A DNA stretch of 64,000 nt, from positions 744,001 to 808,000 of the forward strand of contig NZ_JAFEJA010000001.1 in the NCBI RefSeq assembly GCF_016919245.1, written 5' to 3'. The DNA comes from Streptomyces zhihengii (GTDB taxonomy: Bacteria; Actinomycetota; Actinomycetes; Streptomycetales; Streptomycetaceae). Under the pieces are notes generated by a model, which did not search any database, was not told the origin of the DNA, and worked only from the letters and a program-made list of their open reading frames with translations. Positions 1 to 64,000 of the stretch are shown here, in pieces (within the stretch, counting starts at the first letter, position 1; each line of letters begins with the position of its first letter). Both the position numbers and the translations under genes were made by a program.

Positions 1-224
1 CCCTCGCGGTAGGTGCCGGCGCGGACATAGGTGACCCGGTCGCCGAGTTCCGCGGCCCGGTGGCGCATCGCGGAGAGCACCAGATGGGCCTTGGCGCGGT
101 GGAACCGGCGGCGCCGGAAGACCGCGCGGGACTCGATCATCAGCAGCGGTTCGGAGCGGGAGGGGCCGTCCTCGCCGGGGGTGAGGAAGTGCGGCCCGAG
201 CTGGTCGCCGAAGAGCCAGTGCAC
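1..224 (-). CDS. Photolyase/cryptochrome-related protein, N-terminal 74 residues (cut by window edge)
   Basis: A GTG start at 224 has a GGAGGAG ribosome-binding site 8 nt upstream. The protein begins VHWLFGDQLGPHFL and contains LLMIESRAVFRRR and AHLVLSAMRHRAAELG. This is the N-terminal Rossmann-like domain of the deoxyribodipyrimidine-photolyase-related (DPRP, iron-sulfur bacterial cryptochrome/photolyase) family, where a short GDQL motif opens the protein. Family members bind FAD and an iron-sulfur cluster and repair (6-4) photoproducts or act as light sensors, with the catalytic half at the C-terminus, which lies outside the window. The gene runs off the left edge, so the catalytic and cluster residues cannot be checked. 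No clear promoter is visible between it and the three hairpins upstream (261-500). Confidence 0.8.
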   Translation of the reverse strand, partial: MHWLFGDQLGPHFLTPGEDGPSRSEPLLMIESRAVFRRRRFHRAKAHLVLSAMRHRAAELGDRVTYVRAGTYRE

Positions 225-260
225 GCGAGGGTCTCCTCCGTGGTGGGCGGCCGGGACGCG

Positions 261-306
261 GGCCGGCCCGGTGGCGGGGAGTCGCTCCCCGCCACCGGGA
301 CCGGCC
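261..306 (-). other. 21-bp hairpin just upstream of the photolyase-like gene
   Basis: A 15-bp perfect inverted repeat (267-281 with 285-299, loop TCG) is extended by GGCCGG at 261-266 pairing with CCGGCC at 301-306 across one bulged A. It ends about 37 nt before the photolyase start codon on the same strand. It could terminate upstream transcription, or act as an attenuator or leader structure for the photolyase gene; which one cannot be told from sequence. Confidence 0.6.
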
Positions 307-410
307 CACCGCGCCCACCGTAGGCGCGGGCGCCCACGGCGCCCGGCGCGGCGCGCCGGGGTGCGCGGCGCGGGGGTGCGCGGCGCGGGGGCGGTGGGGG
401 TGCGCCCGCG

Positions 411-453
411 CGCGCCCGGTGGTCCGCGGTGACACCGCGGACCACCGGGCGCG
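411..453 (-). terminator. Perfect 20-bp hairpin, likely terminator
   Basis: The arms at 411-430 and 434-453 are exact reverse complements with a 3-nt loop; the core reads GGTCCGCGGT-GAC-ACCGCGGACC. Streptomycete terminators are often GC-rich hairpins without a U-tract, so this fits the end of the MmpL transcript, with the tandem repeat lying between the MmpL stop and this hairpin. Confidence 0.65.
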
Positions 454-460
454 GACCCGC

Positions 461-500
461 GCGGAGCGTGTCCGCGGTGTGCACCGCGGACGCGCTCCGC
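461..500 (-). terminator. Second 19-bp hairpin next to the repeat array
   Basis: The arms at 461-479 and 482-500 are complementary with a single G-T type mismatch. It abuts the first 133-bp repeat and is separated from the 411-453 hairpin by only 7 nt, so RNA from the MmpL side would meet two stable hairpins in series. Confidence 0.6.
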
Positions 501-514
501 AGGCACGGGCCAAA

Positions 515-806
515 GCGGCGTCCGGCAGCGCCCCCGGCGGCGGCACCGCGACGGCGGGCTCACCGCCGCTCCCGGCGGCGGCACCGCGACGGGGACCGTC
601 TCCGCCACCTCTCGACGTGCACCATGCCCGGCGGGCGCGGACCCGAAGCGGCGTCCGGCAGCGCCCCCGGCGGCTGCACCGCGACGGCGAGCTCACCGCC
701 GCTCCCGGCGGCTGCACCGCGACGGGGACCGTCTCCGCCACCTCTCGACGTGCACCGTGCCCGGCGGGCGCGGACCCGAAGCGGCGTCCGGCAGCGCCCC
801 CGGCGG
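515..806. repeat. 133-bp tandem repeat, two full copies plus 26 bp
   Basis: Copies start at 515, 648 and 781 with the unit opening GCGGCGTCCGGCAGCG; the spacing is exactly 133 bp both times. By eye copies 1 and 2 differ at only about four positions, and copy 3 stops after 26 bp, 25 bp before the mmpL stop codon. Each unit contains an internal duplication of GGCACCGCGACGG (as GGCTGCACCGCGACGG in copy 2). Frames through it give only low-complexity Ala/Pro/Arg protein, so it is not coding. It fills most of the 606-bp gene-free stretch 225-830 together with the three hairpins. Confidence 0.85.
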
Positions 807-830
807 GCCCGCCCCGCCCGCCCCCGGCGG

Positions 831-2945
831 CTACACCGCGGCGGGAGCCTTCTCCGCCTCCTCGCGGTGGGACTCGCGGGCCAGCCTGCTCGGCCACCAC
901 GCCTTCGGGCCGATGTCGACGACCAGCGCCGGCACCAGCAGCGACCGGACGACGAGGGTGTCGAGCAGGACGCCGAAGGCGACGATGAACGCGATCTGCA
1001 CCAGGAAGGCCAGCGGGATCACCATCAGTGCGGCGAAGGTGGCGGCGAGGACGACGCCCGCGGAGGTGATGACCCCGCCGGTGGTGGTCAGCCCGCGCAG
1101 CACACCCAGCCGGGTGCCGTGGGTGAGGGTCTCCTCGCGGACCCGGGACATCAGGAAGATGTTGTAGTCGACGCCGAGGGCCACCAGGAAGACGAATCCG
1201 TAGAGCGGGACGGAGGCGTCCGTGCCGCTGAAGCCGAGCAGATGCTCGAAGACCAGGGCCGACACCCCCAGCGTGGCGAGGAAGTTGAGGGCGACCGTGG
1301 CCACGAGCAGCACCGGTACCAGCAGGGAGCGCAGCAGCATCACGAGGATCAGCAGGATGATCGCGAGCACGACGGGCACGATGATCGTCCGGTCGCGTGC
1401 CGCGGTCTGCTGGGTGTCGTACTGCTGGGCCGTGTAGCCGCCGACGATCGCGCCCGCGTCCGGTACGGCGTGCACCTGCTCGCGCAGCCGCTCCACGGTG
1501 TCCTTGGCCGCGTCGCTGTCGGCCGCCGCCTCCAGCGTGGCGTCGATGCGCACCCGGCCGTCAACGACCAGCGGGTCGCCGGTGCCGGGGCGCCCGGCGG
1601 CGGAGACCGCGGCGGCCGACGCGACACCGTCGGTGCCCTCGGCCGCGGCGGTGACCTGCTCGGCCCGGTCGGCGGAGGCGATGATCACGGCGGGGTTGCC
1701 CGAGCCGCCGGGGAAGTGCTTGCCGAGGGTCTCCTGCGCGGCCACCGAGGGGGCGTCGTTGACGAAGATCTCGTCCAGGGGCACGCCCTTGGAGGAGAGC
1801 GCCGGGGAGAAGGCGGCGAAGGCGGTCAGGACGAGCGCGGTGGACACCCACACCTTGCGCGGCGCGCGGTCGACGACCGCGGCGACCCGGCGCCACACGC
1901 CGTGCCCCTCGGCGGTGGCGTCCGAGGGCTTCGGCTTGGCGGGCCAGTACGCGGCCCGGCCGAGCAGGGCCAGCACGGCGGGCAGGAAGGTCAGGGTGGA
2001 CAGCACGGCGCAGACGATGCCGATGGCGCCGACGGGGCCGAGGGCCCGGTTGTTGGTGAGGTCGCTCGCGAGGAGGGCGAGCAGGCCGAGGGCGACGGTC
2101 GCGGCGCTGGCGGTGATCGCGCCGAAGGAGCGGCGCACCGCCGCCATGGCGGCCGCGGCCCGGTCGCCGCGGACCGCGAGTTCCTCGCGGAAGCGGGCGG
2201 CGAGCAGCAGCGCGTAGTCGGTGGCGGCGCCGATCACGAGGATGGAGAGGATGCCCTGCACCTGCCCGTCGACCCGGACGACGTCCCGGTCGGCGAGCGC
2301 GTACACCACGGCGCAGGCGAGGCCGAGCGCGAAGACGGCGCCGAGGATGATGACGAACGGCAGCAGCACGCTGCGGTAGACCAGGAGCAGGATGAGCAGC
2401 ACGGCCGCGAGGGCCACGCCGAGGAGCAGGCCGTCGATGCCGGCGAAGGCGTCGGAGAGGTCGGCCTGGCTCGCCGCGGGTCCGGCGAGCTGCGCCTCGG
2501 TGCCCGTGACGGCGCCCGCCGCCTCGCTCACCTCGCCGAGGACGGTGGGCAGTTCCTCCCCGAGGTCGGGCTGGAGCTGGACGACCGCCTGCAGGGCCTC
2601 GCCGTCCTCGGAGACGAAGGCGGGCGAGGGCTGTCCGACGACGCCGGGGCGGTCGGCGAGTCCGGCGATCGCACGGGTCGCCTCGGCCTGCTGCGCCTCG
2701 GTGACCTTGCCGCCGTCCGCCGTCCAGACGACGATCGCGGGCACGGTCTCGCCCTGGTCGAACGCCTCGCGTGCGGTGAGCACCTGGGTGGATTCGGCGT
2801 CCTGCGGCAGGAACGCGGCCTGGTCGTTGGTGGCCACCTCGCCCAGCTTGCCCGCGTACGGTCCGAGCGTGCCGCCGACGCCCAGCCAGACGACCAGCAG
2901 GACGAGCGGTACCAGCCACCGGGCCCAGCGCGGTGTGTTCCTCAT
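831..2945 (-). CDS. MmpL-family RND transporter
   Basis: A 704-residue integral membrane protein beginning MRNTPRWARWLVPLVLLVVW; the start at 2945 is preceded by GGGGA and is preferred over an upstream ATG at 2975. It shows the family layout: N-terminal membrane helix, periplasmic domain (about 35-185), a block of five or six helices (about 190-350), second periplasmic domain (about 390-520) and a second helix block (about 530-690). Motifs such as GAATDYALLLAARFREE and ALGVDYNIFLMSRVREE are the typical MMPL/RND helix-4 segments with the acidic residues used for proton coupling. The family exports lipids, siderophores or small molecules; the substrate here is unknown. It appears monocistronic, with a palindrome just upstream (2966-2980) suggesting a local repressor. 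Confidence 0.93.
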   Translation of the reverse strand: MRNTPRWARWLVPLVLLVVWLGVGGTLGPYAGKLGEVATNDQAAFLPQDAESTQVLTAREAFDQGETVPAIVVWTADGGKVTEAQQAEATRAIAGLADRPGVVGQPSPAFVSEDGEALQAVVQLQPDLGEELPTVLGEVSEAAGAVTGTEAQLAGPAASQADLSDAFAGIDGLLLGVALAAVLLILLLVYRSVLLPFVIILGAVFALGLACAVVYALADRDVVRVDGQVQGILSILVIGAATDYALLLAARFREELAVRGDRAAAAMAAVRRSFGAITASAATVALGLLALLASDLTNNRALGPVGAIGIVCAVLSTLTFLPAVLALLGRAAYWPAKPKPSDATAEGHGVWRRVAAVVDRAPRKVWVSTALVLTAFAAFSPALSSKGVPLDEIFVNDAPSVAAQETLGKHFPGGSGNPAVIIASADRAEQVTAAAEGTDGVASAAAVSAAGRPGTGDPLVVDGRVRIDATLEAAADSDAAKDTVERLREQVHAVPDAGAIVGGYTAQQYDTQQTAARDRTIIVPVVLAIILLILVMLLRSLLVPVLLVATVALNFLATLGVSALVFEHLLGFSGTDASVPLYGFVFLVALGVDYNIFLMSRVREETLTHGTRLGVLRGLTTTGGVITSAGVVLAATFAALMVIPLAFLVQIAFIVAFGVLLDTLVVRSLLVPALVVDIGPKAWWPSRLARESHREEAEKAPAAV

Positions 2946-2965
2946 GGGATCCCCAAGCATCGCGG

Positions 2966-2991
2966 AGTGTGTCACTCACTAAGAATGTCAA
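2966..2991 (-). promoter_or_regulatory. Near-palindromic operator and TTGACA box before mmpL
   Basis: At 2966-2980 the sequence AGTGTGTCACTCACT is an almost perfect 15-bp palindrome centred 28 bp upstream of the mmpL ATG. On the minus strand TTGACA lies immediately upstream at 2991-2986. I could not find a convincing -10 at 17 nt. The arrangement resembles a TetR/MarR-type operator overlapping a promoter, common for MmpL-type pumps; no such regulator gene is adjacent. Confidence 0.45.
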
Positions 2992-3143
2992 TCGTCGAGA
3001 CACTTTATCGTGCGAAAGCCCGTGCCCGGCACACCCCCGCTCCCTGCCCTCCCCTTCTGCCCCGCACGGCACCCCGGATGCGCCGGCCGGGACGCAGCCG
3101 GAACACGGTGCCGGGAGCACCGCCGCCCCGGGACGGAAAGGGC

Positions 3144-3174
3144 GCGGCCCCGCCTCGGGGGAAGGCGGGGCCGC
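3144..3174 (-). terminator. Terminator of the fasciclin gene
   Basis: A 12-bp perfect hairpin, arms 3144-3155 and 3163-3174 (GCGGCCCCGCCT with AGGCGGGGCCGC), lies 39 nt after the stop of the fasciclin-domain gene on the same strand. Confidence 0.75.
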
Positions 3175-3213
3175 ACCGGTTCCGCCGCCCGTCACGGGCG
3201 GCCTGCCGAGAGG

Positions 3214-3867
3214 TCAGGACTTGGGCATCAGGACGGTGTCGACGATGTAGACGGTGGCGTTGGCGGTGGGGACGTTGCCGCAGACGACCTTGGAGGTGTC
3301 GTTGACGGTGTAGTTCTCGCCGGAGCCCTTGGTCGTCAGGGTGGACTTCTGGAGGGTCGGGTAGGTGCCGTTCTCCAGCTGCTGCGGCGTGAGCTTCTCG
3401 CCGACCACGTGGTACGTGAGGATGTTGGTCAGCATCTCCTTGTCGGCGAGGACCTTGTCGAGGTCGGCCTTCGGGATCTTGGCGAAGGCGTCGTTGGTCG
3501 GCGCGAACACGGTGATGTTCTGCGCGTTGTTGAGGGTGTCGACGAGACCGGCCTTCTTGACGGCGGTGACCAGGGTCGACAGCGCCGGATTGTTGGAGGC
3601 GGCGGTGGCGACGGGGTCCTTGGCCATGCCGTCGAACGAGCCCGCACCGTCCTTCGGCACCGAGGCGCACGCCGGGCCGAAGGGAGCGTCCGTGGCGGCC
3701 GAGGCGTCCATGGACGGGCTGGCCTTGTCCTCGGCCGGGGCCGAACTCGCCGTGTCGGAAGCCGAGTCGGAGGAGCTGCCGTCGCTCCCGCAGGCCGTCA
3801 GGGCGAGCGGCAGGACAGCGGCGGCGGCAACGGCGACAGCGGCACGGCGGAAACGGAACGCGTTCAT
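3214..3867 (-). CDS. Fasciclin-domain surface lipoprotein
   Basis: A 217-residue protein. Residues 1-26 form a lipoprotein signal ending in lipobox LTAC with Cys26 as the lipidation site. A Ser/Ala/Asp-rich linker (27-65) leads to one fasciclin (FAS1) domain (about 78-217) with the conserved FAPTNDAF and YHVV segments and a C-terminal INATVYIVDTVLMP-like end. Fasciclin domains mediate adhesion or surface interactions; in actinomycetes similar proteins resemble the mycobacterial MPT70/MPB70 antigens. An AGGAG site precedes the ATG at 3867. It appears monocistronic with its own terminator; the transcription signal in the 364-bp upstream region is not obvious. Confidence 0.93.
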   Translation of the reverse strand: MNAFRFRRAAVAVAAAAVLPLALTACGSDGSSSDSASDTASSAPAEDKASPSMDASAATDAPFGPACASVPKDGAGSFDGMAKDPVATAASNNPALSTLVTAVKKAGLVDTLNNAQNITVFAPTNDAFAKIPKADLDKVLADKEMLTNILTYHVVGEKLTPQQLENGTYPTLQKSTLTTKGSGENYTVNDTSKVVCGNVPTANATVYIVDTVLMPKS

Positions 3868-4231
3868 CGATATCTCCTGGGGTGTTCACTTCGTCACACA
3901 GAGTGACTTGATGGGGGTGCGGGAGGCGGAGGGCCTCGCACGGAGGGTCGGTTCGGGGGCTACGCGGTGACGACCGCCGGAGGTCTCCCGCCCACCGGGC
4001 GGGCGGCCCGCGCGCCGGCGCGTATCGCGCCCGGGGCCGGGACACGGCCCGGAGCCGGGCGGCCGCGGCGGGCGGTGGCTGCTCTCTCGATCGTCACAAC
4101 CCTTATTCGGCGCTCGGGCGGCCTTGGATTGGTGTGTCCCTCGAAAGAGTGATCAGCCCGTGTCGGCCCGACGGACCGGAAGCCGCGGCGGGCCCCTTGG
4201 CGCAAGGTCTGAACAGTGCTTCACTTCTTTC
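3868..4231. other. 364-bp divergent intergenic region
   Basis: This region separates the fasciclin gene (-) from the TetR gene (+) and must hold both promoters. Coding potential is absent. I could not pick convincing -35/-10 pairs or an inverted repeat for TetR autoregulation; only a less GC-rich patch around 4095-4150 stands out. Confidence 0.4.
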
Positions 4232-4882
4232 ATGGCCTACCGCAAGACCCCCGCCGAACTGCGCCGCCTCGAAGCCGCCCGCGAGCATCTGGTGGCCCGC
4301 GCCACCGAGGTCGTGGCCGAGGTGGGGTGGGCGCAGGCGTCCGTGACCGCCGTCGCCGACGCCGCGGGCATCGCGGCCGGTTCGGTGTACCAGCACTTCC
4401 CGTCGAAGGCGGCCCTCGGCGTCGAGGTCTTCCGGCGGGCCGCGGGGCGGGAGGTGGAGGTCCTCGGCGAGGTGCTGCGCGGCTCCGGCTCGCCCGTCGA
4501 CCGCCTCGCCGCCGGGGTCGGGGTCTTCGCCCGCCGGGCACTGGAGAACCGGGGACTCGCCTACGCGCTGCTCGCCGCACCGGCGGAACCGGCGGTCGGC
4601 GCCGAGCGCCTGGAGTACCGCCGCCGCTACCGCGCCCTGTTCGCCGAGGTGATCGCCGAAGGCATGCGCGAGGGCCTGCTGCCGCCGCAGGACGGGGAGG
4701 TGACCGCCGCCGCGCTCACCGGGGCGGTCGGCGAGGTGCTCGTCGACCCGCTGGCCGCGCCGGACGGCACCGGCCCGCGCACCGGCACCGGCACCGGCAC
4801 CGGCACCGATGGCCTGCTCGCCGAACTCGTCGCGATGGCGCTCCGCTGCTCGGGCGCCCCGTCCGCGGCGCCCCTGACCTGA
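4232..4882 (+). CDS. TetR-family transcriptional regulator
   Basis: A 216-residue protein starting MAYRKTPAELRRLEAARE at 4232; an in-frame ATG at 4124 exists but adds non-family sequence. Residues 10-60 are a TetR helix-turn-helix with SVTAVADAAGIAAGSVYQHFPSKAAL. The rest is a helical ligand-binding domain of unknown ligand. Near the C-terminus a hexanucleotide run (CACCGG units, about 4780-4807) encodes alternating Gly-Thr. No clear Shine-Dalgarno precedes the start, so translation may be leaderless. It sits 43 bp upstream of an acyl-CoA dehydrogenase gene on the same strand, suggesting that it controls that gene and the following monooxygenase. Confidence 0.9.
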   Translation: MAYRKTPAELRRLEAAREHLVARATEVVAEVGWAQASVTAVADAAGIAAGSVYQHFPSKAALGVEVFRRAAGREVEVLGEVLRGSGSPVDRLAAGVGVFARRALENRGLAYALLAAPAEPAVGAERLEYRRRYRALFAEVIAEGMREGLLPPQDGEVTAAALTGAVGEVLVDPLAAPDGTGPRTGTGTGTGTDGLLAELVAMALRCSGAPSAAPLT

Positions 4883-4925
4883 CCGGCGCCACCCACCCGC
4901 CCGCCACCCCACCCCGGAGGGACAC

Positions 4926-6575
4926 ATGTCCGCACCGTCCAGCAGCCCGACCGCCGTGACGCACGAGGTCACCAACCAGCCCCCGCCGCTCACCGGCCAC
5001 GACGTGGCCGACGACCCGGTGCTCCTCGAAGGGGTCCGCCGGGAGGGCGCCGCCTGGTACCTGGACGAGCTCCATCTCCTCGGCCGCCGGGCGGGGAGCG
5101 AGGAGGTCCGGCGCTGGGCCGAGGAGGCCAACCGCTACGAGCCGGTGCTGCGCACCCACGACCGGTACGGCCACCGGATCGACGAGGTCGACTTCCATCC
5201 CTCGTACCACGCGCTGATGGACGTGGCCGTGGGCGCCGGGCTCGCCGGCGCCGCCTGGGCCGACGAGCGGCCGGGCGCCCATGTCGCCCGGGCCGCCGGC
5301 TTCATGGTGTGGAGCAGCGCCGAGTCCGGTCACGGCTGCCCGGTGTCCATGACGTACGCCGTGGTGCCCGCCCTGCGCCACTCCCCCGGCCTCGCCGAGG
5401 TCTACGAGCCGCTGCTCACCGGCCGCGTCTACGACCCCGGGCTGCGCGCCCCCGCGGCGAAGCGCGGACTGCTCGCCGGCATGGGGATGACGGAGAAGCA
5501 GGGCGGCACCGACGTCCGCGCCAACACCACCACCGCGACGGAGCAGGCCGACGGGACCTGGCGGCTGCGCGGGCACAAGTGGTTCACCAGCGCCCCGATG
5601 AACGACCTGTTCCTGGTGCTCGCGCAGGCGCCCGGCGGGCTGTCCTGCTTCCTGGTGCCGCGGGTGCTGCCCGACGGCAGCCGCAACACCTTCCGCATCC
5701 AGCGCCTCAAGGACAAGCTCGGCAACCGCTCGAACGCCAGCAGCGAGCCCGAGTTCGACGACACCGTGGCCTGGCTCGTGGGCGCCGAGGGCAAGGGGGT
5801 GCGCACGATCATCGACATGGTCACCATGACCCGGCTCGACTGCGTCCTCGGGTCGGCGTCCGGCACCCGGGCGGCGCTCGCCGAGGCGGCCCACCACGCG
5901 CGCCACCGCAGGGTGTTCGGCGCCGGGCTGATCGACCAGCCGCTGATGCGCAACGTCCTCGCCGACCTGGGCCTGGAGTCCGAGGCGGCGACGACGCTGG
6001 CCCTGCGCCTGGCGGGCGCCGTCGACCGGGCCCGGCGGGGCGACGACGGGGAGCGCGCGTTCCTGCGGCTGGCGACGGCCGTGGGCAAGTACTGGGTGTG
6101 CAAGCGGCAGCCCGCGGCCGTGGCCGAGGCGCTGGAGTGCCTCGGCGGCAACGGCTACGACGAGGCGTCGGGGATGCCGCGTCTCTACCGGGACGCGCCC
6201 CTCAACGGCATCTGGGAGGGGTCCGGCAACGTCAACGCCCTGGACCTGCTGCGCGCCCTCGCGCGGGAGCCCGCCTCGCTGGAGGCGTTCCACGCCGAGA
6301 TCGGCGCCGCCGCGGGCGGCGACCGCCGGCTCGACACCGCCTGGGCCGCCCTCAAGGACGAGCTGGTCCTCACCGAGGACGCCCCGCTGCGGGCCCGGCG
6401 CGTCATCGAGCGCGCGGCGCTGGTGCTCCAGGGCTCGCTGCTGGTGCGTCACGCCCCGGCCGCCGTCGCGGACGCCTTCTGCGCATCGCGGCTGGCGGGT
6501 GACCGGGGTCTGGCCTTCGGCACCCTGCCGCCGGGCACGGACTTCGCGGGGCTGCTGGAGCGCCTGCCCGGCTGA
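4926..6575 (+). CDS. AidB-like acyl-CoA dehydrogenase family flavoprotein
   Basis: A 549-residue protein, the length of E. coli AidB and longer than ordinary acyl-CoA dehydrogenases. It carries blocks I recognise from AidB: GLLAGMGMTEKQGGTDVRAN, RLKDKLGNRSNASSEPEF, MTRLDCVLGS and LNGIWEGSGNV. AidB-type enzymes bind FAD in the acyl-CoA dehydrogenase fold and have a C-terminal helical extension; E. coli AidB is an alkylation-response protein with weak isovaleryl-CoA dehydrogenase activity and DNA binding. The start at 4926 has GGAGG 6 nt upstream. It follows the TetR gene closely and precedes an FAD hydroxylase, so a small detoxification or catabolic operon is plausible. Confidence 0.92.
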   Translation: MSAPSSSPTAVTHEVTNQPPPLTGHDVADDPVLLEGVRREGAAWYLDELHLLGRRAGSEEVRRWAEEANRYEPVLRTHDRYGHRIDEVDFHPSYHALMDVAVGAGLAGAAWADERPGAHVARAAGFMVWSSAESGHGCPVSMTYAVVPALRHSPGLAEVYEPLLTGRVYDPGLRAPAAKRGLLAGMGMTEKQGGTDVRANTTTATEQADGTWRLRGHKWFTSAPMNDLFLVLAQAPGGLSCFLVPRVLPDGSRNTFRIQRLKDKLGNRSNASSEPEFDDTVAWLVGAEGKGVRTIIDMVTMTRLDCVLGSASGTRAALAEAAHHARHRRVFGAGLIDQPLMRNVLADLGLESEAATTLALRLAGAVDRARRGDDGERAFLRLATAVGKYWVCKRQPAAVAEALECLGGNGYDEASGMPRLYRDAPLNGIWEGSGNVNALDLLRALAREPASLEAFHAEIGAAAGGDRRLDTAWAALKDELVLTEDAPLRARRVIERAALVLQGSLLVRHAPAAVADAFCASRLAGDRGLAFGTLPPGTDFAGLLERLPG

Positions 6576-6737
6576 GCGTCCCGCCGTCCCCGGCCGGACG
6601 GCGCGGGCGCGGGGGCGGGTGCGTGCGGCTCGGCCGCGCCCGGGCGGACCGGCCCCGGCCGCCGCCGGGCGGTGGAGGTGCAGCGGTCCGGCGGGCGGCA
6701 GACCATGGGACGGGGGCCGGTCCCGGGAGGCGCGCCG

Positions 6738-8408
6738 ATGCACATCCACAACCAGTACACCGTCGACGTCCTCGTGGCCGGCGCCGGCCCGGTGGGGCTC
6801 ACGGCCGCCGGTGAGCTGCGCAGACGCGGCGTCTCGGTCCGCGTCGTCGACCGGCTGCCCGCCCGGCTGCCGTACGCGAAGGCGGTGGGCATCCAGCCGC
6901 GCACCCTGGAGCTGTGGGACCGCGCGGGGCTCGCCCGGCAGATGCTGGAGGCGGCCGTGCCCATGCTCGGCCAGCTCCTGTACGTCGACGGCGCCGAGCG
7001 GCAGCGGTTCGACCTGGTGCTGCCGCCCGAGGTGCCCTACGGCTTCGCCGCGCTGCCCCAGTACGAGACCGAACGCATCCTGGAGGAGCACCTCGACGGC
7101 TTCGGGACGCGCGTCGAACGCGACACCGAGCTGGTCTCGTTCGAGCAGGACGAGGACGGGGTGACCGCGCGTCTGGCGCGCACCGGGGTGGACGGCGGCG
7201 GCGCGGAGGAGGTCCGCTGCCGCTACCTGGTGGGCTGCGACGGGGCCCACAGCGTGGTGCGCAAGGGGCTGGGGCTGACGTTCGAGGGCGGCGCGTTCCC
7301 CGACGCGTACATGCTGGGGGACGTGGAGGTCGACTGGGACCTGCCGCCCGGCTACGGCGTGCGCTCCCTGCGCCGGGGCGCCGACGGCACCGCCGACGAC
7401 ACGCTGGTGTGCATCCCGCTGCCCGGCGCGGGCCGCTACCGCGTGTCGGCGACGGTACCGCCGGAGCTCGCGGCCCCGGGCGGGGGCGGTGCCCCGGGCG
7501 ACGGCGTCGCGCACGGTCTCCAGAACGGCCGCGCCCCTTCGCTCGCCCATGTCCAGGCGGTGCTGGACCGGCTGTCGCCGCGCCCCGCGACCGCGTCGGC
7601 CCTGCGCTGGTCGTCGGTGTTCCGCATCAGCCACCGGCTGGTGGACCGGTACGGCCGCGGCCGGGTCTTCGTCGCGGGCGACGCCGCCCACATCCATCCG
7701 CCCACGGGCGCCCAGGGCATGAACACCGGCATCCAGGACGCCTGGAACCTGGCGTGGAAGCTCGCCCTCGCCGTGGCCGGCCGCGCCCGTCCGGGGCTGC
7801 TGGGCAGCTACGACGCCGAACGGCGGCCGGTGGGCGAGGAGGTCGTGGGCCGGACGGTGCGGCACGCGGCCGAGGGTGTCCAGGCCGACCCGGCGGATCC
7901 GGCGACGGTGATGCTGCGCGAGGCGCAGCTCCTGGTCGGCTACCGGGGCAGCCCGGTCGTCGACGGCGAGGTCCCCCGTGACGGGGCGGGCCCGGGTGCC
8001 GGGGACCGGGCGCCCGACTGCGGCGGCCTGCGGGGTCGGATCGCCGCGTATCCGCTGCGGCTGTTCGACGTGCTGCGGGGCCGGGGTCATGTGCTGCTCG
8101 TCTACCGCCCCGACGCACCGGATGCCCCCGATGCCCCGGACGGCGGGCTCGAACGGCTGGCGGACCGCGCGCGGGAGGCTTCCGGCGGGCTCGTCGCGAC
8201 CCTGGCCGTCCTCGCGGGCGACGGCGCCCCGCCCACGGGGGCGGGCCCGCCCGCGTACCGGGACGCCGGGGGCGAGTTCGCCCGGCTGTACGGGGTGCGG
8301 GAGCCGACCGCCTTCCTGGTGCGGCCCGACGGCTACCTGGGCGCCCGGCTCCCGCTCCCGGCGGAGGAGTCCCTCACGGCACACCTCGCCCGGGTCTTCG
8401 CCGGGTGA
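6738..8408 (+). CDS. FAD-dependent aromatic-ring monooxygenase (PheA/MhpA type)
   Basis: A 556-residue protein with start ATG at 6738, preceded by GGGAGG. The N-terminal dinucleotide fold has GAGPVG (15-20), the CDGAHS motif at 167-172 (DG motif) and GDAAHIHPPTGAQG beginning at 314 (GD motif that binds the FAD ribityl chain). These define class A flavoprotein hydroxylases such as phenol or MhpA-type hydroxylases and rifampicin monooxygenase. The C-terminal 150 residues match the thioredoxin-like tail, interrupted by a short Asp-Ala-Pro repeat. The reaction would be NAD(P)H- and O2-dependent hydroxylation of a phenolic substrate not identifiable from sequence. It lies 162 bp behind the AidB-like gene, same direction. 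Confidence 0.92.
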   Translation: MHIHNQYTVDVLVAGAGPVGLTAAGELRRRGVSVRVVDRLPARLPYAKAVGIQPRTLELWDRAGLARQMLEAAVPMLGQLLYVDGAERQRFDLVLPPEVPYGFAALPQYETERILEEHLDGFGTRVERDTELVSFEQDEDGVTARLARTGVDGGGAEEVRCRYLVGCDGAHSVVRKGLGLTFEGGAFPDAYMLGDVEVDWDLPPGYGVRSLRRGADGTADDTLVCIPLPGAGRYRVSATVPPELAAPGGGGAPGDGVAHGLQNGRAPSLAHVQAVLDRLSPRPATASALRWSSVFRISHRLVDRYGRGRVFVAGDAAHIHPPTGAQGMNTGIQDAWNLAWKLALAVAGRARPGLLGSYDAERRPVGEEVVGRTVRHAAEGVQADPADPATVMLREAQLLVGYRGSPVVDGEVPRDGAGPGAGDRAPDCGGLRGRIAAYPLRLFDVLRGRGHVLLVYRPDAPDAPDAPDGGLERLADRAREASGGLVATLAVLAGDGAPPTGAGPPAYRDAGGEFARLYGVREPTAFLVRPDGYLGARLPLPAEESLTAHLARVFAG

Positions 8409-8413
8409 CGGCT

Positions 8414-8445
8414 CCCCGGGGCGACGGCGGGCGACGGCCCCGGGG
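8414..8445. terminator. Convergent terminator between monooxygenase and urtE
   Basis: Perfect 9-bp arms CCCCGGGGC (8414-8422) and GCCCCGGGG (8437-8445), loop 14 nt, in the 46-bp gap between two genes that converge; it can serve both strands. Confidence 0.6.
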
Positions 8446-8454
8446 GTCGTGCCG

Positions 8455-9156
8455 TCACACGCTGAGAGCCTCCCGCACGGTGTGCTCGGCCGCGGTCCCG
8501 CCCTCCCCGCAGGACGTCACCCGGCCCGCCTCCAGCACGTGGTAGCGCTGGGCCGCGCGCATCGCGAAGCCCACGTGCTGCTCGACGAGGAGGACGGACA
8601 GGCCCCGGCGGTGCGACAGGGCGATGACCGTCTCCTCGATCTCGGCGACGACGGACGGCTGGATGCCCTCCGTCGGCTCGTCGAGCAGCAGCAGCCGCGG
8701 CCGGAGGACCAGGGCACGGGCCAGGGCGAGCTGCTGCCGCTGGCCCCCGGAGAGCAGCCCGGCCCGGCGCCGGGCGAGTTCGCGCAGCACGGGGAAGAGG
8801 TCCATGGCCTCGGCCACGGCCTCCTTCCCGCCGGGGCGGCCGTCCGCGACGAGGAGCAGGTTCTCGGCGGTGGTGAGGTGCGGGAAGGACTGCTGCCCCT
8901 GGGGGACGTACGCCATGCCGCGGGCGACCCGCTCGTGCGGGGCGAGCCGGGTGATGTCCTCGCCGTCGAGGAGCACCGTGCCGCCCGTCGGCCGGATCAG
9001 GCCCATGGCGGCGCGCAGCAGGGTGCTCTTGCCGGCGCCGTTGTGGCCGAGCACGGCGGCGACGCCGTCCTCGGGGACGGTGACGTCCACCCCGTGGAGC
9101 ACGGTGGTGCGGTCGTAGCCGGCCCGGACGTCCTTGATCTCCAGCACGGGTCTCAT
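8455..9156 (-). CDS. urtE: Urea ABC transporter ATP-binding subunit UrtE
   Basis: A 233-residue ATPase of the LivF/UrtE type: Walker A GHNGAGKST near residue 36, signature LLSGGQRQQLALARAL and Walker B LLLLDEPTEGI. The phrase EPTEGIQPSVV is typical of UrtE. Together with UrtD it powers urea import through UrtB and UrtC. Its ATG overlaps the urtD stop in the tetranucleotide ATGA (9153-9156), so translation is coupled. It is the last gene of the five-gene operon and is followed by a convergent terminator. Confidence 0.94.
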   Translation of the reverse strand: MRPVLEIKDVRAGYDRTTVLHGVDVTVPEDGVAAVLGHNGAGKSTLLRAAMGLIRPTGGTVLLDGEDITRLAPHERVARGMAYVPQGQQSFPHLTTAENLLLVADGRPGGKEAVAEAMDLFPVLRELARRRAGLLSGGQRQQLALARALVLRPRLLLLDEPTEGIQPSVVAEIEETVIALSHRRGLSVLLVEQHVGFAMRAAQRYHVLEAGRVTSCGEGGTAAEHTVREALSV

Positions 9157-9950
9157 GCCTCCTCGGCGACGGTTGCGGGGACGGCGGCCGGCTCCGGACC
9201 GCCGGCCGGCTCCGGTTCGGTGGCGCGCCCGAGGTAGACCTCCTGGACCCTGGCGTCGGCCTGGACCTCGGCGACGGTGCCCTGCTTGAGGACCTTGCCG
9301 GCGTGCAGCACGGTGACGCTGCGGGCGAAGGAGCGCATGAAGTCCATGTCGTGCTCGATGACGACGACGGTGCGGTCCTCGCCGATCCTGCGCAGGAGTT
9401 CGCCGGTGGCCTCGCGTTCGTCGTGGCTCATCCCGGCGACCGGTTCGTCGAGCAGCAGCAGGCGCACGTCCTGGACGAGCAGCATGCCGATCTCCAGCCA
9501 CTGCTTCTGACCGTGCGCGAGCACGCCCGCCGGGCGGTCGCGCAGCCCGGTGAGGCCGGTGGTCTCCAGTGCCCGCACCACCGGCTCCGGGACGTCCCTG
9601 CGGCGGCGCAGCATCGTCAGCGCGGAGCGGCCGGCCCCGGCGGCGATGTCGAGGTTCTGCAGGACGGTCAGTTCCTCGAAGACGGTGGCCGTCTGGAAGG
9701 TGCGGCCGATGCCGTTCCTGGCGATGCGGTGGACGGGCCGGCCGAGCATCTCCTCGCCGCCGAAGCGGACCGAGCCGGTGGCCTTCACCAGGCCGGTGAC
9801 GGCGTCGACGACGGTGGTCTTGCCCGCGCCGTTGGGGCCGATGAGGAAGCGCAGGTCGCCCGGGAGGATGTCCAGGTCGACGCCGTCGACGGCGGTGAAG
9901 CCGTCGAACGTCACACGCAGGTCGCGGACGGTGAGCCCGTCGCCGTTCAT
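9153..9950 (-). CDS. urtD: Urea ABC transporter ATP-binding subunit UrtD
   Basis: A 265-residue ATPase of the LivG/UrtD type: Walker A GPNGAGKTT, Walker B LLLLDEPVAGM, and the UrtD-specific signature region LAHGQKQWLEIGMLL in place of the canonical LSGGQ. About 20 C-terminal residues form a Pro/Glu/Ala-rich tail. The ATG at 9950 overlaps the urtC stop by ATGA. Subunit of the urea permease UrtABCDE. Confidence 0.94.
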   Translation of the reverse strand: MNGDGLTVRDLRVTFDGFTAVDGVDLDILPGDLRFLIGPNGAGKTTVVDAVTGLVKATGSVRFGGEEMLGRPVHRIARNGIGRTFQTATVFEELTVLQNLDIAAGAGRSALTMLRRRRDVPEPVVRALETTGLTGLRDRPAGVLAHGQKQWLEIGMLLVQDVRLLLLDEPVAGMSHDEREATGELLRRIGEDRTVVVIEHDMDFMRSFARSVTVLHAGKVLKQGTVAEVQADARVQEVYLGRATEPEPAGGPEPAAVPATVAEEA

Positions 9951-11155
9951 GCCGTCTCCCCCTTCGGGTTCGCAGTGGCCGGGACCGGGGTGGCCGGGAC
10001 CGGGGTGGTCGGGACCGCGGTGGCCGGGACCGGGGTGGTCGGGACCGGAGTGGCGGTGGTGGCCGTGCGGCGTCGGCGCAGCACGGCGCCGAGGGAGGCG
10101 AGGCCGCCCGGGAGGAAGCCGACGGCCAGCACGAACAGCAGGCCCTGGGCGTACGTCCAGGCGGCGGGGAAGGACTCGGAGAGGGTGCTCTGCGCCCAGG
10201 CGACGGCGACGGCTCCGAGCACGGCGCCCACCAGGCTGGCCCGGCCGCCGACCGCGGCGCCGATGACGAAGCCGATGGAGGGCACGATGCCGATGAGCGC
10301 CGGGGAGATGATGCCGACGGCCGGTACGAACAGGGCGCCGGCCAGGCCCGCCATGCCCGCAGCGACGACATAGGCGACCAGCTTCACGTCGGCCGGGTTG
10401 TAGCCGAGGAAGCGGACCCGCTCCTCGGAGTCCCGCACGGCGACGAGGAGTTCGCCGTAGCGGGAGACGAACAGCATGCGCGCGAGGGCCATGGTGAGCA
10501 GCAGGGCGACGGCGATGACGACGTACACGGTGCGCTGGTTGACCGGGTCGCGCAGGTCGTAGCCGAAGAAGCCCTGGATGTCGGTGAGGCCGTTGGTGCC
10601 GCCGGTGGTGGCCTGCTGGCCGATCAGCCAGATGGCCAGGGCGGCGGCGAGCGCCTGGCTGAGGATGGCGAAGTAGGCGCCCTTGACCCTGCGCCGGAAG
10701 ACGAGGAAGCCGAGCAGGGCGGCGACGGCCATCGGCAGCAGCACGGTGGCGGCCAGCGCGAAGACCGGGTCGGCGAAGGGCTGCCACCACCACGGCAGGG
10801 TGTCGCCGCTGCCGTAGAGGAGCATGAAGTCCGGCAGCGTCTCCCCGGCCGCGGCGGCGTCCGCGAGCTTGAGGTGCATCGCCATGGCGTAACCGCCGAG
10901 GCCGAAGAAGACGCCCTGGCCGAGGACGAGGAGTCCGCCGCGTCCCCAGGCCAGGCTCACGCCGACGGCGACGATCGCGAAGCAGAGGTACTTGGCGAGC
11001 AGGCTGAGCCGGAAGTCGGACAGGGCGAGCGGTGCGACGCCGAGCAGGAGCACGGCGCCGGCGAGGAAGGCGGCGGGCACCCGCAGCCGGGCGCTCCGGT
11101 CCTTCCCGGGCGGTGCGGCGGGGGCGGTCTCGGGCGGTGCGGCGGTCGTCGTCAT
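9947..11155 (-). CDS. urtC: Urea ABC transporter permease UrtC
   Basis: A 402-residue LivM-type permease with roughly ten hydrophobic segments (about 28-350) and the family sequences WGRGGLLVLGQGVFFGLGGYAM and GITDIQGFFGYDL-like GLTDIQGFFGYDL. It pairs with UrtB to form the membrane channel. The C-terminal tail (about residues 365-402) is a Pro/Val/Thr/Ala repeat coded by five 15-bp units, see 9975-10049. The ATG at 11155 overlaps the urtB stop by 4 nt. Confidence 0.93.
   Translation of the reverse strand: MTTTAAPPETAPAAPPGKDRSARLRVPAAFLAGAVLLLGVAPLALSDFRLSLLAKYLCFAIVAVGVSLAWGRGGLLVLGQGVFFGLGGYAMAMHLKLADAAAAGETLPDFMLLYGSGDTLPWWWQPFADPVFALAATVLLPMAVAALLGFLVFRRRVKGAYFAILSQALAAALAIWLIGQQATTGGTNGLTDIQGFFGYDLRDPVNQRTVYVVIAVALLLTMALARMLFVSRYGELLVAVRDSEERVRFLGYNPADVKLVAYVVAAGMAGLAGALFVPAVGIISPALIGIVPSIGFVIGAAVGGRASLVGAVLGAVAVAWAQSTLSESFPAAWTYAQGLLFVLAVGFLPGGLASLGAVLRRRRTATTATPVPTTPVPATAVPTTPVPATPVPATANPKGETA
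9975..10049. repeat. Five 15-bp tandem repeats in the 3' end of urtC
   Basis: Units of GTGGCCGGGACCGGG and close variants repeat five times in frame and encode, on the minus strand, a pentapeptide series of PVPAT/PVPTT type. The periodicity of 15 bp keeps the reading frame, so copy number can vary without breaking urtC. Confidence 0.8.
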
Positions 11156-12036
11156 GCCAGGCTCCGGGTGCGCAGTGTGTACAGGCCCTGGGGTCGCCAC
11201 TGGAGGAACGCGACGATCGCGACGAGCACGACGACCTTCGCGACGCTGACCGTGGTCGAGTACTCCAGCACGGACTGGAGCACGCCGAGGGCGAAGGCCG
11301 TGATGACCGCGCCCTTGAGCTGGGCGATGCCGCCGACGACCACCACGAGGAAGGCGTCGACGATGTAGTTGGTGCCCATGGTCGGGCCGATGGGGCCGAC
11401 GAGGGTGAGGGCGACGCCGGCGAGGCCGGCCAGTCCGGAGCCGATGAAGAAGGTCGTCCGGTCGACCCGGCCGGTGGCGATGCCGGACACCTTGGCGAGG
11501 TCCCGGTTCTGCACCACGGCGCGGATCCGGCGGCCGAGCGGTGTGGACCGCATGACGACGGTGAGGCCGAGGACGCACAGCAGGGCGAGGCCCAGGATGA
11601 ACAGCCGGTTGGTGGCGAGGGTCGTGCCCGCGAAGCCGATGTTGCCGGTGAGCCACTCGGGGGCGCGGGTCTGGACGTTGGGGGCGCCGAAGATGTCGCG
11701 GGCCAGTTGCTGGAGCATCAGCGATACGCCCCAGGTGACGAGCAGGGTGTCCAGCGGTCTGGTGTACAGGCGGCGGATGAGCAGCCACTCCAGCAGCGCG
11801 CCCATCGCGCCGGCGACGAGGAAGGCGGTGGGCAGGGCGACGAGCAGGGAGAACCCGGCGTCGCCGATGGCCTGCTGGAGCAGGTAGGCGGTGTAGGCGC
11901 CGGCCATCATGAACTCGCCGTGCGCCATGTTGATCACGCCCATCTGACCGAAGGTCAGGGTGAGGCCGAGCGCGATGAGGAGGAGGACGGCACCGATGCT
12001 GATGCCGGTGAAGGACTGGTTGAGGACGACCGTCAT
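11152..12036 (-). CDS. urtB: Urea ABC transporter permease UrtB
   Basis: A 294-residue LivH-type permease with hydrophobic segments from residue 10 onward and the conserved GQMGVINMAHGEFMMAGAYTAY block that marks UrtB/LivH N-termini. The NYIVDAFLVVVVGGIAQLKG stretch is also typical. The start at 12036 has GGAG 7 nt upstream. It is separated from urtA by 117 bp containing a hairpin, and overlaps urtC by 4 nt. Confidence 0.94.
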   Translation of the reverse strand: MTVVLNQSFTGISIGAVLLLIALGLTLTFGQMGVINMAHGEFMMAGAYTAYLLQQAIGDAGFSLLVALPTAFLVAGAMGALLEWLLIRRLYTRPLDTLLVTWGVSLMLQQLARDIFGAPNVQTRAPEWLTGNIGFAGTTLATNRLFILGLALLCVLGLTVVMRSTPLGRRIRAVVQNRDLAKVSGIATGRVDRTTFFIGSGLAGLAGVALTLVGPIGPTMGTNYIVDAFLVVVVGGIAQLKGAVITAFALGVLQSVLEYSTTVSVAKVVVLVAIVAFLQWRPQGLYTLRTRSLA

Positions 12037-12122
12037 GGAGCGGCTCCGGGGGAACGGGCGGGGTGCGGGTACCGGGCGGGTCCGGCGCCTTCGGGGGCCG
12101 GACGCGCCGTGTGCGGGGCCGG

Positions 12123-12147
12123 GCCCGCCCCGGGGACCGGGGCGGGC
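12123..12147 (-). terminator. Intercistronic hairpin between urtA and urtB
   Basis: Perfect 11-bp arms GCCCGCCCCGG (12123-12133) and CCGGGGCGGGC (12137-12147), just after the urtA stop. Such structures commonly stabilise the receptor mRNA or cause partial termination so that binding protein is made in excess over membrane subunits. Confidence 0.6.
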
Positions 12148-12153
12148 GCCTGC

Positions 12154-13407
12154 TCAGGAGAGGCCGGAGGCCCAGTCGTAGCCCTTGAGGTAGGGGTCGG
12201 GTGCGACGGGGCCGCCGGAGTTCCACACCTCGGTGATGCGGCCGTCGGCGCCGACCTTGCCGATGCGGGCGGTCTTGTGGACGTGCTGGGTGGCGCCGTC
12301 CACGGTGACCTTGCCCTCGGGGGCGTCGAAGGCGATGCCGTCCGCGGCGGCCTTGACGGCGGCGACGTCGAAGGAGCCCGCCTTCTCGACCATCCGCTTC
12401 CACAGGTGGACCGAGACGTAGGCCGCCTCCATCGGGTCGCTGGTCGGCTTGTCCTTGCCGTAGGCGGCCTGGTAGGCGGTGACGAAGCCGGTGTTCGCCG
12501 CGCCCGGGGTGGTCTGGTAGTAGTTCCAGGCGGTGAGCTGGCCCTCCAGGTACTGGGTGCCGATGCTCTTGACCTCCTCCTCGGCGATGGAGACGGAGAG
12601 CACCGGGAGGCTTCGCGCGGTGAGGCCGCCGGACTTGTACTCCTTGAAGAAGGCCACGTTGCTGTCGCCGTTGAGGGTGTTGAAGACGGCGTCGGCCCCG
12701 GCGTCCTTGACCTTGTTGACGATGGTCCCGAACTCGGTGGAGCCGAGCGGCGCGTAGTCCTCGCCGACCACCTTCATGCCGTTGGCCGCCGCGTACGCCT
12801 TGATGATCTTGTTGGCGGTGCGCGGGAAGACGTAGTCGCTGCCGACCAGGTACAGCCGGGTGTGGCCCTGCTTCTTGAGGTAGTCGAGGGCGGGCACGAT
12901 CTGCTGGTTGGTGGTGGCGCCCGTGTAGAAGATGTACGGGGACTGCTCCAGGCCCTCGTACTGGACGGGGTAGAAGAGCAGCGCCTTGTGGCGTTCGAAG
13001 ACGGGCTTGACGGCCTTGCGGCTGGCCGAGGTCCAGCAGCCGAAGGTGGCGGCGACCCGGGTGTCGGTGATGAGGGCCTCGGCCTTCTCGGCGAAGGTGG
13101 GCCAGTCGGACGCGCCGTCCTGGCTGACCGGTTCGAGCTTCTTGCCGAGGACGCCGCCCGCCGCGTTGATCTCCTTCACGGCGAGCAGCAGCGCGTCGCG
13201 GACGGTGACCTCGCTGATGGCCATGGTGCCCGAGAGGGAGTTCAGCAGACCGACCTTGACGGTGTCCCCGGACGTGTCCGCCGTGGCGCCGGAGCCGGTC
13301 GACGTCGTGCCTCCGGTCTTGGCGCCGCAGGCGCTGAGCGCGGCGGTCGCACCGAGGGCGGACACGCCCGTCAACAGGCCGCGTCTGCTCAGGATGAGCT
13401 CGGACAT
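12154..13407 (-). CDS. urtA: Urea ABC transporter substrate-binding lipoprotein UrtA
   Basis: A 417-residue receptor. The N-terminus [19 protein letters not shown] carries a twin-arginine pattern and ends in lipobox LSAC with Cys27, so it is probably a Tat-exported lipoprotein. The mature part contains [30 protein letters not shown] and [17 protein letters not shown], features of the UrtA/amide-binding periplasmic family. It captures urea outside the membrane and delivers it to UrtBC. AGGAGG lies 8 nt before the ATG. The 411-bp upstream region contains GlnR-like boxes. Confidence 0.95.
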
Positions 13408-13580
13408 GCACTACCTCCTGGCCCGTACAGGGCGTTGCGAAGTGGAGCGTGAGGAAAGGGGGAGGAAAGAGAGAACAGCGGGCGCTTCAGGGGCGGCTGC
13501 GTCGGCGCACGGGGTGCCGGCCGTTTCGCTGTGGCGTCCGGGCCGGTCGCTGAAGTGCGTCCACAGCCTGCGCGCGAACT

Positions 13581-13618
13581 GTTTCCCGCATGTTTCTGCG
13601 CAATTGAAGAACAGTTTC
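13581..13618 (-). promoter_or_regulatory. 11-bp-phased GTTTC boxes, candidate GlnR site for urtABCDE
   Basis: On the plus strand GTTTC occurs at 13581, 13592 and 13614, with ATTGA at 13603 filling the fourth position; all are exactly 11 bp apart. Read on the minus strand this is GAAAC-n6-TCAAT-n6-GAAAC-n6-GAAAC, close to the actinobacterial GlnR pattern of alternating GTnAC and GAAAC half-sites with 11-bp periodicity. urt operons are known GlnR targets in several actinomycetes. The site lies 170-210 bp upstream of urtA. The 411-bp gap 13408-13818 also holds the divergent marR promoter. Confidence 0.55.
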
Positions 13619-13818
13619 CAGCGGAAGTTTTCACGCAGGCAACTTCGCCGTATTGCGGCGCTTGCCAACGGATATGACGGCACGTCGGATGCCGTTTTCG
13701 ATGCTTCCGGTGGAAAGGATGTGATTCCTGAATTCTCTTGTCACGCATGTGCCGGTCGGCGGTAGGCTCCTGCCGTTCCCGACGCGGGGACGCGCACGGA
13801 CGCGAACCGAGGAGAGCG

Positions 13819-14295
13819 ATGGCGAGGCGGTCTGTGGAACTGCTCGACCTGCTGACCCGGGCGGAGCGGCTCGCCGCACGCCGGGTGCAGTCCGTGCTCG
13901 CGGAGTTCGACTGCTCCGTGGAGGCGTGGCGGGTGCTGGACCTGCTCGCGGACGGCGAGGGGCACCATATGACGGCCCTCGCCGACCACGCCTTCCTGCC
14001 GGCACCGACGCTGACGAAGCTGGTGGATCAGCTCGTCGACCAGAATTTCGTCTTCCGCAGGATCGACCCCGCCGACCGGCGCCGGGTGCTGGCCCATCTC
14101 ACACCGCGGGGCCTGGAGCGCCGGCGGCTGCTGGCCGAGGCGGTGCGCGCCGACCGCGGCGCCTGGGAGCCGCTGCTCGCCGCGGAGGACGGCAGACGGC
14201 TGGCCGTGCTGCTGGACCGCCTGGCCTCGGCCCTCCGCGAGGAGGACGGCGTCACCCCGCCTCGTGCGGAGCGCTCAGCTGGGCGAGCACGTTGA
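13819..14295 (+). CDS. MarR-family transcriptional regulator
   Basis: A 158-residue protein starting MARRSVELLDLLTRAERLAARR after a GAGGAG site. It has a winged helix-turn-helix: EAWRVLDLLADGEGHHMTAL, then APTLTKLVDQLVDQNFVFRRIDPADRRR, the DxRxxR-like wing of MarR proteins, and a C-terminal dimerisation helix. It is transcribed divergently from urtABCDE, a common position for a local repressor. Its last 44 bp overlap the 3' end of the convergent AmiC-like gene. Ligand unknown; urea or amide metabolism is suggested by both neighbours. Confidence 0.88.
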   Translation: MARRSVELLDLLTRAERLAARRVQSVLAEFDCSVEAWRVLDLLADGEGHHMTALADHAFLPAPTLTKLVDQLVDQNFVFRRIDPADRRRVLAHLTPRGLERRRLLAEAVRADRGAWEPLLAAEDGRRLAVLLDRLASALREEDGVTPPRAERSAGRAR

Positions 14296-15370
14296 AGTCT
14301 AGCCCGTCGGCCTCGGCCAGATAGATCCGCTGGCGCGCGTGCCGGCCCTCCAGGCCGATCAGACCGCGCGGGCCCTCGTACCGCACGGACTCGGCCGCCG
14401 CCCCGATCGCGGACACGTCCAGGGTGCGTGCCCGTTCGACGAGCGCCGCGAGCAGCAGCACCCCTTCGTAGCAGGACTCGCCGAGGCTGCCGGGCGTCGG
14501 GGCCTGGATGCCGAACCGGGCGGCGTAACGCCCGTGGAAGTCCAGGGTGTTGCCGTCGGCGAGCGAGGCGAAGAAACCGGCCGTGCTGTACAGGTCGGCG
14601 GTGGCGCCGGGGCCGCTGCCGAGCAGCATGTTCTCGTCCATCAGGGTGCTCAGGCGCAGGCAGCGCTGGTCGAGCCCACAGGCGGCGAAGGCCCGGTTGA
14701 AGCGGACCGCGTCGCTGCCGACCAGGAGCATCAGCACGGCGTCCGCGTCGGCGTGCTCGATCCGGCGCAGCACCTCGCGGAAGTCCTCGGTGCCCAGCGG
14801 GAGGTACGCCTCGCCGCAGACCCGGCCGCGCGCGGTGCGGGCGTAGCGGCGTGCGGCACGGGCGGTGTGCCGCGGCCAGACGTAGTCGTTGCCGACGACG
14901 AACCAGCGCCGCACCCCGCGGGCGTCGCCGAGCAGCCGCATGGCGGGCAGGAGTTGCCCGGCCGGTGTCTCGCTGGTCATGAAGACGCCCTCGGTGCGCT
15001 CGCCGCCCTCGTACAGGGCCGTGTAGACGTACGGCACCCGGTGGGCGACCCGTGGGGCGAGGGCCCGCCGGACGGAGGAGATGTGCCAGCCGGTGACGCC
15101 CTGCACGGTGCCGGTCTCCACCAGGGCCTCGACCTCGGCCGCCACCCGCCGCGGGTCCGCGCCGCCGTCGACCTCCAGCAGCCGCAGCTCCCTGCCGAGC
15201 ACCCCGCCCGCCTTGTTGACCTCGTCGGCGGCGAGCCGTGCGCAGGTCAGACAGGTGGGGCCGAAGATCCCGGCGGGCCCCTGCTGGGGGTACACGAGGG
15301 CGACGTCCAGGGTCGATTCGTCGGGGACGAACCACTCGGGGACGCGGACCGGGGGCGGCGGACGGTGCAT
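14252..15370 (-). CDS. Cytosolic AmiC-like amide/urea receptor protein
   Basis: A 372-residue type I periplasmic-binding fold (Peripla_BP_5): DVALVYPQQGPAGIFGPTCL, AADEVNKAGGVLGRELRL, GWHISSVRRALAP and FVVGNDYVWPRHTARAARRY. It is similar to UrtA in its core but begins MHRPPPPVRVPEWFVPDES with no signal peptide or lipobox, as in Pseudomonas AmiC, a cytoplasmic amide sensor that controls the antiterminator AmiR. No ANTAR/AmiR gene is seen nearby. It is probably an intracellular sensor for urea or a short amide linked to the urt operon or to the MarR protein (inference). Its 3' end overlaps marR by 44 bp in antisense. Confidence 0.85.
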   Translation of the reverse strand: MHRPPPPVRVPEWFVPDESTLDVALVYPQQGPAGIFGPTCLTCARLAADEVNKAGGVLGRELRLLEVDGGADPRRVAAEVEALVETGTVQGVTGWHISSVRRALAPRVAHRVPYVYTALYEGGERTEGVFMTSETPAGQLLPAMRLLGDARGVRRWFVVGNDYVWPRHTARAARRYARTARGRVCGEAYLPLGTEDFREVLRRIEHADADAVLMLLVGSDAVRFNRAFAACGLDQRCLRLSTLMDENMLLGSGPGATADLYSTAGFFASLADGNTLDFHGRYAARFGIQAPTPGSLGESCYEGVLLLAALVERARTLDVSAIGAAAESVRYEGPRGLIGLEGRHARQRIYLAEADGLDFNVLAQLSAPHEAG

Positions 15371-15480
15371 GGCCTCATGATTGCCGCACCGCATCCGCCG
15401 TCCAAGCCGCGGCCGGGATCGAGACCGATTCGTGGACTTGGCCGCCTCGGGGACCGTGCCGCGGGGCCGGACCCGGCACG

Positions 15481-15680
15481 GGTGCCCGCGCCGCGCCGGG
15501 CGGGTCCGGGCGAAGCCGATCCGCGCGGGTGAGGGGGTGCCCGCGCCGGGCGGGCCCGGGCGAAGCCGAACCGCGCCGGGCGGGTACTGGCGAAGGCGAA
15601 CCGCGCCGGCAAGGGCGTGCCCGCGCCGGTCCGGGCGAAGCCGATCTGCGCGGGTGAGGGAGTGCCCGCGCCGGCCCGGT
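15481..15680. repeat. Degenerate GC-rich repeats in a 353-bp gene-free gap
   Basis: Between the AmiC-like gene and the ABC-F gene, blocks containing CGAAGCCGA or CGAAGGCGA recur at 15511, 15561, 15591 and 15636, each followed by a CGCGC-rich segment and GTGCCCGCGCCG. The spacing is irregular (50, 30 and 45 bp), so this is a decayed or shuffled repeat cluster. No coding frame has family features. The AmiC-like gene's promoter is presumably within 15371-15470. Confidence 0.55.
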
Positions 15681-15723
15681 CCGGGGGCGGCGGCGCCCCG
15701 CCCCGGGCCGGCGGCGCGACGGG

Positions 15724-17349
15724 TCAGCCGACGACGCGGCCGGCGCGCAGCTCCAGGCGTTCGCCCGGGAAGAGCCGCTGGAAGCGGGGGTCGTGCGACA
15801 CGGCCACCACGGCGCCCGCGAAGCCGGCGAGCGCGGTCTCCAGTTCCTCCAGCAGGTCGAGCGCCAGATGGTTGGTGGGCTCGTCGAGGACCAGCAGATC
15901 GGCCGGACGCGAGACCAGCCGGGCGAGCTCCAGCCTGCGGCGCTGCCCCACCGAGAGGCCGGCGACGGGGACCTCCAGATCCTCCTCGCGGAAGAGCCCG
16001 AGGGCGAGCAGCTCCGCCGCGTGCTCCTCCGGCGGCCCGGACCGGCCGCGCGCGTAGGCCGTGAGCAGCGGTTCGGGCGCGGGGACGGCGTCCAGTTCCT
16101 GGCGCAGCCGGCCGACGCGCGCGACCCGGTGGACGGTCCCGGTGTCGGGGGCGAGGTCGCCGGCGAGCACCCGCAGCAGGGTGGTCTTGCCGGCCCCGTT
16201 GGGCCCGTGCACCAGCAGCCGGTCCCCCATGCCCACGCGCAGCCGCGGGACGGCGAGCCGGTCGCCGACCGTGACACCGCTCAGCTCGGCGAGCACGGTG
16301 CCCGCGGCGGCGCCGGCGTCCCTGAACAGGGCGCCGAAGCGCAGGGGTTCGGGCGGTGCGGCCACCGGTTCCCGGCGGAGCTGCTCCAGCCGCGTGCGGG
16401 CGGCGCGCACCTGGCCGGAGAGCTTGTTCTCGTGCGAGCGGCGGTGTTTGCCGAAGCCCTGGCCCGGGTCGGGCGCGCTGACGGCGAGCCGCTGCCCGGC
16501 GGCCGTCACCAGCTCCTCGGTGCGGGCGAGTTCGTCGAGCCACTCCTGGTGCTCCTGCGCGCGGCGGCGCCGTTCGGCCGCCTTCGCCGTGCGGTAGCCC
16601 TCCCAGCCGTCGCCGTAGCGCCGCACGGAGCGGGTGTCGCGGTCGACCTCCAGCACGGTGGTCGCGACGGCTTCGAGGAACTCCCGGTCGTGGGTGACGG
16701 CGAGCACGGTGCCCCGGTGTGCGCGCAGCCGGTCCTGGAGCCAGCGGACCGCGTCCCGGTCGAGGTGGTTCGTCGGCTCGTCGAGCAGCAGCAGTTCGGC
16801 GCCCGAGGCGAGCACGCAGGCGAGCGCGAGCCGGGACTGCTCTCCGCCGGAGAGGGTGCCGACCCGGCGGTCACGGGTGACATGGCCGAGTCCGAGGCCG
16901 TGCAGGGCGGCGTCGACGTCCGCGTCGGCCCGGTAGCCGCCGCGCTCCTCGTAGCGGTCGAGCAGGGCGCCGTAGGCGGCGAGTTCGGCCGGGTCCGCGT
17001 CGGCGAGGCGGGCCTCGCTCTCGCGCAACCGGGCTTCGAGGGAGCGCAGTTCGGCGAGCGCGGCGTCGACGGTGGCCCGGACGGTGTCCTCGGGGCCGAC
17101 GCCGAAGGTCTCGGCGAGGGTCTGGGCGAGGTGGGCGGTGGCACCGGGGAAACGGACGGTGATCTCCCCGCCGTCCGGTGCCTGGACGCCCGCGATCAGG
17201 CGCAGCAGGGTCGACTTGCCGGAGCCGTTCTCGCCGACGACGGCGGCCTTCTCGCCGGGCCGGACGGTGAAGCCGACCCGGTCGAGCACGGTGCGGAGGC
17301 CGTAGGAGGTGCTGACGGAGTGCAGGCTGAGTTGAGCGCGGTCGCGCAT
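15724..17349 (-). CDS. ABC-F ATPase, probable ribosome-protection/antibiotic-response protein
   Basis: 541 residues with two ATP-binding domains and no membrane segments. Domain 1: Walker A GENGSGKST (39-47), signature LSGGEQSR (167-174), LLLLDEPTNHLD (186-197). Domain 2: Walker A GPNGAGKTT (382-390), LSVGQRRR (465-472), VLDEPTNHL (487-495). The linker at about 252-345 is Arg/Gln/Glu-rich, as in ABC-F proteins, where it reaches into the ribosomal P/E-site region. The family includes Msr, Vga, OleB and LmrC-type macrolide/lincosamide resistance factors. AGGGA precedes the ATG. A short leader ORF and foldable leader lie upstream, suggesting induction by a translation inhibitor. No biosynthesis genes adjoin. 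Confidence 0.9.
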   Translation of the reverse strand: MRDRAQLSLHSVSTSYGLRTVLDRVGFTVRPGEKAAVVGENGSGKSTLLRLIAGVQAPDGGEITVRFPGATAHLAQTLAETFGVGPEDTVRATVDAALAELRSLEARLRESEARLADADPAELAAYGALLDRYEERGGYRADADVDAALHGLGLGHVTRDRRVGTLSGGEQSRLALACVLASGAELLLLDEPTNHLDRDAVRWLQDRLRAHRGTVLAVTHDREFLEAVATTVLEVDRDTRSVRRYGDGWEGYRTAKAAERRRRAQEHQEWLDELARTEELVTAAGQRLAVSAPDPGQGFGKHRRSHENKLSGQVRAARTRLEQLRREPVAAPPEPLRFGALFRDAGAAAGTVLAELSGVTVGDRLAVPRLRVGMGDRLLVHGPNGAGKTTLLRVLAGDLAPDTGTVHRVARVGRLRQELDAVPAPEPLLTAYARGRSGPPEEHAAELLALGLFREEDLEVPVAGLSVGQRRRLELARLVSRPADLLVLDEPTNHLALDLLEELETALAGFAGAVVAVSHDPRFQRLFPGERLELRAGRVVG

Positions 17350-17372
17350 GGGATGTCCCTGGGGGTTCGCCG

Positions 17373-17452
17373 GATTCGGGCACGGAGGGACGACGGAGCA
17401 GGCCGCTGCCGCACGGCGGTCAGCGGTTCAGGCCGTGTCCGTGGCCGGAATC
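17373..17452 (-). promoter_or_regulatory. Foldable leader RNA between leader ORF and ABC-F gene
   Basis: Minus-strand RNA can pair GATTCCGGCCACGGA (17452-17438, overlapping the leader stop) with TCCGTGCCCGAATC (17386-17373) through a stem with one internal mismatch. An independent hairpin CCGCTG-A-CCGC/GCGG-CAGCGG (17426-17403) lies between. A ribosome held on the leader would occupy the first arm. The layout fits ribosome-mediated attenuation or translational control; it was judged by eye only. Confidence 0.55.
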
Positions 17453-17477
17453 AGAGAAAGAAGTAGTACGAACCCAT
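17451..17477 (-). CDS. Eight-codon leader peptide MGSYYFFL
   Basis: An ATG at 17477 starts an ORF reading M-G-S-Y-Y-F-F-L followed by TGA at 17453-17451, 101 nt upstream of the ABC-F start. It is too short for ordinary gene finding. Consecutive Tyr-Tyr-Phe-Phe codons are a reasonable place for drug-dependent ribosome stalling, as in leader peptides of erm and ABC-F resistance genes. No Shine-Dalgarno is evident, so it may be translated from a leaderless transcript. The function is inferred from position and structure. Confidence 0.6.
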   Translation of the reverse strand: MGSYYFFL

Positions 17478-17553
17478 GGGCGCAACGGTACCAAAGCCAC
17501 CGGGAGCCGCGCCGGGCGGAGCGGGCCGCGGTCGCGCGGTGCGGGGAGACGGG

Positions 17554-17598
17554 ACGGGGCGGTGTCCGGCACCGTACCGGTGCCGGACACCGCCCCGT
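17554..17598 (-). terminator. 21-bp terminator hairpin after gap
   Basis: Exact inverted repeat, arms 17554-17574 and 17578-17598, 3-nt loop, core GGTGTCCGGCACCG. It starts 16 bp beyond the gap stop and isolates the ABC-F leader transcript from gap read-through. Confidence 0.85.
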
Positions 17599-17614
17599 GC
17601 GGGCCCGGAGACGA

Positions 17615-19060
17615 TCAGACGGCCGGAGCCGGGAAGGTCGGGTACTCCACGCCGGAGACGTGCTGCACGACCCGGATGACCTGGCACGAGTAGCCGAACT
17701 CGTTGTCGTACCAGAGGTAGAGGATCGCGTTGTCGCCGTCGACCTTGGTCGCGCCGGCGTCCACGATGGAGGCGTGGCGGGAGCCCACGAAGTCCATGGA
17801 GACCGCGTCCGGGGCGGTGGTGAAGTCGATCTGTCGCTTGAGCGACGAGTGGAGCGAGACGTCGCGGAGGTACTCCAGGACCTCGTCGCGGGTGGTCTCG
17901 CGGCCCAGGCGCAGGCTGAGGATCGCGATCGACACGTCCGGCACGGGCACGCGGATGGAGCTGCCGGTGATGGGGGCCTTGAGCTCGGGCAGCGCCTTGG
18001 CGACGGCGGAGGCGGCGCCGGTCTCGGTGATGACCATGTTGAGCGGCGCGCTGCGGCCGCGGCGGTCGGCCTTGTGGTAGTTGTCCAGCAGGTTCTGGTC
18101 GTTGGTGAACGAGTGGACGGTCTCCACGTGACCGCGCAGCACACCGTACTCGTCGTTCATCGCCTTCAGCGGCGGGACGATCGCGTTGGTGGTGCAGGAC
18201 GCGCAGGACAGGATCCGCTCGTCCGGCTTGATGTCGCCGTGGTTCACCCCGTGCACGATGTTGGGCACGTCGCCCTTGCCGGGCGCGGTCAGGACGACCT
18301 TGTCGATGCCGGGGCGCAGGTGCGCGGACAGGCCCTCGCGGTCGCGCCACTTGCCCGTGTTGTCGATGAGGATGGCGTTGTCGATGCCGTACGCCGTGTA
18401 GTCGACCTCGGACGGGTCGTTCGCGTAGATGACCTTGATCTCGTTGCCGTTGGCGCTGATCGTGCTGGTGGCCTCGTCGACCGTGATCGTGCCCTGGAAC
18501 TGGCCGTGGATCGAGTCGCGGCGCAGCAGCGAGGCGCGCTTGACGATGTCCTGGTCGCCGCCGCGGCGGACGACGATGGCGCGCAGGCGCAGACCGTTGC
18601 CGGAGCCCGCCTTCTCGATGAGCAGCCGCGCGACCAGGCGGCCGATGCGGCCGAAGCCGTAGAGGACGACGTCACGTCCCTCACGACGCTCGATCTTGTT
18701 GTCACCGGTGGCGCCGGCGACGGCCTCGGCGGTGAACTCCGCCACCGACAGGCCGCGGTCGTCGGCGCGGTAGGCCTCGGCGAGCAGGCCGAGGTCGATC
18801 TGGGACGGACCGAGGTCGAGCGTCGTCAGCGCCTGGAGGAACGGGAACGTCTCGGTGATCGAGAGCTCCTCGCCGGCGATCTGCCGGGCGAACCGGTGGG
18901 TCTTGAGGATGCTGACCACCGACTTGTTCACCAGGGAGCGGCTGTGCAGCAGGACCGTGACGTCCTGCTCGCGGTGCAGCTTCCCGATGATCGGGATCAT
19001 CGACTCCGCGATCTCCTCGCGGTGCATCCAGTTGGTGAACGAGTCGTCGTTGACAGTCAC
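17615..19060 (-). CDS. gap: Glyceraldehyde-3-phosphate dehydrogenase with N-terminal extension
   Basis: 481 residues, about 140 longer than classical GAPDH. The extension (1-128) precedes the NAD-binding motif YGFGRIGR (134-141). The catalytic segment SCASCTTN (285-292) supplies Cys289, followed by the second-domain DNEFGYSCQV near the C-terminus. This long-type GAPDH, with start VTVNDDSFTNWMHREEIAES, is a known actinobacterial paralogue; it oxidises glyceraldehyde 3-phosphate to 1,3-bisphosphoglycerate with NAD(P)+, and a second, shorter GAPDH usually serves main glycolysis. The GTG start at 19060 has only a weak GAAAG upstream. It stands alone, with a strong terminator downstream. Confidence 0.94.
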   Translation of the reverse strand: MTVNDDSFTNWMHREEIAESMIPIIGKLHREQDVTVLLHSRSLVNKSVVSILKTHRFARQIAGEELSITETFPFLQALTTLDLGPSQIDLGLLAEAYRADDRGLSVAEFTAEAVAGATGDNKIERREGRDVVLYGFGRIGRLVARLLIEKAGSGNGLRLRAIVVRRGGDQDIVKRASLLRRDSIHGQFQGTITVDEATSTISANGNEIKVIYANDPSEVDYTAYGIDNAILIDNTGKWRDREGLSAHLRPGIDKVVLTAPGKGDVPNIVHGVNHGDIKPDERILSCASCTTNAIVPPLKAMNDEYGVLRGHVETVHSFTNDQNLLDNYHKADRRGRSAPLNMVITETGAASAVAKALPELKAPITGSSIRVPVPDVSIAILSLRLGRETTRDEVLEYLRDVSLHSSLKRQIDFTTAPDAVSMDFVGSRHASIVDAGATKVDGDNAILYLWYDNEFGYSCQVIRVVQHVSGVEYPTFPAPAV

Positions 19061-19091
19061 GTATTTATCTTTCGAGCTAGGCGGCGCTCAT

Positions 19092-19122
19092 ATGCTAACC
19101 CCACGGTGTTTTGATCTTCCAA
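19092..19122 (-). promoter_or_regulatory. Possible gap promoter
   Basis: On the minus strand TTGGAA (19122-19117) and TAGCAT (19097-19092) are 19 nt apart, upstream of the gap GTG, in an unusually AT-rich patch. The spacing is longer than ideal, so this is only a candidate. It lies inside the 246-bp gap to the MFS remnant, which contains nothing else recognisable. Confidence 0.35.
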
Positions 19123-19306
19123 GCGGTCCTCGTCACATCCGCCCGGTCAGGCGCCTCCAGGGCGCCCACATCGCCCGCGACCAGGCAGTGTGTGCAGACG
19201 CACACACCCGTGGCCGGGGCCGCCCCCGGACCCGCCTCCGCGGGACACCCCTGTGCCGTGACCGCCCTCACCCTCGCAGCACCCCCTAGAAGGACAAGGC
19301 GCCCTC

Positions 19307-19668
19307 ATGCCGTCCACCAGCGTGGATCAGCTCCCCCAGCCCGCTGCCACCCCGCCGGCCCCACCCGCGGGCGGCAGGCGGGCCAATCCGTGGCCGACCC
19401 TGCTCGCGGTCTCCTTCGGGCTCGTCATGGTCCAGCTCGACGCCTCGGTCATGGCGATGGCGAACCCCGAGATCGGCCGCTCGCTCGGGGCGTCGACCGC
19501 GGACCTCCAGTGAGTGACCGACTCCTGCCCGCCGGCGCTCGCGGCCTCCCTCATCCCGGGCGGCAGGCTCGGCGACCGCTTCGGGCGCCGCACGTACCAC
19601 CTCGTCGGTGTCGCCGGCTTCACCCTCGCCTCCGTCGCCATCGGACCGGCGGGCTCGGTCGAGGGGGT
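19307..19668 (+). pseudogene. MFS drug-efflux transporter remnant (nonsense mutation and truncation)
   Basis: The frame begins MPSTSVDQLPQ and encodes the first helices of an EmrB/QacA-type transporter: LVMVQLDASVMAMANPEIG, a TGA stop at 19511-19513, then VTDS and LAASLIPGGRLGDRFGRRTYH in the same frame. Intact relatives have Trp-Val-Thr-Asp-Ser at this point, so TGG became TGA. Homology ends near GSVEGV (about 19668), leaving roughly 120 of about 480-500 residues. An AAGGA site and intact start remain. The rest of the gene has been deleted; the following sequence is a hairpin belonging to the convergent gene. Confidence 0.85.
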
Positions 19669-19685
19669 CACTGACCGGGAGGGCC

Positions 19686-19712
19686 CGGGTGTCCGGCCAG
19701 GCCGGACACCCG
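19686..19712 (-). terminator. Hairpin downstream of the ligase/phosphatase gene
   Basis: Arms 19686-19698 (CGGGTGTCCGGCC) and 19700-19712 (GGCCGGACACCCG) with a single-base loop, about 80 bp past the stop at 19792. It sits directly after the MFS remnant and may stop both convergent transcripts. Confidence 0.55.
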
Positions 19713-19791
19713 GCCCGCGCCCCGTACGGGACCGCCGGAGGCGGGGACGGGGGAGCCGGACGGTTCGCCGCCCGGCACCCGGACACCTCCC

Positions 19792-20967
19792 TCAGAACGC
19801 GCCGTAGTTGACCTGCCAGGTCGGCAGGCCCATCCGGCGCCAGACGGCCACGACCCGGTCGCGGTCGTCCAGCGAGACCCGCACCGCGAAGCGGTGGCGG
19901 ACATGGCGGTCGAAGAGCTCCGCCTTCACGACGTCGTCGCGCCTGCCGTCGTCCGCCGCGCGCATCCACAGCTCGTCGTACGGCACCTCGTGGCGCCGCA
20001 GCCACGCCTCGGTCATCTCCCGGTGGTCCTCGCTGCGGCCGGAGAGCAGCACGACGGCGTCGCCGTCCGCGCGGCGGAACGAGGAGAGGGCCTGCCGCAC
20101 GGAGATGTTGAGGGTGTCCTCGTCGCAGCGGGAGAAGTCGAACGGGCCCCGGTCGCCGCGCAGGGCGAGCGTGCCGTCGATGTCGCACATGACGGCCGAG
20201 GGCAGCGCCGGGTCCGCGACGTAGGGCAGCACGGGCTGCCGGTCGTTGAACCACGCGTCGGTCAGACGCCAGCCGCCCTTGCGGGACTTGAGGTGCTTGT
20301 CCGCGAGCAGCCGGATGATCTCCTCCCCCACCGGCCGCTCCCGCACCGCGTCGCGCCGTACGCATTCCTCCACGTCGACGTCCGTGAGGTCGTGCACCAC
20401 GAACACGGCCCGGCCCGCCACGGCGGCCTTGAGCCGCTTGGGGATGTGCGGCGTCAGATGGGTGTTGTCGACGACGATGCGGTTCTCCGGGTACAGGATC
20501 TCGGCGAGGTAGGTGACACCGGGCTCCAGCGCGGAGGTGTCCCCGGCGTCCAGCCGGCGCTGCGCCCAGCGGGCCTGGGTGCTGGTGAAGGAGCCCTTGG
20601 AGGCGGCGTGCCAGCGGTCCGCGTAGTGGAAGACCACGGCGAGCGAGCCGTCGACCTTGTCGTACACCTCGAACGGCTCGTCGGGCAGGGCCGGCGCGTA
20701 CGGCTGACCGGACGCGTGCTCCCCGGCGTTGAAGAACTTGGGCAGCGGCAGGGCGACGATCCGGCCGGTGGCGTCGTCGGCGACCAGCCCGCGGCAGCGG
20801 ACGGTGACCCGGTTCCAGCGCCGCTCGTACTGGCAGGTGCGCGTGTACGTGTAGATCGACAGCGGCAGTTCGGGGTGCGCCTTGCGGGTCACGTGCCCGG
20901 CGTCGAGGGCGTCCGCCAGTTCGTGCGCCGGCAGCAGTTCGTGGAGAGTCAGGTGTGCCTGGCCCAT
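19792..20967 (-). CDS. Rnl1-like RNA ligase fragment fused to polynucleotide kinase-phosphatase C-terminal part
   Basis: 391 residues. Residues 1-166 match the N-terminal half of T4 Rnl1-type RNA ligases: adenylation motif KVDGS (Lys104) and the motif-III region YLAEILYPENRIVV (153-166). From residue 163 to about 222 the sequence instead matches the end of a T4-type 5'-kinase domain: IVVDNTHLTP, VVHDLTDVDVEECVRRD, RPVGEEIIRLL. Residues 257-391 are a complete HAD 3'-phosphatase: CDIDGTLALRGDRGPFD, LLSGRSEDH, and the end WRRMGLPTWQVNYGAF. Ligase motifs IV/V (EGxV, KxK) and the kinase P-loop are both missing. The phosphatase is probably active, while ligase and kinase activities are doubtful. 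It looks like a deletion fusion of two adjacent RNA-repair genes. Confidence 0.85.
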   Translation of the reverse strand: MGQAHLTLHELLPAHELADALDAGHVTRKAHPELPLSIYTYTRTCQYERRWNRVTVRCRGLVADDATGRIVALPLPKFFNAGEHASGQPYAPALPDEPFEVYDKVDGSLAVVFHYADRWHAASKGSFTSTQARWAQRRLDAGDTSALEPGVTYLAEILYPENRIVVDNTHLTPHIPKRLKAAVAGRAVFVVHDLTDVDVEECVRRDAVRERPVGEEIIRLLADKHLKSRKGGWRLTDAWFNDRQPVLPYVADPALPSAVMCDIDGTLALRGDRGPFDFSRCDEDTLNISVRQALSSFRRADGDAVVLLSGRSEDHREMTEAWLRRHEVPYDELWMRAADDGRRDDVVKAELFDRHVRHRFAVRVSLDDRDRVVAVWRRMGLPTWQVNYGAF

Positions 20968-21085
20968 GGTTCCTCCGTTCGAGATGCTGCATTCTCACCT
21001 GGGGGAACGGCCGTGCGACACCGGATATCGGCCGCGCGGGCGGGCTGCAACATGCCCGCAACGTGCCGTGTGCTGTGCTCGGGGG

Positions 21086-21436
21086 ATGGACGAGACCGCG
21101 AGTGTACGGCTGACCGACGCCGCCGCCGGACTGCTGAGCCGGCTGGCGTCGGTGCACGGGCCGCTGATGTTCCATCAGTCCGGCGGCTGTTGCGACGGCA
21201 GCGCGCCGATGTGCTACCCGGCGGGCGAGTTCCGCACCGGGGACAGCGATGTGCTCCTCGCCGAACTGCGGGTGGAGGGGATGGACGAGCCGGTGCCGTT
21301 CTGGATGTCACGCGGCCAGCACGACCTGTGGCGGCACACCCGGCTCGTCGTGGACGTGGTCGAGGGCCGGGGCAGCGGGTTCTCGCTGGAGGCGCCGGAG
21401 GGGGTGCGGTTCCTGATCCGGTCGCACCTGGTCTGA
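21086..21436 (+). CDS. DUF779 family protein
   Basis: 116 residues starting MDETASVRLTDAAAGLLSRL after GGGGG. The motif FHQSGGCCDGSAPMCYP is the hallmark of DUF779, a small family with conserved cysteines probably binding a metal. Family members frequently sit beside aldehyde dehydrogenase genes, but no such gene is present here. It is transcribed divergently from the ligase/phosphatase gene (118-bp gap). The function is not established. Confidence 0.85.
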   Translation: MDETASVRLTDAAAGLLSRLASVHGPLMFHQSGGCCDGSAPMCYPAGEFRTGDSDVLLAELRVEGMDEPVPFWMSRGQHDLWRHTRLVVDVVEGRGSGFSLEAPEGVRFLIRSHLV

Positions 21437-21513
21437 CCGGGCGGGCCGGGTCGGGACGTCCTGGCCTGACCGGGAGGGCGGGCAGGCCGGCCGGCCGCGG
21501 GGCCAAGGGCCGG

Positions 21514-21708
21514 TCAGGGCTGGAGACTTCCGACGACACCGGCCGTCGCGGCGATGCCGTCCTGGATGGTCGGCGCCATGCTGGTGCCGGCGAGGAAGAA
21601 GCCCAGCAGGGCGCAGACCACCGCGTGGGAGAGCTTCAGCCCGCCGTTGCGCAGGAAGATCACCGCCAGCACCGTCAGCAGCAGCACCACAGAGATCGAA
21701 ATGGCCAT
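21514..21708 (-). CDS. Small two-helix membrane protein
   Basis: 64 residues starting MAISISVVLLLTVLAVIFLR, preceded by a strong AAGGAGG at 8 nt. An upstream ATG at 21744 is less likely. Two hydrophobic segments (about 3-20 and 28-46) are separated by RNGGLKLS and followed by SMAPTIQDGIAATAGVVGSL. I have no firm family name. It is a compact conserved-looking membrane protein, transcribed alone. Confidence 0.7.
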   Translation of the reverse strand: MAISISVVLLLTVLAVIFLRNGGLKLSHAVVCALLGFFLAGTSMAPTIQDGIAATAGVVGSLQP

Positions 21709-21838
21709 CGCCAACCTCCTTCGCCGCGCGGGGACGTGCGGCATCCGCGTGCCGCTCGTGCGGCGTCCGGCGGTCAGTCTGGCGCAGCGCGGGCCCCGTA
21801 CGGCCGACTGGCGTGTCCGCCGTACGGGTGGGGTCCGT

Positions 21839-22708
21839 TCAGCGTCCCCGGGCGCGCAGGAAGGCCGCGAGACCTACCAGGTCATCGGTGTTGAGGTGGT
21901 CGGCGCCGGCGTCGAGGAGTGCGGTCCACAGGGCGTCGCGCTCCGGTCCCGGCGTGTCGGGGGTGGCCCAGAAGCGGATCCGCTGCCGCCGCGCGTGGGC
22001 GGTGGCCACGATCGCACGCAGCTTCTCGCGTTCCGCGGCGGGGAATTCACCGGCCCCGCGCCAGCCGAAGCTCTGCGTCCAGTTGGCCGAGACCAGGGGG
22101 ACGAAGGAGGCGGGGGCGGGGACGGGAGCGGCGAGGTCGTCGAGCCGGCCGTCGTAGAAGGCGTACCGCCTGCGCTGCGCCTCCATGGGGAGGCGGGCCG
22201 TCCGGTCGCCGGAGACCACCGGGGTGACGGCGCCCGTGCGGACCCGTCCGTCGGTGCAGCTGCTCAGCATCCGCCGGTAGTCGCGCAGTTGGCGGTCGAG
22301 CTCGCGGTAGGCGGCGACGCCGTCGGCCTTGATGTCCACGAGGAGCTGCACCGTCGTGCGGTGTCCGGGGTGGACGCTGCCGTGGCCGGCGCGGACGCGG
22401 GCGAGGAGGGGGTCGAGGTAGAGCGAGCGCAGGGTGCGGGACGGGTCGAGCCCGGCGGGCTCATGGGCGACCAGCAGGTCGCCGTCGACCAGGAAGACAT
22501 CGGCCTCGACGCTGGTGAAGCCGTGCGCGAGGGCGTCGTGCAGGGGGCGCGGGTGGAGGTAGTCGTTGTGGGCGTGCGCCTGGCGCAGCGGCACGGGCCC
22601 CTGCGGCGGACGGGCCGCTCCGTCCGCGCTGCCCTTCTCCGTCAGGGCGACGGCGCCCACCAGCGCGGCGGCGATGGTGGTGACGGCTCTGCGACGACTG
22701 GTGGGCAC
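21839..22708 (-). CDS. Secreted phosphatidylinositol PLC/glycerophosphodiester phosphodiesterase-like protein
   Basis: 289 residues with GTG start at 22708 (AGGAGG 6 nt upstream). The N-terminus VPTSRRRAVTTIAAALVGAVAL is a signal with arginines, possibly Tat. The TIM-barrel core contains QAHAHNDYLHPRPLHDAL, SVEADVFLVDGDLLVAHE and LLVDIKADG, which match the catalytic His/Glu/Asp pattern of the PLC-like/GDPD superfamily (metal ligands in VEADV and the HAHND general base). The C-terminus ends IRFWATPDTPGPERD and LNTDDLVGL. It probably cleaves phosphodiesters outside the cell, but the precise substrate is unclear. Monocistronic. Confidence 0.87.
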   Translation of the reverse strand: MPTSRRRAVTTIAAALVGAVALTEKGSADGAARPPQGPVPLRQAHAHNDYLHPRPLHDALAHGFTSVEADVFLVDGDLLVAHEPAGLDPSRTLRSLYLDPLLARVRAGHGSVHPGHRTTVQLLVDIKADGVAAYRELDRQLRDYRRMLSSCTDGRVRTGAVTPVVSGDRTARLPMEAQRRRYAFYDGRLDDLAAPVPAPASFVPLVSANWTQSFGWRGAGEFPAAEREKLRAIVATAHARRQRIRFWATPDTPGPERDALWTALLDAGADHLNTDDLVGLAAFLRARGR

Positions 22709-23098
22709 GGTGCCTCCTGGCTCGGCGTGAGTCCGGACACCGGCGAGTATCCGCGCGCCGGACCTCAACGGACAGACGCACGGCAAGAGTTCGGCCAATC
22801 GTCACCGGGCGCGGAGTCTCCCTCCCGGGAGTGCCTGAGGCCGGGGCGCGGCACCGACCGCCGCGCGACCGGCGTCCGGCGAGGCATGCGGGCGTGGCCG
22901 CCGGTGGTCCGGGGCGCCCGGCGGCGGAATCGCCCGGGCCACGAGGCCGGTCGCCGCGCGGCTGACCGGCGGGGGCGCCGGTCGGGCCCGCCGGCGGTCC
23001 CGGACACGTACGGGCACCGGCGGCACGACCCCGGCGGGCGTGACCCCGGCCGCAGGGACAGCGGCCCCGCCCCTGCCCCGCCGGCCCGCCCCCGGAGT
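22709..23098. other. 390-bp gene-free region
   Basis: No supported ORF. A 12-bp direct repeat CGCCCCCGGAGT lies around the nikE stop (about 23088-23114). The rest is low-complexity GC-rich sequence. The promoter for the phosphodiesterase should lie near 22720-22800, but I could not define it, and there is no clear terminator hairpin for the nik operon. Confidence 0.4.
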
Positions 23099-23791
23099 TC
23101 ACGCCCCCGGAGTGGCCGCCTCGGTGGGGGCGGGGGCCGCGGTGATCTCGTTCCAGTCGGCCGTCCGGTCGCACCACCGCTCCAGCAGGACGCGGTCGTG
23201 GCCGACCGCGAGCAGGCCGGCGCCCTCCTCGCGGCGGTAGGACTCGACCACCGCGACCAGGGCCGCCGTGGTGGAGGCGTCCAGCATGGCGGTCATCTCG
23301 TCGCAGACCAGCCAGCGCGGGCGGAGCGTCAGCGCCCGGGCGAGGCAGGCGCGCTGGAGCTGGCCGTCGCTGACCTCGTGGGGCCTGCGGCCCAGCAGTT
23401 CGCCGCCGAGGCCCACGTCGCCGGCGAGGCGGGCCACCCGCTCGGGCACCTCGTCGCGGCGGCCCGTCGCCCGCAGCGGTTCGGCGATCAGGTCGTGGAG
23501 GGTGAGCCGGGGGTCGGCCGCGAGGCGGGGCTGCTGGAAGACGACGCCGATGGCGGTGCGCTGCTCCCGGGGGGCGCGGTGGCGCCAGCCCACCACCGGG
23601 CGGCCGTCGACGCGGACCCGGCCGGCGTCGGGCCGGTGGAGCAGGGCGGCGACCCGGGCGAGCGTGGACTTGCCGCAGCCGCTGGGCCCGAGGAGCCCGA
23701 CGGACTCGCCGGGCGCCAGGCTCAGCGAGACGTCCCGTACGACGGGGTGGCGCCGGTCGTACCCGGCGGTGATCCGCTCCAGTTCAAACAC
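23099..23791 (-). CDS. nikE: Nickel/peptide-type ABC transporter ATP-binding subunit NikE
   Basis: A 230-residue ATPase starting MFELERITAGYDRRHPVVRDV, with Walker A GPSGCGKST, signature VSDGQLQRACLARAL and Walker B WLVCDEMTAMLD (a Met replaces the usual Pro-Thr). It belongs to the OppF/NikE group. It overlaps nikD by 8 bp and is the last gene of the operon. The nickel assignment rests on the Nur-type box before nikA and on gene order. Confidence 0.87.
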   Translation of the reverse strand: MFELERITAGYDRRHPVVRDVSLSLAPGESVGLLGPSGCGKSTLARVAALLHRPDAGRVRVDGRPVVGWRHRAPREQRTAIGVVFQQPRLAADPRLTLHDLIAEPLRATGRRDEVPERVARLAGDVGLGGELLGRRPHEVSDGQLQRACLARALTLRPRWLVCDEMTAMLDASTTAALVAVVESYRREEGAGLLAVGHDRVLLERWCDRTADWNEITAAPAPTEAATPGA

Positions 23792-24734
23792 GCTGGGTCT
23801 CCTCGGCGTGATGGCAGGCGACGCCTCCGGTGAGGGCCGGCACGGCCGAGCAGCGGGTGTCGGCGCGGGGGCAGCGCGCGGCGAAGGCGCAGCCGTCGGG
23901 CAGGTCGCCGAGCTCGGGGGGCATGCCCGGGACGGGGGTGAAGCCGCGTTCGGGGAGCGCGTCGAGGAGTCCCCTGGCGTACGGGTGCCGGGGGCCGGGG
24001 CCGTCGAAGAAGTCCTCGGCGCCGGCGATCTCGACGATGCGGCCGGCGTACATCACGGCGACCCGGTCCGCGGTGCGCCGGGCGGCCGCGAGGTCGTGGG
24101 TGATCAGCAGCAGGGCGCGGCCCTGGTCGGCGTGGCGGCGCAGTTCGGCGGCGGTGTGCTCGACGAGGTCGCGGTCGAGTCCGGTGGTGGGTTCGTCGGC
24201 GAGCAGCAGGGGCGCGTCGCCGACCAGGGCGAGCGCGGTGGCCGCGCGCTGGGCGAGGCCGCCGGAGAGTTCGTGGGGGTAGCGGTCGAGGTGGTCCGCG
24301 GGGAAGGCCGCGCGGCCGGCGGCGTCGCCGGCCGCCTTGTCCGCGGCCCGGCCGCGTGCGCCGGTCAGGGCGCGCACGGTCTCGGTGAGCTGGGAGCCGA
24401 CCGTGCGCACGGGGGTGAGGTGGGCGGCGGGGCTCTGCGGGACGAGGCCGATGCGGCGTCCGCGCACGGTGCGGGCGAGGGTGCCCTCCCCCGCGGTGAG
24501 CACGTCGACGCCGTCGACGACCGCCGAGCCGGCGGTCTGCGCGTTGCCGGGCAGCAGGCCGAGCAGGGCGGAGGCGAGGACGGACTTGCCGCAGCCGCTC
24601 TCGCCGACGAGGGCGAGGCATTCGCCCGCCGCGAGGTCGAAGGAGGCGTCGGTGACGGCGGCGACGTGCCGGCCGCCGCGCATCCGGAACCGCACGGACA
24701 GCCCCCGCACGGAGAGCACCGGTGTCGCGGTCAC
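23784..24734 (-). CDS. nikD: Nickel/peptide-type ABC transporter ATP-binding subunit NikD
   Basis: A 316-residue ATPase with GTG start at 24734 overlapping the nikC stop (GTGA). Walker A GESGCGKSV, signature ELSGGLAQRAATALAL and Walker B LLLADEPTTGLD. The C-terminal OppD/DppD-type extension carries GCAFAARCPRADTRC and a final Cys-His-His, the four-cysteine region seen in this ATPase group. It would energise transport with NikE. Confidence 0.88.
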   Translation of the reverse strand: MTATPVLSVRGLSVRFRMRGGRHVAAVTDASFDLAAGECLALVGESGCGKSVLASALLGLLPGNAQTAGSAVVDGVDVLTAGEGTLARTVRGRRIGLVPQSPAAHLTPVRTVGSQLTETVRALTGARGRAADKAAGDAAGRAAFPADHLDRYPHELSGGLAQRAATALALVGDAPLLLADEPTTGLDRDLVEHTAAELRRHADQGRALLLITHDLAAARRTADRVAVMYAGRIVEIAGAEDFFDGPGPRHPYARGLLDALPERGFTPVPGMPPELGDLPDGCAFAARCPRADTRCSAVPALTGGVACHHAEETQRV

Positions 24735-25597
24735 AGCATCAGCTCCGATCGGCGGCGGGGGTTGATCCGTTCGCGCCAGGCTCCGGCGAGGCCGGCGATG
24801 GCGAGGGTGGGCACGATGAGGAACAGGCCGGGGAAGAGGGTGGGCCACCAGTCGCCCGCGAGGAGCGAGCCGCGGGCGCTCTGGATCAGATTGCCCAGGC
24901 TGGCCTGGTGGGTGGGCAGGCCGAGGCCGAGGAAGGAGAGCGCGGACTCGTGCCACATGGCGTGCGGCACCATCAGCACCGCCGCCAGCCCGGCCTGGGG
25001 CAGCACACCGGGCAGCAGGTGCCGGACGGCGACCCGCCACCGGCTCGCGCCGCCGCTGACGGCGGCGTCGATGTAGGGGCGGGAGCGCAGCGAGAGGACC
25101 TCGGCGCGCACGATGCGGGCCGTGGAGAGCCAGTGGGTCACGGCGACGGACACGATGACGGGCCACACGCCGGGGCGGAACAGGGCCACGATGAAGATGC
25201 CGAGCAGCAGGTGCGGCACCGAGGAGAAGGTGTCGACGAGCCGCATCAGCAGCCGGTCGGTCCAGCCCCCGAGGGCGGCCGCCGCGGCGCCGACGGCGGT
25301 GCCGATGACGGTGGCGACGAGCGCGGCGACCAGTCCGACGAGCAGCGAGACGCGCAGCCCGTAGACGCAGCGCAGCAGCAGGTCGCGGCCGACGTCGTCG
25401 GTTCCGAAGGGGTGGGCGAAGGACGGCGGGCGGAGCTTCATCGACAGGTCCACGGCCTGCTGGTCGAGCTGGACCAGCGGCGGGACGAGGAGGACGGCGA
25501 GGGCGACGGCCGCGGTGATCGTCCAGGAGACGGTGACCCGCACGGTGCGGGTGGAGCGGCGGGTGCGCCCGCGGCTGGTCCAGGCGAGGTCAGCCAT
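24731..25597 (-). CDS. nikC: Nickel/peptide-type ABC transporter permease NikC
   Basis: A 288-residue DppC-type permease: N-terminal helix (about 27-45), HPFGTDDVGRDLLLRCVYG, five more helices and the EAA loop region YIDAAVSGGASRWRVAVRHLLP. The phrase ESALSFLGLGLP is characteristic of DppC/NikC. It overlaps nikB by 8 bp and nikD by 4 bp, giving a tight operon. Confidence 0.9.
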   Translation of the reverse strand: MADLAWTSRGRTRRSTRTVRVTVSWTITAAVALAVLLVPPLVQLDQQAVDLSMKLRPPSFAHPFGTDDVGRDLLLRCVYGLRVSLLVGLVAALVATVIGTAVGAAAAALGGWTDRLLMRLVDTFSSVPHLLLGIFIVALFRPGVWPVIVSVAVTHWLSTARIVRAEVLSLRSRPYIDAAVSGGASRWRVAVRHLLPGVLPQAGLAAVLMVPHAMWHESALSFLGLGLPTHQASLGNLIQSARGSLLAGDWWPTLFPGLFLIVPTLAIAGLAGAWRERINPRRRSELML

Positions 25598-26582
25598 CGA
25601 AGCCCACCCGGGGGTCGGCGAGCCCGTAGAGCAGGTCGGAGAGGAGGTTGCCGAGCAGGACGGCGGCGGTCGCCAGCACGGTGAGCGCGGCGAGCAGCGG
25701 GAAGTCGACGGCGGTGGCGGCCTGGACGGTCGCGGCGGCGATGCCGGGCCAGCTGAAGACGGTCTCCACGAGCAGGGCTCCGGTGATCAGTTCGGGGACG
25801 CGCGAGCCGATGAGCGTGAGCATGGGCAGCATGCCGGCGCGCAGCGCGTGGCCGGTGAGGACGGTGCGTTCGGCGAGGCCGCGGGCGCGGGCGCCGCGTA
25901 CGGCGTCCTCGTCGAGCGCGTCGCCGACCCCCTGGCGGGTGTAGAGGAAGAACCACGGTGTCTGGCTGACGCCGAGGACGGCGGCGGGCAGCACCAGATG
26001 GCGGGCGACCTGGTCGAAGGTGACGGTGTCGCTGGCGGTGTCGGTGAGCCCGCCGGCGGGCAGCACGCCGAGCTGGAGGGCGAAGAACCAGATGGCGAGC
26101 AGGCCGAGCCAGAACGCCGGGGCGGCTTCGAGGGTGTAGGCGGCCGAGCAGGCGCACCGGTCGAGCAGTCCGCCGCGGCGGCGGGCGGCGAGCACGCCGA
26201 GCGCGGTGCCGAGCAGCACGGCGACGGCGAAGGCGGTGACGGCCAGCAGCACGGACCAGCCGAGGCGTTCGCCGATGACGTCGGCGACGGGCATCCGCAT
26301 CACCGAGGAGTCGCCGAGCTCGCCCCGCAGCGCGCCGGTGATCCAGTCCCACCAGCGGGTGACGAGCGGCTGGTCGACGCCGAGGTTGGCGCGGATCTGG
26401 TCGAGGTTCTCCTGCGAGGCGGTGAGCCCGGCGGTGCCGGTGTAGGCCTTGACGGGGTCGAACGGCGAGGCGGCGGCGACCGCGAACACACCGAAGGTGA
26501 CGACACCGAGGACGGGGACGGCGAGCAGGGCCCGCCGTCCCGTCATCCGTGCGAGCGCGCCCCAGGGAAGGCGCCGCTTCAC
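25590..26582 (-). CDS. nikB: Nickel/peptide-type ABC transporter permease NikB
   Basis: A 330-residue DppB-type permease. The GTG start at 26582 overlaps the nikA stop (GTGA), with AAGGA upstream. It has six membrane segments, first near residues 18-38, and the family regions DQIRANLGVDQPLVTRWWDW, YTLEAAPAFWLGLL, EDAVRGARARGLAERTVL (EAA loop) and ETVFSWPGI. It forms the channel with NikC. Confidence 0.9.
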   Translation of the reverse strand: MKRRLPWGALARMTGRRALLAVPVLGVVTFGVFAVAAASPFDPVKAYTGTAGLTASQENLDQIRANLGVDQPLVTRWWDWITGALRGELGDSSVMRMPVADVIGERLGWSVLLAVTAFAVAVLLGTALGVLAARRRGGLLDRCACSAAYTLEAAPAFWLGLLAIWFFALQLGVLPAGGLTDTASDTVTFDQVARHLVLPAAVLGVSQTPWFFLYTRQGVGDALDEDAVRGARARGLAERTVLTGHALRAGMLPMLTLIGSRVPELITGALLVETVFSWPGIAAATVQAATAVDFPLLAALTVLATAAVLLGNLLSDLLYGLADPRVGFDG

Positions 26583-28174
26583 TTGCCGGCGTCCTTGGGG
26601 GCCCACTTCTCGATGTTCCACCAGGGGCCGGAGGCCAGGCCGTGGTCGTGGGGCTCGATCTGGGTGCCGAGGCCGTCCCACTTGTCGGCGAGCACGTACA
26701 CGTGGTCGATGTGGGTGAGGAAGGTGTAGCCGGGGTTCTTCACCAGTTCGCGCTGCACGGTCTCGTAGGCCGTGAGGCGGGTGGCCTTGTCACCGGACTT
26801 CCGGCCCTCCTCCAGGGCCTTGTCGACGGCCGGGTTGTCGTACCAGCCCATGTTGTTGAAGCCGTCGCCGGCGAGTTCGGACTTGAGCAGGAGGTACTGG
26901 TCGAAGTCGGGGTCGCCGGGGGCGCCGCCGCCGGCGAGGACCGCGTCGTGCTCCATGCGGGGCTCGATGACCTCCCAGGTGCCGGCCTGGGTGGTGATGT
27001 CGATGCCGGCCTTGCGGGCGTCGGAGGCGTAGGCGAGGGCGTGGTCCTGGCGCAGCTTGTCGCCGGTGAGGTACCAGAGCGGGAAGGCGGCCCGGACGCC
27101 GTCCTTGACGCGGATGCCGTCCTTGCCGGGCTTCCAGCCGGCCTCGTCGAGGATCTTCTTCGCCCCGGCGAGGTCGTGGCGGCGCTCGGTGCCCGCGGCG
27201 AACCACTCGCTGCCGGTGGGCACGGGGCCGTAGGCGGGCTTGCCGGCGCCGTTGAGGATGGAGTCGACCATGACCTGCCGGTCGACGGCGATGTCGAGGG
27301 CGCGGCGGATCGCGGTGTCGCCGGCGACCTTGTTCGGGGTCGGCAGGGTGACGGTGCGGTAGTCGTAGGTGGTGGCCCGGTGGGTCCTGCGTCCCTCGTC
27401 CTTCGCGAAGCCCTCGGCGAGGTTCGGCGGCAGGATGGCGCCGTCGAGGTCGCCGGCGCGCAGCCGGGTGGCGCGGACGTCGTCGTCCTTGATGATCGCC
27501 ATGGTGAACTTCTTCACCTCCGGCTCGCCGCCCCAGTAGGTGGGGTTGGCCTTGAAGCTGAGCTTCTCGCCCTTGGACCAGCCGGTGAGGACGTAGGGGC
27601 CGGTGCCGATCGGCTCGGTGGTGAACGCGCCGGTGTTGACGTCCTGGCGGCCGGCGACGTGCTCGGGCGCGATCGGCAGGACGGTGCGCTGGGCGAAGGG
27701 CGCGTAGGGGTACTTGAGGGTGAAGACGACGGTGTCGTCGCCCGCCTTGCCGACGTCCTTCAGGGCGTCCAGCTCGGTGCGGGAGGGGTTGTTCGTCTTC
27801 TCGTCCAGGATGGTGCGGTAGGTGAAGACGACGTCGTCGGCGTCGAAGGGCTCGCCGTCGCTGAACTCGACGCCCTCGCGCAGCTTGTACGTGTAGGTGA
27901 GGCCGTCCGCGCTGACCTCGGGGAGCTCGGCGGCGAGCGCCGGACGCAGCTTCATGCCGGCGTCGTGGGCGAGCAGTCCGTCGAAGATCTTGGAGTTGCC
28001 GTCCTTGCCGTACCCGAGCAGCGGGCTCAGCGTGTCGGGCTCGTAGGCGATGCCGACGACAGCGGTGTCGCCCGCGCCCTGCCCGTCCGTGCCGCCGGAC
28101 GGATTGGCGCAGGCCGCCGCGCCGAGTACCAGCGCGGCGACCGGCGCCACGGTCCGTATGGATCGGGCCGTCAT
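26579..28174 (-). CDS. nikA: Nickel/peptide-type substrate-binding lipoprotein NikA
   Basis: A 531-residue SBP_bac_5 protein. Residues 1-22 are a lipoprotein signal ending LGAAAC (Cys22). The mature protein has YEPDTLSPLLGYG, YTYKLREGVEFSDGEPFDADDV and AIRRALDIAVDRQ, typical of the DppA/NikA fold. By sequence alone it could bind peptides or a nickel chelate. The TTGCAA-n5-TGGCAA box at 28205-28221, close to the published streptomycete Nur box, favours nickel and matches the nikABCDE operon known in S. coelicolor. First gene of a five-gene operon with overlapping starts throughout. Confidence 0.9.
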   Translation of the reverse strand: MTARSIRTVAPVAALVLGAAACANPSGGTDGQGAGDTAVVGIAYEPDTLSPLLGYGKDGNSKIFDGLLAHDAGMKLRPALAAELPEVSADGLTYTYKLREGVEFSDGEPFDADDVVFTYRTILDEKTNNPSRTELDALKDVGKAGDDTVVFTLKYPYAPFAQRTVLPIAPEHVAGRQDVNTGAFTTEPIGTGPYVLTGWSKGEKLSFKANPTYWGGEPEVKKFTMAIIKDDDVRATRLRAGDLDGAILPPNLAEGFAKDEGRRTHRATTYDYRTVTLPTPNKVAGDTAIRRALDIAVDRQVMVDSILNGAGKPAYGPVPTGSEWFAAGTERRHDLAGAKKILDEAGWKPGKDGIRVKDGVRAAFPLWYLTGDKLRQDHALAYASDARKAGIDITTQAGTWEVIEPRMEHDAVLAGGGAPGDPDFDQYLLLKSELAGDGFNNMGWYDNPAVDKALEEGRKSGDKATRLTAYETVQRELVKNPGYTFLTHIDHVYVLADKWDGLGTQIEPHDHGLASGPWWNIEKWAPKDAGK

Positions 28175-28204
28175 GCTCCCACCCCTGTTGAAGATCAGCC
28201 GTTA

Positions 28205-28221
28205 TTGCAAACCGGTGGCAA
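28205..28221 (-). promoter_or_regulatory. Nur-type (nickel repressor) box upstream of nikA
   Basis: The sequence TTGCAA-ACCGG-TGGCAA lies 31-47 bp upstream of the nikA ATG in a locally AT-rich stretch. The streptomycete Nur box is described as tTGCaa-n5-ttGCAA; this site matches with one substitution and the exact 5-bp spacer. It predicts nickel-dependent repression of the operon. Confidence 0.75.
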
Positions 28222-28263
28222 TTAAACAGCACGTAAAGGGTGGTCCGGAACAGGGGGTGTTAC

Positions 28264-28290
28264 GGGTGGGACGGGCGGTCCGTCCCACCC
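28264..28290 (-). terminator. Terminator of the acyl-CoA dehydrogenase operon
   Basis: Perfect 11-bp arms GGGTGGGACGG (28264-28274) and CCGTCCCACCC (28280-28290), 5-nt loop, 4 nt after the stop codon at 28295. Confidence 0.8.
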
Positions 28291-28294
28291 GCCG

Positions 28295-29371
28295 CTACGG
28301 GGCGTCGAGGCCGACGAGCCCGGCCAGCCGCTCCTTGTGCCGGCCGGGGGTGCCGTAGGCGATCTCGTCGGCCTTGGCGCGCTTGAGGTAGAGGTGCGCG
28401 GGATGCTCCCAGGTCATGCCGATGCCGCCGTGCAACTGGACGCACTCCTCGGCCGCGTGCACCGCCACCCGGGAGCAGTACGCCTGGGCGACGGCGGCCA
28501 GCAGCGCCGCCTCCCCGCTGCCGGTGGCGAGGGCGTCGGCGGCGGCCCGGGCGGCCGCCCGGGCCGACACGACCTCCAGCCACAGCTGGGCCATCCGGTG
28601 CTTGAGGGCCTGGAAGGAGCCGACGGGACGGTTGAACTGGTGGCGCTCCCGGGTGTGCCGGACGGTCTCCTCCAGGCACCACTCGGCGATGCCGAGCTGC
28701 TCGGAGGCGAGCAGCCCCGCGCCGGTGAGCAGTCCGCGGCGCACCGCGGCCTCGCCGTCCGCCCGGCCGGCCAGCAGCGTGCCCGTGCCCTCGGACACGG
28801 TGACGGCGGCGAGCGGCCGGGTCAGGTCGAGCGCGGTCTGCGGCTCCACCCCGGCGTCCGCGCGGTCCACCGCGTACAGCCCGTCGCCGCGGAGCACCAG
28901 CAGCACATCGGCTCCGGCGGCGTCCGCGACCCCGGTGACCCGTCCGGCCGCCGGCAGCGGCCCGTCGGGGGCCGTGGACAGCGGCACCGCGAGCACGGCG
29001 GTGCGCCGCCCTGCGGCCAGGTCGCCGAGGAGCGCGGCGGCGGCGTCCGCCTCGTCGCCCAGCGCCAGCAGGGCCGCCGTCGCCACGACCGAGCTGGTCA
29101 GGAAGGGGGCGGGCACACAGCCTCGGCCCAGTTCCTCCAGGACGACGGCGGCCTCGCGGTGGCTCGCCCCCTGGCCGCCCCGCTTCTCGGGCACCAGCAG
29201 CCCGGCGGCGCCGACCTCGGTGGCGAGCGCCTGCCAGAGGGCCCCGTCGACGGGGCTGCCGCTCTCGGCCCGTCCGCCGGTGAGGGCGGCCGGGTCGGCG
29301 CGGGCGGTGAGCAGGGAGCGCACGGCGGCCCGCAGGTCGCTCTCGTCCTCGGTGTAGAGCAGGTCGGTCAT
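28295..29371 (-). CDS. Acyl-CoA dehydrogenase family protein (second subunit type)
   Basis: 358 residues starting MTDLLYTEDESDLRAAVRSLL. N-terminal helical domain with LVPEKRGGQGASHREAAVVLEELGRG, a divergent middle domain and C-terminal RERHQFNRPVGSFQALKHRMAQLW and ECVQLHGGIGMTWEHPAHLYLKRAKAD. The shortened, divergent middle and missing catalytic-base context resemble the smaller partner of heterodimeric acyl-CoA dehydrogenases of actinobacteria. It overlaps the next ACAD gene by ATGA, which supports a complex. The FAD-linked substrate is unknown, probably a CoA-bound fatty or steroid side-chain acid. Confidence 0.9.
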   Translation of the reverse strand: MTDLLYTEDESDLRAAVRSLLTARADPAALTGGRAESGSPVDGALWQALATEVGAAGLLVPEKRGGQGASHREAAVVLEELGRGCVPAPFLTSSVVATAALLALGDEADAAAALLGDLAAGRRTAVLAVPLSTAPDGPLPAAGRVTGVADAAGADVLLVLRGDGLYAVDRADAGVEPQTALDLTRPLAAVTVSEGTGTLLAGRADGEAAVRRGLLTGAGLLASEQLGIAEWCLEETVRHTRERHQFNRPVGSFQALKHRMAQLWLEVVSARAAARAAADALATGSGEAALLAAVAQAYCSRVAVHAAEECVQLHGGIGMTWEHPAHLYLKRAKADEIAYGTPGRHKERLAGLVGLDAP

Positions 29372-30549
29372 CGGGCGAGGTCCTTCCAGGCGATGTCCTT
29401 GTCGTTGCGCGGTTCGGCGGGCAGCCCGAGGACGCGTTCGGCGACGATGTTGAGCAGCACCTCGGTGGTGCCGCCCTCGATGGAGTTGCCCTTGGAGCGC
29501 AGGTAGCGGTAGCCGGCCTCGCGTCCGGTGAAGTCGACCAGCTCGGGCCTGCGCAGCGTCCAGTCGTCGTACAGCAGCCCCTCCTCGCCGAGGAGTTCGA
29601 CCTCCAGGCCGCTGATCTCCTGGTTGAGGCGGGCGAACGCGAGCTTCATCGCGCTGCCCTCGGGGCCGGGCTGCCCGGCGACGAGCTGCTGGCGCAGCCG
29701 CTCCCCCGCGAGGCGGGCGACCTCGGCCTCGACCCAGAGGGTCAGCAGGCGCTGGTGCAGGTCGTGGGTGCGCAGCTCGGGGCGTTCGCGCCAGGTCCGG
29801 GAGACGGGGCCGATCATGCCGCCCTCGCGCGGGATGCGGCTGCCGCCGATGGAGACCCGCTCGTTCATCAGCGTGGTCTGGGCGACCTTCCAGCCCTCCC
29901 CCACCGCGCCGAGCCGGTGGGCGTCGGGGATGCGCACATCGGTGAGGAAGACCTCGTTGAACTCCGCCTCGCCGGTGATCTGGCGCAGTGGCCTGACCTC
30001 GACGCCCGGGTCCGTCATGTCGCAGACGAAGTAGGTGATGCCGCGGTGCTTGGGGAGGTCGGGGTCGGTGCGGGCGATGAGGATCGCCCACCGTGCGACG
30101 TGCGCGCTGGAGGTCCACACCTTCTGGCCGTTGACGATCCAGTCGTCGCCGTCGCGGACGGCACGGGTGCCGAGGGCCGCGAGGTCGGAGCCGGCGCCGG
30201 GCTCGGAGAAGAGCTGGCACCAGACCTCGTCGCCCACCCACAGCGGGGGCAGGAAGCGGCTCCTGACCTCGTCGGAGCCGTACTGGAGCAGCGTCGGCGC
30301 GGCCATGCCGAGGCCGATGCCGATGCGGCGGGGGTCGTTGTCGGGGGCGCCGGCGGCGGCGAGTTCGGCGTCGACGACGGCCTGGAGGGAGCGCGGGGCG
30401 CCCAGGCCGCCGAGGGCCTGCGGGTAGTGGACCCAGGCCAGTCCGGCGTCGAAGCGGGCGCGCAGGAACTCGGCGCGCCCGGTGGTGGCCGGCGGATGGG
30501 CGGCGAGCAGGTCCGCGACGCGGGTGCGCAGGTCGGCGGCGTCGGTCAT
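29368..30549 (-). CDS. Acyl-CoA dehydrogenase
   Basis: 393 residues with WCQLFSEPGAGSDLAALGTRAVRDGDDW and WIVNGQKVWTSSAHVARWAI (FAD and substrate contacts), RSKGNSIEGGTTEVLLNIVAERVLGLP at the C-terminus. It is full length for the family and should oxidise an acyl-CoA to the enoyl-CoA, passing electrons to ETF. Middle gene of a three-gene operon; its ATG overlaps the upstream quinone oxidoreductase stop (30546-30549), and its stop overlaps the partner ACAD start. Confidence 0.93.
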   Translation of the reverse strand: MTDAADLRTRVADLLAAHPPATTGRAEFLRARFDAGLAWVHYPQALGGLGAPRSLQAVVDAELAAAGAPDNDPRRIGIGLGMAAPTLLQYGSDEVRSRFLPPLWVGDEVWCQLFSEPGAGSDLAALGTRAVRDGDDWIVNGQKVWTSSAHVARWAILIARTDPDLPKHRGITYFVCDMTDPGVEVRPLRQITGEAEFNEVFLTDVRIPDAHRLGAVGEGWKVAQTTLMNERVSIGGSRIPREGGMIGPVSRTWRERPELRTHDLHQRLLTLWVEAEVARLAGERLRQQLVAGQPGPEGSAMKLAFARLNQEISGLEVELLGEEGLLYDDWTLRRPELVDFTGREAGYRYLRSKGNSIEGGTTEVLLNIVAERVLGLPAEPRNDKDIAWKDLAR

Positions 30550-31538
30550 CGCGCTTCTCCTTCTGCCGGTGCGGCGGGGGCGCCCGCCGGGAGGACGACG
30601 AGGCGGCCGGTGGTCGTGCCGTCGGCGACCCGCTGGACGGCGGACGGCGCGTCGGCGAACGGGACGCGTTCGCTCACCAGCGGCTTGATGAGGCCCTTGG
30701 CCGCGTACTCGGTCAGGGTGCGGTGGCAGCGGCCGATGGAGGCCGGGTCCTTGAGGGCGTACAGGCCCCAGTGCAGGCCGAGGATCGAGTAGTTCTTGAC
30801 GAGCGCGTGGTTCAGCGCCGGCGCGGGGATGTCGCCGCTGGCGAAGCCGACCACGACGATGCGGCCCTCGAAGGCGACGCACTTGGCGGACTTGGCGTAG
30901 GCGTCGCCGCCCACCGGGTCGTAGACCACGTCCGCGCCCCGGCCGCCGGTGGCCTCCTTGACCGCGGCGACGATGTCCTCGGAGCGGCGGTCCACGACCA
31001 CGTCGCAGCCGAGTTCGCGGGCGACGGCCGCCTTCTCGGGGCCGCCGACGACGCCGATGACCCGTGCTCCGGCGGCCTTGCCGAGCTGGACGGCGGCGCT
31101 GCCGACGCCGCCCGCGGCGGCGTGCACCAGGAGGGTCTCGCCCTCCTTCAGGGCGGCCCTGCGGTGCAGCCCGAACCAGCCGGTCTGGTAGCCGATGTGC
31201 AGGGCCGCCGCCTCCGCGTCGTCCAGGGCGTCCGGCGCGGGCAGCAGCGCCGCGCTGTCGGCGACGACGTACTCGGCGAGGCCGCCGTGCGGCAGCGCGG
31301 GGTTGGCGATCACCCGGCGGCCGTCCTCGGTCTCGCCGCAGATCTCGACGCCGGGGGTGAACGGCAGCGGCGGGCGGACCTGGTACCGGCCGCGGCACAG
31401 CAGCGCGTCGGGGAAGTTGATGTTCGCGGCGCGCACGCGCAGCAGTTGCTGCCCCTCGCCGGGCACCGGCCTGTCCACCTCGTCGAGCTGCATCACCTCG
31501 CTCGGCTCGCCGTTGCGGTGCACTCGCCATGCCTGCAT
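30546..31538 (-). CDS. NADPH:quinone oxidoreductase family protein (zinc-independent MDR)
   Basis: 330 residues starting MQAWRVHRNGEPSEVMQLDEV with GGAGG upstream. GroES-like N-domain (about 1-125: PFTPGVEICGETEDGRRV, HGGLAEYVV) and Rossmann domain with LVHAAAGGVGSAAVQLGKAAGARVIG. Zinc-ligand cysteines are absent, as in quinone oxidoreductase-type MDR proteins and enoyl reductases. As first gene before two acyl-CoA dehydrogenases it may act as an enoyl-CoA or quinone reductase in the same degradation route (inference). Confidence 0.91.
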   Translation of the reverse strand: MQAWRVHRNGEPSEVMQLDEVDRPVPGEGQQLLRVRAANINFPDALLCRGRYQVRPPLPFTPGVEICGETEDGRRVIANPALPHGGLAEYVVADSAALLPAPDALDDAEAAALHIGYQTGWFGLHRRAALKEGETLLVHAAAGGVGSAAVQLGKAAGARVIGVVGGPEKAAVARELGCDVVVDRRSEDIVAAVKEATGGRGADVVYDPVGGDAYAKSAKCVAFEGRIVVVGFASGDIPAPALNHALVKNYSILGLHWGLYALKDPASIGRCHRTLTEYAAKGLIKPLVSERVPFADAPSAVQRVADGTTTGRLVVLPAGAPAAPAEGEAR

Positions 31539-31592
31539 TTCGGGGCCTCCCACCAGCCATAGGGCAGTACGGGCAGTACTGTGCTGCGCTCC

Positions 31593-31611
31593 GCATACTA
31601 AGCGGTCGCTT
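31593..31611 (-). promoter_or_regulatory. Inverted repeat and -10 before the acyl-CoA dehydrogenase operon
   Basis: Plus strand AAGCG-GT-CGCTT (31600-31611) is an inverted repeat; on the minus strand TAGTAT (31600-31595) next to it is a plausible -10. The palindrome would overlap RNA polymerase, as in TetR-type (FadR-like) control of fatty-acid genes. A 9-bp direct repeat GGGCAGTAC occurs twice at 31562-31579 in the leader. Confidence 0.4.
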
Positions 31612-31657
31612 GCCACCCCGTGAAGCCCCCGGCCCGCCGGGGGCACCACAACCCCGT

Positions 31658-32251
31658 CTACCGCTCCTTCGCCGGGCGGGCCCTGACGTGCATCCGCTCG
31701 CCCTGGGGGCCGAAGAGGCTGAGAAACTCCACCGGCGCGTCGTCGGCCGTGCCGAACCAGTGCGGCACCCGGGTGTCGAACTCGGCGGCCTCCCCCTCCG
31801 TCAGCACCACGTCGTGGTCCCCGAGCAGCAGCCGCAGCCGCCCGGAGAGCACGTAGAGCCACTCGTAGCCCTCGTGGGTGCGCTGCTCGCACGGCTCGGA
31901 CGTGGGCCGGTAGACCCCCTTGTACGCCTGGAGCCCGCCCGGGCGGCTGGTGAGCGGGTACAGCGTCCGGTGGCCGCGCACGACCGGCTTGGACCGCACC
32001 CGCGGGTCCCCCACCGGCGGCGCGCCGACCAGTTCGTCGAGCGGCACCTGGTGGGCCCTCGCGATGGGCAGCAGCAGTTCCAGGCTCGGCCTGCGCCCGC
32101 CGGACTCCAGCCGGGACAGGGTGCTCACGGAGATCCCGGTGGCCTCGGAGAGCGCGCCGAGGGTGGCGCCCCGCTCGCGGCGGATCCGGCGGAGCCGGGG
32201 GCCCACCTCGTTCAGTACGGCGTCGAGCCGCGCGTCGTCTTCGTCGTTCAT
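31658..32251 (-). CDS. XRE-family regulator with C-terminal cupin domain
   Basis: 197 residues from MNDEDDARLDAVLNEVGPRL. HTH_3 domain about 18-72 with LGALSEATGISVSTLSRLESGGRRPSLE; cupin domain about 115-190 with EGYEWLYVLSGRLRLLLGDHDVVLTEGEAAEFD. Such proteins sense a small metabolite through the cupin barrel and control a neighbouring gene. An inverted repeat at 32272-32288, just upstream of its start, suggests autoregulation. It may regulate the acyl-CoA dehydrogenase operon or the PIG-L gene; neither is proven. Confidence 0.92.
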   Translation of the reverse strand: MNDEDDARLDAVLNEVGPRLRRIRRERGATLGALSEATGISVSTLSRLESGGRRPSLELLLPIARAHQVPLDELVGAPPVGDPRVRSKPVVRGHRTLYPLTSRPGGLQAYKGVYRPTSEPCEQRTHEGYEWLYVLSGRLRLLLGDHDVVLTEGEAAEFDTRVPHWFGTADDAPVEFLSLFGPQGERMHVRARPAKER

Positions 32252-32271
32252 GCGCCCATGGTCACGCCATC

Positions 32272-32288
32272 CTTGCCGGAACGGCAAG
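32272..32288. promoter_or_regulatory. Inverted repeat operator candidate (XRE-cupin)
   Basis: CTTGCCG-GAA-CGGCAAG, perfect 7-bp arms, centred 29 bp upstream of the XRE-cupin start; a position and size fitting an autoregulatory operator. Confidence 0.5.
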
Positions 32289-32347
32289 CACGGTTGTCGA
32301 TCCCGCACGCGGGCCCGCACCCGGGCAGCGGGCCGCCCGCCCGGCCG

Positions 32348-33094
32348 TCAGCGCGGGAAGAGCTCGAAGGCGACCGCGGGACGCCCGCCGAACCGCGGCG
32401 CGGTGGCCTCGGCCATGGACGTGAGGAACGAACGGCAGTACTCCTGCGGGTCCTGCTCGGTCAGGCCCTCGATGTAGGCGCGGTGCTCCAGCAGCGAGCG
32501 CACCGAGCGGTCGAGGCCGGGCCGCGCGTCCACGGCGTGGGTGGGCGTCGTCGAGCCGGCCACCGCCACCCAGCGGACCCCGTCCCAGGGCTGGAGCCCC
32601 TCCTCGGCCGCGAGCTCCGGGAAGATCCAGCGGTTGCCCGCGTCGGACGCGGCGTCGAGCGCCGCCCGGCCGACGGCACGGTGGTCGGGGGTGTTCCACG
32701 CCGTGCCGCCCCAGGTGTCCCGGTGGTTGAGGGTGATGACCAGCTCCGGCCGGTGCCTGCGGACGGCCGCCGCGATGTCCTTGCGCAGCGCCGTCCCGTA
32801 CTCGACGACGCCGTCCCGGTGGTCGAGGAACTCCACGGCGGACACGCCGACGACCGCCGCGCTCGCCCGCTGCTCCCGCTCGCGCAGCGGGGCGGCGACG
32901 GCGGGCGCGACGGAGTCGATGCCCGCCTCGCCCCGGGTCGCGAGCAGGTAGACCACCTCCTTGCCCTGGTCCGTCCACCCGGCGATCGCCGCCGCGCAGC
33001 CGTACTCCAGGTCGTCGGGGTGGGCGACGACGGCCAGGGCCCGCTGCCAGTCGCCGGGCATCTCCGCGAGCTGTTCGGTGACATGTTCGGTCAT
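32348..33094 (-). CDS. PIG-L family zinc deacetylase
   Basis: 248 residues starting [20 protein letters not shown]. The metal-binding signature [17 protein letters not shown] is near residue 23 and the second histidine region [21 protein letters not shown] near 125. These are the zinc ligands and catalytic aspartate of the LmbE/PIG-L family (N-acetylglucosaminyl-inositol deacetylase, MshB, mycothiol conjugate amidase). The substrate is not clear and the protein is shorter than MshB. Transcribed singly. Confidence 0.92.
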
Positions 33095-33335
33095 AGGCGC
33101 AGAATACGCCCGAAGCACGCCGCCCCACGGCCCGTGCCGCACCTCCACCCGGGGCCGGGCGCCCCGCGGCCGAGGCCGGTCCCACCGCCCGCGCGCGCCG
33201 ACCGGGGCCGGGCCACCCGCACCCCTCACCGCGCCGGCGCCCCGCCGGACGACCCTCGCCCGGGGCCGCCCCGCCGGACAGCCCGCGGCCGGGGGCCGCC
33301 GGCGTCCGCCCGCCCGGGGCCGCCCCGCCGTCTCG

Positions 33336-34634
33336 TCAGGCCTCGTCGCGGGCCAGGGAGATGAGCCGGTCCAGCACCCGGGTGCCGCTCGCCCGCACCC
33401 CGTCGTGCTCGTACTCGTCGGTCACCCACGTCCGCAGTCCGCGCACGGCGCGGGCGGTGCGCAGGGAGTCGGCGGTGTCGACGTACATGTCGTCGTGGTA
33501 GACCGCCGCCGCGACCGGCACCTCGTTGGCGGCGAGGCGCCGCGGGTCGTACAGCGCCGGCCAGTCGGTGCGCGCGGCGAGCAGCTCGGCGCACTCGCGC
33601 AGCGGGCGCAGCGCGGGGTCGGTCTCGAAGTGCCAGGGGTGCACGGTCTCGCCCGTGAACAGCAGCGGTTCGCCGCCGTCGTACGCCCGGGCCGCGTCGA
33701 ACTCGGGGAACTCCGCGCGCACCCGCTCCGCCGCCCAGCCGGTCGGCCGGCCGCCCTGCGCGTAGATCGCCTCGTGCAGCACGGCGTAGAGCGGCCGGGC
33801 CGCGAAGGAGAGCACCGGGCGCACGGCCTCCAGGAAGGCGTCCGACAGCTCGTGGCCGGCGGCGGTGGGGACGAAGGCGTTCTCCAGCAGGTAGTGGAGC
33901 TGGTGGCTGCCGTCGCCGCCGCCGAGCACGATGCCGAGCGACTGGAACGCCTCGGGGGTGAGGGTGTGGCCGCCGGGCAGCGTCGCCGGCCGCTCGGCGA
34001 GGTGGGTGACGATCCGCCGGGCGCGCTCCACGTCCTGCGGGTAACGGGCGTAGTGGGCCTCCACCTTGCGCCGGATCCGCGGATACGCGGCGCGGTAGAC
34101 GTCGTCGGCGTGGGCGTCGAGGGACGGCAGCCCGCCGGTGATCAGCACGGTGGACAGGCCCTCGGGCGCGGTGGACAGGTAGTGGGTGGCGCAGAAGCCG
34201 CCGAAGCTCTGGCCGAGGACCGTCCAGGGCGCCCCGCCGGTGAGCCGCCGCCGGACGGCCTCGCAGTCGCGGACGATCGCGTCGGCGCGGAACAGCGCGA
34301 GGTGGGCGGCCTGCTCGGCCGGGCCGCCGCGCAGGGGGAGCGTCTGGCGGTTCAGCGGGGTGGACCGCCCGGTGCCGCGCTGGTCGAGCAGCAGGACGCG
34401 GAAGTCGCGCACGGCCCGCGCGAGCCACGCCTGCGCCCCGGTGAACCTGCGGGCGGCGCTGCCCGGCCCGCCCTCCAGGTAGACCAGCCAGGGCAGTTGG
34501 TCCGCGTCCCGTCCGGTGCCGGTGACCTCCCGGGCGTAGAGCTCGATCTGCTCGCCGGCCGGCTCGTCGTGGTCGAGGGGGACGGTGAAGCGGTGGTCGG
34601 TGAGGACGACCCCCGGCTGCCGGTAGCTTGCCAC
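33336..34634 (-). CDS. Proline iminopeptidase-like alpha/beta hydrolase (S33)
   Basis: 432 residues, GTG start at 34634 with AGGAGC upstream. The oxyanion region YLEGGPGS (about 50-57), [14 protein letters not shown] and the nucleophile elbow GQSFGG identify the S33 prolyl aminopeptidase family. A cap domain follows, and the C-terminal [10 protein letters not shown] carries the probable catalytic His. It is annotated in many streptomycetes as a prolyl aminopeptidase and removes N-terminal residues from peptides. No signal peptide, so intracellular. Flanked by a 241-bp GC-rich gap downstream. Confidence 0.92.
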
Positions 34635-34729
34635 TGCTGCTCCTGATGTGCCCTGTGTCCGGTACGCCCCCGCCCGCCCAGTGGATCACACCGGGCGGGC
34701 GGGGGTCACGGAGGGCCGGGGCCCGCGGG

Positions 34730-36214
34730 TCAGCCGGTGGGGAAGCTGTCCGGGGTCCTGATCCGGTCGCGGACCCACACACCGGCGGGCTTCAGCGAGG
34801 ACGTGCCCGTCCAGGGGCCGTTGTTCGCGCACGTGCCGGTCTTGAACACGGCGCCGGAGCGGTGGTCGTCGGAGAAGTTCCAGTTGACCCAGGAGATCTT
34901 CTTGCTCGCCATCAGGTCGAGGTAGCGCTGCGCCATGGCGAAGTCGTCGGCGTCCTCACCGGCGTAGTTCTGGGTGCCGAACTCGGTGACGAAGACCGGG
35001 AGCCGGTCGGCGGCCCGGGAGAGGGTGTTCAGGTACTCCTCGCGGTGGGACGCCGCGTAGAAGTGGAAGGTGTACATGATGTTCGCGGCGGCCACGGGGC
35101 TGTTGACCACCTCGTTCTCGTCGCTGCCCTCGGACACGCCGAAGGACGACCAGGCGCGGGTGCCGACGAGCACCGGAGTCTCCGGGTCGTGCTGCCGGAT
35201 GACGGGGATGAGCTGCTCCGCGTAGCTCTTGATCCGCGACCAGCTCACGCCGCTGGGCTCGTTGGCGATCTCGTACAGCAGGTTCGTCTTCGTGTTGTGC
35301 CGCTGGGCGATCTCGGTGAAGAACGTCCTGGCCATGGCGAGGTTGTGGTGGGGGTCGCCGGGGCTGAGCATGTGCCAGTCCACGATCACGTACATGCCGC
35401 GCGCGGTGGCCTGGTCGATCAGCGAGTGGGCGAGGTCGGTGAAGCGGCGCGGGTCGGTCTCGTAGCCGTCCTCCTGCACATAGGTGGAGACCCGCAGGAC
35501 GTCGGCGTTCCAGTCGGTGGCGAGCGCGTTCAGCGAGCCGCCGGTGAGGCACTGGCCGTACCACTGGGTGCCGTGGCTGCTCATGCCGCGGAGCTGGATC
35601 GGCTTGCCGTACTGGTTGCAGAGCTTGGTGCCGCAGACCCGGAGCTGTCCGTTGACGGCGGCGGGGGTGGAGGCCACCGGGCCGCCGGTGTCGACCGAGA
35701 GGTGGTCCACGTTGGGGCCGCCGGCCGAGGTGGTCGCGGTGGCGCGGACGGTGTTGGCGCCCGCCTTCACGTCGGTGGTGAGGGTCACCGTGGACCAGGA
35801 CGCCCAGGAGCCGGTGGAGGGGAAGGCACGGTCGTCGGCGACGAGGACGCCGTTGACGGTGATGTCCATCGGGCGGGACGCGGCCGTGCCGTTGGCGTAC
35901 CGCAGGGTGAGGGTGGCCCGTCCCGCCTGGGCGGTGTCGACGGCCCACTGGACGTGGCCGCCCTGCACGTTGTCGTAGTTGACGAAGCCGCTGCCCGTGT
36001 AGCCGGCGTGGTTGGACTCGACGACGCCGCGCGAGACGACGGCGTTCTCCGCCTCGTGGGCGACGGCGGCCGCGGGGGCGGCGGCCGGGGATGCGGGCGC
36101 GGCGGTGGGGGCGGACGCCGGGGCGGCCGGGGCGGTGACCAGGGTCAGGGTCAGCGCGGCGGCCAGGACGCCGACGCCGCTGAACGGGCGGGTGAAGAAC
36201 CGTGCCGGTCTCAT
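34730..36214 (-). CDS. Secreted GH5 cellulase-like enzyme with N-terminal CBM
   Basis: 494 residues. Signal peptide 1-34 followed by an Ala/Pro linker; a CBM35/6-type beta-sandwich about 52-178 starting AHEAENAVVSRGVVES; GH5 (subfamily 2-like) catalytic domain about 187-475. The acid/base Glu is in LLYEIANEPSG, the nucleophile in PVFVTEFGTQ, and DWHMLSPGDPHHN supplies conserved active-site residues. It should be an extracellular endo-beta-glucanase or mannanase. GGAG precedes the ATG and a TTTCCT palindrome is found upstream. Confidence 0.94.
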   Translation of the reverse strand: MRPARFFTRPFSGVGVLAAALTLTLVTAPAAPASAPTAAPASPAAAPAAAVAHEAENAVVSRGVVESNHAGYTGSGFVNYDNVQGGHVQWAVDTAQAGRATLTLRYANGTAASRPMDITVNGVLVADDRAFPSTGSWASWSTVTLTTDVKAGANTVRATATTSAGGPNVDHLSVDTGGPVASTPAAVNGQLRVCGTKLCNQYGKPIQLRGMSSHGTQWYGQCLTGGSLNALATDWNADVLRVSTYVQEDGYETDPRRFTDLAHSLIDQATARGMYVIVDWHMLSPGDPHHNLAMARTFFTEIAQRHNTKTNLLYEIANEPSGVSWSRIKSYAEQLIPVIRQHDPETPVLVGTRAWSSFGVSEGSDENEVVNSPVAAANIMYTFHFYAASHREEYLNTLSRAADRLPVFVTEFGTQNYAGEDADDFAMAQRYLDLMASKKISWVNWNFSDDHRSGAVFKTGTCANNGPWTGTSSLKPAGVWVRDRIRTPDSFPTG

Positions 36215-36304
36215 GGGGGGTCTCCGTTGGCTGGGCGGATGGGGCCGGACAGAACCGATGCATCGGAAGCCAGACGGACGGCCGGGGCCGGGCGCCTGAT
36301 TGGA

Positions 36305-36317
36305 AGGAAACTTTCCT
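36305..36317. promoter_or_regulatory. Perfect palindrome AGGAAA-C-TTTCCT upstream of the GH5 gene
   Basis: This 13-bp inverted repeat lies 91-103 bp upstream of the GH5 start in the 237-bp gap between two divergent genes. On the minus strand it reads TAGGAAAGTTTCCT. Palindromes of this form are, to my recollection, seen upstream of other streptomycete secreted-hydrolase genes; the binding protein is unknown to me. Confidence 0.5.
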
Positions 36318-36451
36318 AACGGAATGGAATAGCAGGGGTGCACGGCGCTCGGCAAGGGAGTCGGCGAATCCCGTCGTCGGAGCCCGGGGCACCGGACCCG
36401 TACGGTCCGGGCCCGTGTGCGCCGCCGCACGGGCGCTCGTAGCGTGGGGGC

Positions 36452-37615
36452 GTGATCCGGTTCGAGCAGGTCGGCAAGGTGTACGCGGACGGCACGACCG
36501 CCGTCGACGGCCTCTCCTTCGAGGTCGCCGAGGGCGAACTGGTCACCCTGGTGGGCCCGTCGGGCTGCGGCAAGACGACGACCATGATGATGGTCAACCG
36601 CCTCATCGAGCCGACCACCGGCCGGATCCTGGTCGACGGCTCCGACATCGCCACCGTCGACCCGGTGGAACTGCGCCGCCGCATCGGCTACGTGATCCAG
36701 CAGGTCGGCCTCTTCCCGCACCGCACCGTGCTGGACAACACCGCGACCGTCCCTGCCCTGCTCGGCTGGAAGCGGGCCCGCGCCCGCGCGCGGGCGGCCG
36801 AGCTCCTGGAACTGGTCGGCCTCGACCCCGCCGTGTACGGCGGGCGGTACCCGGCGCAGCTCTCCGGGGGCCAGCGCCAGCGGGTGGGCGTGGCCCGCGC
36901 GCTGGCGGCGGACCCGCCGGTGCTGCTGATGGACGAACCCTTCGGGGCGGTGGACCCGGTGGTGCGCGAGCGCCTCCAGAACGAGTTCCTCGCCCTCCAG
37001 TCGGCCGTCCGCAAGACGATCCTGATGGTCACCCACGACATCGAGGAGGCGGTCCGGATGGGCGACCGGATCGCGGTGTACGGGCAGGGCAGGATCGAGC
37101 AGCTCGACACACCCCGCGCCGTGCTCGGCACCCCGGCCACCCCGTACGTCGCCGGCTTCGTGGGCGCCGACCGCGGGCTGAAGCGGCTGTCGGTGACCGC
37201 CGTGGAGGCCGCCGACCTGGAGCAGCCGCCCGTCGCCCCGCTCGGCGAGTCCGCCTCCCGCGCCGCCGCCCGGCTGCGGGACGCGGGCGCCCGCTGGGCG
37301 GTGGTCACCGACGGCGGCGGCGCCCTGCACGGCTGGGTGTCGGCCGGCGCCCTGGCCCACGCGGGCGGGCGGGGCACGGTCGGCGACCTCGCCCGGCGGA
37401 TGGACGCGTGGGTGCCCCTCGGGGCGCCGCTGAAGCAGGCGTTCAGCGAGATGCTCCAGCACGACGCCGGCTGGGTCGCCGTCCTGGACGGCGACCGCTT
37501 CCTCGGCGTCCTCACCCCCGCCCGCCTGCACGAGGCGCTGCGCCGCTCGGTCGACGCGGATGCCCGGGGCCTGGCCCGCGACGAGGTCGCGTTCGACTCC
37601 GTCCCGGAGTCCTGA
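36452..37615 (+). CDS. Betaine/choline-type (OpuCA/ProV) ABC transporter ATPase
   Basis: 387 residues, GTG start after GTGGGGG. Walker A GPSGCGKTT (35-43), signature LSGGQRQRVGVARAL, Walker B LLMDEPFGAVDP and HDIEEAVRMGDR. The C-terminal 250-385 region contains degenerate CBS-like sequence (WAVVTDGGGALHGWVS, DAGWVAVLDGDRFLGVLT), as in OpuCA, where CBS domains sense ionic strength. Its membrane partners are not adjacent but lie at 39717-42003 on the other strand. The gene converges toward them with an esterase and a cupin gene between. Confidence 0.92.
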   Translation: MIRFEQVGKVYADGTTAVDGLSFEVAEGELVTLVGPSGCGKTTTMMMVNRLIEPTTGRILVDGSDIATVDPVELRRRIGYVIQQVGLFPHRTVLDNTATVPALLGWKRARARARAAELLELVGLDPAVYGGRYPAQLSGGQRQRVGVARALAADPPVLLMDEPFGAVDPVVRERLQNEFLALQSAVRKTILMVTHDIEEAVRMGDRIAVYGQGRIEQLDTPRAVLGTPATPYVAGFVGADRGLKRLSVTAVEAADLEQPPVAPLGESASRAAARLRDAGARWAVVTDGGGALHGWVSAGALAHAGGRGTVGDLARRMDAWVPLGAPLKQAFSEMLQHDAGWVAVLDGDRFLGVLTPARLHEALRRSVDADARGLARDEVAFDSVPES

Positions 37616-37714
37616 GCCGCCCGCGGCCGCGGACGACCGTCACCCGGACGGCACTTGCCCCGGCGCCGGGAGCCGTGTTGATCTGCTCCTTCGACCCACC
37701 GAAGGCGGTTTTCC

Positions 37715-38686
37715 ATGGCCCTGTTCGATCTCCCCCTCGACGAGCTGCGCGAGTACCGCAGCACATCGGCCGCCCCGGCCGACTTCGACGCGTTCTGGAC
37801 GAAGACGCTGGACGACGCCCGCTCCCACGACCTCGCGGCGCGCTTCGAACGCGTCGACTCCCCCCTGAGATCGGTGGAGGTGCACGACGTCACCTTCGCC
37901 GGTTTCGGCGGACACCCCGTGAAGGGCTGGCTGGTGCTGCCCGCGGGGACCACCCGCCCGGTGCCCGTGGTCGTCGAGTTCCTCGGCTACGGCGGCGGGC
38001 GCGGGCTGTCGCACACCCATCTGCTGTGGGCGTCGGCGGGCTTCGCGCACTTCGTGATGGACACCCGCGGGCAGGGCAGCGGCTGGGCTCCCGGGGACAC
38101 CCCCGACCCGGTCGGCAGCGCGCCGTCCGTCCCCGGCTTCATGACCCGGGGCATCGAGGACCCGCACGACTACTACTACCGCCGGGTGTTCACGGACGCC
38201 GTCCGTGCCGTCGAGGCTGCGCGGTCCCACCCGCTGACGGACGCGGCGCGGACGGCGGCGGTGGGCGAGAGCCAGGGCGGCGGCATCTCGCTCGCCGTCA
38301 GCGGCCTGGTCCCCGACCTGGCGGCCGTCGCCCCGGACGTGCCGTTCCTGTGCGACTTCCCCCGCGCCACCACGCTCACCGACCGCCACCCCTACCGGGA
38401 GGTGGGCAACTGGCTGAAGACCCACCGGGGCCGCTCCGAGCGGGCGGCGCGCACCCTGGCGTACTTCGACGGCGTGCACTTCGCGGCCCGGGCGAACGCC
38501 CCGTCGCTGTTCTCGGTGGCGCTGGAGGACGAGACCTGCCCGCCGTCCACGGTGTTCGCGGCGTTCAACGCGTACGCCGCCGCGGACAAGTCGATCGAGG
38601 TCTACGACTTCAACGACCACGAGGGCGGCGGCGTCTTCCAGGAGGCCGCACGGCTCGCCTGGCTGCCGGGGCGTCTCGGCGCCTGA
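37715..38686 (+). CDS. Acetylxylan esterase / cephalosporin-C deacetylase family protein
   Basis: 323 residues starting MALFDLPLDELREYRSTS, the standard length for carbohydrate esterase family 7. Catalytic serine in GESQGGG (about residue 190), Asp in DETCPPST and His in NDHEGGG. RGQGSGW (about 116) is the oxyanion/RGQ motif of the family. No signal peptide, so intracellular deacetylation of short acetylated sugars is likely. It follows the ABC ATPase gene by 99 bp on the same strand. Confidence 0.94.
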   Translation: MALFDLPLDELREYRSTSAAPADFDAFWTKTLDDARSHDLAARFERVDSPLRSVEVHDVTFAGFGGHPVKGWLVLPAGTTRPVPVVVEFLGYGGGRGLSHTHLLWASAGFAHFVMDTRGQGSGWAPGDTPDPVGSAPSVPGFMTRGIEDPHDYYYRRVFTDAVRAVEAARSHPLTDAARTAAVGESQGGGISLAVSGLVPDLAAVAPDVPFLCDFPRATTLTDRHPYREVGNWLKTHRGRSERAARTLAYFDGVHFAARANAPSLFSVALEDETCPPSTVFAAFNAYAAADKSIEVYDFNDHEGGGVFQEAARLAWLPGRLGA

Positions 38687-38710
38687 CGCGCCGGGGCCCG
38701 CGAGGGCCCC

Positions 38711-38759
38711 TTGACCGAGGGTGCCGCCGGGCCTAGATTGCCGGTGCGAAAGCGCTTTC
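38711..38759 (+). promoter_or_regulatory. Strong promoter with LacI-type operator for the cupin gene
   Basis: TTGACC (38711-38716), 17-bp spacer, TAGATT (38734-38739) is a good housekeeping promoter. Immediately downstream GAAAGCGCTTTC (38748-38759) is a perfect 12-bp palindrome with the central CG of LacI/GalR-family operators, placed at the expected start site so that a bound repressor would block transcription. Confidence 0.75.
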
Positions 38760-38790
38760 TACGGCGCGGCGGCGCCTGCCGAGGAGACCT

Positions 38791-39546
38791 GTGGTGACTG
38801 CGCACACCCTGCCCCTCCCTTACGACGGCCTGCCCGGCGGCACCGGGATCTCGCGGCTGCGGGTCTACGACTGGCCCGCCGCCGACGGCCTGAGCGGCGG
38901 CACCCCGCACCTCCACCTGACCTGCTCGGAGGCGTACGCGGTGACCGGCGGCCGCGGCGCCGTGCAGACGCTGACCGCGGCCGGCTTCACCCGCACGCCC
39001 CTGGAGCCGGGCTCGCTCGTCTGGTTCACCCCCGGGACCATCCACCGGCTGGTCAACGAGGGCGGTCTGACGATCATCGTCCTCATGCAGAACTGCGGAC
39101 TCCCCGAGGCGGGCGACGCCGTGATGACGCTCCCGCCGCCCTGCCTCGCCGACCCGGAGCGCTACCGGAAGGCGGTGGCGCTCCCCGCCGGGGCGGACGA
39201 AGAGGAACTCGCGGCCGCCGCCCGGCGCCGCCGCGATCTGGCGATGGAGGGGTACTCGGAGCTGCGCGCCGCCACCGAGGCGGGCGACCCGGAGCCGCTC
39301 GCCGCGTTCCACCGCGCCGCCGGTGAGCTGGTGCGGGCGCTCGCGCCGGGGTGGCACGAGCGCTGGCGGCAGGGGGCAGCGGCGGCCTCGGCGGCGACCG
39401 GGGCGCAGCTCGACCGGCTGGCCGCGGGCGACACGTCCTATCTCGCCGACGCCCGGGTCCGTGCCGAACGGCCCGTGCCCGGCGGGCGATTCGGCATGTG
39501 CGGGCGGCTGGACGTCTACGACCTGGACGGGCCGCCCACCGGCTGA
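38791..39546 (+). CDS. Cupin-domain protein, possible sugar-linked enzyme
   Basis: About 251 residues; two tandem GTG codons at 38791 and 38794 follow GAGGAG, and spacing favours 38794. An N-terminal cupin (about 35-105) shows HLHLTCSEAYAVTGGRGAVQTL, LEPGSLVWFTPGTIHRLVN and ends with a helical C-terminal part ARVRAERPVPGGRFGMCGRLDVYDL. His and Glu residues in the first motif could bind a metal. The LacI-type operator in its promoter suggests carbohydrate control. No precise function is known to me. Confidence 0.85.
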   Translation: MVTAHTLPLPYDGLPGGTGISRLRVYDWPAADGLSGGTPHLHLTCSEAYAVTGGRGAVQTLTAAGFTRTPLEPGSLVWFTPGTIHRLVNEGGLTIIVLMQNCGLPEAGDAVMTLPPPCLADPERYRKAVALPAGADEEELAAAARRRRDLAMEGYSELRAATEAGDPEPLAAFHRAAGELVRALAPGWHERWRQGAAAASAATGAQLDRLAAGDTSYLADARVRAERPVPGGRFGMCGRLDVYDLDGPPTG

Positions 39547-39589
39547 CGGGCACCGGGGCCGGACAGCGGCACGGGCACGGACCCGGGAG

Positions 39590-39716
39590 CGGGAACGAAC
39601 CCGGCAACGGGCACGGGAACGGGTACGGGCACGAACACCGGCACGAACACGGGCCCCGGCACCCGGGCGCACCGGCACGAACACGGGCACGGGCACCGGC
39701 ACCCGGGCGCACCGGC
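39590..39716. repeat. Hexanucleotide-rich low-complexity spacer
   Basis: The gap between convergent cupin and receptor genes is built from GGGCAC/GGGAAC-type units, and the block GGCACCCGGGCGCACCGG occurs twice. It is a slippage-prone spacer with no supported ORF. Confidence 0.6.
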
Positions 39717-40658
39717 TCAGTCCAGCAGGCCCTTCGAGGTGAGGTAGTTCCTGGCGACGTCCTCGGGGAGCCGCCGCCAGCTGTCGACCTGTTGGTTGAG
39801 GCGGGCCAGGTCGGCGGTGGTGAGCACGGTGTTGAGACGGTCCAGCACACGGGTCGGACCGCTGCCGCCCGCCCGCGCCCGGTTGACCACGGGCACGATG
39901 TGGTCCGCGTTCTGGAGGCGCTTGTCGTCGGCGAGCAGCACCAGGCCGAACTCGTCGAGGGTGGCGTCGGTGGTCGTGGTGAGCACCATCTGGTCGTCGC
40001 CGCGCCGGACCGCCTGCTTGGCCTGGGTGGTGCCGACGCCCTTGGGGTCGACGGCCGTGACGTCGATGCCGTACGTCCTGCGCAGACCCGGGGCGCAGTA
40101 GGGGCGGCGGACGCACTCGTCGCCGGCCGCGAGCCGCACCGGCTGCCCCGAGCGCCCCAGATCGCTGAGGGTGCGCAGGCGGTGCTTGGCGGCGTACTCG
40201 CGGGTGACGGCGAAGGCGTTCTGGTCCACGGCCCGTCCGGGGTCGAGCACGGTGAGGCCGCGCGGTGCGGCGAGGGCGCGCAGCGCGGTCATGGTGGCGC
40301 CGAGGTCGGGTGAGCCCGCGGGCGGCGCGTCGGGGCCGTGGACCTTGGCGGCGAGCCAGTCGGCGAAGGTGGCGGCGTACTCGGCCACCACGTCGATCTG
40401 CCCGTTCTCCAGGGCCGGCTCGTACAGTTCGCGGTTGGTGACGGACAGGATCTCGGTCCGGTACCCGGCGTCGCGCAGCAGCAGGGAGTACATCCGGGCG
40501 AGCAGCTCGCTCTCGGTGAATCCGGCCGTCCCCACCGTCAGCCGCCGGCTGTCGCCGGGGGCGGCGGTGATCTCGCCCCGGTTCTCCAGCGACGGGCCGG
40601 TGGCGCAGGCGCCGGCCGCGAGGAGCGCCGCCGCCGCGAGCGCGAGACGCGCTCTCAC
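39717..40658 (-). CDS. Glycine betaine/choline-type substrate-binding lipoprotein
   Basis: 313 residues, GTG start overlapping the upstream permease stop. Lipoprotein signal ending LAAGAC (Cys18). OpuAC-type fold with LTVGTAGFTESELLARMYSLLL, ENGQIDVVAEYAATFADWL, TTTTDATLDEFGLVLLADD and IVPVVNRA. It binds a quaternary amine such as betaine, choline or carnitine and feeds the two permeases upstream. Last gene of a three-gene operon lacking its own ATPase, which is encoded at 36452. Confidence 0.92.
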   Translation of the reverse strand: MRARLALAAAALLAAGACATGPSLENRGEITAAPGDSRRLTVGTAGFTESELLARMYSLLLRDAGYRTEILSVTNRELYEPALENGQIDVVAEYAATFADWLAAKVHGPDAPPAGSPDLGATMTALRALAAPRGLTVLDPGRAVDQNAFAVTREYAAKHRLRTLSDLGRSGQPVRLAAGDECVRRPYCAPGLRRTYGIDVTAVDPKGVGTTQAKQAVRRGDDQMVLTTTTDATLDEFGLVLLADDKRLQNADHIVPVVNRARAGGSGPTRVLDRLNTVLTTADLARLNQQVDSWRRLPEDVARNYLTSKGLLD

Positions 40659-41326
40659 GCGGCACTCCCGCCCCGGCGCGGGGCCAGCCGCCGCGCCGCC
40701 TCGAACAGCGCCTCCACGACCAGGGCCAGGGCCGCCACCAGCACCGCTCCGGCGACGACCTGCGGGGTGGAGGCGAGGTTGAAGCCCGCGGTGATGACGC
40801 GGCCGAGTCCGCCGCCGCCGGCGAGCGCCGCGATGGTGGCGGTGGCGACGAGCTGCACGGCGGCGATCCGCAGTCCGGTGACGATCAGCGGCATGGCGAG
40901 CGGCAGTTCGACACGGACGAGGGTCTGCGTACCCGTCATCCCCATGCCCCGGGCGGCCCGGACGACGTCCCGGTCGACGCCGCGCATGCCGACGTAGGCG
41001 TTGGTGAGCAGCGGCGGCACGGCGAAGAGCACCAGGGCGATGACGGTGGGCCAGGAGCCGTAGGCGCCGACGGGGCTGAGCAGCAGCAGCACGAGGACGG
41101 CGAAGGTGGGCACGGCACGGCCGGCGTTGGAGATGTTGACGGCGAGCGCGCCGCCCCTGCCGAGGTGCCCGAGGACGAGGGCGACGGGCAGGGCGATCAG
41201 GCAGCTCAGGGCGAGGCAGACGGCGGTGAGGTAGAGGTGTTCGGCCAGCCGCTGCCCGATGCCGCCGTCCCCCGCCCAGTTGGCGCCGGTGGTGAGCCAG
41301 TCCCAGGTGTCCGCGAGGGTGTTCAC
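40655..41326 (-). CDS. OpuB/ProW-type ABC transporter permease 2
   Basis: 223 residues with about five membrane helices; GTG start at 41326 overlaps the previous stop. The EAA loop region GVDRDVVRAARGMGMTGTQTLVRVELPLAMPLIVTG is typical of choline/betaine permeases. It pairs with permease 1. It overlaps the receptor gene by 4 nt. Confidence 0.92.
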   Translation of the reverse strand: MNTLADTWDWLTTGANWAGDGGIGQRLAEHLYLTAVCLALSCLIALPVALVLGHLGRGGALAVNISNAGRAVPTFAVLVLLLLSPVGAYGSWPTVIALVLFAVPPLLTNAYVGMRGVDRDVVRAARGMGMTGTQTLVRVELPLAMPLIVTGLRIAAVQLVATATIAALAGGGGLGRVITAGFNLASTPQVVAGAVLVAALALVVEALFEAARRLAPRRGGSAA

Positions 41327-42003
41327 GCGGCGCCCTTGCGGGTCCACGGCGTCAGCGCCCGCTGGATCAGCAGCAGCACGAGGTCGGCGGCGACGGCGAT
41401 GACGACGCAGAGCACGGACGCGGTGAGCACCTGGGCCTTGAAGTAGGTGTTCATCCCGGCGTAGATGAGATTGCCGAGCCCGCCGTGTCCGACGATGGCC
41501 CCGATGGTAACCAGGGAGACGGCGGAGACGGTGGCGATGCGCAGTCCGGCCATGGCCGCGGGCAGCGCCAGCGGCAGTTCGACCGCGCACAGCAGGCGCA
41601 CGGGACCGTAGCCCATGCCGCGCGCGGCCTGCCGGGTCTCCTCCGGCACGGCGCGCAGTCCGGCGAGGATGTTGCGCACCAGCAGGGTGAGCGAGTAGAG
41701 GACGAGGCCGGCGACGACGAGCGCGGCGGAGAGCCCGTAGACGGGCAGCAGCAGCGAGAACATCGCCAGCGAGGGGATGGTGTAGAGGATCGTCGTGAGG
41801 CCGAGGACGGGGGCCGCGGCCCATCCCCAGCGGCGTGCGGCGACGGCGAGCGGGACGGCGAGGACGAGCCCGATGAGCACCGCGAGGAAGGTGAGCCGCA
41901 GATGCTGGAGCACCGCGTCGGTCAGGATCTGGCCGCGGCTGGACAGATAGTCGCCGCAGATCCATTCGTTGCGCGCGAGGCAGTCGTCGGGGGGCGCCGT
42001 CAT
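41323..42003 (-). CDS. OpuB/ProW-type ABC transporter permease 1
   Basis: 226 residues: short N-terminus, five or six helices, EAA loop PEETRQAARGMGYGPVRLLCAVELPLALPAAMAG and VTIGAIVGHGGLGNLIYAGM, matching OpuBB/OpuCB. First gene of the permease-permease-receptor operon; no good Shine-Dalgarno is visible, so a leaderless or different start is possible. The promoter should lie within 42004-42112. Confidence 0.92.
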   Translation of the reverse strand: MTAPPDDCLARNEWICGDYLSSRGQILTDAVLQHLRLTFLAVLIGLVLAVPLAVAARRWGWAAAPVLGLTTILYTIPSLAMFSLLLPVYGLSAALVVAGLVLYSLTLLVRNILAGLRAVPEETRQAARGMGYGPVRLLCAVELPLALPAAMAGLRIATVSAVSLVTIGAIVGHGGLGNLIYAGMNTYFKAQVLTASVLCVVIAVAADLVLLLIQRALTPWTRKGAA

Positions 42004-42112
42004 CTGTCCATTGCAGCGTCGGCACGGCGGGGGCGCGCGCTGGGTTGCGCCTTTCCAGGAGCAATGAAAGGCCGGAGGGAGGTCACCGGAGCCGGCGCGG
42101 AGGGAAATGCGG

Positions 42113-42156
42113 CCGGGGCCTTTCCGCCGACGTGTGCGTCGGCGGAAAGGCCCCGG
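42113..42156 (-). terminator. 20-bp perfect terminator after the LysM/SLT gene
   Basis: Exact inverted repeat, arms 42113-42132 and 42137-42156, TGTG loop (core CCTTTCCGCCGACG), 35 nt past the stop of the wall-hydrolase gene. Confidence 0.85.
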
Positions 42157-42190
42157 TGCGGTGCGGCGGCCCGTGGGCCGTCGGGTCCGG

Positions 42191-42973
42191 TCAGTAGGGA
42201 CCGTTCACGTTGTCGATCGAACCGTAGCGGTCGGCCGCGTAGTTGCAGGCGGCGACGATGTTGGCGACCGGGTCGTACTGGTCGTTCGCGGTGCCCTCGA
42301 CGTGGTAGGCGTCGAAGGTCGGCTTGATGACCTGGAGCAGACCCTTGGACGGCACGCCGTTGACGGCGTTGATGTCCCAGTTGTTGATCGCCAGCGGGTT
42401 GCCGGAGGACTCCCGCATGACGTTGCGGTGGATGCCCTCGTAGGAGCCGGGGATCCCGTGCTTCGCCATGATGTCGAGCGACTCGCGGATCCAGCCGTCG
42501 AGGTTGTCGGCGTAGGTCTTGGCCGCGGCGGGCTTCACGGCCGGGGCGCTCTTGCCGGCGACGGCGGGGACGGCGCGCTTCTCGGAGCGGTCGGCGCGCG
42601 CGGTGTCGGCGGTGCGGTCCGCGGGCGCGGCCTTGGCGCCGATGGTGAGCTGCAGGCCGGGGCGGATCAGCGACGGGTCCGCGCCGATGTTGCGGCGGTT
42701 GTCGTTGTAGAGCTTCTTCCAGCCGCCGGAGACCGACTGCTTCTCGGCGATCTTCGACAGGGTGTCGCCGGCGACGACGGTGTACGTCTTGGCGGCCTTC
42801 TTGGCGGGCGCGGGGGCCGTGACGGCGGCCTTGGCGGCGGCCGGCTGGGCGGCGCTCGCGGAGGTCGCGGCGATCACGGGCAGGACGAGCGCGGCGCCGC
42901 CCGTGCCGGCCACGAGAAGGCCACGGGTGAGACGGCGGGACCGGTTGCGGCGGTGCTTGCCGATTGCAGGCAT
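42191..42973 (-). CDS. Secreted LysM/lytic transglycosylase (SLT) protein
   Basis: 260 residues from MPAIGKHRRNRSRRLTRGLL. Signal peptide ends near residue 42 (SASAA). A LysM domain (about 63-112) has KTYTVVAGDTLSKIAEK; an Ala/Lys-rich linker leads to an SLT transglycosylase domain (about 158-252) with catalytic Glu188 in MRESSGNP and GLLQVIKPTF. It would cut peptidoglycan glycan strands. GGAGAGG precedes the ATG. It is preceded by a c-di-AMP riboswitch, as known for streptomycete wall hydrolases such as rpfA. Confidence 0.93.
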   Translation of the reverse strand: MPAIGKHRRNRSRRLTRGLLVAGTGGAALVLPVIAATSASAAQPAAAKAAVTAPAPAKKAAKTYTVVAGDTLSKIAEKQSVSGGWKKLYNDNRRNIGADPSLIRPGLQLTIGAKAAPADRTADTARADRSEKRAVPAVAGKSAPAVKPAAAKTYADNLDGWIRESLDIMAKHGIPGSYEGIHRNVMRESSGNPLAINNWDINAVNGVPSKGLLQVIKPTFDAYHVEGTANDQYDPVANIVAACNYAADRYGSIDNVNGPY

Positions 42974-42989
42974 GACGAATTCCTCTCCG

Positions 42990-43185
42990 TCGCCTGCGAG
43001 GTGAGCTGTCGGGTTCGGGCTGGAGATGCCCGGCCGCGCGGTGCACGGCTTCACCCCGAGCCGTGGCGGCGTCGGGCCCGGATGTCTCCGGGCCGTCCTC
43101 CGTCACGGCGGCCTACCTGGTTCCCCCGCTCCTGCCGTCGAAGTCTCTGGTCGGGTGTCCGGACAGCGGCAGGATTCGGCGTCCT
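42990..43185 (-). promoter_or_regulatory. ydaO-type c-di-AMP riboswitch
   Basis: The 5' leader of the LysM/SLT gene contains, in order on the minus strand, GACGCCGAATCC (43183-43172), CGGCAGGAGCGGGGGAACC, GGGGTGAAGCCGT, GGCATCTCCAGCCCGAACCC and GACAGCTCACCTCGCAGGCG. These are the conserved blocks of the ydaO/yuaA riboswitch class. Ligand c-di-AMP normally turns the gene off, linking wall hydrolysis to osmotic signalling. Boundaries are approximate. Confidence 0.9.
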
Positions 43186-43200
43186 GTCCGGAATGCCGTG

Positions 43201-43230
43201 ACCGTAGGCGAGAGGGACGCAAAGGAACAA
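43201..43230 (-). promoter_or_regulatory. Promoter of the riboswitch-controlled gene
   Basis: On the minus strand TTGTTC (43230-43225), 18-bp spacer and TACGGT (43206-43201) place the start near 43194, a few bases before the riboswitch begins. The remaining sequence up to 43507 is comparatively AT-rich and holds no gene; a near-palindrome GGGAATTAATGCCC sits at 43486-43499. Confidence 0.55.
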
Positions 43231-43507
43231 GCCTGGAATTCACAACCGCAATGCGGCACACCCCGATGAGCCCGGCAAATGATGTTGAAGCAATTCCGAC
43301 GGCCCATCAATTCACGCAGGGGGATGGGGAAATGCGGCCGGGAAGATCAGCTTTCACGGCCCTTCGCGTGACGGATGTCACCAGCCGCGACACAACCACA
43401 CGACATCATGCCAATGCTCAACGAAACGGACATCAGGGGCGAGTGGGAAACCCGGGGATCAAGGTCCGGCATTCGCGGGACTTTTGGGAATTAATGCCCG
43501 ATTTGCA

Positions 43508-44209
43508 CTACATCGTGCCGGGTGCGCCGCGCACCAGGATGCGCCGGCCGGTGACCCGCTCCGCCGACAGGGCGATCCACAGGTCCCGCTCCCCGCCCGC
43601 CCAGGGCTCGGAGTACGCGAGGCCGTCCAGCCGGCTCACCCCCGCCTCGTCGGTGACCGTCCGCGCCGTGCCGACCACCAGCACGCTCCAGCCCTGGCTG
43701 AACGCCTCGTCGATGTGGTCGACCTCGAACGCCGTCTCCCCGCCCGCCGCCCTGCCGGGCAGCGCGCCGGAGGAGGTCCGGAAGGCCACCTCGCGGTCGG
43801 CGACGACATAGTTCACCGGCAGGATCGCGGGGCCGTCCGGCGCGGTCACCGCGACCCGGCCGACACCGTGCGTACCCAGCAGCGTCCAGCACTCGTCCGT
43901 CTCCAGCTCGACCAGCCGCGGGTGGTACCCGGCGCGCCCCACTCCCCCGGTCAGCTCCGCGTCCCCGCCCGTCAGCGCCGTGACCGTGGTCTCCAGGGCG
44001 TCGGCGAGCCGCAGCAGGAAACCCATCCCGGGGGCGGCGGGCTTCTCCTCCAGGTACTCGATGTACCCGGGCGCCGACGCGGCCCGCAGGGCCAGCTCCT
44101 CCCGGGAGAGCCCGAGCTGGCGCCGCCGGGCCGCCACCCTGCGGCCGATGTCGCCGCTCGTGCGCCCCCCGTCCGGGCCGGCCGCTTCCGAGTGCGCTTG
44201 TCCGGACAT
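43508..44209 (-). CDS. XRE-type HTH plus pyridoxamine 5'-phosphate oxidase-like protein
   Basis: 233 residues. HTH region about 20-75 (DIGRRVAARRRQLGLSREEL, SAPGYIEYLEE), followed by a PNPOx-like split-barrel flavin-binding domain about 95-230: ECWTLLGTHGVGRVAVTAPDGP, AILPVNYVVADREVAFRTSS and WSVLVVGTARTVTD. This two-domain architecture is frequent in streptomycetes near CBS and universal stress protein genes. It is probably a redox- or flavin-linked regulator, though regulation has not been shown. Divergent from the CBS-domain gene. Confidence 0.9.
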   Translation of the reverse strand: MSGQAHSEAAGPDGGRTSGDIGRRVAARRRQLGLSREELALRAASAPGYIEYLEEKPAAPGMGFLLRLADALETTVTALTGGDAELTGGVGRAGYHPRLVELETDECWTLLGTHGVGRVAVTAPDGPAILPVNYVVADREVAFRTSSGALPGRAAGGETAFEVDHIDEAFSQGWSVLVVGTARTVTDEAGVSRLDGLAYSEPWAGGERDLWIALSAERVTGRRILVRGAPGTM

Positions 44210-44385
44210 GGTCGTGCCCTTCCCTCTCGGCGTACGGGTACCGGGGGCGCCGCGCCCCGGGCCCACCGTAGCCAGCACCCGACCGCCCCGCACGGCGGCA
44301 CACGCCGGTCGCACCCCGCCCGACCAGGCCGGGACAGACTCGGAATACTGGACTCGACAGGACCGCCGGATCATGGAGGTGCCGA

Positions 44386-44412
44386 ATGAACCGCTGGACC
44401 GGTGCGCGATGA
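44386..44412 (+). CDS. Eight-codon ORF coupled to the CBS gene (MNRWTGAR)
   Basis: GGAGG at 44376-44380 sits 5 nt before ATG 44386. The ORF reads M-N-R-W-T-G-A-R and stops at TGA 44410-44412, overlapping the CBS-gene ATG (44409) as ATGA. The CBS gene itself has only a poor ribosome site, so translation by re-initiation is plausible. It may be chance. Confidence 0.35.
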   Translation: MNRWTGAR

Positions 44413-45110
44413 GACACCGCTCCGTGGCCGATCTGATGACCCCCGAGGCCGTGGTCGCCCAGCGCGGCACGGCCTTCAAGGAGATCGCCCGGCTGCTCGA
44501 CGAGTACGGGATCACCGCCGTGCCGGTGATCGACGACGACGGCCGCCCCGTCGGCGTGGTGTCGGAGGCCGACCTGCTGCGCCGCCACACCGGCGGCACG
44601 GGCTCGGACACGGCCGAGGGGCTGATGACCAGCCCGGCCGTCGTCGCGCGGCCCGGGTGGAGCGCGGTGCGGGCGGCCCGGGTGATGGAGGAGCGCCACA
44701 TCAAGCGGCTCCCGGTGGTCGACGACCACGGGCACCTGATCGGGGTGGTCAGCCGCAGCGACCTGCTCCAGCTCTTCCTGCGCCGGGACCGGTCCATCCA
44801 GGAGGAGATCGTCGAGGACGTGCTCGCCGGCACGCTCGGGGTCTCCCCCGCCGCGGTGAACGTCCAGGTGGACGACGGGCGGGTGACGCTGAGCGGCACG
44901 GTCGAGCGGCGGTCGCTGGTGCGGATCGTGGACCGGATGTGCCGCAGCGTCGACGGCGTCGTGGAGGTCGTCAACCGCCTGGACTTCGACCGGGAGGACA
45001 CGGAGGACCGCCACGGCCGGGACGGCCGCGACGACCGTGCCGACCACGACGGCCACGACGGCCACGACGGCCACGACGACCGTGCCAGCCGCCCGGAGGA
45101 GCCGGCCTGA
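44409..45110 (+). CDS. CBS-pair and BON domain protein
   Basis: 233 residues from MRHRSVADLMTPEAVVAQRG. Two CBS motifs (about 8-62 and 70-126) with GVVSEADLL and GVVSRSDLL, then a BON domain (about 132-195) with VDDGRVTLSGTVERRSLVRIV. The tail (196-233) is Asp/His/Arg-rich with Gly-His-Asp repeats encoded by 9-bp units and could bind metal. CBS pairs bind adenosyl nucleotides. An in-frame ATG at 44373 is an alternative start; the 44409 start is coupled to a small ORF. Ends at a bidirectional terminator. Confidence 0.9.
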   Translation: MRHRSVADLMTPEAVVAQRGTAFKEIARLLDEYGITAVPVIDDDGRPVGVVSEADLLRRHTGGTGSDTAEGLMTSPAVVARPGWSAVRAARVMEERHIKRLPVVDDHGHLIGVVSRSDLLQLFLRRDRSIQEEIVEDVLAGTLGVSPAAVNVQVDDGRVTLSGTVERRSLVRIVDRMCRSVDGVVEVVNRLDFDREDTEDRHGRDGRDDRADHDGHDGHDGHDDRASRPEEPA

Positions 45111-45116
45111 GCCGGC

Positions 45117-45146
45117 CCGCCCGGCCGGGGGGCCCCGGCCGGGCGG
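45117..45146. terminator. Bidirectional terminator between CBS and GH65 genes
   Basis: Perfect 12-bp arms CCGCCCGGCCGG (45117-45128) and CCGGCCGGGCGG (45135-45146) in the 38-bp gap between convergent genes. Confidence 0.75.
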
Positions 45147-45148
45147 TC

Positions 45149-47581
45149 TCAGGTCTCCGGAAGCGGCAGCACGCAGGACGTGCCCGGTTCCAGGACGACC
45201 GAGCGCCCGCCCAGCCGTACGCCGATGGGCAGGCCGTCGGCCGACGGCGGCAGCCCGATCCGCAGCTCCCCCGGCCGTACGGCCACCCGGACGCCCCAGT
45301 GCCCGTGGTAGCGCATCGTGAAGCCGTACTCGGACAGCCCGGGCGACGGCACCGGGTCGAACCACAGCGAGCCGGACCGGGTCTCCATGCCCGTCAGCCC
45401 GCGCTGGACCAGGTCGAGGGTGCCCGCCATGGCCCCCAGGTGGACGCCCTCCTCCGTGGTGCCGCCCTGGAGGTCGGCGATGTCGCCCTCCAGGGCCTCC
45501 CGGCAGTAGGCCCACGCGTCCTCCCGGCGCACCCGGGAGAGCACCCAGCCGTGGACCAGCCCGCTGAGGGTGGATCCGTGGCTGGTGCGCCGCAGGTAGT
45601 AGTCCACGGTGCGCTGCCAGGTCGCGTCGTCCAGCTCGTAGCCGAGCCGGGCGAACAGGGCGCGCAGCTCGGCCGGGGAGAACAGGTACCCGAGCATCAG
45701 CACATCGGCCTGCTTGGACGCCTGGTAGCGGTTGACGGTGTCGTCCTCGGCCTCCAGCACCCGGTCCAGCCGGCGGATGTCGCCGTGCCGGGAGCGCAGC
45801 CCCTCCCAGTCGAGCTCCGCCAGCTCCCCGTAGCCGTGGAACTGGCTGATCACCCCGTCGTGGAAGGGCACGTACAGCCGGGTCGACACCTCCTTCCAGT
45901 GCTCCAGCTCCCCCGGTCCGAGCCCGGTGCGCTCCAGCAGGTCGACGCGCCGGGGCTCGGGCAGGTCGCGCACCAGGTCCAGGGCGCGGGAGATCACCCA
46001 GGCGGCCGTGACGTTGGTGTACGCGTTGTCGTCGAGACCGGGCCGGTCGGCGTCCGGGTACGCCTCGTGGTACTCGTCGGGCCCCACGACGCCCCGGATC
46101 CGGTAGCGGCCGAGGTCCGGGTCGAAGTCGGCGAAGTCCGCCCAGAAGCGCGCGATCCGGGTGAGCATCTCGGCGCCCTTGGTGTGCAGGAACTCCGCGT
46201 CGCCGCTGGCCTCGCAGTACTGCCAGACGTTGTAGGCGATGGCGGAGCCGACATGGTGCTGGAGCCTCGAATGGTCGGGGAGCCAGCGGCCCGAGCGCGG
46301 GTTGAGATGGAGCTGCTGGGTCTCCTCCCGCCCGTCGCTGCCGCTCTGCCACGGGTACATCGCGCCCCGGTGCCCGGCGTCGCGGGCGAGGACGCGCGCC
46401 TGGTCGAGCCGGCGGTAGCGGTAGGTGAGCAGGGCGCGGGAGACCTCGGGGAACCGGAGGTTGAGGTAGGGCAGGACGAACAGCTCGTCCCAGAAGATGT
46501 GGCCCCGGTACGCCTCGCCGTGGAGCCCGCGCGCGGGGACGCCGACATCGAGGTCCGCCGTGTGCGGCGAGAGGGTCTGGAGCACATGGAAGAGGTGCAG
46601 CCGCAGGATGCGCCCGGCCTCCCCCGGCACGTCCAGCGCCGCCCTGCGCCAGAGCTGGCGCCACGCGGTGCGGTGCGACTCCAGGAGCTCCTCGAAGCCG
46701 GGCGCCCGGCGGACCCGGTCGGCGGCGGCGTGCAGCGGGTCGCTGATGGCCGTGTCCCGCGAGGTGTGCAGCGCGACGATCTTGTCGACGGTGCGCGGCT
46801 CCCCGGCGGCGAGCGACAGCCGCAGCCGCTGGACGGCGCGGTCCGGCTCGTGGTCGGCGCGCGGGCGCTCGTGCCCGGCCGCGCCGTCGGCGGTGGTGCG
46901 GGCCGCCATCCCGACGCGGATGTCCGAGGTCCGGGTGCGGCAGCGCAGCCAGACGACGTCCGCCGCCCCGTCGTCCCCGCCGCCGGAGCCGTCGTCGCCG
47001 TCGCCCGGGTCGACATGGACGAGGTGGGCGCCGTCGAGACGGCGGTAGCGGGCGACGCCGCTGTTGGTGACCCCGCCGTCGACGGCGGCCTCCACCTCGA
47101 TCCCGCCCGACCAGCCCTCGGCCGTGAACTCGGTGCGCAGGGCGGCGAGATGGGGGTCGCCCATGTGCACCAGGCGAAGCTGGCGCACGAGCAGCACCCG
47201 TCCGTCGGGGGTCGCCCAGCGCGCGGTCCGCTCCAGCGTCCCGCCGAACAGGTCGAGCCGCTGCCGGTGTTCGCGCAGGCCCTCGCCGTCCGGGGTGAAC
47301 CAGGGCGCCGGGCCGTCCTCGCCGGTCGTCCGGAAGCGCAGCGGCAGCCAGTTCGGCAGGTTGACGATGTCCTCGTTCTCGACCTCGCGGCCCGCGACGG
47401 TGGACGTCAGGCGGTTGTAGCAGCCCGCGGCGTACGTCCCCGGGTAGTGCGCCTCGCCGGCCGTGCACTCGGGGGCCGCGCCCCGGGTGGCGAAGTAGCC
47501 GTTGCCCAGCGTGCACAGCGCCTCCCGCAGGCGCTCGGCGGCCGGGTCGTAGCCCTCGTACTCCCACAGCCAGTCCGTCAT
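45149..47581 (-). CDS. GH65 family disaccharide phosphorylase (trehalose/kojibiose/maltose type)
   Basis: 810 residues, full length for GH65. N-terminal beta-sandwich (ALCTLGNGYFATRGAAPE), then an (alpha/alpha)6 barrel with FVLPYLNLRFPE, the catalytic acid in VVGPDEYHEAYPD (Glu of GPDEYHE) and NVTAAWVISRAL. The phosphate-binding region HGSTLSGLVHGWVLSR appears near residue 650. GH65 enzymes phosphorolyse alpha-glucosides such as trehalose, kojibiose or maltose to beta-glucose 1-phosphate. Overlap by ATGA with the HAD gene upstream fits that coupling, since beta-phosphoglucomutase converts the product. Confidence 0.94.
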   Translation of the reverse strand: MTDWLWEYEGYDPAAERLREALCTLGNGYFATRGAAPECTAGEAHYPGTYAAGCYNRLTSTVAGREVENEDIVNLPNWLPLRFRTTGEDGPAPWFTPDGEGLREHRQRLDLFGGTLERTARWATPDGRVLLVRQLRLVHMGDPHLAALRTEFTAEGWSGGIEVEAAVDGGVTNSGVARYRRLDGAHLVHVDPGDGDDGSGGGDDGAADVVWLRCRTRTSDIRVGMAARTTADGAAGHERPRADHEPDRAVQRLRLSLAAGEPRTVDKIVALHTSRDTAISDPLHAAADRVRRAPGFEELLESHRTAWRQLWRRAALDVPGEAGRILRLHLFHVLQTLSPHTADLDVGVPARGLHGEAYRGHIFWDELFVLPYLNLRFPEVSRALLTYRYRRLDQARVLARDAGHRGAMYPWQSGSDGREETQQLHLNPRSGRWLPDHSRLQHHVGSAIAYNVWQYCEASGDAEFLHTKGAEMLTRIARFWADFADFDPDLGRYRIRGVVGPDEYHEAYPDADRPGLDDNAYTNVTAAWVISRALDLVRDLPEPRRVDLLERTGLGPGELEHWKEVSTRLYVPFHDGVISQFHGYGELAELDWEGLRSRHGDIRRLDRVLEAEDDTVNRYQASKQADVLMLGYLFSPAELRALFARLGYELDDATWQRTVDYYLRRTSHGSTLSGLVHGWVLSRVRREDAWAYCREALEGDIADLQGGTTEEGVHLGAMAGTLDLVQRGLTGMETRSGSLWFDPVPSPGLSEYGFTMRYHGHWGVRVAVRPGELRIGLPPSADGLPIGVRLGGRSVVLEPGTSCVLPLPET

Positions 47582-48384
47582 GCGCCCTCCCGCGTCGGTT
47601 CGTCGTCGAGCAGTTCGGCGAGGTCGCGCACGACCAGGTCGGCGCCGTGGTCCCGCAGCGCGGCCGCCGTCCCCGGTCCGCCGGTCCGGTCGACGCCGAC
47701 GACCAGACCGAAGCCGCCCCGGCGGCCGGCCTCCACACCGGCCAGCGCGTCCTCGACGACGACGCAGTCCTCCGGGGGCACCGCGAGCCGTGCCGCCGCC
47801 TCCAGGAAGAGCGCCGGGTCCGGCTTGCCGGGCAGGCCCATCCGGGCCGCCTCGCCGCCGTCCACGAGCGCGTCCAGGTACGGCAGGACACCGGAGGCGG
47901 TGAGCAGTTCCCGGGCGTGGCGCGAGGCGGACACGGCCGCGGTGGGCACGGGTCCGGCGCGCAGGCGGCGCAGCAGCCGCAGGGTGCCGGGGTAGGCGTC
48001 GATGCCGTCCTCCGCCAGCCGCCGGGTGAACAGCTGCTCCTTGTACGCCGCGACGGCACCCACGGTGCCCGTGCCGGGCGGGTCGTCGGGGCTGCCGGCC
48101 GGGAGGGGCACCCCGCGGGCGGCGAGGAAGGCCGCCGCGCCGTCCTGGCGGGACCTGCCGTCGACATGGCGCAGATAGTCGGCCGTGACGTCGAACGGGC
48201 GCCGGTCACCGGGCTCGTCCGGCGGCCGGTCGCGCAGGGCGGCGTCGAAGGCGGCCTTCCAGGCGGCGGCGTGCACCCGGGCGGAGTCGGTGATCACGCC
48301 GTCGGTGTCGAGGACGACCGCCTCGAAGCTCCGTCGTCCCGTGGCAGGTGCCCCGTGCGGCCACCACGTCCTCGCGTCGGTCAT
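47578..48384 (-). CDS. HAD-superfamily beta-phosphoglucomutase-like protein
   Basis: 268 residues from MTDARTWWPHGAPATGRRSF. HAD motif I VLDTDGVITDSARVHAAAW, motif II AVSASRHA, motif III KPDPALF and motif IV CVVVEDALAGVEAG. Motif I begins with DTDGV rather than DxDGT, as seen in beta-phosphoglucomutases. It probably converts beta-glucose 1-phosphate made by the GH65 enzyme to glucose 6-phosphate; a trehalose-phosphatase-like role is less likely. First gene of the pair, strong GGAGGAGG. Confidence 0.9.
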   Translation of the reverse strand: MTDARTWWPHGAPATGRRSFEAVVLDTDGVITDSARVHAAAWKAAFDAALRDRPPDEPGDRRPFDVTADYLRHVDGRSRQDGAAAFLAARGVPLPAGSPDDPPGTGTVGAVAAYKEQLFTRRLAEDGIDAYPGTLRLLRRLRAGPVPTAAVSASRHARELLTASGVLPYLDALVDGGEAARMGLPGKPDPALFLEAAARLAVPPEDCVVVEDALAGVEAGRRGGFGLVVGVDRTGGPGTAAALRDHGADLVVRDLAELLDDEPTREGA

Positions 48385-48606
48385 GCCGGTCCCTCCTCCA
48401 CGGCGGCCCCCTCGCCCCCGGTGCAGGGTGTGCGGCGGCCCCGTCACGTCCGGTGCCGCGGCGCGGCGCCGGTGGGCGGAGCCACCTGATCAGGATGGCC
48501 GGGTACCCCGCGGGGCGCCTGCCGAACGCTTCCGCGCGACGTGCGGGGCCCGGCGGGGCGAACCTGGAATCGTGGCCGCCGCCGGGCGGTCCGAAGGAGG
48601 CCGGTG

Positions 48607-49455
48607 ATGCCCCGCCATGTGACCGCCGGGGTGGACAGCTCCCCGGAGAGCCTCGCCGCTGCCCACTGGGCGGCACGCGAGGCCGCGCTGCGCGACGCGC
48701 GGCTGCTGCTGGTGCACGTCGAGGAGTGGCCGCTGCCGCTGGCCGTGGCCGCGCCCACGATCGACCGCGACGACCACCGGCGCTGGGCGCACCGGCTGCT
48801 GGACGCCGCGGCCGCGGAGGTGCGCGCCCGGCATCCGGATGCCGAGGTCACGACCCGGCTGCTGTCGGGGCGCCCGCCCGCCGCGCTGGCGGTCGAGGCG
48901 GCCGGGTCCGAGCTGCTGGCCCTGGGCTCCCGGGGCCTCGGCACGGTGGCGGGCGCCCTGATGGGGTCGGTCGGCACGGCGGTGATCGGCGCCACCGAGG
49001 TGCCCGTGGTGGTGGTCCGGGCGGGTGACGGCGGCGAGCGGGCCCGGGAGGTGGTGGCCGGGGTGGATCTGCACCCGGGCACCGACGACGTGCTCGCGTT
49101 CGCGTTCGCGGCGGCCGGACGGCGGGACGTCCCGCTGCGGGTGGTGCACGCGGCGAAGGTGCCGCTGTTCCACGCGCACGCGCCCGCCCACCGGGAACGG
49201 GCGGCGGCGGAGGCGGCCGCGGCCCTCGGGGCGGCCCTGGCCCCGTGGCGGGAGCGCTTCCCCGCGGTGGCCGTGATGGAGCGGGCGGTGCCGGGGGCCG
49301 CCGCGCAGGTCCTGGTGGAGGAGGCGGCCGGCGCCCTGCTGGTGGTGACCGGACGGCGGATCCGGCGCGCGCCGGTGGTGCCGCACATCGGCCATGTCAC
49401 CCACGCGGTGATGCACCACTGCACGGCCCCGGTCGCCGTGGTCGCCCACGCCTGA
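48607..49455 (+). CDS. Universal stress protein (two UspA domains)
   Basis: 282 residues from MPRHVTAGVDSSPESLAAAHWA with GAAGGAGG upstream. Two tandem Usp domains (about 1-140 and 145-282). The ATP-binding loop ALGSRGLGTVAGALMGSVG is intact in the first domain, and the second has a weaker VVTGRRIRRAP loop, so one site may not bind nucleotide. Usp proteins respond to starvation, hypoxia and dormancy. Divergent from the HAD gene (222-bp gap). Confidence 0.92.
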   Translation: MPRHVTAGVDSSPESLAAAHWAAREAALRDARLLLVHVEEWPLPLAVAAPTIDRDDHRRWAHRLLDAAAAEVRARHPDAEVTTRLLSGRPPAALAVEAAGSELLALGSRGLGTVAGALMGSVGTAVIGATEVPVVVVRAGDGGERAREVVAGVDLHPGTDDVLAFAFAAAGRRDVPLRVVHAAKVPLFHAHAPAHRERAAAEAAAALGAALAPWRERFPAVAVMERAVPGAAAQVLVEEAAGALLVVTGRRIRRAPVVPHIGHVTHAVMHHCTAPVAVVAHA

Positions 49456-49465
49456 GCCCGGTCGC

Positions 49466-49499
49466 CCCTGACGGTGCGGCCCGGGCCGGACCGTCAGGG
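49466..49499. terminator. Bidirectional terminator overlapping the DUF1876 stop
   Basis: Perfect 10-bp arms CCCTGACGGT (49466-49475) and ACCGTCAGGG (49490-49499); the right arm contains the last codons of the DUF1876 gene, so it serves both converging genes. Confidence 0.7.
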
Positions 49500-49790
49500 T
49501 GTGGTGTACGGCCAGCCGTATCCCGGTCCGGGCGGTCCGCCGGGCCCGGCGCCCACCGCCTCCAGGTCGCTGTCGGCCTCCCGCATGAGCTGCCGGGCGA
49601 CGCTCCGCATCGCCCGCGCGGCGGCCAGTTCGTCACCGATCCGGGGCACGTCCACGTCCTGCGGGCTGCAGTGGGCCGTGCCGTAGCCGGTGATCGTGCC
49701 GTCGTCGGTGGCCAGCTTCGCGCAGGCCCTGGTCGTGCCGTCGTCCTCGGTGAGGACGAGGTCGACCTTCCACTCCCGTGTCGTTGTCAT
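49494..49790 (-). CDS. DUF1876 family protein (dsRBD-like)
   Basis: 98 residues from MTTTREWKVDLVLTEDDGTT with GGAGG upstream. The pattern WKVDLVLTEDDGTTRACAKL and LAAARAMRSVARQLMREADSDLEAV is DUF1876, a small domain with a double-stranded-RNA-binding-like fold, common in actinobacteria beside universal stress proteins. Function is not established. Confidence 0.85.
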   Translation of the reverse strand: MTTTREWKVDLVLTEDDGTTRACAKLATDDGTITGYGTAHCSPQDVDVPRIGDELAAARAMRSVARQLMREADSDLEAVGAGPGGPPGPGYGWPYTTP

Positions 49791-49836
49791 CGCGCACCCT
49801 CCGCGCGGCTCGGCGCCTGCCCCCTTGCCCCTGGCT

Positions 49837-50064
49837 CTACACCCGTGTGCGGGCCGTCACCGGGAAGGGGTGGGCCTGGTGCGCGCCACTCGCGAGCATG
49901 CGGACGTCGCCGCGCTCGCTGATCTCCGCGCGCACGATGCCCGTGTCGTCCTCGTAGACCGGGCAGCCGCCCGGCCCCGCACGCTCCGTGCGGCGGACCA
50001 CGACCGCGTCGTCGGCGACCGCCGACGCCTGGAAGACGAGCTCGTAGCTCTCGGGATATTCCAT
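49837..50064 (-). CDS. Small conserved protein (DUF6296-like)
   Basis: 75 residues from MEYPESYELVFQASAVADDA. The ORF opens earlier at 50100, but the ATG at 50064 fits the family. It has VVVRRTERAGPGGCPVYEDDTGIVRAEISERGDVRMLASG, matching a family I recall as DUF6296, with no known function. Likely a stress-associated small protein given the neighbours. Confidence 0.7.
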   Translation of the reverse strand: MEYPESYELVFQASAVADDAVVVRRTERAGPGGCPVYEDDTGIVRAEISERGDVRMLASGAHQAHPFPVTARTRV

Positions 50065-50128
50065 CGATGCCACCACCCTCTTCCATCGTGGCCCCCGCAC
50101 GGGCCGCGCGCCTCTTCGGCGGGGTGGA

Positions 50129-50725
50129 TCAGATGCCGAACTCCGCCGAGGACAGGCCGAGCGCGGTGCACGCCTCGCGGATGATCTGCTCCTCGGCGGG
50201 CTCGATGTAGCCGTCCGCGCCCGCGACGACGATGCCGGTCTGGATGACGGCCCGTGCCTCGGCGGGCTTCTTCGCCGCCTTGGCGACCTCCTGGAGGACC
50301 GCCGCCTTGCCCATGACGAAGTTGGCCGAGAGCTGGTCGACGTGCTTGTTGAAGCGCTGGCGGAGCTGGTCGGCGGGGAAGTTCTGGAGGACGTCGTTGG
50401 TGAGGATGAGCTGCTCGACGTGCTGGCGCTCGGCCGGGTCGACGCGCCCGTCGGCGGCGGCCACCAGCGCGCACATGGCCATGCTGGCGTCCCGGTAGGC
50501 GCCGCTCTTCAGTTCGGTCTTGAGGGACGTGAGCTGCGACTTCAGCGCGCTCACGAGCTGGGCCTTGGAGCCGCCGGACCGCGCGCCGGGCTGGCCGGGC
50601 TGTGCGCCGTGGGGCGCGCCGGGGTGCGCGCCGGGCTGTCCGTGGCCGCCGGCGCCGCCGCGCGCCCCCTGGGCCTGCTGGAGACCCCTGGTCGCCTGGT
50701 CCTTGATCCGATCCCACATCGCCAC
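50129..50725 (-). CDS. TerB-family tellurite-resistance-like protein
   Basis: 198 residues. GTG at 50725 (VAMWDRIKDQ) is chosen because GAGG lies 8 nt upstream; GTG 50734 and ATG 50719 are alternatives. A Gln/Gly/Pro-rich region (18-50) precedes the TerB helical domain about 70-195 with MCALVAAADGRVDPAERQHV and VVAGADGYIEPAEEQIIREAC, both conserved acidic calcium-binding-like motifs. Family members belong to stress and metal-related ter systems; here it stands alone. Confidence 0.88.
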   Translation of the reverse strand: MAMWDRIKDQATRGLQQAQGARGGAGGHGQPGAHPGAPHGAQPGQPGARSGGSKAQLVSALKSQLTSLKTELKSGAYRDASMAMCALVAAADGRVDPAERQHVEQLILTNDVLQNFPADQLRQRFNKHVDQLSANFVMGKAAVLQEVAKAAKKPAEARAVIQTGIVVAGADGYIEPAEEQIIREACTALGLSSAEFGI

Positions 50726-50930
50726 TCGTGCCACCTCGGCTTCTGCCGTGTCGTCAGTCGTCGGTCACGCGTCGTCGCGTGCCACCCTGCCAACGTCTTC
50801 CGCCCGCCGTGAAGTTCCGCCGCCGGAACTCCACGGCGCACACGGCGTTCCCGTCCCGCGCGCCCCACCGCCGCACGGGACGGCGGAGGGCGGTGGCCGG
50901 CGGTGGCGTGCGGCGGGCGGGCGGCGGTGC

Positions 50931-51854
50931 TCAGCCGACGTCGAGGACGATCTTGCCCCTGGTCCGCCCGGTCGCGCTGAGGCGGAACGCCTCGGCCGCC
51001 TCCGCCAGCGGCAGCGACCGGTCGATGTGCACGGTGAGGCGGCCCTCGTCGGCGAGGCGGCCGAGCTCCGCGAGGTCGGCGCCGCTGGGGCGGACCCAGA
51101 CGTGGTGGCCGCCGCGCGCGGTGACCGAAGGGTCGGTGATGGAGGCGACCCGGGAGGTGTCGGCGAGGAGCTCCTGGGAGACCTCCACCGCGCCCTGGCC
51201 CACGTAGTCGACGGCGGCCGTGATCCCGTCGGGGGCGATCGCGCGCACCCGTTCGGCGAGCCCGTCCCCGTAGGCGACGGGCTCGGCGCCCAGTTCGCGC
51301 AGGAAGTCGTGGTTGCGCTCGCTCGCGGTGCCGATGACCCGGGCGCCGCGGGCGACGGCGATCTGGACGGCGAAGGAGCCGACGCCGCCGGCCGCGGCGT
51401 GCACCAGCACGGTGTCCGACCCGGTGACGCCGATGCGCTCCAGGGACTGCCAGGCGGTGAGCCCGGCCAGCGGCACCCCGGCCGCCTGCTGCCAGCTCAG
51501 CGAGCGCGGCTTGCGGGCCAGGGTGCGGACGGGGGCGGAGACCAGTTCGGCGTAGGTGCCGTGCTGCACCTCGTCCTTGCGGACGTAGCCGTACACCTCG
51601 TCGCCGACGGCGAACTCGGTGGCGTCCAGGCCGACGGCCTCGACGACGCCGGCCGCGTCCCAGCCGGGGACGAGCGGGAAGTGGACGTTCATGATCGGGT
51701 CCAGGCCGCCGGCGACGATCTTCCAGTCGACCGGGTTGACCCCGGCGGCCTTCACCCGCACCAGGACCGCGTCCGGTGCCACCTTGGGGTCGTCCGTCTC
51801 GCCGTAGGCCAGGACCTCGGGTCCGCCGTACCGGGGGGCCGTGATGGCTCGCAT
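50931..51854 (-). CDS. NADP-dependent quinone oxidoreductase (zinc-less MDR)
   Basis: 307 residues from MRAITAPRYGGPEVLAYGET with GAGG upstream. MDR fold: GVNPVDWKIVAGGLDPIMN, PGWDAAGVVEAVG and the cofactor-binding LVHAAAGGVGSFAVQIAVARGARVIG. Zinc ligands are absent. A role as NADPH:quinone or alkenal reductase is typical. Upstream of a divergent pgm gene (226-bp gap). Confidence 0.92.
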   Translation of the reverse strand: MRAITAPRYGGPEVLAYGETDDPKVAPDAVLVRVKAAGVNPVDWKIVAGGLDPIMNVHFPLVPGWDAAGVVEAVGLDATEFAVGDEVYGYVRKDEVQHGTYAELVSAPVRTLARKPRSLSWQQAAGVPLAGLTAWQSLERIGVTGSDTVLVHAAAGGVGSFAVQIAVARGARVIGTASERNHDFLRELGAEPVAYGDGLAERVRAIAPDGITAAVDYVGQGAVEVSQELLADTSRVASITDPSVTARGGHHVWVRPSGADLAELGRLADEGRLTVHIDRSLPLAEAAEAFRLSATGRTRGKIVLDVG

Positions 51855-52080
51855 GTCTGCCTCGCACTCTCGGGGATCCTGCGGCGGCATCCGCGCGGCC
51901 GCCGCGCTGACGACGGGCCCGGCCCGCGGGCGGCCCGCCGCCGCGGGTGCCGTACGCCAGGTGGCGAGAAGAGCGTGCCCGAACGGCCGGACGGCCCCGG
52001 CAGGCGGGTCCGAGGGGCGATCATGACCCTACGACACTTGTCCGAGCGCACCCAGCAACCGACGCCCAAGGAGTGGACGG

Positions 52081-53721
52081 ATGGCGAACGAGCATGCCGG
52101 ACGGCCGGCCCGGCCGGAGGATCTCGTCGACGTGGCCCGACTGGTCACCGCGTACTACGCCCTGCACCCGGATCCGGAGGACCCCGGGCAGCGGGTGGCC
52201 TTCGGGACGTCGGGGCACCGCGGCTCGTCCCTGGCCGGGGCCTTCAACGAGGACCACATCGCGGCCACGAGCCAGGCCATCTGCGAGTACCGGGCCCTCC
52301 AGGGCACCGACGGGCCGCTGTTCCTGGGGGCCGACACCCATGCGCTGTCGGAGCCGGCGCGGGTGACGGCGGCGGAGGTGTTCGCGGCCAACGGGGTCAC
52401 CCTGCTGATCGACTCGGCCGACGGGTACACGCCGACACCCGCGGTGTCGCACGCCGTTCTCGTGCACAACCGCGAGGCGTCCGGCGGACGGGCGGACGGG
52501 GTGGTGGTGACGCCGTCCCACAACCCGCCGGCCGACGGCGGTTTCAAGTACAACCCGCCCAGCGGCGGCCCCGCGGGCTCGGACGCGACCGGCTGGATCC
52601 AGGACCGGGCGAACGAGATCGTCGCCGGGGGCCTGAAGGACGTGCGGCGGGTGACGTACGCGCGTGCCCTGGCCGCGGCCACCACCGGCCGGTACGACTT
52701 CCTCGGCGGCTATGTGCGCGACCTGCCGTCGGTGCTCGACCTGGACGCGGTGCGGGCCGCGGGACTGCGGATCGGCGCCGACCCGCTGGGCGGGGCGTCG
52801 GTCGCGTACTGGGAGCGGATCGCCGAGGAGCACCGGCTCGACCTCACGGTCGTCAACCCGCTCACCGACCCGACCTGGCGCTTCATGACGCTGGACTGGG
52901 ACGGGAGGATCCGGATGGACTGCTCGTCGCCGTACGCGATGGCCTCGCTGATCGAGGGGCGCGACCGGTTCGCGATCACCACCGGGAACGACGCGGACGC
53001 CGACCGGCACGGCATCGTCACGCCCGACGGCGGGCTGATGAACCCGAACCACTACCTGGCCACCGCCATCGGCTATCTGTTCCGCCACCGGGAGCGGTGG
53101 CCGGCCTCGGCCGGGGTGGGCAAGACGCTGGTGTCGTCGTCGATGATCGACCGGGTGGCGGCGGACGCGGGCCGGAAGCTGGTCGAGGTCCCGGTCGGCT
53201 TCAAGTGGTTCGTCGAGGGGCTGTCCGACGGAACCATCGGCTTCGGCGGCGAGGAGTCGGCGGGTGCGTCCTTCCTGCGGCGCGACGGATCGGTGTGGAC
53301 GACCGACAAGGACGGCATCGTGCTCGCGCTGCTGGCGTCGGAGATGCTCGCGGTGACCGGGCGGACGCCGAGCGAGCACTACCGCGATCTGACCGCCCGG
53401 TTCGGCGAGCCGGCGTACGCGCGGGTCGACGCCCCGGCCACCCGGGAGGAGAAGGCCGTCCTCGGGCGGCTGTCGCCGGAGCAGGTGACGGCCGACTCCC
53501 TCGCCGGGGAGCCCGTCACCGGTGTGCTGACCGAGGCGCCGGGCAACGGCGCCGCGATCGGCGGGATCAAGGTGACCACCGAGAACGCCTGGTTCGCCGC
53601 GCGCCCCTCCGGCACGGAGGACGTGTACAAGGTGTACGCGGAGTCGTTCCTCGGGCCGGAGCACCTGACGCGGGTTCAGGAGGAGGCCAGGGCCGTGGTG
53701 TCGGCGGCGCTCGGCGGCTGA
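52081..53721 (+). CDS. pgm: Phosphoglucomutase (alpha-D-glucose phosphate-specific)
   Basis: 546 residues, standard length. The phosphoserine loop TPSHNPP gives Ser146; the metal loop [11 protein letters not shown] (about 301-311) supplies Asp304, 306, 308; the sugar loop GGEESAGAS and phosphate loop [13 protein letters not shown] complete the four-domain family. It interconverts glucose 1- and 6-phosphate. AAGGAG lies 7 nt before the ATG. Convergent with phoD, with a terminator between. Confidence 0.96.
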
Positions 53722-53754
53722 GCGGGTGCGTCCCGGCCGGCCCGCCCGTCCGGC

Positions 53755-53791
53755 GGGCGTCCCGGCGGCCCCGCGGGTCGCCGGGACGCCC
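53755..53791. terminator. Bidirectional terminator between pgm and phoD
   Basis: Perfect 13-bp arms GGGCGTCCCGGCG (53755-53767) and CGCCGGGACGCCC (53779-53791) in the 78-bp gap between converging genes. Confidence 0.8.
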
Positions 53792-53799
53792 GTGCCGGG

Positions 53800-55374
53800 T
53801 CAGAGCTGGACGCCCGGGCGGCCGTCCTCGACGACCGCGCTCGCCCGGGTGCTCACGGGGGCGCCGGGACGGGTCACGTAGGGGACGACGCGGAAGTCGC
53901 TGCGCCAGCGCTCCTGATCGGCGTGGACGCGCACGTAGCCGCGCTGGCCGTTGAAGAACTTCATGTGCGGGTTGGCGGCGAGGAAGGTCTCGCCCTGGGC
54001 CGTCATGTCGGCCCCGTCGCCGCCGCTGGTGACGGAGGTGCCGACGAACTCGGCGCCGACGGTGGGCGAGCCGGGGTCGGCGTAGTCCCGCTTGAGGTCC
54101 CAGGCGTAGTTCTGGTGGCGGTCGCCGGTGATGACGACGAGGTTGCGCACCCCGGTGGCGTCCGCCTCGGCGAGCAGCCGGTTGCGTTCGGCGACGTAGC
54201 CGTCCCACGGGTCGAGCCAGACCGTGGTGCCGGGGCCGGGGTCGTGGTCGGTCTGGCCCATCGGGGCCTGGTTGCCGAGCACCTGCCAGCGCGCCGGGGA
54301 GCGCCGGAAGCCGCGGAGCACCCAGTCGCGCTGCCGTGCGCCGAGCAGGGTGCGGCCGGGGTCGAGGCGGTCGGCGCAGTCGGCCGAGACGCCGTCGCCG
54401 CAGGGCTGGTCGTCGCGGTACTGGCGGGTGTCGAGCATGGTGAAGTCGGCGAGCCTGCCGTACGGGAGGCGGCGGTACATCTGCACGTCGGGGCCGGCGG
54501 GGAGCTGGGCGCGGCGCAGCGGGGCGTGCTCGTACAGGGCCTGGAAGGCGGCGGCCCTGCGTGCCGGGAACGGCGCCGGGTCCTGGCCGTTCTCCGGGAT
54601 GCCGTCGGCCCAGTTGTTCTCCACCTCGTGGTCGTCGAACGTCATGATCCAGGGGAAGTTGGCGTGGGCGCGCCGGAGCGGGGCCTCGGACTTGTAGAGG
54701 CCGTACTGGAGGCGGTAGCGGGCGAGGGAGACGGTCTCGGTGTGGAACTTCGGGTCGGTGACGACGCCGCGCTTGTTGGTCTTGACGCCGTACTCGTAGA
54801 GGTAGTCGCCGAGGTGCACCACCAGGTCGAGGTCCTCGTCGGCGAGGTGGTCGTAGGCGGTGAAGTGGCCGTCCTGCCACGCCTGGCAGGAGGCGAAGGC
54901 GAAGCGCAGGTCGCGCGGCATCGTGCCGGGCGCGGGGGTGGTGCGGGTGCGGCCGACGGGCGAGAGGTGGCCGCCGGCGCGGAAGCGGTACCAGTAGACG
55001 CGGTCGGGGGCGAGCCCGTGGATCTCGGGGTGCACGGAGTGGGCGAGCTCGGGCGTGGCGACGACGGTGCCGCGGCGGACGACCCGGGAGAAGCGCTCGT
55101 CGGAGGCCACCTCGTAGGCGACGCGCACCGGGACGTCCGGCATGCCGCCCCGGCCGTCCTCGGCGAAGGGGTCGGGGGCGAGGCGGGTCCACAGCACCAC
55201 CCCGTCCCAGCGCGGTTCGCCGGAGGCGATGCCCAGCGAGAACGGGTCGGACGGCATGGCGGGCGCGGCGTGGGCGGAGCCCGAGCTCCACTCCCCCGTC
55301 CCGAGCATCAGCGCGGCGGCACCCGCGCCGCCGAGTCCGAGCATCTTCCTGCGGGATACGGGACGTACGGCCAC
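53800..55374 (-). CDS. phoD: Tat-exported alkaline phosphatase/phosphodiesterase PhoD
   Basis: 524 residues, GTG start at 55374 after AGGAGGACCCC. Tat signal with SRRKMLGLGGAGAAAL. PhoD_N domain (about 40-135) then the catalytic metallophosphatase domain: LRFAFASCQAWQDG, VVHLGDYLYEY, MTFDDHEVENNWA, and VVITGDRHQNYAW supply the Asp/Asn/His metal ligands for the calcium-iron centre. It releases phosphate from extracellular phosphodiesters such as teichoic acids. A candidate PHO box at 55446-55478 suggests PhoP control. Confidence 0.95.
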   Translation of the reverse strand: MAVRPVSRRKMLGLGGAGAAALMLGTGEWSSGSAHAAPAMPSDPFSLGIASGEPRWDGVVLWTRLAPDPFAEDGRGGMPDVPVRVAYEVASDERFSRVVRRGTVVATPELAHSVHPEIHGLAPDRVYWYRFRAGGHLSPVGRTRTTPAPGTMPRDLRFAFASCQAWQDGHFTAYDHLADEDLDLVVHLGDYLYEYGVKTNKRGVVTDPKFHTETVSLARYRLQYGLYKSEAPLRRAHANFPWIMTFDDHEVENNWADGIPENGQDPAPFPARRAAAFQALYEHAPLRRAQLPAGPDVQMYRRLPYGRLADFTMLDTRQYRDDQPCGDGVSADCADRLDPGRTLLGARQRDWVLRGFRRSPARWQVLGNQAPMGQTDHDPGPGTTVWLDPWDGYVAERNRLLAEADATGVRNLVVITGDRHQNYAWDLKRDYADPGSPTVGAEFVGTSVTSGGDGADMTAQGETFLAANPHMKFFNGQRGYVRVHADQERWRSDFRVVPYVTRPGAPVSTRASAVVEDGRPGVQL

Positions 55375-55445
55375 GGGGTCCTCCTGGGCTGTTCGGGACG
55401 TGAACCGCCAGAACCCTCGTGGGGGTGGGTGACCCGTGGCCGCCC

Positions 55446-55478
55446 GTCGTGTGACCGGTTGCCGAGAGTTGCGTGAAC
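55446..55478 (-). promoter_or_regulatory. Candidate PHO box (PhoP) upstream of phoD
   Basis: On the minus strand three 11-nt units run GTTCACGCAAC, TCTCGGCAACC, GGTCACACGAC (55478-55446), about 72-104 bp upstream of the phoD start. The streptomycete PHO box is built of direct 11-nt repeats of G(G/T)TCAYYYR(G/C)G; units one and three match its 5' half well and unit two weakly. Confidence 0.5.
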
Positions 55479-55520
55479 ATGGCAACCGCTTGCCGGGCGT
55501 CATCGCCCCCCGTGCGGGCC

Positions 55521-56495
55521 TCAGTTGCCGGGTGCGGTGAGCACGACGGACCGGGTGAGGTTGCGGGGGGTGTCCGGGTTGTGTCCGGCCGCCTCGGCGA
55601 TGTGGACGGCGAGGCGCTGGGCGCGGACGAGGTCGGCGAGGGGGTCGGTGGCGGGCGCGTGGGTGCTGAGGGTGGCGCCGGTGCGGGTGATGTCGTCGGC
55701 GAGGCCCTCGGGGAGGGCGCCGAGGGCCCAGACGGCGCGGCCGGGCTGGGCGATGCTGATGGGGCCGTGGCGGTACTCCATGGCGGGGTACGCCTCGGTC
55801 CAGGCGCCGGCGGCCTCGCGCATCTTCAGGGCGGCCTCCTGGGCGAGGCCGTACGTCCAGCCGGTGCCGAGGAAGGTGAACTGCCCCGCGGTGGTCAGGG
55901 GGTGGTCGAGCGGCTGGGCGAGGACGGCCTCGGCGTGGCCGGCGGCCTCGGTGACGGTGGGGAGGCCGGCCGGGAGGGTGCCCCGGTGTTCGAGGTGGGC
56001 GCGCAGCAGGGCGAGGGTGGTCGTGGCGAAGCGGGTCTGGACGACGGACCGCTCGTCGGCGAAGTCGAGCAGCACGGTGTGGTCCGCGGCGCCGGGGGCG
56101 GGGGTGTCGGCGTCGCCCGTGACGACGGTGGTGGGGACGGTGCCGCGCAGCAGGCGGAGGAGGTCGAGGACCTCGGTGGTGGTGCCGGAGCGGGTGATCG
56201 CGACGACCCGGTCGTAGGCGCGGCCCCGGGGGAAGGCGGAGGCGGTGAAGGCGTCGGTCTCGCCGCCGCCGCCTTCCTCGCGGAGGGCGGCGTATGCCTG
56301 GGCGATGAACCAGGAGGTGCCGCAGCCGACGACGGCGACGCGTTCGCCCGTGCCGGGCAGGACACCGGCGACGGCGGGGACGAGCGCCGCGGCGCGGCGC
56401 CAGCACTCGGGCTGCGAGGCGATCTCGGCCGAGGTGTGCGAGGTGGACGCCGCCGGCGAGGGGACGGAGGGGGACGAGGAGGCGGTGCGGGACAT
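55521..56495 (-). CDS. SIS-domain protein, AgaS/glucosamine-phosphate isomerase-like
   Basis: 324 residues. SIS sugar-phosphate-binding domain one (about 35-180) with VAVVGCGTSWFIAQAYAAL and AITRSGTTTEVLDLL; domain two (about 195-324) with FLGTGWTYGLAQEAALKMREAAG and AMEYRHGPISI, as in the isomerase half of glucosamine-6-phosphate synthase and AgaS (galactosamine-6-phosphate deaminase). The glutaminase domain is absent. AgaS would fit next to a GH109 N-acetylgalactosaminidase. It has its own upstream sequence motif shared with GH109. Confidence 0.9.
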   Translation of the reverse strand: MSRTASSSPSVPSPAASTSHTSAEIASQPECWRRAAALVPAVAGVLPGTGERVAVVGCGTSWFIAQAYAALREEGGGGETDAFTASAFPRGRAYDRVVAITRSGTTTEVLDLLRLLRGTVPTTVVTGDADTPAPGAADHTVLLDFADERSVVQTRFATTTLALLRAHLEHRGTLPAGLPTVTEAAGHAEAVLAQPLDHPLTTAGQFTFLGTGWTYGLAQEAALKMREAAGAWTEAYPAMEYRHGPISIAQPGRAVWALGALPEGLADDITRTGATLSTHAPATDPLADLVRAQRLAVHIAEAAGHNPDTPRNLTRSVVLTAPGN

Positions 56496-56560
56496 GGGTG
56501 GGTACTCCCTACGGCGGGGTTGTCTGGCCTGTCTGGACCAGGGCCCAGCATAGTGCTCGA

Positions 56561-56603
56561 AGTTGCTCTTTCAGTGGCCTCAGCGAACATTTTCAAGCAG
56601 AAA
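56561..56603 (-). promoter_or_regulatory. Shared two-part motif upstream of the SIS gene
   Basis: Plus strand AGTTGCTC (56561-56568) and TTTTCAAGCAGAAA (56590-56603) have close counterparts before the GH109 gene (59216-59248). The distance between the parts is 29 bp here and 19 bp there, exactly one helical turn different. Confidence 0.55.
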
Positions 56604-56614
56604 TACGAAAGTCG

Positions 56615-56650
56615 TGGCCGGGCCGCCCGTTCTTCCGGGCGGCCCGGCCA
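56615..56650 (-). terminator. 15-bp terminator of the NEW3-domain gene
   Basis: Perfect arms TGGCCGGGCCGCCCG (56615-56629) and CGGGCGGCCCGGCCA (56636-56650), loop TTCTTC, 26 nt past the stop at 56677. It separates this gene from the SIS gene's promoter. Confidence 0.85.
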
Positions 56651-56676
56651 CGGACCGGAGCCTGTCGTCCCCTCGA

Positions 56677-57669
56677 TCAGGGAGCGACCGCCATGTCGAA
56701 GACGTGGACGTTGGCGTTGGCCGGCATCACCACGAACTCGACCTCCTTGGCCGGGTCCAGCGCGATCGCATGGGCGAAGACGCGGTAGGCGATGCCCGCG
56801 TTCCCGTACCCGCTCGGCCGGTTGCGCCCGTTGCTCGACGCGACCAGCGTCGCACCGTGGGCGTTCGGCGGGTCGAAGGACCAGTTCGGGAAGCCGAACG
56901 AGCCGCTGGTGGAGGTGCCGTCCTTGTAGAAGACGGTGGCGCTGCCGGTCGCGCCACTGCCCACGCCGGAGCCGAGGAAGACCAGCTTGGAGCCCTTGCC
57001 CGTGAGGGCGACGGCCTGCCCCGCGCTCGACACGTTGTCCTTGGTGCCGCTCGGCACGTCCGGCCAGCGCAGCTTCGCACCCAGCGTGGTGACCTCCGCG
57101 CCGCGGGTCAGCCCGGCGTCGGCGAGCTTCTGGGCGGAGAAGCTGTTGCCCTCGCCGTCGTAGTTGCCCGGCGCCGTGTTGCTCTCGTCGGTGATCGCGA
57201 CGGCGTTGTAGGCGGCCGCGATGTTCGCGACCGGCTCCCCGGTCCGCTGGGAGCGGGTGCCCGTGGCGGAACCGGCACCGTCACCGCCCCGGTAGGTCGC
57301 GGTCGCGGTGAACGTCCGGATCCTGAAGCCGGCGCGCGCCTCCGGCACCTGGATCCGGAACTGCGCCGTGGCGGACTGCCCCTGCGCCAGCGAGCCGTCG
57401 ACACTGCGTTCGGCCGGCTGCACCGCCCATCCCACCGGGCCCGCGAACGACACCTTCAGCGAGCGCAGCCGCTCGGGGGCGGTGTTCTTCACGGTGACGT
57501 CCACCGCCGATATCGCCGGGCCCTGGAGGTCGACCGGGGATATGGTCACCTCCGTGCCCGCCGCGGCGGCGGGCCGCGCGTCGGCCGCGACCGCCGGAGC
57601 GGGGACGAGCAGCAGCGCCCCCGCCGCGGCCACGGCTCTGAGTGTGGTGGTGAATCCTGCTCTTCTCAT
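56677..57669 (-). CDS. Secreted NEW3/NPCBM-associated domain protein
   Basis: 330 residues. Signal peptide (about 1-29, ending AVAAD). A NEW3 immunoglobulin-like domain (about 40-125: ISAVDVTVKNTAPERLRSLKVSF) and a second beta-sandwich (about 150-330) with AITDESNTAPGNYDGEGNSFS and GSATVFYKDGTS, usually found at the C-terminus of large glycoside hydrolases. Here it is a stand-alone protein without a catalytic domain, probably a sugar-binding partner of the adjacent GH109 enzyme (33-bp gap, same direction). Confidence 0.85.
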   Translation of the reverse strand: MRRAGFTTTLRAVAAAGALLLVPAPAVAADARPAAAAGTEVTISPVDLQGPAISAVDVTVKNTAPERLRSLKVSFAGPVGWAVQPAERSVDGSLAQGQSATAQFRIQVPEARAGFRIRTFTATATYRGGDGAGSATGTRSQRTGEPVANIAAAYNAVAITDESNTAPGNYDGEGNSFSAQKLADAGLTRGAEVTTLGAKLRWPDVPSGTKDNVSSAGQAVALTGKGSKLVFLGSGVGSGATGSATVFYKDGTSTSGSFGFPNWSFDPPNAHGATLVASSNGRNRPSGYGNAGIAYRVFAHAIALDPAKEVEFVVMPANANVHVFDMAVAP

Positions 57670-57701
57670 GGTCCGTCTCCTTGTGACGCGTACGGGACCG
57701 G

Positions 57702-59141
57702 TCAGGCGACCGGGGGCATCTCGGTCTCGCGCGAGTCCAGGCCCATGCGGAGGTTGACCCAGGACCCGCGGGTGAAGTCCGGGATCTCGACCGGCCGGCC
57801 GCCCGCGGCGAGCGAGGTCACGCTGAGCGGGACGGGCGAGCACCAGGCGGCGGAGTCGTAGACGTCGATGTCGGGCACGAGACCGGCCCGCATGAGCTGG
57901 ACGGTGCGCCACTGGAGGACGTAGTCCATGCCGCCGTGACCGCCGTTGTTGGCGGCGTCGTCACCGATCTTCTTCCACAGCCAGTGGTCGAACTCCTTGC
58001 GGTAGGTGTCGAAGTCCCTCCAGGCGTGGCCGCCGTGGTCGGGCTCGACGTAGATCCGCCCGCCGGTCGTGGAGGTGCCCGCGTAGTCCTCGAAGATGCC
58101 GCGGCTGCCGGCCAGACTGTTGATCCGGCTGTAGGGCCGCGGCGAGCTGACGTCGTGCTCGGCCCGGATGATCCGGCCCTTGGCCGTGTCGATGAGACAG
58201 GTGACCAGGTCGCCGTTGACGTAGGTCTCCTTCCACGACGGGTGGGACTTCGGCACGAAGCGCTCGCGGTAGTCGGCGAGGCCCTTGGGCTCGGTGGCGG
58301 TGGCCCGCAGCACCGTCATCCGGTCGCCCCGGTTGATGTCCATCGCGGCGGCGACGGGCGCCAGTCCGTGCATGGGGTAGAAGGACGCGGTGCTGCGGGT
58401 GTGCCAGAGCCGGCGCCAGGCGTCCGTGTAGTAGGTGTCCGAGAACAGCAGGGCGCGCAGGTCGTGGAGGTAGCCGCCGTGGCCGTTGGTGACCTCGCCG
58501 AAGAGGCCCTCGTGCGCCATCTTGAGCATGGCGAGCTCGTTGCGGCCGTAGGAGCAGTTCTCCGCGAGCATCAGGTGGCGGCGGGTGCGCTCGGAGGTGT
58601 CGACGAGGTCCCACAGCTCGTCGAGGCCGGTGGCGATCGGCAGTTCGACGATGACGTGCTTCCCCGCCAGCAGCGCCGCCCTGCCCTGCCGGTAGTGGAA
58701 CTCCCAGGGGGTGGCGACGTACACGAGGTCGATGTCGTCGCGCTTCAGCATCTGCTCGAAGGCCGTGTCCGAGCCGCCGTACTCGGCGGGGCGCGGCTTG
58801 CCCTGGGCGACCAGCCGGTCGGCGGTGCGCTTGGCACGGTCGGCCCGGATGTCGCAGACGGCGGTCACCGTGCAGCCGGGGACGGCGGCCCAGCCCTCCG
58901 TCATGCCGCCGCCCCGGTTGCCCAGACCGATGACACCCACCCGGACCGTGCGGTACGCGTCGAAGGCGACGCCGGCGATGGACCGCTGGCCGGGCCTGCG
59001 GCGCGGGGAGGCGCTCGGCAGGACGGCGGTGGGCGGGCCGGCCGCGTTCGCGGTGGAGGCCGCTCCGGCAGCGAGCGCACCCGTGGTGGCCAGCGCGCCC
59101 CCCAGCAGCAACCGGCGTGAGACAGCGGGGATTTCAGGCAT
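57702..59141 (-). CDS. GH109-like alpha-N-acetylgalactosaminidase (Gfo/Idh/MocA fold), Tat-exported
   Basis: 479 residues with Tat signal VSRRLLLGGALATTGA. NAD-binding Rossmann motif VGVIGLGNRGGGM (about 68-80) and VTAVCDIRADRAKRTA, then the oxidoreductase/GH domain with VATPWEFHYRQGRAALLAGKHV, ENCSYGRNELAML and NGHGGYLHDLR. Export by Tat agrees with a pre-bound NAD+, as in GH109, which hydrolyse alpha-GalNAc by a redox mechanism. A plain oxidoreductase is the alternative. First gene of a two-gene transcription unit with the NEW3 protein. Confidence 0.88.
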   Translation of the reverse strand: MPEIPAVSRRLLLGGALATTGALAAGAASTANAAGPPTAVLPSASPRRRPGQRSIAGVAFDAYRTVRVGVIGLGNRGGGMTEGWAAVPGCTVTAVCDIRADRAKRTADRLVAQGKPRPAEYGGSDTAFEQMLKRDDIDLVYVATPWEFHYRQGRAALLAGKHVIVELPIATGLDELWDLVDTSERTRRHLMLAENCSYGRNELAMLKMAHEGLFGEVTNGHGGYLHDLRALLFSDTYYTDAWRRLWHTRSTASFYPMHGLAPVAAAMDINRGDRMTVLRATATEPKGLADYRERFVPKSHPSWKETYVNGDLVTCLIDTAKGRIIRAEHDVSSPRPYSRINSLAGSRGIFEDYAGTSTTGGRIYVEPDHGGHAWRDFDTYRKEFDHWLWKKIGDDAANNGGHGGMDYVLQWRTVQLMRAGLVPDIDVYDSAAWCSPVPLSVTSLAAGGRPVEIPDFTRGSWVNLRMGLDSRETEMPPVA

Positions 59142-59215
59142 GGAGGTATCGCTCCTCGGTCCGTGTTCGGCAGGTGGCGGGGACGACTCTGGCCGCGACG
59201 GAGAGCCGTGTCAAT

Positions 59216-59248
59216 AGTTGCTCACTAAGGTGCCTTTACAAACAGAAA
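59216..59248 (-). promoter_or_regulatory. Shared two-part motif upstream of the GH109 gene
   Basis: Plus strand AGTTGCTC (59216-59223) and TTTACAAACAGAAA (59235-59248), matching the SIS promoter motif with two differences. On the minus strand TTGACA lies just downstream (around 59214-59209). It sits in the 416-bp divergent gap 59142-59557. Confidence 0.55.
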
Positions 59249-59415
59249 CAAGCATTCACTGCTGTCTGTGCGACCCCCTCATGGTGTCTTTCGTCAACCC
59301 CGCGCGACGCAGTGCCACGCCGAGGTGACGGCCGGTCATCTTTGTCGATCAGAGGGAAAAGACGGCATACGAGGGAGTCACTTCACCCCGGGGACAACAG
59401 AGTTTGTACTCATCG

Positions 59416-59428
59416 ATGACGAAGTCAT
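59416..59428 (+). promoter_or_regulatory. Inverted repeat ATGAC-GAA-GTCAT before the PA14/DUF1080 gene
   Basis: A 13-bp inverted repeat 130 bp upstream of the start codon, with TATGGT (59452-59457) as a possible -10 nearby. Candidate operator; weak support. Confidence 0.35.
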
Positions 59429-59557
59429 GGACGTCCTCCGCAAAGTCCTCCTATGGTGTGCGTCGCGCTCGTCCGCTCTCCGGCGTGTTCCACCTCTTCG
59501 CGTACCGCCCGTCGACACCACCGTCACGTGCTCCCCGCGGGGAGCCTGGGAGGATGC

Positions 59558-62551
59558 ATGAAGCCACGACCGCACCACCGGGTCCGCAGACGTCTGGGCT
59601 CCCTGATCGCCGTCTCGTTCCTCGCCGGCCTTCTCGCCTCGCCGCCCGCCGCGGCCGCCGGTCCCGCCGCCGAACTGCCGCCGCAGGAACCGGGCGTCAC
59701 CCTGCGGGTGTTCGACATCGGTCTGCCCATGAGCCGGATCTGCGACCTCAAGCCCGGGCAGACGCCCAACGTCGACCGGCTGATGCCGGCGATCGACTGG
59801 AGCGCGGCCGAGGACTTCGGCGTCGCCGACCACTTCGTCTCCCAGGTCACCGCCAATCTGGCGGTGCCCCGGGACGGCGCGTACACCTTCCGGCTGACCA
59901 GCGACGACGGCTCGCGCCTGGTCGTCGGGGACCGGACCGTCGTCGACCACGACGGCCTCCACGGAGCCGAACCGAAGGAGGGCACCGCCGAGCTGACGGC
60001 CGGTCACCACGCCCTGCGCATCGACCACTTCGACCGCACGGGCGGCCAGCAGATCACCCTGGCCTGGAAGCCCCCGGGCGCGGCGGACTTCACCCCGGTG
60101 CCGAACTCCGCGCTGAGCACCGACGCCGGAGTCGTCCGGGTCACCGCGCCCGGACGCAAGCAGTGCGAGAGCGGCACCGACACCCCCGGGGACGGGCTGC
60201 CCCTGACCGGCGTCCACCCCGGCTACGAGCTGACCGACCTGCGCCCGGCGGGCTTCGAACCGCAGGTCACCGCGATGGACTGGCTCCCCGACGGACGGCT
60301 CGCCGTGACCACCTGGGGCGGCACGGACACCACCGACGGCGAGGTCTACCTGCTGGACGGCGTCACCGGGGACACCGGCCCCGACCGGGTGACCGCGAAG
60401 AAGGTGGCCGGCGGCCTCAAGGAGCCGCAGGGCATCAAGGCCGTCGACGGCATGCTCTACGTCTCCCAGAAGCACGAGCTCACCGAGCTGCGCGACACCG
60501 ACGGCGACGACGTGACCGACACCCGCCGCACGGTCGCGACCTGGCCCTACGGCGGCAACTTCCACGAGTTCGCCTTCGGCCTGCTCTACCGCGACGGCTT
60601 CTTCTACCTCAATCTGTCGGTCGCCATCGACTACGGCGGCGCGACGACGAAGCCGCAGCCCGCCGCGGACCGCGGCACCACGATCAAGGTGAACCGGAAG
60701 ACCGGCAAGGTCTCCTACGTCGCCGGCGGTCTGCGCACCCCCAACGGCATCGGCTGGGGCCCCGGGGGCGACATCTTCGTCACCGACAACCAGGGCGGCT
60801 GGCTGCCCGCGTCCAAGCTGGTCCGGATCAAGCAGGACCGCTTCTTCAACCACCGCACCGACCCGCCCGGCCCGTTCGACGACCGGCCCGTCACCGAGCC
60901 GGTGCTCTGGCTGCCCCAGAACGAGATAGCCAACTCGCCCAGCACCCCGCTGCACCTGACGAGCGGCCCGTACGCCGGGCAGCTCCTCTTCGGCGACGTG
61001 ACCTACGGCGGACTGCAGCGCGCCTTCCTGGAGAAGGTCGGCGGCAAGGACCAGGGCGCCGTCTTCCGGCACACCCAGGGCCTGGAGGCCGGCGTCAACC
61101 GGATCAGCCGCGGCCCGGACGGCGCGATCTACACCGGCGGCATCGGCGCGGGCGGCAACTGGGGCCAGGAGGGCAAGCTCACCCACGGGCTCCAGAAGCT
61201 GACGCCCAACGGGAAGAAGCCCTTCGACATCCTGGCGATGCGCGCCAGGGCCGGCGGCTTCGAGCTGGAGTACACCCAGCCGCTCTCCCGGGAGACCGCC
61301 GACAAGCTGGCGCAGAGCTACCGGGTCGACCAGTGGCGGTACGTCCCCACGCCCTCCTACGGCGGGCCGAAGGTCGACGAGGAGACCCTCGCCGTGCGCT
61401 CGGCCCGGCTGTCCGCCGACCGCAGGAAGGTCACCCTGGAGGTCGTCGGCCTGAAGCCCGGCCGGGTGGTCCATCTGCGTTCGCCGCGGCCCTTCTCCTC
61501 CGCGGCCGGCGAGGCACTGTGGAGCACCGAGGCCTGGTACACGCTGAACGCGCTGCCGGGCCCGCAGCCCGCGGTGACCCGGTACGAGGCCGAGGAGGCC
61601 GCCCTCTCCGGCGGCGCGGCCACCGACACCGAGCACGCGGGCCACTCCGGGAGCGGCTTCGTCGACGGCTACGGCACCACGGGGGCGGCCACCGCGTTCA
61701 CCGTGAACGCCGCGGCGGCGGGCACGTACGACGTGGCGCTGCGGTACGCCAACGGGCCGAACCCGTTCACCGGGACCAAGACCGTCAGCGTGTACGTCAA
61801 CGGGGAACGGATCCGGCAGTCCGGCCTGCTGTCCACGGGCGCGTGGAACCAGTGGACGACCAGGACGGAGTCGCTGGCCCTGCGCAAGGGGCCCAACACG
61901 ATCACCTACCGGGTCGACGAGGGGGACACCGGCCACGTCAACCTGGACCTGATCACCGTCCATCCGAAGGGCGCCCGGGTGGTGCTCTTCGACGGCGCCG
62001 ACCGCTCGGCCTGGCAGCACACGGACGGGCGCACCGCGTCCTGGCCGCTGACGGACGGCGGGATGGAGGTCTGCTGCGGCGATCTGCGGACCAAGCAGGA
62101 GTTCGGCGACTTCCGGCTGCACACGGAGTTCTGGCTGCCCGAACTCCCGCCGGACGTCACCGGGCAGGACCGCGCCAACAGCGGGGTGTACCTCCAGGAC
62201 CGCTACGAGATCCAGATCCTCGACTCCTGGGGCGACACCACGCCCGCCGACAACGAGGCGGCCGCGATCTACCAGCAGAAGGCCGCCGATTCCAACGCCG
62301 CCCGCCCGCCGGGCACCTGGCAGACGTACGACATCACGTTCCGCGCGGCCCGCTTCGACGGGAACGGCGCGAAGACGGAGGACGCGCGGGTCACCGTCGT
62401 CTGGAACGGCGTGAAGGTCCACGACGACGTCGCCCTCACCGGCCCGACCGGCGCGGGCGACCCCGAGGGGCCCACGGCCGGTTCGATCCGGCTCCAGGAC
62501 CACGGCAACAAGGTCCGCTACCGGAACATATGGATCGAGCCGCTGGGCTAG
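59558..62551 (+). CDS. Large secreted PA14 / propeller / CBM / DUF1080 protein
   Basis: 997 residues; ATG at 59558 has GGGAGGA 4 nt upstream. Signal peptide 1-34. PA14-like domain (about 45-175: YTFRLTSDDGSRLVVGD), a sugar-dehydrogenase-like beta-propeller (about 220-560: DWLPDGRLAVTTWGG, GLRTPNGIGWGPGGDIFVTD), a linking domain, CBM6/35 (about 676-803: YEAEEAALSGGAATDTE) and a C-terminal DUF1080 / 3-keto-disaccharide hydrolase lectin-like domain (805-997: VLFDGADRSAWQH, NSGVYLQDRYEIQILDSWG). Probably an extracellular carbohydrate-acting or carbohydrate-binding protein. Its stop codon TAG is made of target-site TA plus the first G of an IS630 element. Confidence 0.9.
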   Translation: MKPRPHHRVRRRLGSLIAVSFLAGLLASPPAAAAGPAAELPPQEPGVTLRVFDIGLPMSRICDLKPGQTPNVDRLMPAIDWSAAEDFGVADHFVSQVTANLAVPRDGAYTFRLTSDDGSRLVVGDRTVVDHDGLHGAEPKEGTAELTAGHHALRIDHFDRTGGQQITLAWKPPGAADFTPVPNSALSTDAGVVRVTAPGRKQCESGTDTPGDGLPLTGVHPGYELTDLRPAGFEPQVTAMDWLPDGRLAVTTWGGTDTTDGEVYLLDGVTGDTGPDRVTAKKVAGGLKEPQGIKAVDGMLYVSQKHELTELRDTDGDDVTDTRRTVATWPYGGNFHEFAFGLLYRDGFFYLNLSVAIDYGGATTKPQPAADRGTTIKVNRKTGKVSYVAGGLRTPNGIGWGPGGDIFVTDNQGGWLPASKLVRIKQDRFFNHRTDPPGPFDDRPVTEPVLWLPQNEIANSPSTPLHLTSGPYAGQLLFGDVTYGGLQRAFLEKVGGKDQGAVFRHTQGLEAGVNRISRGPDGAIYTGGIGAGGNWGQEGKLTHGLQKLTPNGKKPFDILAMRARAGGFELEYTQPLSRETADKLAQSYRVDQWRYVPTPSYGGPKVDEETLAVRSARLSADRRKVTLEVVGLKPGRVVHLRSPRPFSSAAGEALWSTEAWYTLNALPGPQPAVTRYEAEEAALSGGAATDTEHAGHSGSGFVDGYGTTGAATAFTVNAAAAGTYDVALRYANGPNPFTGTKTVSVYVNGERIRQSGLLSTGAWNQWTTRTESLALRKGPNTITYRVDEGDTGHVNLDLITVHPKGARVVLFDGADRSAWQHTDGRTASWPLTDGGMEVCCGDLRTKQEFGDFRLHTEFWLPELPPDVTGQDRANSGVYLQDRYEIQILDSWGDTTPADNEAAAIYQQKAADSNAARPPGTWQTYDITFRAARFDGNGAKTEDARVTVVWNGVKVHDDVALTGPTGAGDPEGPTAGSIRLQDHGNKVRYRNIWIEPLG

Positions 62552-62580
62552 TGCCGTAGCAGGCAACGTTTGCCCTGTTG
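62551..62580 (+). repeat. Left terminal inverted repeat of the IS630 element
   Basis: Starts GTGCCGTAGCAGGCAACG and ends TGTTG. It pairs with 63752-63781 in reverse complement with three differences. Confidence 0.9.
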
Positions 62581-62639
62581 TGATGTGACGCGCCGTCCTG
62601 GTGCTGTGCTGGGCGGCGCGTGGCCGTCACTCTGTCCGA

Positions 62640-63773
62640 GTGGCAGAGCGAGTACGGGTACGCGAGATCGACGATGACGAGGGCAGACGGCTGCTGAGGA
62701 TCATCCGCAGGGGCACGGGGTCGGTGGTGACCTGGCGGAGGGCCCAGATGGTGCTGCTGTCCGCGCAGGGCATGCCGGTGGCGAAGATCGCCGAGGTGTC
62801 GTTCACCAGCGATGACCGGGTCCGGGACGTGATCCACAACTTCAACACTGACGGCTTCGACTCGCTGTATCCGAAGTACAAGGGCGGCCGGCCGAAGACC
62901 TTCACTCTGCCCGAGCGGCGCGAGATCAAGAAGATCGCCAAGTCCAAGCCGACCGAGCACGACCTGCCGTTCTCGACCTGGAGCCTGACCAAGCTGGCGG
63001 ACTTCCTGGTCGCCGAGGGGGTGGTCGACGACATCAGCCACGAGGGACTGCGCATCCTGCTCCGCGAGGAAGGCGTCTCCTTTCAACGCCTGAAGACCTG
63101 GAAGACCTCCCGCGATCCGAACTACGCGGCCAAGAAGGCCCGGGTCGAGCACCTCTACGCGATCGCCGACGGCGAGGTCATACCCGAGGACCGCGAGCCC
63201 GAAGTCGTCTTCTGCATGGACGAGTTCGGCCCCCTCAACCTGATGCCACACCCTGGACGGCAGTGGGCCGAACGCGGTGGCAAGCACAAGGACCCGGACC
63301 GCGAACCCCGCCGACGGCGCCGGGCGACCTACAACCGCTACGGCGGAGTGCGACACCTGTTCGCCGCCCTGGACCTGGCCAAGGACAAGCTCTACGGCCA
63401 CATCAAGCCCATCAAACGGCGCACCCAGTTCCTGGAGTTCTGCCGCTACCTGCGCACGCTTTACCCGCCTACGGTGCGGATCGCGATCGTCTGCGACAAC
63501 TTCTCCCCGCACCTGACCACGAAAAGATGCCAACGGGTCGGCACCTGGGCGGCGGCGAACAACGTCGAGATGGCCTACACGCCGACGAACTCCTCCTGGC
63601 TGAACCGGATCGAAGCCCAGTTCACGGCCCTGCGCTACTTCACCCTCGACGGCACCGATCATGCCGACCACAAGGAGCAGGGCAGCATGATCCGCCGCTA
63701 CATCATCTGGCGAAACCGCCACGCCGACGACCGGCGCCTACACGCCGTCGTCAACAAGGCAAACGTTGCCTGA
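62640..63773 (+). CDS. IS630-family transposase
   Basis: 377 residues from GTG 62640 (VAERVRVREIDDDEGRRLL). N-terminal winged helix/HTH (SAQGMPVAKIAEVSFTSDDR and FSTWSLTKLADFLVAEGVV) and a DDE catalytic core: Asp194 in FCMDEFGP, Asp286 in IVCDNFSPH and Glu325 in SSWLNRIEAQF. The reading frame is uninterrupted and its stop lies inside the right inverted repeat, so the element looks active. Confidence 0.94.
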   Translation: MAERVRVREIDDDEGRRLLRIIRRGTGSVVTWRRAQMVLLSAQGMPVAKIAEVSFTSDDRVRDVIHNFNTDGFDSLYPKYKGGRPKTFTLPERREIKKIAKSKPTEHDLPFSTWSLTKLADFLVAEGVVDDISHEGLRILLREEGVSFQRLKTWKTSRDPNYAAKKARVEHLYAIADGEVIPEDREPEVVFCMDEFGPLNLMPHPGRQWAERGGKHKDPDREPRRRRRATYNRYGGVRHLFAALDLAKDKLYGHIKPIKRRTQFLEFCRYLRTLYPPTVRIAIVCDNFSPHLTTKRCQRVGTWAAANNVEMAYTPTNSSWLNRIEAQFTALRYFTLDGTDHADHKEQGSMIRRYIIWRNRHADDRRLHAVVNKANVA

Positions 63774-63781
63774 TCCGGCAC
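63752..63781 (-). repeat. Right terminal inverted repeat of the IS630 element
   Basis: Reverse complement begins GTGCCGGATCAGGCAACG. It contains the transposase stop codon. Confidence 0.9.
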
Positions 63782-63848
63782 TAGGTGTATTGACCCGCAG
63801 TGTCGTTCGCATCGCCGGACACGCGCGCGGGAGCGCGCGGACGGCACA

Positions 63849-63883
63849 CCGGCCGGTCCGGGGGACTCCCCCGGACCGGCCGG
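63849..63883 (+). terminator. 16-bp terminator, original end of the DUF1080 gene
   Basis: Perfect arms CCGGCCGGTCCGGGGG (63849-63864) and CCCCCGGACCGGCCGG (63868-63883), ACT loop. Removing the IS would place this about 65 nt after the DUF1080 stop codon. Confidence 0.8.
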
Positions 63884-63933
63884 CGCCGTTGCACGGGGCT
63901 TCCCGGGTGCAACAAGTTTCCGCTGCACGGGCA

Positions 63934-63994
63934 TTGACCCCGGGCCCGGGACGATCTTAGGTTCTTCGCGTCGCCCTTCGTATGTCATATATGA
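63934..63994 (+). promoter_or_regulatory. Promoter and AT-rich palindrome at the right edge
   Basis: TTGACC (63934-63939), 18-bp spacer, TAGGTT (63958-63963) is a likely promoter reading out of the window. Downstream TCATATATGA (63985-63994) is a perfect 10-bp palindrome in an AT-rich patch, a plausible GntR-type operator. The gene it serves lies outside. Confidence 0.5.
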
Positions 63995-64000
63995 GACGTG

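Follow-up and report, generated by a model that had tools for sequence, protein, structure and literature searches.

Some reading frames combine parts of two enzymes, and it is not evident at first sight whether they encode an enzyme of their own or are left over from two genes. This question is raised by a locus of Streptomyces zhihengii, which we analyzed within a stretch of 64,000 nucleotides of its genome (hereafter the window) and in which the front of an RNA ligase is joined to the back of a polynucleotide kinase-phosphatase (PNKP).

Make-up of the fused reading frame

The features of the locus, in window positions, are the following:

19284..19670, plus strand: remnant of the front of an MFS transporter gene, containing an in-frame stop; the counterpart in Streptomyces sp. 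t39 is an intact frame of 569 amino acids
19792..20967, minus strand: fused open reading frame with ATG start, 391 amino acids (ORF call)
20467..20967, minus strand: portion of an Rnl1-type ligase gene, residues 1–167, with motif I Lys104 and Glu156; 91.7% DNA identity to bases 1–504 of the t39 ligase gene, 166/167 residues identical to the S. zhihengii ligase
20467..20477, minus strand: junction, an 11-bp repeat common to both t39 genes (coding bases 491–501)
19795..20477, minus strand: portion of a PNKP gene, residues 164–391, end of the kinase domain plus phosphatase; 93.4% DNA identity to the t39 PNKP gene from base 491, 226/228 residues identical to the S. zhihengii PNKP
19795..20202, minus strand: complete 3'-phosphatase domain, residues 256–391 (HAD_PNKP 1–143 of 143; alignment to T4 Pnkp)

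The coordinates 19792–20967 and the intact frame had been given in the original prediction and were confirmed, the strand, on which it was silent, being minus; the frame of the 391-amino-acid gene is unbroken throughout. The same prediction described an Rnl1-type N-terminal half which, at a VVD-type segment expected around 20450–20480, gives way to the end of a kinase followed by a complete 3'-phosphatase, and the domain searches bore this out in every part. Pfam detected a truncated RNA_lig_T4_1 domain (PF09511) at residues 58–166 (profile positions 2–132 of 227) and a HAD_PNKP domain at residues 256–391 over the full profile (1–143 of 143, 163 bits); the kinase fold, AAA_33, remained below the cut-off (residues 161–212, 14.2 versus 27 bits). 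Using PHROGs, residues 21–167 were assigned to RNA ligase (profile 19–173 of 377) and residues 156–391 to polynucleotide kinase (70–295 of 295). The NCBIfam model of T4 RnlA (TIGR02308) scored 33 bits against a cut-off of 242. The switch from ligase to PNKP corresponds to residues 164–168 (IVVDN), and the repeat at 20467–20477 lies inside the predicted interval. Since 166 of 167 and 226 of 228 residues are identical to two separate S. zhihengii proteins, the joining of the two halves goes beyond chance.

We then determined which catalytic motifs are retained. Alignment to T4 Rnl1 and to intact relatives located motif I Lys104 (KVDGS) and motif III Glu156 in the fused frame. Three residues of the intact ligase are missing, namely Glu235, which aligns with motif IV of T4 Rnl1, and Lys248 and Lys250, which align with its motif V; all three are conserved without exception in the 18 intact ligases aligned. 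PNKP has likewise lost residues 1–82, including the P-loop GLPASGKT. The absence of the two ligase motifs and of the P-loop had been predicted. The site that we take to be motif IIIa is missing as well. On the phosphatase side, the DxDGT motif is present, and D262, D264, R273, R311, K348, D367 and D368 align with D165, D167, R176, R213, K258, D277 and D278 of T4 Pnkp, residues to which we ascribe catalytic roles. According to one study, Rnl1-type ligases have motifs I, Ia, III, IIIa, IV and V in common, and in a related ligase mutations in motifs Ia, III, IIIa and V lowered adenylation and ligation (PMC11494293).

Judging from the motifs lost and kept, the fusion product is expected neither to ligate RNA nor to phosphorylate 5' ends; its 3'-phosphatase domain, the sole whole part, could be active if the protein is stable. 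Because the defining feature of each family was looked for and is missing, the fusion is by sequence neither an Rnl1-type ligase nor a complete PNKP, and its phosphatase domain is of the PNKP type.

The domain families are those of the tRNA-repair pair of phage T4, Pnkp and Rnl1, in comparison with which the fusion lacks ligase motifs IV and V and the kinase P-loop, the phosphatase alone being complete. The baculovirus ligase-PNKP carries ligase and end-healing domains, all complete, on one chain. One-chain arrangements of ligase and end-healing domains are also found in yeast Trl1 and in the plant tRNA ligase, again with complete domains, unlike the fusion. As stated in PMC3400036, T4 Pnkp heals and Rnl1 seals, together restoring cleaved tRNA, and the yeast and plant enzymes use a different phosphoesterase domain.

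Junction and deletion in comparison with relatives

The nearest locus for which DNA is available, that of Streptomyces sp. t39 (L031), encodes the ligase at 4790–5998 and PNKP at 6001–6933, two bases apart. The window shares with this intact pair, and with the S. zhihengii proteins P0124 and P0003, the same genes in the same order and orientation, and the retained parts are nearly identical; however, it is about 970 bp shorter, and one short chimeric frame replaces proteins of 402 and 310 amino acids. Coding bases 1–504 of the fused gene match the t39 ligase gene and bases 491–1176 the t39 PNKP gene, equivalent points being 968 bp further apart in t39. Precisely at the join, TCGTCGTCGAC is common to both t39 genes, in register, and encodes part of IVVD in the ligase and part of VVVD in the kinase. 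Across 109 non-window loci (duplicates included), the match to PNKP begins at coding base 491 or 493 of the fused gene, and that to the ligase extends to base 497 or 504.

An origin by microhomology deletion between adjacent RNA-repair genes had been proposed, together with an alignment of both sides of the junction to genomes carrying separate, adjacent ligase and PNKP genes. This alignment revealed the expected elements, namely relatives with both genes intact, the repeat at both break points and a lost stretch, which relative to t39 amounts to 968 bp. By itself, the 11-bp repeat is unremarkable; the t39 gene pair holds six separate exact common words of at least 11 bp (seven 11-mer matches, two of them overlapping). 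What counts is that the join falls on one of them, a coincidence that we roughly estimate at about 6 in 100,000 for two break points placed at random.

Taken together, these comparisons show that a deletion of about 970 bp took away the last three-fifths of the ligase gene together with the first quarter of the adjoining PNKP gene and by chance left the reading frame open. Given the repeat at the join, illegitimate recombination at these 11 bp would be the most likely origin.

With regard to its age, the S. zhihengii PNKP (P0003) is identical to the fused protein from residue 164 onward at all but two positions and is the best match besides the window's own among the best 120 of 1373 proteins, and the ligase (P0124), retrieved in a search with the t39 ligase, differs from residues 1–167 at a single position. 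This comparison was made at the protein level, and the two entries may derive from different strains. Because both intact proteins are this close, the deletion looks very recent. Outside the junction, two amino-acid differences from the S. zhihengii proteins are present (residues 15 and 305), both of them mild, and Ala305 is also found in two relatives. The NG86 dN/dS values relative to t39, 0.058/0.180 in the ligase part and 0.030/0.202 in the PNKP part, mostly reflect the time before the deletion, since nearly every amino-acid difference also occurs in the intact S. zhihengii proteins, and they were set aside for this reason.

Distribution of the intact pair and of fused forms

The ligase and PNKP genes adjoin in all 106 distinct related loci (119 non-window loci minus duplicates), with the two parts 946–1182 bp further apart than in the window, and none of the 106 carries the short fusion. 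A close PNKP match was found in 54 of 294 other Streptomyces genomes, every one of which has the ligase match as well, as a separate piece (hand count); three more contain a distant ligase–PNKP pair. Both pieces occur in 58 of the 294 (hand count among the matches listed), indicating a patchy distribution of the pair. No single piece spanning both halves was present among the matches listed for these genomes. Among 150 genomes chosen as relatives, the window's included, 31 match at E ≤ 1e-30, and a single piece is seen in the window only. At the protein level, the best 120 of 1373 proteins included no homologue with the short-fusion architecture, within a length range of 0.55–1.75 times the query that excludes full-length one-chain proteins (see below). 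The search for orthologous fusions, which had been set beforehand as a test, accordingly yielded no conserved homologue in the 294 and 150 genomes, the 106 loci or these proteins.

The pair is probably dispensable. In 16 of 18 contigs over 7 Mb (among L002–L030, hand count), it lies no more than about 1.3 Mb from a contig end, which need not be a chromosome end. Streptomyces chromosomal arms are described in PMC5124664 as harboring mainly dispensable genes and losing synteny at their ends via insertion or deletion. When the genes of the window and of 80 further loci were called in a crude manner and grouped into families, the ligase cluster was present in 71, the PNKP cluster in 56 (one-chain forms falling into neither or one of the two) and the next family in 22, and in this set no conserved partner genes were found beside the pair. 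Among the titles listed from one open-licence library, none dealt with the ligase–PNKP pair in Streptomyces, and no paper naming S. zhihengii was found.

Three loci show possible independent decay of the pair: the PNKP match is split over two frames in G119 (contig 14), the open frame of the ligase is just 290 amino acids long in G224 (contig 1), and a ligase match stands without a PNKP match in G139 (contig 557). In addition, one genome of the same order (G296) has two ligase–PNKP pairs at separate places on one contig.

Mobile elements were also considered as a source of the fusion. Matches were found in 2043 of 50,697 phage records, all below 60% identity, and among the ten records listed those matching both halves show the ligase and the kinase as two distinct genes in their annotation. 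Plasmid records gave 29 matches out of 72,556, and none reaches 80% query coverage in one place. Both sources were rejected.

A different kind of fused protein was observed in 10 of the 106 distinct loci (L060, L063, which is the same locus as L019, L065, L068, L074, L081, L084, L097, L118 and L119), where ligase and PNKP are encoded on one full-length chain with an Ala/Pro-rich linker. Like the fusion, these proteins have a ligase front and a PNKP back on one chain; unlike it, they retain all motifs, and they measure 763–791 amino acids in eight loci (L118 and L119 run off the locus edge). Close relatives of these loci have a stop after residue 402 instead. On a tree of 25 of the 106 loci, with eight of the ten one-chain loci (L118 and L119 being left out because of the locus edge), the one-chain trait needs three changes, at least two of them forced by well supported branches. 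Alignments A2 and A3 comprised 31 and 18 rows, respectively. In two genomes of the same order (G308 and G309), both parts likewise lie within one open frame.

Fate and meaning of the fused gene

Most likely, the deletion fusion is a recent loss-of-function allele of an RNA-repair pair that is dispensable and patchily distributed, and the allele is probably decaying. We favor a decaying relic because the allele is recent, was seen once and lies beside another broken gene. Downstream of the fusion, on the opposite strand, only about 388 bp of the MFS gene are left, and these contain an in-frame stop (window 19284–19787), about 1.5 kb of t39 being replaced by 117 bp; the intact t39 frame gives a full MFS_1 match. 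The loss of two of three activities, as judged by motifs, points the same way. Pointing away from a relic are the open frame, the intact phosphatase residues and the mildness of the two differences outside the junction. Of the two outcomes originally envisaged, a phosphatase with an RNA-binding module or a decaying relic, the latter gained ground and no positive support was found for a maintained phosphatase.

We regard it as unlikely that the fusion has been retained as a functional RNA 3'-phosphatase that removes 3' or 2',3'-cyclic phosphates, perhaps in interplay with RtcB, and whose appended ligase front is passive or touches RNA. The complete HAD_PNKP domain, with every residue aligned to the T4 active site kept, would allow this, and such a domain can fold without the kinase, since a 145-residue phosphatase fragment of T4 Pnkp has been solved alone (5uj0); an RtcB gene is moreover present in the genome. 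However, the fusion was found in one genome only among the proteins listed, the genomes and the loci searched, the allele is very young, the phosphatase is linked to halves of two other folds, a nucleotidyltransferase domain and a kinase, and the adjoining MFS gene is broken. Still less probable, we think, is a newborn chimeric gene, in which a single deletion would have converted the heal-and-seal pair into an RNA 3'-phosphatase that stands alone, carries half a ligase and has been kept for altering the fate of cleaved tRNA instead of repairing it.

Structure prediction adds little to the sequence result. The model of the fusion has a mean pLDDT of 61.1, with values below 50 at motif I (93–106) and at the junction (159–196), and it is also weak at the phosphatase end (363–391), although this fold has been solved in relatives. 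The weakness at motif I does not speak against the fusion, because a control model of the intact S. zhihengii ligase (18 rows) likewise falls below 50 at 94–105. Foldseek retrieved PNKPs and T4 Rnl1 with query-normalised TM-scores of 0.24–0.30 (23 matches, E ≤ 0.001).

There is also a slight chance that the assembler collapsed both genes at the repeat and that the strain truly has the intact pair, a reading suggested by the short repeat at the join. Against it, the missing stretch was not found on any of the seven contigs of the assembly, which contain only short matches to it (32–105 bp), are matched by a PNKP query from residue 83 onward only and hold no second RNA_lig_T4_1 (Rnl1-type ligase). 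Furthermore, the protein database has a single entry for this protein, on a contig of 62,161 bp, as opposed to 6,589,952 bp for that of the window, which hints at a second assembly, and 11 bp is far below any usual read or assembly word. Elsewhere in the assembly, a second HAD_PNKP-like match of 41 bits was noted in an open frame of 202 amino acids (L123, G000 contig 2, 1190874–1191251).

An old, independent architecture of ligase front and phosphatase, inherited as such, has next to no likelihood: one-chain ligase–PNKP proteins do exist in the genus, as indicated above, but with complete motifs, linker and full length, whereas each half of the fusion is almost the same as a separate intact protein of S. 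zhihengii, and no homologue of the short architecture turned up among the proteins listed, the genomes and the loci searched.

Overall, the gene families (Rnl1 and T4-type PNKP) and the process (short-repeat deletion) are of kinds already known, and a 391-amino-acid 'RNA ligase/PNKP' is not to be mistaken for a new enzyme class. The locus offers a clean, recent case of a short repeat joining two adjacent bacterial genes in frame. The full-length one-chain proteins may be more interesting than the short fusion, which, if real in the strain, would be a natural knock-out of the Streptomyces ligase–PNKP pair.
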